Shown piece by piece: positions 1-16,701 of a stretch of 16,701 nt of DNA. Below the pieces are notes generated by a model that ran no database searches, was not told where the DNA came from, and was given only the letters and a program-made list of their open reading frames with translations. The translations under genes were made by a program, and so were the position numbers. Source of the DNA: Paenibacillaceae bacterium UBA6304 (GTDB lineage: Bacteria; Bacillota; Bacilli; Paenibacillales; Paenibacillaceae); the NCBI GenBank assembly GCA_002439285.1, contig DJTQ01000265.1, positions 1 through 16,701 of the forward strand. Direction: 5' to 3'. Position 1 is the stretch's first letter. Each line of letters opens with the position of its first letter.

Positions 1-1
1 A

Positions 2-613
2 GTAAATGCATCCGAAGAACAACAAATTAGAATTATCAAGCTGTTGGATACATTGATTCAAGAAGATTGGCAAAAAGTCTTGGCTTGGGGTATCGAAGGC
101 GAAGATTACATTGTTGAAAATGGCCGCTTCATGAAAACGCAAGAGCAACGCGACAAGTTTACCGATGCAACCTGGAAGTTGGCTAATAAAGCGGATTCCT
201 TCTTCGGTCAAGCTCCGAAAATAGAAGGTTTATTCTCGGACGGCAACGCCACCGATGCTGCTGCTCAGCCTGAAGAAATGCAGGCTGCTTTGAGAGATTA
301 CGACAAGGAATTCCTTGGAAAATACGGATTCAACACCTATGTCGATTTCTTTAGCCCTGCACCGGAAAACGACATTGCTTACCCGGCATGGTCCGTGGAT
401 CTGGTAGACGGATCTGAAGCGAAGATCGTCAATACGAAGGTAAATGATTTGTCCACGAAGTACTTGCCGAAGGCGATTCTGGCAGGAACGGGCGAATTCG
501 ACGGTGTATGGAATGATTATGTTAAGGAAATCGGCAAACTCAACGTTAAGGCTTACGAAGATCGTATTAATGAAGTGCTGCAATGGAGAAAAGATACCTG
601 GACAGTGAAATAA
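2..613 (+). CDS. lplA: ABC transporter solute-binding protein, LplA-like, C-terminal part (aldouronate/xylo-oligosaccharide uptake)
   Basis: The reading frame is open from base 2 and runs to TAA at 611-613, giving 204 residues that are only the C-terminal part of the protein. The gene starts left of the window, so the lipoprotein signal cannot be seen. The visible part begins with a helical stretch (residues NASEEQQIRIIKLLDTLIQ) and then GIEGEDYIVENGRF and a terminal LQWRKDTW, a pattern typical of the long family-1 binding proteins that partner LplB/YtcP permeases in Paenibacillus and Bacillus. The expected role is extracellular capture of (methyl)glucurono-xylooligosaccharides, inferred from the permeases and GH10/GH67/GH43 genes that follow. 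A strong stem-loop follows the stop codon. An apparent TTG start at base 44 is internal and not the real start. Confidence 0.85.
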   Translation, partial: VNASEEQQIRIIKLLDTLIQEDWQKVLAWGIEGEDYIVENGRFMKTQEQRDKFTDATWKLANKADSFFGQAPKIEGLFSDGNATDAAAQPEEMQAALRDYDKEFLGKYGFNTYVDFFSPAPENDIAYPAWSVDLVDGSEAKIVNTKVNDLSTKYLPKAILAGTGEFDGVWNDYVKEIGKLNVKAYEDRINEVLQWRKDTWTVK

Positions 614-624
614 GGTAGTTAAAA

Positions 625-664
625 TCGGGAAATGGAAGGCTGAACGTTGCCTTCCATTTCCCGA
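625..664 (+). promoter_or_regulatory. Perfect 16-bp intercistronic stem-loop between lplA and lplB
   Basis: Bases 625-640 and 649-664 are perfect reverse complements around an 8-base loop (TGAACGTT). No run of T follows, so this is not a standard intrinsic terminator. In binding-protein transporter operons such a hairpin commonly protects the upstream message or causes partial attenuation, making much more binding protein than permease. That role is inferred here. Confidence 0.75.
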
Positions 665-692
665 AATAATAGGTTTTGGGGAGAAAAAGACT

Positions 693-1652
693 ATGGATCA
701 GACTTTGAAGAAAGATCGAGTTGTCCGGAAGCCGAAAAAAGACAAAAAAGTCTCCTGGTCCCTAATCAAAGATCAGAGACAACTGATATATATGTCAGTA
801 CCTCTTCTGGCATATATCCTATTGTTCGCTTACTACCCCATTTGGGGCTGGACGATGGCTTTTCAGGATTACAAGCCCGCTAAAGATTTCAGCGAGCAAA
901 AATGGGTTGGTTTCAAACACTTTGAATTCCTTTTTAAAGATGATAATTTCTTACAGGTTCTGCGTAATACGTTGGCCATGAGTATCATCAACCTGGTTTT
1001 GGGATTTGTAACCGCTATTATTTTGGCGTTGCTGTTGAACGAAATTAAAAAACTGTTTTGGAAAAGAACCGTACAAACGATTTCCTATCTTCCGCACTTT
1101 TTGTCCTGGATTATCGTAACCGGGATTGTGGCGACAAGCTTGGCTTCGGACGGGATCGTCAATGATGTCCTGATGAAGCTTCACCTGATCAGTGAGCCGG
1201 TCCAATGGCTCAGTCATGGCAAATACTTCTGGGGAATCGTCGGGGTGTCGAATGTTTGGAAAGAAGTCGGCTGGAGTACGATTATATATTTGGCTGCGAT
1301 GTCATCCATCGATCCGGCGCTCTATGAAGCCGCGGATATTGACGGAGCAAGCCGTTACCGGAAAATGTTCCATGTAACTCTACCGGGGATTAAGCCTACC
1401 ATTATTATTCTGTTGATTATGCAGGTCGGCCACATTCTGGAGGCGGGTTTTGAAATTCAATACTTGCTTGGCAACGGTCTTGTTGTCGACTGGTCGCAAA
1501 CGATTGACATTTTCGTACTGAAATACGGGCTCGCTCAAGGCAACTATTCCTTAGCAACTGCTGCGGGTATCTTTAAAACGGTCGTTAGTGTAACGCTGTT
1601 GTTGATTGCGAACGGTGTCTCCAAACGACTAGGGGAAGAGAGGCTCTTATAA
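693..1652 (+). CDS. lplB: ABC sugar permease, LplB family (aldouronate transporter membrane subunit)
   Basis: This 319-residue inner-membrane protein has a basic cytoplasmic N-terminus (residues 1-30, rich in Lys/Arg), hydrophobic segments near 31-55, 95-115, 132-152 and 180-202, and further ones at the C-terminus. The cytoplasmic EAA loop, which docks the ATPase, is at about 212-235 (EAADIDGASRYRKMFHVTLP), with the canonical EAA-x3-G. The start is ATG 693 with GGGGAG at 678-683. It follows the binding protein gene and lies 2 bases before the second permease gene, so the two membrane subunits are translationally close and should form a heterodimer. No ATPase gene is present in the window; this family usually borrows a shared MsmX-type ATPase encoded elsewhere. 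Substrate is inferred from the enzyme genes downstream. Confidence 0.92.
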   Translation: MDQTLKKDRVVRKPKKDKKVSWSLIKDQRQLIYMSVPLLAYILLFAYYPIWGWTMAFQDYKPAKDFSEQKWVGFKHFEFLFKDDNFLQVLRNTLAMSIINLVLGFVTAIILALLLNEIKKLFWKRTVQTISYLPHFLSWIIVTGIVATSLASDGIVNDVLMKLHLISEPVQWLSHGKYFWGIVGVSNVWKEVGWSTIIYLAAMSSIDPALYEAADIDGASRYRKMFHVTLPGIKPTIIILLIMQVGHILEAGFEIQYLLGNGLVVDWSQTIDIFVLKYGLAQGNYSLATAAGIFKTVVSVTLLLIANGVSKRLGEERLL

Positions 1653-1654
1653 TT

Positions 1655-2608
1655 ATGGCAAATCAAACCATTAGCCCTGGGCCAGCACCCACTGCCGCAG
1701 TGACTAGACCTATCAGAAATAGCAGACTCGAACCGATCCTTTTTAATACGTTTAATACTTTGTTTATGATTTGCCTTGTAATTGTCACCTTATATCCTTT
1801 CCTGAATACGATCGTTGTTTCCCTGAATGCAGGGAATGATACGATCCGCGGTGGTATCTACCTCTGGCCGAGAGAATTTACTTGGCAGAACTACAAGGCA
1901 GTATTTGCTTCGGGAACGATATTTGATGCTTTCTTGATTTCTGTGGCAAGAACGGTGCTTTCGACGCTGTTGAATCTGGGTCTGACCACTATGCTGGCTT
2001 ATACACTGAGCCGGAAAGAATATGTGTTCCGCAAGCCGATTACTCTAATTTTTATCTTAACCATGTACTTTAACGCTGGTCTGATTCCAGGGTACTTTCT
2101 GATGAAAGACTTGCACTTACTGAATACGTTTTGGGTTTATGTCATTCCATCGATGATCAGCGCATTTAATATGATCGTCATCCGGACTTATATCGGAACG
2201 ATTCCGGAAAGTCTGGTTGAATCGGCAAGAATCGACGGAGCCGGAGACTTCAAAATATTTATTCGAATCATTTTCCCGCTCTGTAAACCGGTTCTGGCTA
2301 CGATTGCTTTGTTTGTCGCCGTAGGTGCTTGGAACTCTTGGTTTGATGCATTCATTTATACTTCGTCGCATCAAGAATTGAGTACGCTGCAATATGAGTT
2401 GATGAAGCTCTTATCATCCAGTATGAACGCGAACAGCAATCCGTCAGTAACTAACGGTGTCGGAATGACGCAGGGGGCGGACATGATTACTCCGATCTCG
2501 ATCCGTGCTGCGGTAACTGTTGTAGCCTCTGTACCAATTCTCCTGGTATATCCGTTCATGCAGAAATACTTTGTTGTCGGACTTAACGTAGGGAGTGTAA
2601 AAGAATAA
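1655..2608 (+). CDS. ytcP: ABC sugar permease, YtcP family (aldouronate transporter membrane subunit)
   Basis: This 317-residue membrane protein is the second permease of the importer. It has a Pro/Thr-rich N-terminal tail, hydrophobic segments near residues 32-55, 92-118, 129-150, 160-178 and 210-228, and an EAA loop at about 189-211 (ESARIDGAGDFKIFIRIIFP). The ending VVGLNVGSVKE is characteristic of YtcP-type CUT1 permeases. The start is ATG 1655, two bases after the lplB stop, with a purine-rich stretch GGGGAAGAGAGG at 1632-1643. Its TAA stop (2606-2608) shares its last A with the ATG of the GH43 gene, so transport and hydrolysis are translationally linked. It probably works with LplB and an unlinked ATPase. 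Confidence 0.92.
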   Translation: MANQTISPGPAPTAAVTRPIRNSRLEPILFNTFNTLFMICLVIVTLYPFLNTIVVSLNAGNDTIRGGIYLWPREFTWQNYKAVFASGTIFDAFLISVARTVLSTLLNLGLTTMLAYTLSRKEYVFRKPITLIFILTMYFNAGLIPGYFLMKDLHLLNTFWVYVIPSMISAFNMIVIRTYIGTIPESLVESARIDGAGDFKIFIRIIFPLCKPVLATIALFVAVGAWNSWFDAFIYTSSHQELSTLQYELMKLLSSSMNANSNPSVTNGVGMTQGADMITPISIRAAVTVVASVPILLVYPFMQKYFVVGLNVGSVKE

Positions 2609-4152
2609 TGACAAACTTAACGGTAACCTACTCCAACCCGGTACTTCCGGGATTCTACCCCGACCCGAGCATTGCTCGGGCCGGGGATGATTATTATTTG
2701 ATATGCAGTTCCTTTGAATACTTTCCCGGCGTGCCGATCTTTCACAGCCGGGATTTGATTCATTGGGAGCAGATCGGACATGTGCTGGATCGTGTCAGTC
2801 AATTGGATTTGGCCGGCCGGAAAAGCTCGGATGGCATATATGCGCCGACCCTCCGGTATCATGACGGAACCTTCTACATGATTACCACAGATGTGAGGGG
2901 GATCGGCAACTTTTACGTTACAGCCACGGATCCAGCGGGACCTTGGTCAAATCCGATCCTTGTTCCGTATGGCGGCATTGATCCGTCCTTGTTCTTTGAC
3001 GATGACGGAAAGGTGTATGTAACTGCCCAGCAAGGCGCGGACTATGACTCGCATGCGATTCAGTACGAGATCGATATCGCTACGGGGAAGCCCCTGTCCG
3101 AGCCGGTCGTCATTTGGAAAGGCGACGGCGGTCCCTGGACGGAAGGACCCCATTTGTACAAGATTAACGGCATGTACTATATCATGACCGCTTCCGGCGG
3201 CACCGCAAAAGACCACCGGGAAATTATCGGCCGGAGTTCCAATCCTTACGGGCCGTTTGAGTTGTACGAGCAGCCGATTCTGACGCACCGGGGGATCGAG
3301 CACCCGATTCAATATTTGGGCCACGCCGATCTGGTAGAGGACGGTAATGGAGACTGGTGGGCCGTCTTCCTTGGGGTGCGTCTCGTGGATTCGGGCTACA
3401 GTGTGCTCGGCAGAGAGACCTTCCTTGCGCCGGTGACCTGGAATGAAGCGGGCTGGCCGATGATCGATAACAATGCGGGTACCGTCGATCTGAACATGAG
3501 CGTGACAAGAGTGCCGGGGCAACCCGTGGCAGCAGTGACTCTCGATGGTAAGGATGATTTTGAGAGCGGCGAACTCGGGCTGGCCTGGACGTTTCTTCGT
3601 AATCCGGCAGAGGGGTGTTGGTCCTTGAAGGAACGGGCTGGGTGGCTCACTCTACACGGACAGGATGCGGGTCTGAGCGATCTTGGCGGGACAACCTTTG
3701 TAGGTCGCAGACAGCAGCATGTTCGTGCATCATTCAGTACCTGCCTCGAATTTGCTCCGCAAGAAGGGGAAGAGGCCGGACTGTGCGCCAGAAGAGATGA
3801 AGACGCCCATTACGAAATCAGCCTGAAGCGGATAAACGGACGTAATATAGTGGCGGCTCAGTTGACGATTCGCGGCGAGACGCAGACCGCAAGTGAGACG
3901 CCGATCGATGCCGACCGGGTCTGGTTCCTAATCGAAGCCGATGTGACCGAGTATAAGCTGTTCTATTCGCTGGACGGACAGAACTGGAACCGGCTCGCTG
4001 CCGGACCTGCGCGTGCGCTGTCTCCGGAAGACTTCGTGAATAAAATGTGCTTTACCGGTGTAGTGATTGGATTGTATGCCAGCGGCAACGGCAACGGCAA
4101 GCCTTCTTCCAGTCCGGCCTATTTCGACTGGTTTGAGACCCGCATGAGGTGA
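2608..4152 (+). CDS. xynB: GH43 beta-xylosidase (intracellular)
   Basis: This 514-residue glycoside hydrolase family 43 enzyme is expected to remove xylose from the non-reducing ends of xylo-oligosaccharides, with some arabinofuranosidase activity possible. The five-bladed propeller covers about residues 1-310. Its three catalytic carboxylates are visible: Asp19 in FYPDPS (base), Asp125 in GGIDPS (pKa modulator) and Glu179 in WTEGPH (acid). Residues from about 315 to the end form the beta-sandwich C-terminal domain found in xylosidase-type GH43 members. There is no signal peptide (MTNLTVTYSNPVLPGFY), so it acts in the cytoplasm. The ATG overlaps the ytcP stop by one base; GGGAG at 2591-2595 is a weak, rather distant ribosome binding site, so translational coupling is likely. 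Confidence 0.9.
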   Translation: MTNLTVTYSNPVLPGFYPDPSIARAGDDYYLICSSFEYFPGVPIFHSRDLIHWEQIGHVLDRVSQLDLAGRKSSDGIYAPTLRYHDGTFYMITTDVRGIGNFYVTATDPAGPWSNPILVPYGGIDPSLFFDDDGKVYVTAQQGADYDSHAIQYEIDIATGKPLSEPVVIWKGDGGPWTEGPHLYKINGMYYIMTASGGTAKDHREIIGRSSNPYGPFELYEQPILTHRGIEHPIQYLGHADLVEDGNGDWWAVFLGVRLVDSGYSVLGRETFLAPVTWNEAGWPMIDNNAGTVDLNMSVTRVPGQPVAAVTLDGKDDFESGELGLAWTFLRNPAEGCWSLKERAGWLTLHGQDAGLSDLGGTTFVGRRQQHVRASFSTCLEFAPQEGEEAGLCARRDEDAHYEISLKRINGRNIVAAQLTIRGETQTASETPIDADRVWFLIEADVTEYKLFYSLDGQNWNRLAAGPARALSPEDFVNKMCFTGVVIGLYASGNGNGKPSSSPAYFDWFETRMR

Positions 4153-4167
4153 GAAGACACTGTATAC

Positions 4168-4231
4168 AGGCAAGGCAATGGACAAAACGAAAGTCCACCG
4201 CCTAGGCCTAGCATGAAAATAGACCTTGCCT
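4168..4231. repeat. Nested stem-loop just after the GH43 stop
   Basis: The 8-base arms AGGCAAGG (4168-4175) and CCTTGCCT (4224-4231) can pair, and an inner TGGAC/GTCCA hairpin lies between them. No T tract follows. It may slow 3'-end decay or cause partial termination at the end of the transporter-GH43 message, but this is a weak structural call. Confidence 0.4.
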
Positions 4232-4290
4232 ATTGAAAACTACTGACAACGTGCTGACACGGCCCCGCGACCCTTATCGCAGCTCTCTAC

Positions 4291-4329
4291 TATCGGGGCC
4301 TTTCATCGTGTATCGGGCCTTTCATCGCG
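4291..4329. repeat. Two tandem copies of a 19-20 bp direct repeat
   Basis: TATCGGGGCCTTTCATCGTG (4291-4310) is followed directly by TATCGGGCCTTTCATCGCG (4311-4329), differing by one missing G and one base near the end. It sits at the left edge of repeat element B. A related stretch (GGCCTTATCATCGGGTCG) recurs near 4481-4498. Function unknown. Confidence 0.7.
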
Positions 4330-4339
4330 GCCCGAGTGG

Positions 4340-4540
4340 AAATAGTGGACTTTCTGGGCGCTATTCGCCTAATTATCTGCCGTTGGAGGGAAATAGGAGA
4401 CTTTCTGGGTCTTATTTTGCTGCTGACGCCCCTGAAAGGGTGATTCTTAGCAGGGTATAGACGAATAGCGACCTAAAAAGGCCTTATCATCGGGTCGAAA
4501 CCTGAATTTGGAGAAATAGGGCCCCAAAAGTCCGCTATTT
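4340..4540. repeat. Repeat element B: four AAATAG-N15-CTATTT palindromes in two mirrored pairs
   Basis: Four imperfect 27-bp palindromes occur at 4340-4366, 4391-4417, 4463-4489 and 4514-4540. The first two contain GGACTTTCTGGG or GAGACTTTCTGGG on the + strand; the last two carry the reverse-complement type (AAAAGTCCG), so the whole is roughly two-fold symmetric. Start-to-start spacings are 51, 72 and 51 bp. The centre (4419-4458) contains a stem-loop with CTGCTGA / TTAGCAG arms and an inner CCC/GGG pairing. The gap between GH43 and GH10 (4153-4728) shows no credible coding sequence. This resembles a dispersed intergenic repeat, but copies elsewhere cannot be seen from here. Confidence 0.75.
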
Positions 4541-4675
4541 CTCAAGGTGGAGGAGCTCATTCCGACAGGTCTCCCTCTTCGCTCCCCAAGTTTGGTTAAC
4601 CAGGGAGAGAGTGCAGGCGGAGGAGATATTTTCATGGAGGCCTCATCCTCCTTCGCTAAATCAATTGTTATGGGG

Positions 4676-4704
4676 TTCAAAAGAAAGGTGCAGTTCATTA
4701 CAGT
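4676..4704 (+). promoter_or_regulatory. Possible sigma-A promoter for the GH10 gene
   Basis: TTCAAA (4676-4681) and TACAGT (4699-4704) are separated by 17 bp. Each matches the consensus in four of six positions. It would place transcription start about 15-20 bases before the GTG start of GH10. Weak evidence, supported only by spacing and by the 576-base gap that separates GH10 from the upstream genes. Confidence 0.3.
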
Positions 4705-4728
4705 AAGCTTGAGAAGGAGGGGACAGAA

Positions 4729-5742
4729 GTGAATCAAACCGGGCTGGCTGTAGCCGCGCTAAAGGATATTTTTAGGGATGATTTCCGGATCGGTGCAGCA
4801 GTCAATCCCCGCACGATCCGGACGCAAGAGAATCTGTTGGCTCATCATTTCAACAGTATTACTGCAGAGAACGAGATGAAGTTTGTCAGCTTGCATCCGG
4901 CGGAAGGGACTTACACTTTTGAGGAATCCGACCAACTTGTTGCCTTTGCCCGCAAGCACGGCATGGCGATGCGCGGTCACACGCTCGTCTGGCATAATCA
5001 GACCAGCGACTGGCTGTTCCAGGATAATCAGGGCGAACCCGTAAGCAAGATCGTGCTGTTGGAACGGCTTCGTTCTCATATCCATACCGTAGTCGGGCGC
5101 TATAAGAATGATATTTATGCCTGGGATGTAGTTAATGAAGTGATCGCCGATGAAGGCGAACGGTTGCTTCGTCCATCCAAGTGGCTGGATATCGCAGGAC
5201 CCGACTTTATTGCCAAGGCGTTTGAATTCGCCCATGAAGCGGACCCGAACGCCTTGTTGTTCTACAACGACTATAACGAATCTCATCACCCCAAACGCGA
5301 CAAGATTTATACCTTGGTGAAGTCGCTCCTGGATCAGGGGGTTCCGATCCATGGGATGGGCCTGCAGGCCCATTGGAATTTGTTCGATCCTACCCTGGAC
5401 GACATCCGGGCGGCGATCGAGAGGTACGCTTCCTTGGGTTTACAATTGCAACTGACGGAGCTGGATATGTCGGTGTTCGCCTTTGATGACCACCGGACCG
5501 ACCTTAAGGTGCCTGCACCGGACCTGCTGGAACGACAAGCCGAATTGTACGAAGCCGCATTCCGTCTTTTGAGAGAATATCGCGATGTGATCAGTTCGGT
5601 GACCTTCTGGGGGGCTGCTGACGATTATACCTGGTTGAACGACTTTCCCGTACGCGGCCGGAAAAACTGGCCGTTCCTGTTCGACGAACAGCATCGGGCC
5701 AAGCCTGCTTATTATCGTTTGGTCAATATGGCAGGGAATTGA
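4729..5742 (+). CDS. xyn10A: GH10 endo-1,4-beta-xylanase (intracellular)
   Basis: This 337-residue single-domain GH10 enzyme is the usual length for intracellular xylanases that cut imported xylo- and glucuronoxylo-oligosaccharides. The acid/base is Glu137 in WDVVNE (132-137), and the nucleophile is Glu244 in LQLTELD. Other GH10 landmarks are TAENEMKF (45-52), [10 protein letters not shown] (82-91), GLQAHWN (211-217) and [12 protein letters not shown] near the C-terminus. It has no signal peptide and no carbohydrate-binding or S-layer domain. The start is GTG 4729, chosen because AAGGAGGGG at 4714-4722 is well placed. In the characterised Paenibacillus aldouronate cluster an equivalent intracellular GH10 works with GH67. 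Here GH43 precedes GH10, a different order from the one I recall for Paenibacillus sp. JDR-2. Confidence 0.93.
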
Positions 5743-5759
5743 TTCTTATTCGAACAGTA

Positions 5760-5798
5760 GAGAGAGACGCCCTCCAAAGGGGTGTTTCTTTCCTTTTT
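5760..5798 (+). terminator. Terminator-like hairpin between the GH10 and GH67 genes
   Basis: Bases 5760-5772 pair with 5780-5792 (13 consecutive pairs, three of them G-U) around the 7-base loop TCCAAAG. A T run follows (TTTTT, 5794-5798). It lies 18 bases after the GH10 stop and 31 bases before the GH67 start, inside what should be one operon. Partial termination would reduce aguA relative to xyn10A unless aguA has its own promoter. Confidence 0.5.
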
Positions 5799-5828
5799 AA
5801 GAACAATCATTTGCAGGAGGGAATCGGG

Positions 5829-7910
5829 ATGGGAACGGAGAGTACATTGTATAAGGCTTGGCTTCAGTATAACGAAGTCGGGGAGACTGCGCTCCGCAGA
5901 ATTTACGGAGAAATGCTTAACCGGATCGTTGTGGCCGAGGAAACGCCGGGAACTTGTGCTGCTGCGCTGCGCGAGTTGGAGTCAGGTGCCAAGTCCATGT
6001 TGGGAGTAAACCCCGTGTTTATGAATGTGGCTCCTTCCGGCGGTTCTTTTCTGCGTATCGGGCTAGAGATGGGGGAGACTCCTGGCGGAGAAAGTACGGT
6101 AGGGGGCCGAAAATGGGTAAAGGAAGAAGAGGCCTTCTCGCTGAAAAAGGTCTCCGCAGCGGACGGAGGCGACCGGCTAGAGTTTAAACTGACCGGACGA
6201 TCCCCATCGGGCCTATTATATGGCGTGTTCCATTTGCTTCGCGGTATCGCTCTCGGGCTTAGTCCGGAGAAGCTGGAGACAGAGGAGTGCCCGGTTAACC
6301 GGCTGCGGATGATCAATCAATGGGATAATGCGGATGGATCGATAGAGCGGGGCTATGCGGGGAATTCCATTTTTTACGAGGACGGAAAAATCGTCACCGA
6401 CACCTCGCGGATCCGGGACTATGCCCGGATGCTCGCTTCGGTTGGAATCAACGCGATTTCGATCAATAATGTGAATGTGCATGAAATCGAGACCCGGTTT
6501 ATTACAGAGGAAGGGCTGCCTGACGTAGCCCGTGTGGCGGACGTGTTCCGGGAATACGGCATTGCGCTGTTCCTGAGCATCAACTTTGCGGCTCCGCTTG
6601 CGATCGGCGGCGTCGGTACTGCGGATCCGCTCGATCCGAACGTGCGGCAATGGTGGGCTGAAACGGCCAACCGGATCTATCGGCATATTCCCGATTTCGG
6701 CGGGTTCGTGGTCAAGGCTGATTCCGAGCATCGGCCAGGTCCGTTCGCATATGGCCGCGATCATGCCGACGGGGCGAATATGTTGGCCGGAGCGCTTGAA
6801 CCGCACGGCGGGCTCGTTATCTGGCGCTGTTTCGTGTACAACTGCATGCAGGATTGGCGGGATCGCTCCACCGATCGTGCACGTGCGGCTTATGACCATT
6901 TTAGACCGCTCGATGGCAAGTTCCGCGACAATGTTCTGCTCCAGATCAAGAACGGTCCGATGGACTTCCAGGTACGGGAACCGGTATCTCCTTTGTTCGG
7001 GACTATGAGCCGTACCAATCAGGTGCTCGAATTTCAGATTACCCAGGAGTATACCGGGCAACAGCGACATTTATGTTATCTGATTCCCCAGTGGAAGCAG
7101 GTTCTGGACTTCGACACGCATGCGGTAAGCAAGGACGGACAAGTAAAAAATATCGTGGAAGGTTCTTTATTCGGCATGAAATTTAGCGGCGTGGCGGCGG
7201 TTTCCAATATCGGCAACGGGGAGTGCTGGACGGGGCATCCGTTGGCTCAGGCCAATCTGTACGGATACGGCCGATTGATCTGGAACCCGGATCTGTCCGC
7301 CGAGGAGATTGCTGACGAGTGGACGCGGCTGACGTTCGGAAACGACAAAGCCGTCGTCGACAAAATAACGCAGATGCTAATGGCTTCCTTATCGATCTAT
7401 GAGAGTTATACCTCACCGTTGGGTGTTGGTTGGATGGTCGTTCCTCATTACCATTATGGTCCCGATGTGGACGGTTACGAGTACTCGCGTTGGGGGACTT
7501 ATCATTTTGCCGACCGGGACGGGATCGGGGTGGACCGGACAGCCGCCACGGGTACAGGATACGTTACTCAATACTATGACCCGAACCGGCAATTATACGA
7601 TTCTGTGAAGAAATGTCCGGATGAATTGCTGCTGTTCTTTCATCATGTGCCTTATAGTCACCGGCTTCATTCCGGCAATACGGTCATTCAGCACATTTAT
7701 GATACGCACTTTGCCGGAGCGGAAGCGGCGGAAGGATTGGGGTTGATTTGGTCCGCTCTAAAGGGAAGAATCGATGCCGAACGTTATGAAGCGGTCGAGT
7801 CCAGACTGGCAGAGCAGGCGGAGCATGCCAAGCATTGGCGGGACGTGATCAATACATATTTCTATCGTAAATCCGGTGTACCCGATAAGATGGGGAGACG
7901 GATATATTAA
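5829..7910 (+). CDS. aguA: GH67 alpha-glucuronidase
   Basis: This 693-residue cytoplasmic enzyme releases 4-O-methyl-D-glucuronic acid (or glucuronic acid) from the non-reducing-end xylose of aldouronates produced by xylanases. An N-terminal domain (about 1-150) is followed by a TIM barrel with SINNVNVHE (211-219), [16 protein letters not shown] (291-306), [13 protein letters not shown] (333-345) and [16 protein letters not shown] (370-385), and then a helical C-terminal domain. Asp356 (YDHF) and Glu384 (REP) are 28 residues apart, like the catalytic pair in known GH67 enzymes; Glu278 is the likely acid by spacing. The start is ATG 5829 because AGGAGG (5815-5820) is 8 bases upstream; the frame also opens at 5739, but that would run through the hairpin before the gene and has no ribosome binding site. 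Confidence 0.93.
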
Positions 7911-8355
7911 AGTTTGTCTGCTCTAAACGGACGAAATCACAATTTGTCCAGCTGAAAGTGGGCACGAGAGATGTACGAGGCCACCCAAGGTACTCTCCGA
8001 TCTCTTTGACAGTCATCAATATCTCGTGGGTTTACATTAAAATAAGCCTATATACAGAACCGTGGAAAAAGGGAGAGGACATCGAGCCGGCGACCTTTCA
8101 GAGGCAACGAGTCCATCATTTGAAAGACATTTCTTCAAAATTATCCGTGAGTGGTGGACAATATAACGAGGGTATCCCTCATTCATTTATGATGATTTTT
8201 GGGACACCCTCTCGCACTAAGAAGTTTGCCCCAGTAGAGGAGCTCCCCTCTAAGCGTCCGGCTAAGGGGCACGAATTAATTACTTTAACTAACCAGTCAC
8301 GAAACAGGCGCAGATGAAGCAAACTTTTCAGTAACCAGTAACCAGTAATCATTAA
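7911..8355. other. Non-coding convergent intergenic stretch
   Basis: No credible gene is visible between aguA and repeat element A. The frame open at 7958-8317 has no good ribosome binding site, runs through an imperfect inverted repeat and encodes a composition unlike a folded protein. The stretch contains the hairpin at 8168-8211 and a short CAGTAAC-type repeat at 8331-8362, otherwise nothing recognisable. Confidence 0.6.
8168..8211. terminator. GGGTGTCC-type hairpin (possible terminator, aguA side)
   Basis: GAGGGTATCCC (8168-8178) pairs with GGGACACCCTC (8201-8211) with one A/C mismatch. The minus-strand loop (AAAAATCATCATAAATGA...) resembles the loops of the hairpins ending uxuB and the GH8 gene, so all three belong to one family. 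No T tract follows on the + strand. It is the first strong hairpin after aguA, 258 bases downstream. Confidence 0.45.
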
Positions 8356-8362
8356 CCAGTAA
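8331..8362. repeat. Short degenerate tandem repeat of CAGTAAC
   Basis: CAGTAAC occurs at 7-base spacing and again after an imperfect copy (CAGTAATCATTAAC). It ends where repeat element A begins. Probably simple slippage-derived sequence; no function can be assigned. Confidence 0.6.
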
Positions 8363-8722
8363 CTTTCATGTATTCACCGCTCGGATCGATAGGAGATAGG
8401 AGTGACTGTTGGGAGCAAATTAACTGTATTTCCTACAGTTAATTACCGTGAATCCAGTCATTCTGGATAATTACCTGTATTTTGTACAGTTAATTCTTAT
8501 CCTTCGCGTCCTTTTCGCTCCAAGCGCCTAAATTAACTGTAGGTTTTCCAGTTAGTTTGGTCCGGACCTGGCCTACCGCGCGAAATAACTGTAGGATATC
8601 CAGTTAATCTTCATAGAGCGGCCTGGTGAACCCGGGGAAGAGAGCGACATGGTGAAAGTGTGCTTGGTCAGGAGAAAGGGGGTGTCCTTCAGTCATCTAC
8701 GATGACTTTTGGAACACCCCCT
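8356..8722 (-). repeat. Repeat element A, left copy (inverted relative to the right copy)
   Basis: The reverse complement of this stretch matches 14239-14604 over its whole length, about four-fifths identical by eye with a few small indels. It carries four palindromes of the form TAACTG-N9-CAGTTA at 8421-8441, 8472-8492, 8534-8554 and 8586-8606. Start-to-start spacings are 51, 62 and 52 bp. The best one (8418-8444) has perfect 11-base arms and a 5-base loop. The spacers also contain palindromes (ATCCAG-TCATT-CTGGAT and GGTCCGGACC). The inner end is the uxuB terminator hairpin. It lies between convergent genes aguA and uxuB. No transposase is present in the window. Confidence 0.85.
8678..8721 (-). 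terminator. Terminator hairpin for uxuB (uxuR-uxuA-uxuB operon)
   Basis: GGGGGTGTCC (8678-8687) pairs with GGAACACCCCC (8711-8721), with one bulged base. An inner perfect hairpin AGTCATC-TAC-GATGACT stacks inside it. On the minus strand the stem is followed by TTTCTCC, a short T-rich tract, 28 bases after the uxuB stop. The + strand side reads CTTTATCTTTT, so it may act in both directions. Confidence 0.7.
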
Positions 8723-8748
8723 TTATCTTTTCCCATTCGGACAGCTGG

Positions 8749-9603
8749 CTAGACGCCGGAATAAGCCATGAAGCCGCCGTCCACCGGAATCACGGTGCCG
8801 GTGACGAAGCCGGAAGTATCGGTATCGACGAGCCACAGCAGCGTGCCGAGCAGGTCCTCCGGAACACCGAAGCGACGCATCGGCGTGTGCGTGATGATTT
8901 TGTGAGAGCGCTCGGTGAGCGACCCGTCTTCGTTCGTCAGCAGGCTGCGGTTCTGTTCCGTCAGGAAGAAACCGGGAGCCATAGCGTTGACGCGGATACC
9001 GGACTCAGCCAAATGTACCGCCAGCCATTGGGTAAAGTTGTTAATCGCTGCCTTGGCCGCGCTGTAGGCGGGGACCTTGGTCATCGGGGATGGGGCACTC
9101 ATCGAGGAAATGTTAAGCACGGCCGCTCCGGGCCGCCCGATCATTTCCTTGGTGAACACCTGTGTCGGAATCAAGGTTCCGACGAAATTGAGGTCCATGA
9201 CATTCCGTACTCCCGTCAGGCTGAGGTCAAAGAAGGTCGTTACCGCCGGGTCTCCCAAATCGCTGTCTTTGAATGTCTCGTTGGTCGTGTTGGCACTGGG
9301 CTGATTGCCCCCCGCGCCATTGATCAGAATATCGCAAGGACCTAGTTGCCCGCGTACTCGCCGCTCCGCTTCCTGGACGCTTGCGGCATCCGTCACGTCG
9401 CAGGCGACCGCGATCGCCACGCCGCCATTCTCGCGAATTTCCTTTGCGACCTGTTCGCCACGCTCCAGGGTGCGGTTCAGGATCGCCACCTTCATGCCTT
9501 GGCGGGCCAACTCCAGCGCCATCGCCCGGCACAGGATGCCTGCGCCGCCGGTGATGACCGCCGTTTTCCCTTCTAAGGAACTGTGTTTAGGTAGTGGACA
9601 CAT
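8749..9603 (-). CDS. uxuB: SDR-family D-mannonate oxidoreductase (fructuronate reductase)
   Basis: This 284-residue short-chain dehydrogenase/reductase most likely interconverts D-fructuronate and D-mannonate with NAD(P)H, the Bacillus-type (YjmF) UxuB rather than the long-chain enterobacterial enzyme. The nucleotide-binding turn is [10 protein letters not shown] (18-27), followed by CDV (68-70) and NGAGG (95-99), where NAG is usual. The catalytic set is Ser167, Tyr180 and Lys184 (YSAAK). The C-terminal [12 protein letters not shown] is typical of this subgroup. ATG 9603 is supported by GGAGGAGG at 9613-9620 and makes the gene overlap the uxuA end by 17 bases, so the two are translationally coupled. 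The neighbour uxuA uses the product mannonate. A generic SDR sugar dehydrogenase is the alternative; context makes UxuB much more likely. Confidence 0.88.
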
Positions 9604-10696
9604 CTAAATTGGCCTCCTCCTCTAATGGATGATCCGAAGTTGGTGAGGAAAAAGCGTCCCATAGTCCCCACAAGTACATGATGCCAAGTGCACGGTCATA
9701 TAGGCCGTAGCCGGGACGGCAAACCTCTCCCCATAGATGGCGACCGTGGTCTGGACGGACATAACCCTTGAAACCGCTGTCATAGTAGGCCTTGACGATC
9801 CCGCGAATATCAACCGTACCGTCAGAAGTCCGGTGGGAGGTCTCGATAAAATCGCCGTTTTCATAAACACGGACGTTCCGGATATGCGCAAAAGGAATCC
9901 GCCCCTCAAATTCATGAATCATGGCTACGATGTCATTGTCCGGATTGGCGCCGAGCGATCCGCTGCACAGGGTAATGCCGTTGGCCGGACTGTCATGCAG
10001 GGAGAGGAATCGGCGGAAGTTGGCCTGGTTCGTTAAGATCCGGGGCAGCCCGAAGATCGGCCATGGCGGATCATCCGGGTGGACGGCCATGAGAATGCCG
10101 TTTTGCTCGGCGACTGGGATGACGGCATCCAGGAAGTATTTCAGGTTCTCCCAGAGGTCTTCCTCCGATACCTGTCGGTAAGCTTCGAACAGTGAGGTCA
10201 GATGCTCCAGCCGTTCAGGTTCCCAACCCGGCATCGTCAACGCGCTGTTCTGATTGATTGTCCGCACGAGCTCCAAAGGATCAACGCCGCGGATTTTAGC
10301 CTGTTCGAAAAAGAGGGCGGTCGACCCGTCGTCCATCGCCTTGTGCAGGTCGGTCCGAACCCAGTCGAACACGGGCATGAAGTTGTAGCAAATTACTTTT
10401 ACGCCGGCCTGGGCCAGCTTCTCAATCGTCCGGATGTAGTTGGCGATATAGAGGTCCCGGGAAGGGAGCCCTAGCTTAATGTCCTCATGTACATTCACGC
10501 TTTCCACAACTTCTGTATGCAGGCCGTGTTGATCACCCAACTGACGCATTTCCATAATGCGTTCCATCGGCCATTCTTCTCCCGCCGGAATATCATGAAG
10601 CGCCCAAACGATGCCTTCCACGCCGGGAATTTGTTTGATCTGTTCCAGCGAAACCGTATCATTGCCTTCGCAGAACCAGCGAAATACCATACGCAT
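9587..10696 (-). CDS. uxuA: Mannonate dehydratase
   Basis: This 369-residue enzyme dehydrates D-mannonate to 2-keto-3-deoxy-D-gluconate, the third intracellular step of glucuronate catabolism. Family motifs are [12 protein letters not shown] (63-74), [15 protein letters not shown] (103-117), [14 protein letters not shown] (203-216), [13 protein letters not shown] (243-255), HIRNVRV (271-277) and RPDHGRH (314-320). The likely Mn2+ ligands His206, Cys244, His271 and Asp316 are all present. The start ATG 10696 has the G-rich ribosome binding stretch AAGGTGGTGGAG just upstream (10699-10710). It lies 34 bases after uxuR and overlaps uxuB, so it is the middle gene of a three-gene operon. The gene for KDG kinase/aldolase is not in the window. 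Confidence 0.95.
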
Positions 10697-10730
10697 AACT
10701 CCACCACCTTATGAATGAATGAAATATGAA

Positions 10731-11417
10731 CTACTGCGCGGTTACGAAAAAGTCCGGAAACTTCTCTTTAAGCACACTCAGATTCGCAATGCTCAAAGTC
10801 AGGTGCTCCTGCATCATGCGGTCGGCGCGGTCTCCATCCTGCATACGCACGGCATCGAACATTTGGCGATGCTGGTCATACAAGTGTTCCCAATGGGGAT
10901 CCGTCTTCAGCCAGAGAACCCGGCTCCGGTTGAGATGGGCGTTCATTTGCTGAATCACCGACCAGGTGCCGAGCTTGCGGCAGCCCTCGAATAGAATGCG
11001 GTGAAACTCCTCATCCAGCTCGAACATGGCACGGCCATCATGCAAACGCAGAGATTCCTGTTGCAGTTCGAGATTGCGTTCCAAAGCGGCCAAGTGCTTC
11101 TCGGGATAACTCTGGCAAGCCAGCCGGATTACGGCGCGTTCCAACTGTTCTCGCATAAATCGCGCCTCTTCGACCAGGTCCGGGTCGATAAGCGAGACCT
11201 TTGTACCCCGCTGAGGCAGCACTATAAGCAATCCTTCTTGGGCTAGGCGTACGAAGCTTTCGCGGACTGGGGTCCGGCTGACCTGAAAGGCCACGGACAT
11301 TTCTTTTTCGGATAATGTCGTTCCCGGAACCAGCTCAAGATTGACGATTTGTTGTTTTAATTGGGCGTAAACGTTGCTTCCGGCGGAGCCTGCCGAGGAA
11401 TGCGGCAATTCTTTCAA
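10731..11417 (-). CDS. uxuR: GntR/FadR-family (FCD) transcriptional regulator of hexuronate genes
   Basis: This 228-residue DNA-binding regulator has an N-terminal winged helix (about 15-75; LSEKEMSVAFQVSRTPVRES is the recognition region, and GLLIVLPQRGTKVS the wing) and a helical FCD ligand domain (about 85-215). The FCD metal/ligand residues appear intact: Asp135 and His139 (DEEFH), His183 (DQHRQ) and His205. The start is TTG 11417, because AGGAGGTGAT (11421-11430) is a near-perfect ribosome binding site 7 bases upstream; a longer frame begins at 11546 but would cross the operator palindrome. It is first in the uxuR-uxuA-uxuB operon and divergent from uxaC, so autoregulation and glucuronate- or fructuronate-released repression are likely. 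Naming as UxuR is by context. Confidence 0.85.
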   Translation of the reverse strand: MKELPHSSAGSAGSNVYAQLKQQIVNLELVPGTTLSEKEMSVAFQVSRTPVRESFVRLAQEGLLIVLPQRGTKVSLIDPDLVEEARFMREQLERAVIRLACQSYPEKHLAALERNLELQQESLRLHDGRAMFELDEEFHRILFEGCRKLGTWSVIQQMNAHLNRSRVLWLKTDPHWEHLYDQHRQMFDAVRMQDGDRADRMMQEHLTLSIANLSVLKEKFPDFFVTAQ

Positions 11418-11435
11418 ACGATCACCTCCTATTTT

Positions 11436-11471
11436 GTTCCATACTACCATACTTGTATGGTAGTATGGAAC
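11436..11471. promoter_or_regulatory. Perfect 36-bp palindromic operator between uxuR and uxaC
   Basis: Bases 11436-11452 and 11455-11471 are perfect 17-base reverse complements around a 2-base centre (TT). The core reads ACCATACTTGTATGGT, and each arm holds a further CATACTACCAT / ATGGTAGTATG half. It lies 18 bases before the uxuR start and 91 before the uxaC start, the only large palindrome between these divergent genes. It is the obvious binding site for the GntR-type regulator. TAGTAT inside each arm could serve as a -10 on either strand, but no convincing promoter was found. Confidence 0.8.
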
Positions 11472-11561
11472 TGAAAAGGTGAATATTTTTTTCCATAACG
11501 GAGAACCGCTTGAAAACAAGAGTTGTACGAAGCAAGAATCGATCAAGGAGGAAGATAAAAC

Positions 11562-12977
11562 GTGCCAACGTGGAACTTGGAAAACTTGCTGTTGACCGGC
11601 ACCAGCGCCAAACGTTTATATCACGATTATGCAGCGGGGATGCCGATTTACGATTATCACAATCATCTGAATGCGGACGATCTGGCCGCCGACCGGCGCT
11701 TTCGCAATCTGACCGAACTTTGGCTGGAAGGCGACCATTACAAGTGGCGGGCGATGCGCTGGCTAGGCATAGATGAGTCGCTAATTACCGGGGATGCCGA
11801 CGATCTGGCCAAATTCAAGGCCTGGGCCGGCGCGGTGCCGAAACTGGCGGGCAATCCGCTCTATCATTGGAGCCATTTGGAGTTGCAACGCCACTTCGGA
11901 GTCAAAGAGAGGCTCGGCGAAGATAATGCGGAAGAAATATGGCACCGCTGCAATGAACAGCTCGCCGATCCTTCCCTTCATGCCGCCGGCATTCTGAAGC
12001 GGTTTGAGGTTCGCGTAGCTTGCACGACCGACGATCCGGCGGACGGGCTGGAGGCGCACCGGAAGCTGCGTCAGGCAGGCGCTAGCCATCCTACCGTAGT
12101 GCCGACGTTCCGGCCGGATCGCGCACTGGATATCCAAGCTGCGGACTTTGTGCCATACATGAGTGAGCTGGGACAGCGGGCAGGGCTTGCGATCGGCGAT
12201 TATGACGCGCTGATTCAGGCGCTCGGCCTTCGGATGGATGAATTTCACCGGACCGGGTGCCGGTTATCGGATCACGGCTTCGGGGATTTTCCGTATGAAG
12301 CCGCTACGGAGCGGGAGGTCCGGACGATTTTTGCCAAAGCCCTTCAAGGGGAGACTGTGACCGCTCTGGAAGAGCGGAAATACCGCACTTTCACGCTGCT
12401 GCGCCTAGGAGAAATGTATGACGCTCGCGGATGGACCATGCAGCTGCATATCGGCGCTATACGCAACAATAATGACCGGATGACTCAGCGTCTCGGCAAG
12501 AATAGCGGATTCGACTCAATCCTGGACTATCATTTGGGCGCGGCTTTAAATGCCTTTTTGAATGAATTGGACACAATGAACCGGCTTCCTAAAACGATTG
12601 TTTACAGCTTGTATCCTTACCAGTACGAGCTTATCGCCACGGCGATCGGCAACTTTCAATCCGGGAAGGTCGCCGGCAAGCTCCAATTGGGTGCCGCCTG
12701 GTGGTTCCACGATCAGAAAGAGGGAATGCTTCAGCAGCTCAAGGCGCTGTCCTCAACAGGCGTGTTAAGTACCTTCGTCGGCATGCTGACCGATTCTCGC
12801 AGCTTTATGTCGTTTCCGCGCCACGAATATTTCCGCCGGGTCCTGTGCCGCCTGTTGGGCGAATGGATCGACGAAGGGGAATTGCCCGCAGACTACGATT
12901 ACATCGGGGCGATGGTTCAAGACATCTGCTTCCATAATGCGCAGCACTATTTCGGTATTCCTGAAGGAGAGGCCTGA
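11562..12977 (+). CDS. uxaC: Glucuronate isomerase
   Basis: This 471-residue cytoplasmic enzyme converts D-glucuronate to D-fructuronate, the first step after GH67 releases the uronic acid. The amidohydrolase-like metal motif HxH is His33/His35 in YDYHNHLNADD. Other conserved segments are YHWSHLELQRHFG, CTTDDPADGLEAH, QLHIGAIRNNN, and the C-terminal region WWFHDQKEGMLQQLKALS with MLTDSRSFMSFPRHEYFRR. Length matches the family (about 465-475). The start is GTG 11562 with AAGGAGGAA at 11545-11553. It is transcribed away from uxuR-uxuA-uxuB across the shared operator, so both arms of the hexuronate pathway should respond to the same regulator. Only 97 bases separate it from the GH8 gene. Confidence 0.95.
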   Translation: MPTWNLENLLLTGTSAKRLYHDYAAGMPIYDYHNHLNADDLAADRRFRNLTELWLEGDHYKWRAMRWLGIDESLITGDADDLAKFKAWAGAVPKLAGNPLYHWSHLELQRHFGVKERLGEDNAEEIWHRCNEQLADPSLHAAGILKRFEVRVACTTDDPADGLEAHRKLRQAGASHPTVVPTFRPDRALDIQAADFVPYMSELGQRAGLAIGDYDALIQALGLRMDEFHRTGCRLSDHGFGDFPYEAATEREVRTIFAKALQGETVTALEERKYRTFTLLRLGEMYDARGWTMQLHIGAIRNNNDRMTQRLGKNSGFDSILDYHLGAALNAFLNELDTMNRLPKTIVYSLYPYQYELIATAIGNFQSGKVAGKLQLGAAWWFHDQKEGMLQQLKALSSTGVLSTFVGMLTDSRSFMSFPRHEYFRRVLCRLLGEWIDEGELPADYDYIGAMVQDICFHNAQHYFGIPEGEA

Positions 12978-13037
12978 TTTGGGTAAAAATCGGCGCGATC
13001 TGCACATGGAATGCAGCGACTTCGTTTGATACTTTGG

Positions 13038-13051
13038 TGATAGCGCTATCA
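13038..13051. promoter_or_regulatory. cre-like / LacI-family operator palindrome upstream of the GH8 gene
   Basis: TGATAGCGCTATCA is a perfect 14-bp palindrome with the central CG typical of LacI/CcpA-family sites. It matches the cre consensus TGWAANCGNTNWCA at every fixed position except one (T for A at the fourth). It is 10 bases before the ribosome binding site of the GH8 gene and 61 bases after uxaC. It could mediate carbon catabolite repression or belong to a local LacI-type regulator outside the window. Confidence 0.55.
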
Positions 13052-13074
13052 TCAGAAAATAGGGGAGAGTGTTT

Positions 13075-14217
13075 GTGAGCATGAGTGGACAATCCGGAGC
13101 TTTTTATACGGGACAATACCGGAATTTGCTGGCGGAGTATGGCTATAGCGGTCAGGAGATCCGCGAACGCTTGGAGCAGACCTGGCAGGCGATGTACGAA
13201 GGGGATGAAGATATGCGGATCTATCATGAATCCGGTGAAGATATGGGGTACATGATGGATACGGGTAACCTGGATGTGCGTACCGAAGGCATGTCTTACG
13301 GAATGATGATGGCCGTCCAGATGGACCGTCAAGATGTGTTCGACCGGCTCTGGAAATGGACAATGACTTACATGTACATGACGACCGGGGAGAATGCCGG
13401 TTACTTCGCCTGGTCCTGCGCTACCGATGGCTCGCGCCTGTCGGACGGGCCGGCGCCGGACGGCGAGGAGTATTTTGCAATGGCGTTATTCTTCGCGTCC
13501 CATCGCTGGGGCGACCGGGAAGCGCCGTTCGATTACGGCACTCAGGCCAGGGATCTGCTTCGCACTTGTATTCACCGGGGTGAGGACGGCATCGGTTACC
13601 CGATGTGGAACCCGGACAATAAGCTGATTAAATTTATACCAAATTGCGAATTTTCGGACCCTTCATATCATTTGCCGCATTTTTACGAATTGTTCGCGTT
13701 GTGGGCCTACCCGGAAGACCGTTCGTTCTGGAAAGAGGCCGCCGAAGCCAGCCGTGAATATTTAAAAATCGCCTGCCATCCCGTTACCGGTCTGTCACCG
13801 GAATATGCTTATTATGACGGGACGCCCAATCATGAGCGGGGGTTCGGATACTTCTTCAGCGACTCCTATAGAGTGGCGGCTAACCTAGGGCTGGACTGGG
13901 AATGGTTTGGGGCCGATCGCTGGGAACGCGAAGCGGCGGACAGAATCCAGGCGTTTTTTGCCGATAAACAACCGGACGATTACCGCAGATACACGATCGC
14001 CGGAGAGCCATTCGAGGAGAAATCGCTGCATCCCGTCGGGCTGCTGGCAACGAATGCAATGGCTTCGCTGGCTGCGGAAGGGCCGAATGCCCGGGCGAGC
14101 GTGGAGCTGCTCTGGAATACACCGCTGCGGACAGGGGTGCGCAGATATTACGACAACTGCTTATATTTGTTTGCCTTACTCGCAGTAAGCGGAAATTTCC
14201 GCATTTGGATGCCGTAA
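13075..14217 (+). CDS. rex8A: GH8 reducing-end xylose-releasing exo-oligoxylanase
   Basis: This 380-residue GH8 enzyme has no signal peptide and should act in the cytoplasm, removing single xyloses from the reducing ends of xylo-oligosaccharides. The acid/base is Glu71 in RTEGMSYGMMMA. Tyr198 (PSYH), Asp263 (FSDSYR, base) and His319 (SLHPVG) fall at positions I recall for the reducing-end exo-oligoxylanase of Bacillus halodurans, where the Tyr and His define the exo mode; this favours Rex over GH8 endoglucanase or chitosanase. The start is placed at GTG 13075, 7 bases after AGGGGAG (13061-13067). GTG 13069 is too close to that site, and ATG 13081 is possible. It follows uxaC on the same strand, may be co-transcribed with it, and ends at a clear terminator. 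Confidence 0.9.
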   Translation: MSMSGQSGAFYTGQYRNLLAEYGYSGQEIRERLEQTWQAMYEGDEDMRIYHESGEDMGYMMDTGNLDVRTEGMSYGMMMAVQMDRQDVFDRLWKWTMTYMYMTTGENAGYFAWSCATDGSRLSDGPAPDGEEYFAMALFFASHRWGDREAPFDYGTQARDLLRTCIHRGEDGIGYPMWNPDNKLIKFIPNCEFSDPSYHLPHFYELFALWAYPEDRSFWKEAAEASREYLKIACHPVTGLSPEYAYYDGTPNHERGFGYFFSDSYRVAANLGLDWEWFGADRWEREAADRIQAFFADKQPDDYRRYTIAGEPFEEKSLHPVGLLATNAMASLAAEGPNARASVELLWNTPLRTGVRRYYDNCLYLFALLAVSGNFRIWMP

Positions 14218-14238
14218 CCATTTGTAGAAGCAAGAAGC

Positions 14239-14285
14239 GGGGTGTCCCAAGAGTCATCGTAGTTGGCTGAAGGACACCCCTTTTT
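14239..14285 (+). terminator. Intrinsic terminator after the GH8 gene
   Basis: GGGGTGTCC (14239-14247) pairs perfectly with GGACACCCC (14272-14280) and is followed by TTTTT, 21 bases after the GH8 stop. The 24-base loop contains GTCATCGTAG, shared with the uxuB terminator. It forms the inner end of the right copy of repeat element A. Confidence 0.85.
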
Positions 14286-14604
14286 CCTGACCAAGCTCAC
14301 TCCACTTTCGCCATGTCGCTCTCCTCCCGGGCTCACCAGGCCGCTATATGAAAATTAACTGGAAAACCTACAGTTATTTCGCGCGGTAGGCTAGGTCCGG
14401 ACAAACTAACTGGAAAACCTACAGTTATTTTAAACACTTGCAGCGAAAAGAGCAGAAAGGATAAGAATTAACTGTATAAATTACAGCTAAGTATCCAGAA
14501 CGACTGGTTTCACAGTAATTAACTGTAGGTAATACAGCTAAGTTGCCCCCAACATTCATTCCTATCGATCTGGGCTGTGAATGCATGAAGTTAAGAGTTA
14601 CTGG
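14239..14604 (+). repeat. Repeat element A, right copy
   Basis: This copy runs from the terminator hairpin to GTTACTGG and is the inverted counterpart of 8356-8722. Its four palindromes TAACTG-N9-CAGTTA/CAGCTA are at 14356-14376, 14407-14427, 14469-14489 and 14520-14540, with start-to-start spacings of 51, 62 and 51 bp. The first two contain GGAAAACCTA between the arms and the last two the opposite-type TGTA...TACA core, so the quartet is mirror-symmetric. The spacers include GTCCGGAC and CCAG-AACGA-CTGG. It lies between the convergent genes for GH8 and the TrpD-like protein. No gene is visible in 14218-14723. Confidence 0.85.
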
Positions 14605-14723
14605 AAAATGAGCTTGGAGGTTGGGTGGCTTTGCCTTGCCCACAACCTGCTAAAGCAGGCGGCACTATGCCAGCAAAGAGAAAGAGCCAGACAAGAATAA
14701 CATCTCAGGCCGGCATTTGCAGG

Positions 14724-15779
14724 TTAGCCGGAATGCGGCGCCAATGGAGTCCCCGTCCCCGACAGGGCTTCCCTCCACCGGCAGAACAATTGCCATGGCG
14801 ATCCGTCTTCGATCAGGGATTTGCTCGTATAAACGCCTTCTTCTACAGAATCGGTAAGCCCCGCTAAATGAAGACGAAGCCCAGCGTTTAGAATCGTTTG
14901 ATTGATAAATGCCATGTGAGCTTCCCCGGTTAGCACCGTTTCCGTGACGCGCAACTGTTCAGCAGCGGTCCATGTGATGTCCGGCAGAGAAGACTCCAGC
15001 CCGTACGTTTCCGGATCGATCATATGAAGCTTGGCATCGCCGTTCTCAACAAGATAAGTTCGTGTAGGACGGTCGATATAAACATCCTCCGAACCTTCCA
15101 CGCCCTGCACGATCAAGGCCTTGCGATAATTTAGCCGCTGGAGCAGCTGGGCCGTCCGGTCGAACATCGTATTATGAAAAACCCCGTAGACCAGGTAAGG
15201 CGAGTGGCTGTAATCGACCAGCTTTTCTACGGTATTAAGGATCGTCCGCAGACCGAGCTCTAACCGGATCTGCCGTAACCGTCCGAGAGGCGGGCACCAG
15301 GAATCTGCCGGTACGAACAGCACCCCGGTCCGCTGGGCGGCTTGAACCGCCTGGTCCCGGCCGGGTCTCCCTTCATTCACACCCATTTCCCGTAGCACAT
15401 CGGGCAAAGTGATGCCCCATTTGGGCGGGAGCTTATCTGTACCGTGCAGCGTCACCGGCAATCCGGCGGAAGCCAGCACAAAGGCTGCTGCAAAGCCGGC
15501 CATAAAGGAAGATCTTCTGCCGTCATAGGGGCCGGCACAGTCGAGCGAGCCCGGACGCGGGAAGCGGAAGGCATGGCTGCGGCAGACATTCGCGAAGGCA
15601 TACAGTTCTTCGACGCTCTCCATTTTGATGCGTTCCGCCAGAAAAAAAGCACCGATTTGCGCCGGAGTCGCAGACTGGTCAAAGATCATTTCCGCTGCGG
15701 CCAGAGCTTCTCCGTAGCTCAAGTCGCGGGCGCCGCGCTTGCCCCGGCCCACTTCTTTTAAAACCTCTGTCATGTTCAT
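14724..15779 (-). CDS. TrpD/YbiB-like glycosyltransferase-3 family protein, not a normal anthranilate phosphoribosyltransferase
   Basis: This 351-residue protein has the two-part fold signature of the anthranilate phosphoribosyltransferase family: an N-terminal helical domain (about 1-70, with LSYGEALAAAEMIFDQSATPAQIGAFFLAERIKMES) and a C-terminal domain. The PRPP loop GTGGD of true TrpD is replaced by CAGPYDGRRSSF (81-92), and HGNRSVSS by HGTDKLPPKWG (112-122), so catalysis of tryptophan synthesis is unlikely. YbiB/TrpD2-type relatives bind nucleic acid, which is one possibility. The start ATG 15779 has GGAGGAG 6 bases upstream; ATG 15773 is an alternative. It is 33 bases downstream of an ANTAR regulator gene and probably co-transcribed with it in a nitrogen-linked locus. 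No trp genes are nearby. Exact role unknown. Confidence 0.75.
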   Translation of the reverse strand: MNMTEVLKEVGRGKRGARDLSYGEALAAAEMIFDQSATPAQIGAFFLAERIKMESVEELYAFANVCRSHAFRFPRPGSLDCAGPYDGRRSSFMAGFAAAFVLASAGLPVTLHGTDKLPPKWGITLPDVLREMGVNEGRPGRDQAVQAAQRTGVLFVPADSWCPPLGRLRQIRLELGLRTILNTVEKLVDYSHSPYLVYGVFHNTMFDRTAQLLQRLNYRKALIVQGVEGSEDVYIDRPTRTYLVENGDAKLHMIDPETYGLESSLPDITWTAAEQLRVTETVLTGEAHMAFINQTILNAGLRLHLAGLTDSVEEGVYTSKSLIEDGSPWQLFCRWREALSGTGTPLAPHSG

Positions 15780-15812
15780 GAAGAGCTCCTCCTCGTCGAT
15801 GCTGCTTATAGG

Positions 15813-16421
15813 CTAAGTTCTTAATTGTTGATGCGCTTTAACGATCAAGGTTGCGATGTCGACAATTCGCTTACGCTCATTCATCGCCCGTTTACGCAAC
15901 ACCTCGTAGGCTTCCGCCTCCGAAATCCGGTTAATCTCGCATAGAATCCCTTTGGCGAGGTCGATCCACTTCCGTTCTTCCAGCCGGGAAACGAGCTGAG
16001 CACGTTCATCCATCCATTGCTGCCGTTCAAAGAAATGTTTGGCCCCGAGATGAAGCGCCCAATGAAGCTCTTGCGCGGACATGGACGGAGTCAGGATCCC
16101 GTCAACCGGGATGTCATCTTCACACGATTCCAAGGAGGATGCAGCTGTCGCTGCACTGCACCACCACATTAAAGGAACAGCCTTCGACTTGGACACCAAG
16201 TTTCCCCAGACCGAGATCCCGGAAATAGGCAGATGAAGGACGACAGCGTCTGCCGTCTTGACCCTTTGGCAAATTTCTTCTGCCACACCGGAGGCGAACA
16301 CCTGATATCCGTTAGATTTCAGTATGCATTCAGGCTCGCCGAGGGGAGCGGAGGCATCTGGAGGAAGAATCCTCTCTCCGCTAGGGGAGATCTGTTCGCG
16401 AATGACCAGCAGAAAACGCAT
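15813..16421 (-). CDS. ANTAR-domain RNA-binding regulator with degenerate receiver domain (NasT-like)
   Basis: This 202-residue protein has an N-terminal receiver-like region (about 1-125) and a C-terminal ANTAR domain (about 143-197; LVSRLEERKWIDLAKGILCE with ALA-rich helices and NERKRIVDIATLIV). ANTAR proteins bind paired hairpins in nascent leader RNA and prevent termination; NasT and NasR control nitrate/nitrite assimilation this way. The receiver lacks its phosphorylation site: the usual Asp position is His63 in DAVVLHLP, and the N-terminal acidic pair is replaced by VIREQ. The start is ATG 16421, with GGAGAGGAGG upstream; a TTG start nine codons earlier would place that site inside the gene. 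It probably forms an operon with the TrpD-like gene. The target is inferred to be the nitrogen gene right of the window. Confidence 0.82.
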   Translation of the reverse strand: MRFLLVIREQISPSGERILPPDASAPLGEPECILKSNGYQVFASGVAEEICQRVKTADAVVLHLPISGISVWGNLVSKSKAVPLMWWCSAATAASSLESCEDDIPVDGILTPSMSAQELHWALHLGAKHFFERQQWMDERAQLVSRLEERKWIDLAKGILCEINRISEAEAYEVLRKRAMNERKRIVDIATLIVKAHQQLRT

Positions 16422-16563
16422 CCGGAGTATGCCTCCTCTCCATTTCAATCCATTCCGTGAAGGACTTCTCTTTTCCGAATTGCTAATAATCGCAAAAAAC
16501 CTAACATGAGATTAAGCGGAAGGAAAATTTAACTTTATTTTCCCGCGATTTTTCTGAAAAAGC

Positions 16564-16593
16564 AATATAATTTCCACAAAAATATCAAATTAA
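16564..16593 (-). promoter_or_regulatory. Tentative promoter for the ANTAR gene
   Basis: On the minus strand TTAATT (16588-16593) and TATATT (16564-16569) are separated by 18 bp, about 145 bases before the ATG. The region is so AT-rich that chance matches are expected. Confidence 0.25.
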
Positions 16594-16643
16594 CATAACA
16601 ATTTAAATAAAATCGTACTAATCTTGGTCTATATAACCATACG

Positions 16644-16660
16644 TGTTATATAAAATAACA
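16644..16660. promoter_or_regulatory. GlnR/TnrA box, complete
   Basis: TGTTATATAAAATAACA is an exact match to the 17-bp consensus TGTNA-N7-TNACA bound by the nitrogen regulators GlnR and TnrA in Bacillales. It is 42 bp from a second box, supporting a nitrogen-controlled promoter reading right, left or both. Confidence 0.7.
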
Positions 16661-16685
16661 TAGTTTAAGTTTTATTTTAATTTTG

Positions 16686-16701
16686 TGTTATATATATTGA
16701 C
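16686..16701. promoter_or_regulatory. GlnR/TnrA box, cut by the window end
   Basis: TGTTATATATATTGAC matches 16 of the 17 positions of TGTNA-N7-TNACA and stops where the window ends; the next base should be A if the site is complete. TTGAC at its end could also be the start of a -35 element. Confidence 0.55.

Follow-up and report, generated by a model that had tools for sequence, protein, structure and literature searches.

Layout and copies of the two repeat families

The window (the whole 16,701-nucleotide stretch of Paenibacillaceae bacterium UBA6304 that was analysed) holds two copies of one repeat, A, and one copy of another, B, each built of four short units at closely similar steps (Table 1), and poses the question of why repeats with different words share one layout. 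The four-unit layout and the spacings claimed for it in the first-pass annotation are confirmed, both by a recount of the coordinates, which gives start-to-start steps of 51/62/52 bp for A left, 51/62/51 for A right and 51/72/51 for B, and by many further copies in the organism's own assembly. This assembly yields at least 40 A places from 45 matches, with 40 of 109 candidates scored, and 16 B loci from 21 matches; the A/B layout in the window is therefore not due to chance. Four units are present in 31 of the 40 A copies examined there, with steps of 51/62/51 in 21 and 51/62/52 in 9, the remaining one reflecting a mispicked second unit. Near full-length A copies are 84–91% identical, and the data suggest that A spread recently.

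Table 1. Units of the A and B elements and associated modules in the window.
Feature	Position	Strand	Basis
B element unit 1, 27 bp, AAATAG...CTATTC	4340..4366	.	reading and repeat comparison
B element unit 2, 51 bp after unit 1	4391..4417	.	
B element unit 3, 72 bp after unit 2, polarity reversed; same place as L061	4463..4489	.	
B element unit 4, 51 bp after unit 3	4514..4540	.	
A left unit 1, TAACTG-N9-CAGTTA	8421..8441	+	
A left unit 2	8472..8492	+	
A left unit 3, opposite polarity	8534..8554	+	
A left unit 4	8586..8606	+	
Terminator-like hairpin, right end of A composite (A left)	8675..8720	+	
Same terminator-like module at A right	14239..14284	-	
A right (inverted copy) unit 4	14356..14376	-	
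A right unit 3	14407..14427	-	
A right unit 2	14469..14489	-	
A right unit 1	14520..14540	-	

The B element lies between tandem genes, a GH43 gene ending at 4152 and a GH10 gene starting at 4729. Both A copies lie between convergent genes: GH67 (end 7910) and an SDR gene on the minus strand (8749–9603) for A left, GH8 (end 14217) and a Glycos_transf_3 gene on the minus strand (14724–15779) for A right. The terminator-like hairpin of the A composite is a separate repeat in its own right across the genus.

A and B had been described as two sequence-unrelated families. Their inner words do differ, but both carry the feet AAWTAR...YTAWTT, and genomes G250 and G241 have A-like cores within AATA...TATT feet at 51 bp; with these feet in common, the two families are not altogether unrelated. 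Together they form one class, with units of 25–27 bp that mostly have these feet and are variable inside. The mirrored polarity seen in the window (two forward units, then two reverse) recurs in 8 of 11 B elements of genome G000 (the other 3 being ties) and in 5 of 5 elements of P. albiflavus, but elsewhere FFFF or FRFR fits best, so that it is common but not class-wide. Likewise, the units are not palindromes throughout: inner complementarity reaches 1.0 but falls by genome to 0.30 (chance 0.25), and perfect palindromes are not general in the class. In P. albiflavus (0.30) and P. arenilitoris (0.32) the two halves within a unit carry different words and pair slightly above chance.

Spacing, phase and words across the class

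In the fetched DNA, where many loci had been fetched on account of having pairs, 408 unit pairs are spaced by 51 bp, whereas the control spacings of 44–46 and 56–58 bp average 2.5. AATA-N17-TATT pairs, searched with 36–66 bp permitted (reversed control, 0–4 per genome), match in 61 of 148 family genomes, 12 of which have 24–165 pairs, and nearly all listed matches are at 51 bp; an inner length of 17 alone yields pairs at 51, one stray excepted. With one mismatch allowed, a single genome holds as many as 226 pairs. Pairs of A-type words number 127 in G000, 63 in G017 and 1–4 in four others (39 genomes); among the 50 of the 63 G017 pairs counted from the match listing (36–66 bp permitted), 38 are at 51, 9 at 62 and one each at 50, 52 and 61.

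Across 100 matches in which 59–73 bp was allowed, the central spacing is 60 (1), 61 (31), 62 (23), 63 (1), 71 (2), 72 (40) or 73 (2), with none at 64–70. This supports the suggestion that the central gap alters by one-turn steps (60–63 or 71–73), and a continuous range of spacings, named beforehand as the outcome contrary to a fixed layout, was sought in the copies and not found. The best-fitting period of the spacings is 10.2–10.25 bp, and the sites, as in an operator array, stand in helical phase with conserved half-sites.

The words inside this frame are characteristic of a genome. Likeness of inner half-sites is 0.79 within and 0.59 between genomes, and that of spacers is near background (0.60 within, 0.55 between); in P. 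albiflavus the values are 0.91/0.50 for half-sites versus 0.57/0.54 for spacers. In the G000 B elements, conservation is 0.68–0.80 at inner positions and 0.84 at the centre versus 0.44 in the spacer and 0.31 in the flank, and in two other groups it is 0.41–0.47 beyond the feet. Three elements shared between related species contain 2 gap columns versus 280 in their flanks; their inner positions (157 of 180 kept) are no better conserved than their spacers (269 of 296), and the feet alone are better (116 of 120). The contrast between inner positions and spacers is small in Solibacillus and P. faecis, where the feet were selected by the search; in G241 half-sites are unlike within the genome (0.49 versus 0.55, 3 elements), and the words of P. 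oralis are loose by eye. Arms had also been expected to keep their complementarity, with independent mutation named as the contrary outcome; the latter is seen in part, as arms of A copies vary on one side only, yet half-sites are still kept as half-sites. The earlier idea of a class of element with a fixed layout, diverged recognition sequences and many copies is borne out.

The class is found in Paenibacillus, Cohnella, Solibacillus, Lysinibacillus, Rossellomorea, Neobacillus and Cytobacillus. Other feet occur at the same spacing, so the feet are not constant across the order. Gene orientation, derived by script from ORFs of at least 150 residues, places 82 AATA-type elements (six odd-centre entries were removed first, and of the remaining 92, 8 overlap an ORF and 2 sit at an edge) in 35 convergent, 41 tandem and 6 divergent contexts, and 27 A copies (32 less 2 overlapping an ORF and 3 at an edge) in 17 convergent, 8 tandem and 2 divergent ones, against a background, taken from three 400-kb samples, in which 13–25% of intergenic bases lie between convergent genes. 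The elements are shown to be intergenic and mostly at gene 3′ ends. Such placement may stem from selection against promoter insertion.

A proposed protein-read platform and its alternatives

Each element is probably a double-stranded DNA assembly platform of ~190–200 bp whose four sites are read by a protein complex on one helix face. The four ~25-bp sites would amount to eight half-sites, mostly A/T feet plus a genome-specific inner word, and would face one side of the helix as two 51-bp pairs set one turn (60–63) or two turns (71–73) wider. A dimeric sequence-specific protein may occupy each site, four dimers or two tetramers joining across the element in a complex that would bend or wrap the DNA at ~10.25 bp per turn. 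As the reading head of the protein changed, the inner word would drift with it, and the complex would hold the geometry. A layout that is kept to the base pair across bacterial families while its word changes points, in our view, to a DNA-binding complex that has so far escaped notice; the data fit a protein that differs between species and binds along a single face of the helix. Two such systems apparently coexist in the organism's own genome, one with the A word TARCTGKA and a centre of 62, the other with B words (for example RNGGACTT/RGGCCC) and a centre of 70–72.

A protein gene that follows each arm family had been anticipated, but neither the neighbourhoods nor the distribution of two protein families revealed a linked or co-occurring reader. 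Comparison of neighbourhoods found no recurrent neighbour gene next to the elements, the broadest neighbour cluster resembling ABC transporters by eye, and neither of the two families tested, Y1 transposase/RAYT and IS256-type, is co-distributed with the elements in 18 rich and 14 poor genomes.

The elements could alternatively be non-autonomous mobile elements of MITE or REP/REPIN kind, carrying paired transposase sites at their ends, having lost the middle and being moved by a host transposase. High copy number, intergenic scatter, the recent spread of A and mirrored pairs in some genomes accord with this, as do an element common to P. phocaensis and P. rubinfantis that is alike up to the feet within unrelated flanks, and an IS256-type transposase gene with a unit pair on either side in P. 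koleovorans, P. macerans and P. faecis. The last of these, however, belongs to a transposon that has ends of its own and a duplication of 8 bp within the spacer; the duplication is exact in 25 of 27 copies (imperfect in P. koleovorans, 6 of 8 letters, and at locus L451, 2 of 8), and the transposon was therefore inserted into the element. Ten of the 18 element-rich genomes lack its family, and 10 of the 14 poor ones have it; the transposase, considered as reader or autonomous partner, is rejected as reader on the count of rich genomes. Y1 transposase/RAYT (PF01797) is absent from 9 of the 18 rich genomes (among them G000, 85.9% complete) and present in 8 of the 14 poor ones. Nor do the 133 distinct elements show a general target duplication at their ends in a test covering 4–9 bp: 4–5 bp duplications equal those of shuffles, 6 bp occurs 3 times versus 0.85 (maximum 4) and 7 bp twice versus 0.19 (maximum 1), with none at 8–9 bp; a separate scan took repeats of at least 11 bp (at least 14 for A copies). 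With conservation also falling away past the feet, as in the G000 B elements, we regard this explanation as unlikely.

Structured RNA or single-stranded DNA, as arrays of local hairpins or a single long one that pairs unit 1 with 4 and 2 with 3, was the second option in the first-pass annotation, which spoke of a folded nucleic acid. Palindromes are near-perfect in A and in several other families, the A-core consensus folds into nested and local hairpins, a terminator-like hairpin ends the A composite, and a one-sided A-to-G change at ±8 retains a G-T(U) pair on the plus strand. Against this, none of 959 A-family cells shows a two-sided change into a different Watson-Crick pair, pairing within units is barely above chance in P. 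albiflavus and P. arenilitoris, all units of an element point one way in 3 of 6 P. koleovorans and 3 of 3 P. castaneae elements, and there is no reason to expect helical phasing in RNA. No Rfam family matched at its gathering score (five matches were sub-threshold). For the class this possibility is largely refuted, and we rate it as very improbable. Equally hard to sustain are satellite-like repeats without a reader, their phase kept only through shared descent and slippage: tandem arrays do exist and A copies are recent relatives, but spacer identity is close to background in G000 B, P. albiflavus and PL91 even though words and exact lengths are retained there, and the two centre classes stand one turn apart, with none between, in several bacterial families.

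For a protein-read platform the likeliest role might be an architectural or insulating complex at gene ends. The elements might have spread as passive or once-mobile repeats, the transposon using them as landing pads. Tentatively, they may belong to chromosome-wide nucleoprotein scaffolds of Bacilli with a conserved geometry (eight half-sites, ~10.25 bp per turn, 51/60–63/51 or 51/71–73/51), a changing reading head (and in places changing feet), concerted evolution of the platforms, two word/geometry systems within one genome and a transposon guided by the assembled complex. The reader, once found, would be a new chromosome-organising or mobile system, and the elements would offer a natural series on protein–DNA specificity evolving in concert at many sites.

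Known systems, transposon landing and arrays

No description of the class was found in the open-access literature at the level of titles and abstract openings. REP/BIME/REPIN repeats with their RAYT transposases are 20–40 bp palindromes dispersed between genes in high copy, often at 3′ ends, and some insertion sequences (IS1397, IS621) land in them. The likeness lies in short intergenic palindromes and an insertion sequence landing in repeats; here, by contrast, spacing is fixed at 51 and 60–63 or 71–73, feet enclose genome-specific words, and RAYT is missing in half of the rich genomes. A REP/REPIN-RAYT assignment was rejected: short dispersed intergenic palindromes are present (palindromy in part of the genomes), a cognate RAYT is not. 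Assignment to MITEs failed as well: the 133 elements show no general target-site duplication, and no TIRs shared with an autonomous transposon were found in the 9 of 15 neighbouring pair clusters scanned.

Wrapping repressors of several dimers and Lrp-type octamers, such as the phage 186 CI wheel and LrpC, wrap DNA on an oligomer, 186 CI recognizing two kinds of half-site. They share with the elements several dimer sites in helical phase, but act at one or few operators, whereas scores of copies per genome with 51-bp steps and a species-changing word occur here, in a system known from DNA alone. The bcr1–bcr18 repeats of the Bacillus cereus group are dispersed repeats of 100–400 bp with mobility features (bcr1, mean 39 per strain), reported to be restricted to that group and tied to a TTTAT motif (PMC6542083). 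They are alike as dispersed Bacilli repeats, compared by description rather than sequence, and the passages that describe them mention no four-site phased layout (PMC6542083).

The IS256-type transposon is one that lands in the elements. For 19 of the 27 copies the insertion point has repeats on both sides, compared with a null mean of 4.15 and a maximum of 8; 7 of the 19 are at 51, 2 at 50 and 2 at 102. Landing between repeats is seen too in genomes with other feet, and it offers a handle on the system. ORFs between 9 of 15 neighbouring pair clusters (20 ORFs) include an IS256-type transposase at L210 and an IS3-like one at L274, where the next unit is cut, as if an insertion had disrupted the array.

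Tandem arrays occur in G116, G098, G303 and Bacillus sp. FJAT-26390. Their repeats of ~25 bp and spacers of ~26 bp could be flagged by CRISPR array finders, and annotation may confuse them with CRISPR arrays or MITEs; unlike in CRISPR, the array spacers are near copies of one another (as in G116, where this reading was rejected) and the usual form is the four-unit element. A 17-residue coding repeat was likewise rejected, as steps of 61, 62 and 71–73 bp do not all stay in frame. Arrays with periods of 51, 113 and 123 bp could expand through slippage. By eye, the viral match L366 resembles a defective-prophage contig carrying its host's array.

The four-unit elements and their copies

The first-pass annotation had claimed three elements in the window, each of four palindromic units (21 bp in family A, 27 bp in B), and all three are present where it placed them and with the start-to-start spacings (steps) it had counted. 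The many copies it predicted are found within the genome's own assembly (G000; 4.3 Mb, 452 contigs, completeness 85.9%), where the A left query recovers at least 40 places (40 of 109 candidates scored) and the B query 16 loci. Four units are recognized in 31 of the 40 A copies examined, with steps of 51/62/51 in 21 and 51/62/52 in 9, the second unit being mispicked in the remaining one. An alignment of 30 A cores (5 of 35 copies, partial or diverged at one end, were left out) lacks no base in 25 copies, one base in 4 and four in a single copy truncated at the edge of its contig; the count disregards insertions. The surroundings of the core are a mosaic of further repeats, rich in insertions and deletions. 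One A copy (L037, G000:C324:9170-11387) has a direct duplication of ~90 bp (53 + 33 bp exact) on both sides, seen in no other copy in a screen for repeats of at least 14 bp.

Features of the window (coordinates in nucleotides; steps in bp)
Feature	Position	Remarks
Transporter genes	44-2608	assigned by eye
B element	4340-4540	steps 51/72/51
Terminator-like hairpin, GGGTGTCC...GGGACACCC	8170-8209; 8675-8720; 14239-14284	
A left element	8421-8606	steps 51/62/52
Inverted repeat	11428-11479	25 bp, 88%; between GntR gene and uxaC
A right element	14356-14540	inverted; steps 51/62/51
Pfam families		GH43, GH10, GH67, SDR, UxuA, GntR-FCD, UxaC, GH8, Glycos_transf_3, ANTAR

One class with quantized spacing

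Families A and B had been described as unrelated. Their inner half-site letters (words) do differ, but both share outer A/T letters (feet, AAWTAR...YTAWTT), which in the A unit, AAWTARCTG...CAGTTAATT, lie as far from the centre as they do in B; in two genomes (G250 and G241) A-like cores sit within AATA feet. The A family belongs to the same class as B. Searched with free spacing in 39 genomes, the A-word pattern gives 127 pairs in G000, 63 in G017 and 1–4 in four others, and its control none. Among the 50 of the 63 G017 pairs listed, 38 are spaced at 51 and 9 at 62, and the other three at 50, 52 and 61 (one pair apiece), with spacers that appear by eye unrelated to one another.

A feet-only pattern (AATA-N17-TATT twice, permitted spacing 36–66) matches 61 of 148 genomes of the family, and 12 genomes carry 24–165 pairs; since the reversed control yields 0–4 per genome, single matches carry little weight. 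Nearly all among the matches listed lie at 51. In 400-kb samples of three genomes, an inner length of 17 alone yields 51-bp pairs, bar one stray at length 19, and in 400-kb samples the most frequent distances are 51, 72 and 123 (G014 and G007) or multiples of 51 (G116). The fixed-51 pair occurs in 50 of 246 genomes of the order (control, 2), and 2.34 Mb of DNA, much of it chosen for carrying elements, holds 408 pairs at 51, whereas the six control spacings average 2.5 pairs. A three-unit pattern run over the phylum matched G000 alone among 179 genomes, just six of which belong to the taxonomic class Bacilli, and the B sequence as a DNA query against 40 genus genomes matched G000, three others weakly and no more.

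A four-unit scan of genome contigs, with a middle step (centre) of 59–73 permitted, gave at least 117 stretches, those listed coming from Paenibacillus, Cohnella, Solibacillus, Lysinibacillus, Rossellomorea, Neobacillus, Cytobacillus and one 'Bacillus sp.'. Spacings had been predicted to be fixed or to change in steps of about 10–11 bp, and this is borne out by the 100 matches in 80 listed loci (arrays counted several times, one of them, L298, eight times), whose centres are 60 (1), 61 (31), 62 (23), 63 (1), 71 (2), 72 (40) and 73 (2), with none at 64–70. A looser finder (centre 40–99) returned 128 entries; 35 have a centre of 51 and represent tandem arrays, and eight fall off the clusters (43, 44, 48, 50, 56, 81, 82 and 94), some of the eight being overlapping readings of one array. 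Pair clusters mostly consist of two pairs 112–113 or 123 bp apart (47, 23 and 38), besides 36 single pairs and some arrays. Long arrays at four loci (L298, L310, L261 and L270) have a period of 123 or 113 bp, that is, 51+72 or 51+62 repeated. A helical repeat of 10.22–10.25 bp accounts for the steps of 51, 61.5 and 72 (score 0.99 at 10.25 versus 0.62 at 10.5); the spacing by itself suggests that the DNA of the elements is slightly overwound or wrapped.

Words, half-sites and the postulated reader

Units cut into two half-sites show recurrent words, such as GAGCTA in P. castaneae, RCGGAYTT with AGCACYT in P. albiflavus and ACGCTG in NEAU-GSW1. In the 15 genomes that carry three or more distinct elements, half-sites (best of eight) have an identity of 0.79 within a genome versus 0.59 between genomes, and spacers 0.60 versus 0.55; the exception is G241, with 0.49 for half-sites within the genome. 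Conservation among B copies of G000, feet left out as fixed by the search pattern, is 0.68–0.80 at inner positions, 0.84 at the centre and 0.44 in spacers. Three elements common to related species provide counter-evidence: inner positions (157/180) are kept no better than spacers (269/296), and only the feet (116/120) are. These elements are kept whole, with 2 gap columns; their flanks are identical at 834 of 1,360 positions, with 280 gap columns.

Palindrome arms had been expected to stay complementary, an expectation that fails in part: changes in A copies affect one side at a time, and inner complementarity ranges by genome from 0.30 to 1.0. Both observations indicate that the units behave like pairs of protein half-sites rather than stems. 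Mirrored polarity, the two left units opposed to the two right, stands only in part, as the best-fitting model for 23 of 107 elements (75 of 2,000 random units); uniform orientation is best in 19, and 43 are ties.

There is good support for the geometry and for the genome-specific words, and a species-specific DNA-binding complex, as a candidate explanation, is the best reading of the elements. The protein gene proposed to follow each arm family was not found, either by recurrence of neighbouring genes or by co-distribution of two transposase families (Y1 and IS256-type) over genomes rich and poor in elements. An IS256-type transposase is rejected as the reader because its family is missing from 10 of 18 rich genomes and found in 10 of 14 poor ones. 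Y1 transposase matches number 20 (G038), 8 (G020) and 14 (G007) per genome, many near-identical by score. Tests for membership in known classes failed, and the open-access literature yielded no description of the elements; as coverage was confined to open access, one may exist in a subscription journal.

Transposon insertions and genomic setting

Twenty ORFs scanned between 9 of 15 neighbouring pair clusters include transposase genes of IS256 type (Transposase_mut, L210) and IS3-like (L274). Relatives of the former occur in 89 of 392 genomes of the order (E 1e-60). The transposon (L440-L469, L435) is ~1.4 kb long, makes 8-bp duplications and inserts between paired palindromes. Among 31 copies (30 genomes with one locus apiece, plus P. 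oralis), unit pairs flank it on both sides in three (P. koleovorans, P. macerans and P. faecis), and four more have them on a single side. Both ends were located in 27 copies, 25 with an exact 8-bp duplication, and in 19 of the 27 reconstructed empty sites the insertion point has repeats on either side that agree in 16 or more of 24 letters; with right flanks swapped, the mean is 4.15 and the maximum 8. At the 19 points the repeats are 51 bp apart seven times, 50 twice and 102 twice; 53, 57, 60, 63, 64, 65, 68 and 71 occur once each. Four of these loci (L450, L457, L459 and L462, in G168, G253, G117 and G314) have other feet and lie in genomes without an AATA pair in the order survey; the 51-bp pair is therefore broader than its AATA form. 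The insertions testify independently to the 51-bp pair and show that feet vary, but leave the odds of the overall reading unchanged. Other feet, at an empty-site spacing of 51, are AATCAACGG (L446), AATGTATGC (L457) and TGTAAGGCC (L468).

The elements tend to lie where convergent genes end and seldom between divergent ones. P. oralis has 226 pairs with at most one mismatch (control, 1), and those listed span 0.16–5.14 Mb without evident clustering by eye. At four P. faecis loci (L162, L164, L166 and L176) elements lie inside larger mosaic repeats, in which a GGCACTAGCGTTGCATTAA-like piece recurs in both orientations.

The window is a xylan/aldouronate utilization cluster, whose 25-bp inverted repeat is probably the operator of the GntR regulator itself. 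The terminator-like hairpin is a repeat in its own right, with listed matches in 22 of 39 genomes of the genus; in one of them (G022) four contigs carry it 86 bp after their start, as though it bounded a repeated insertion element.
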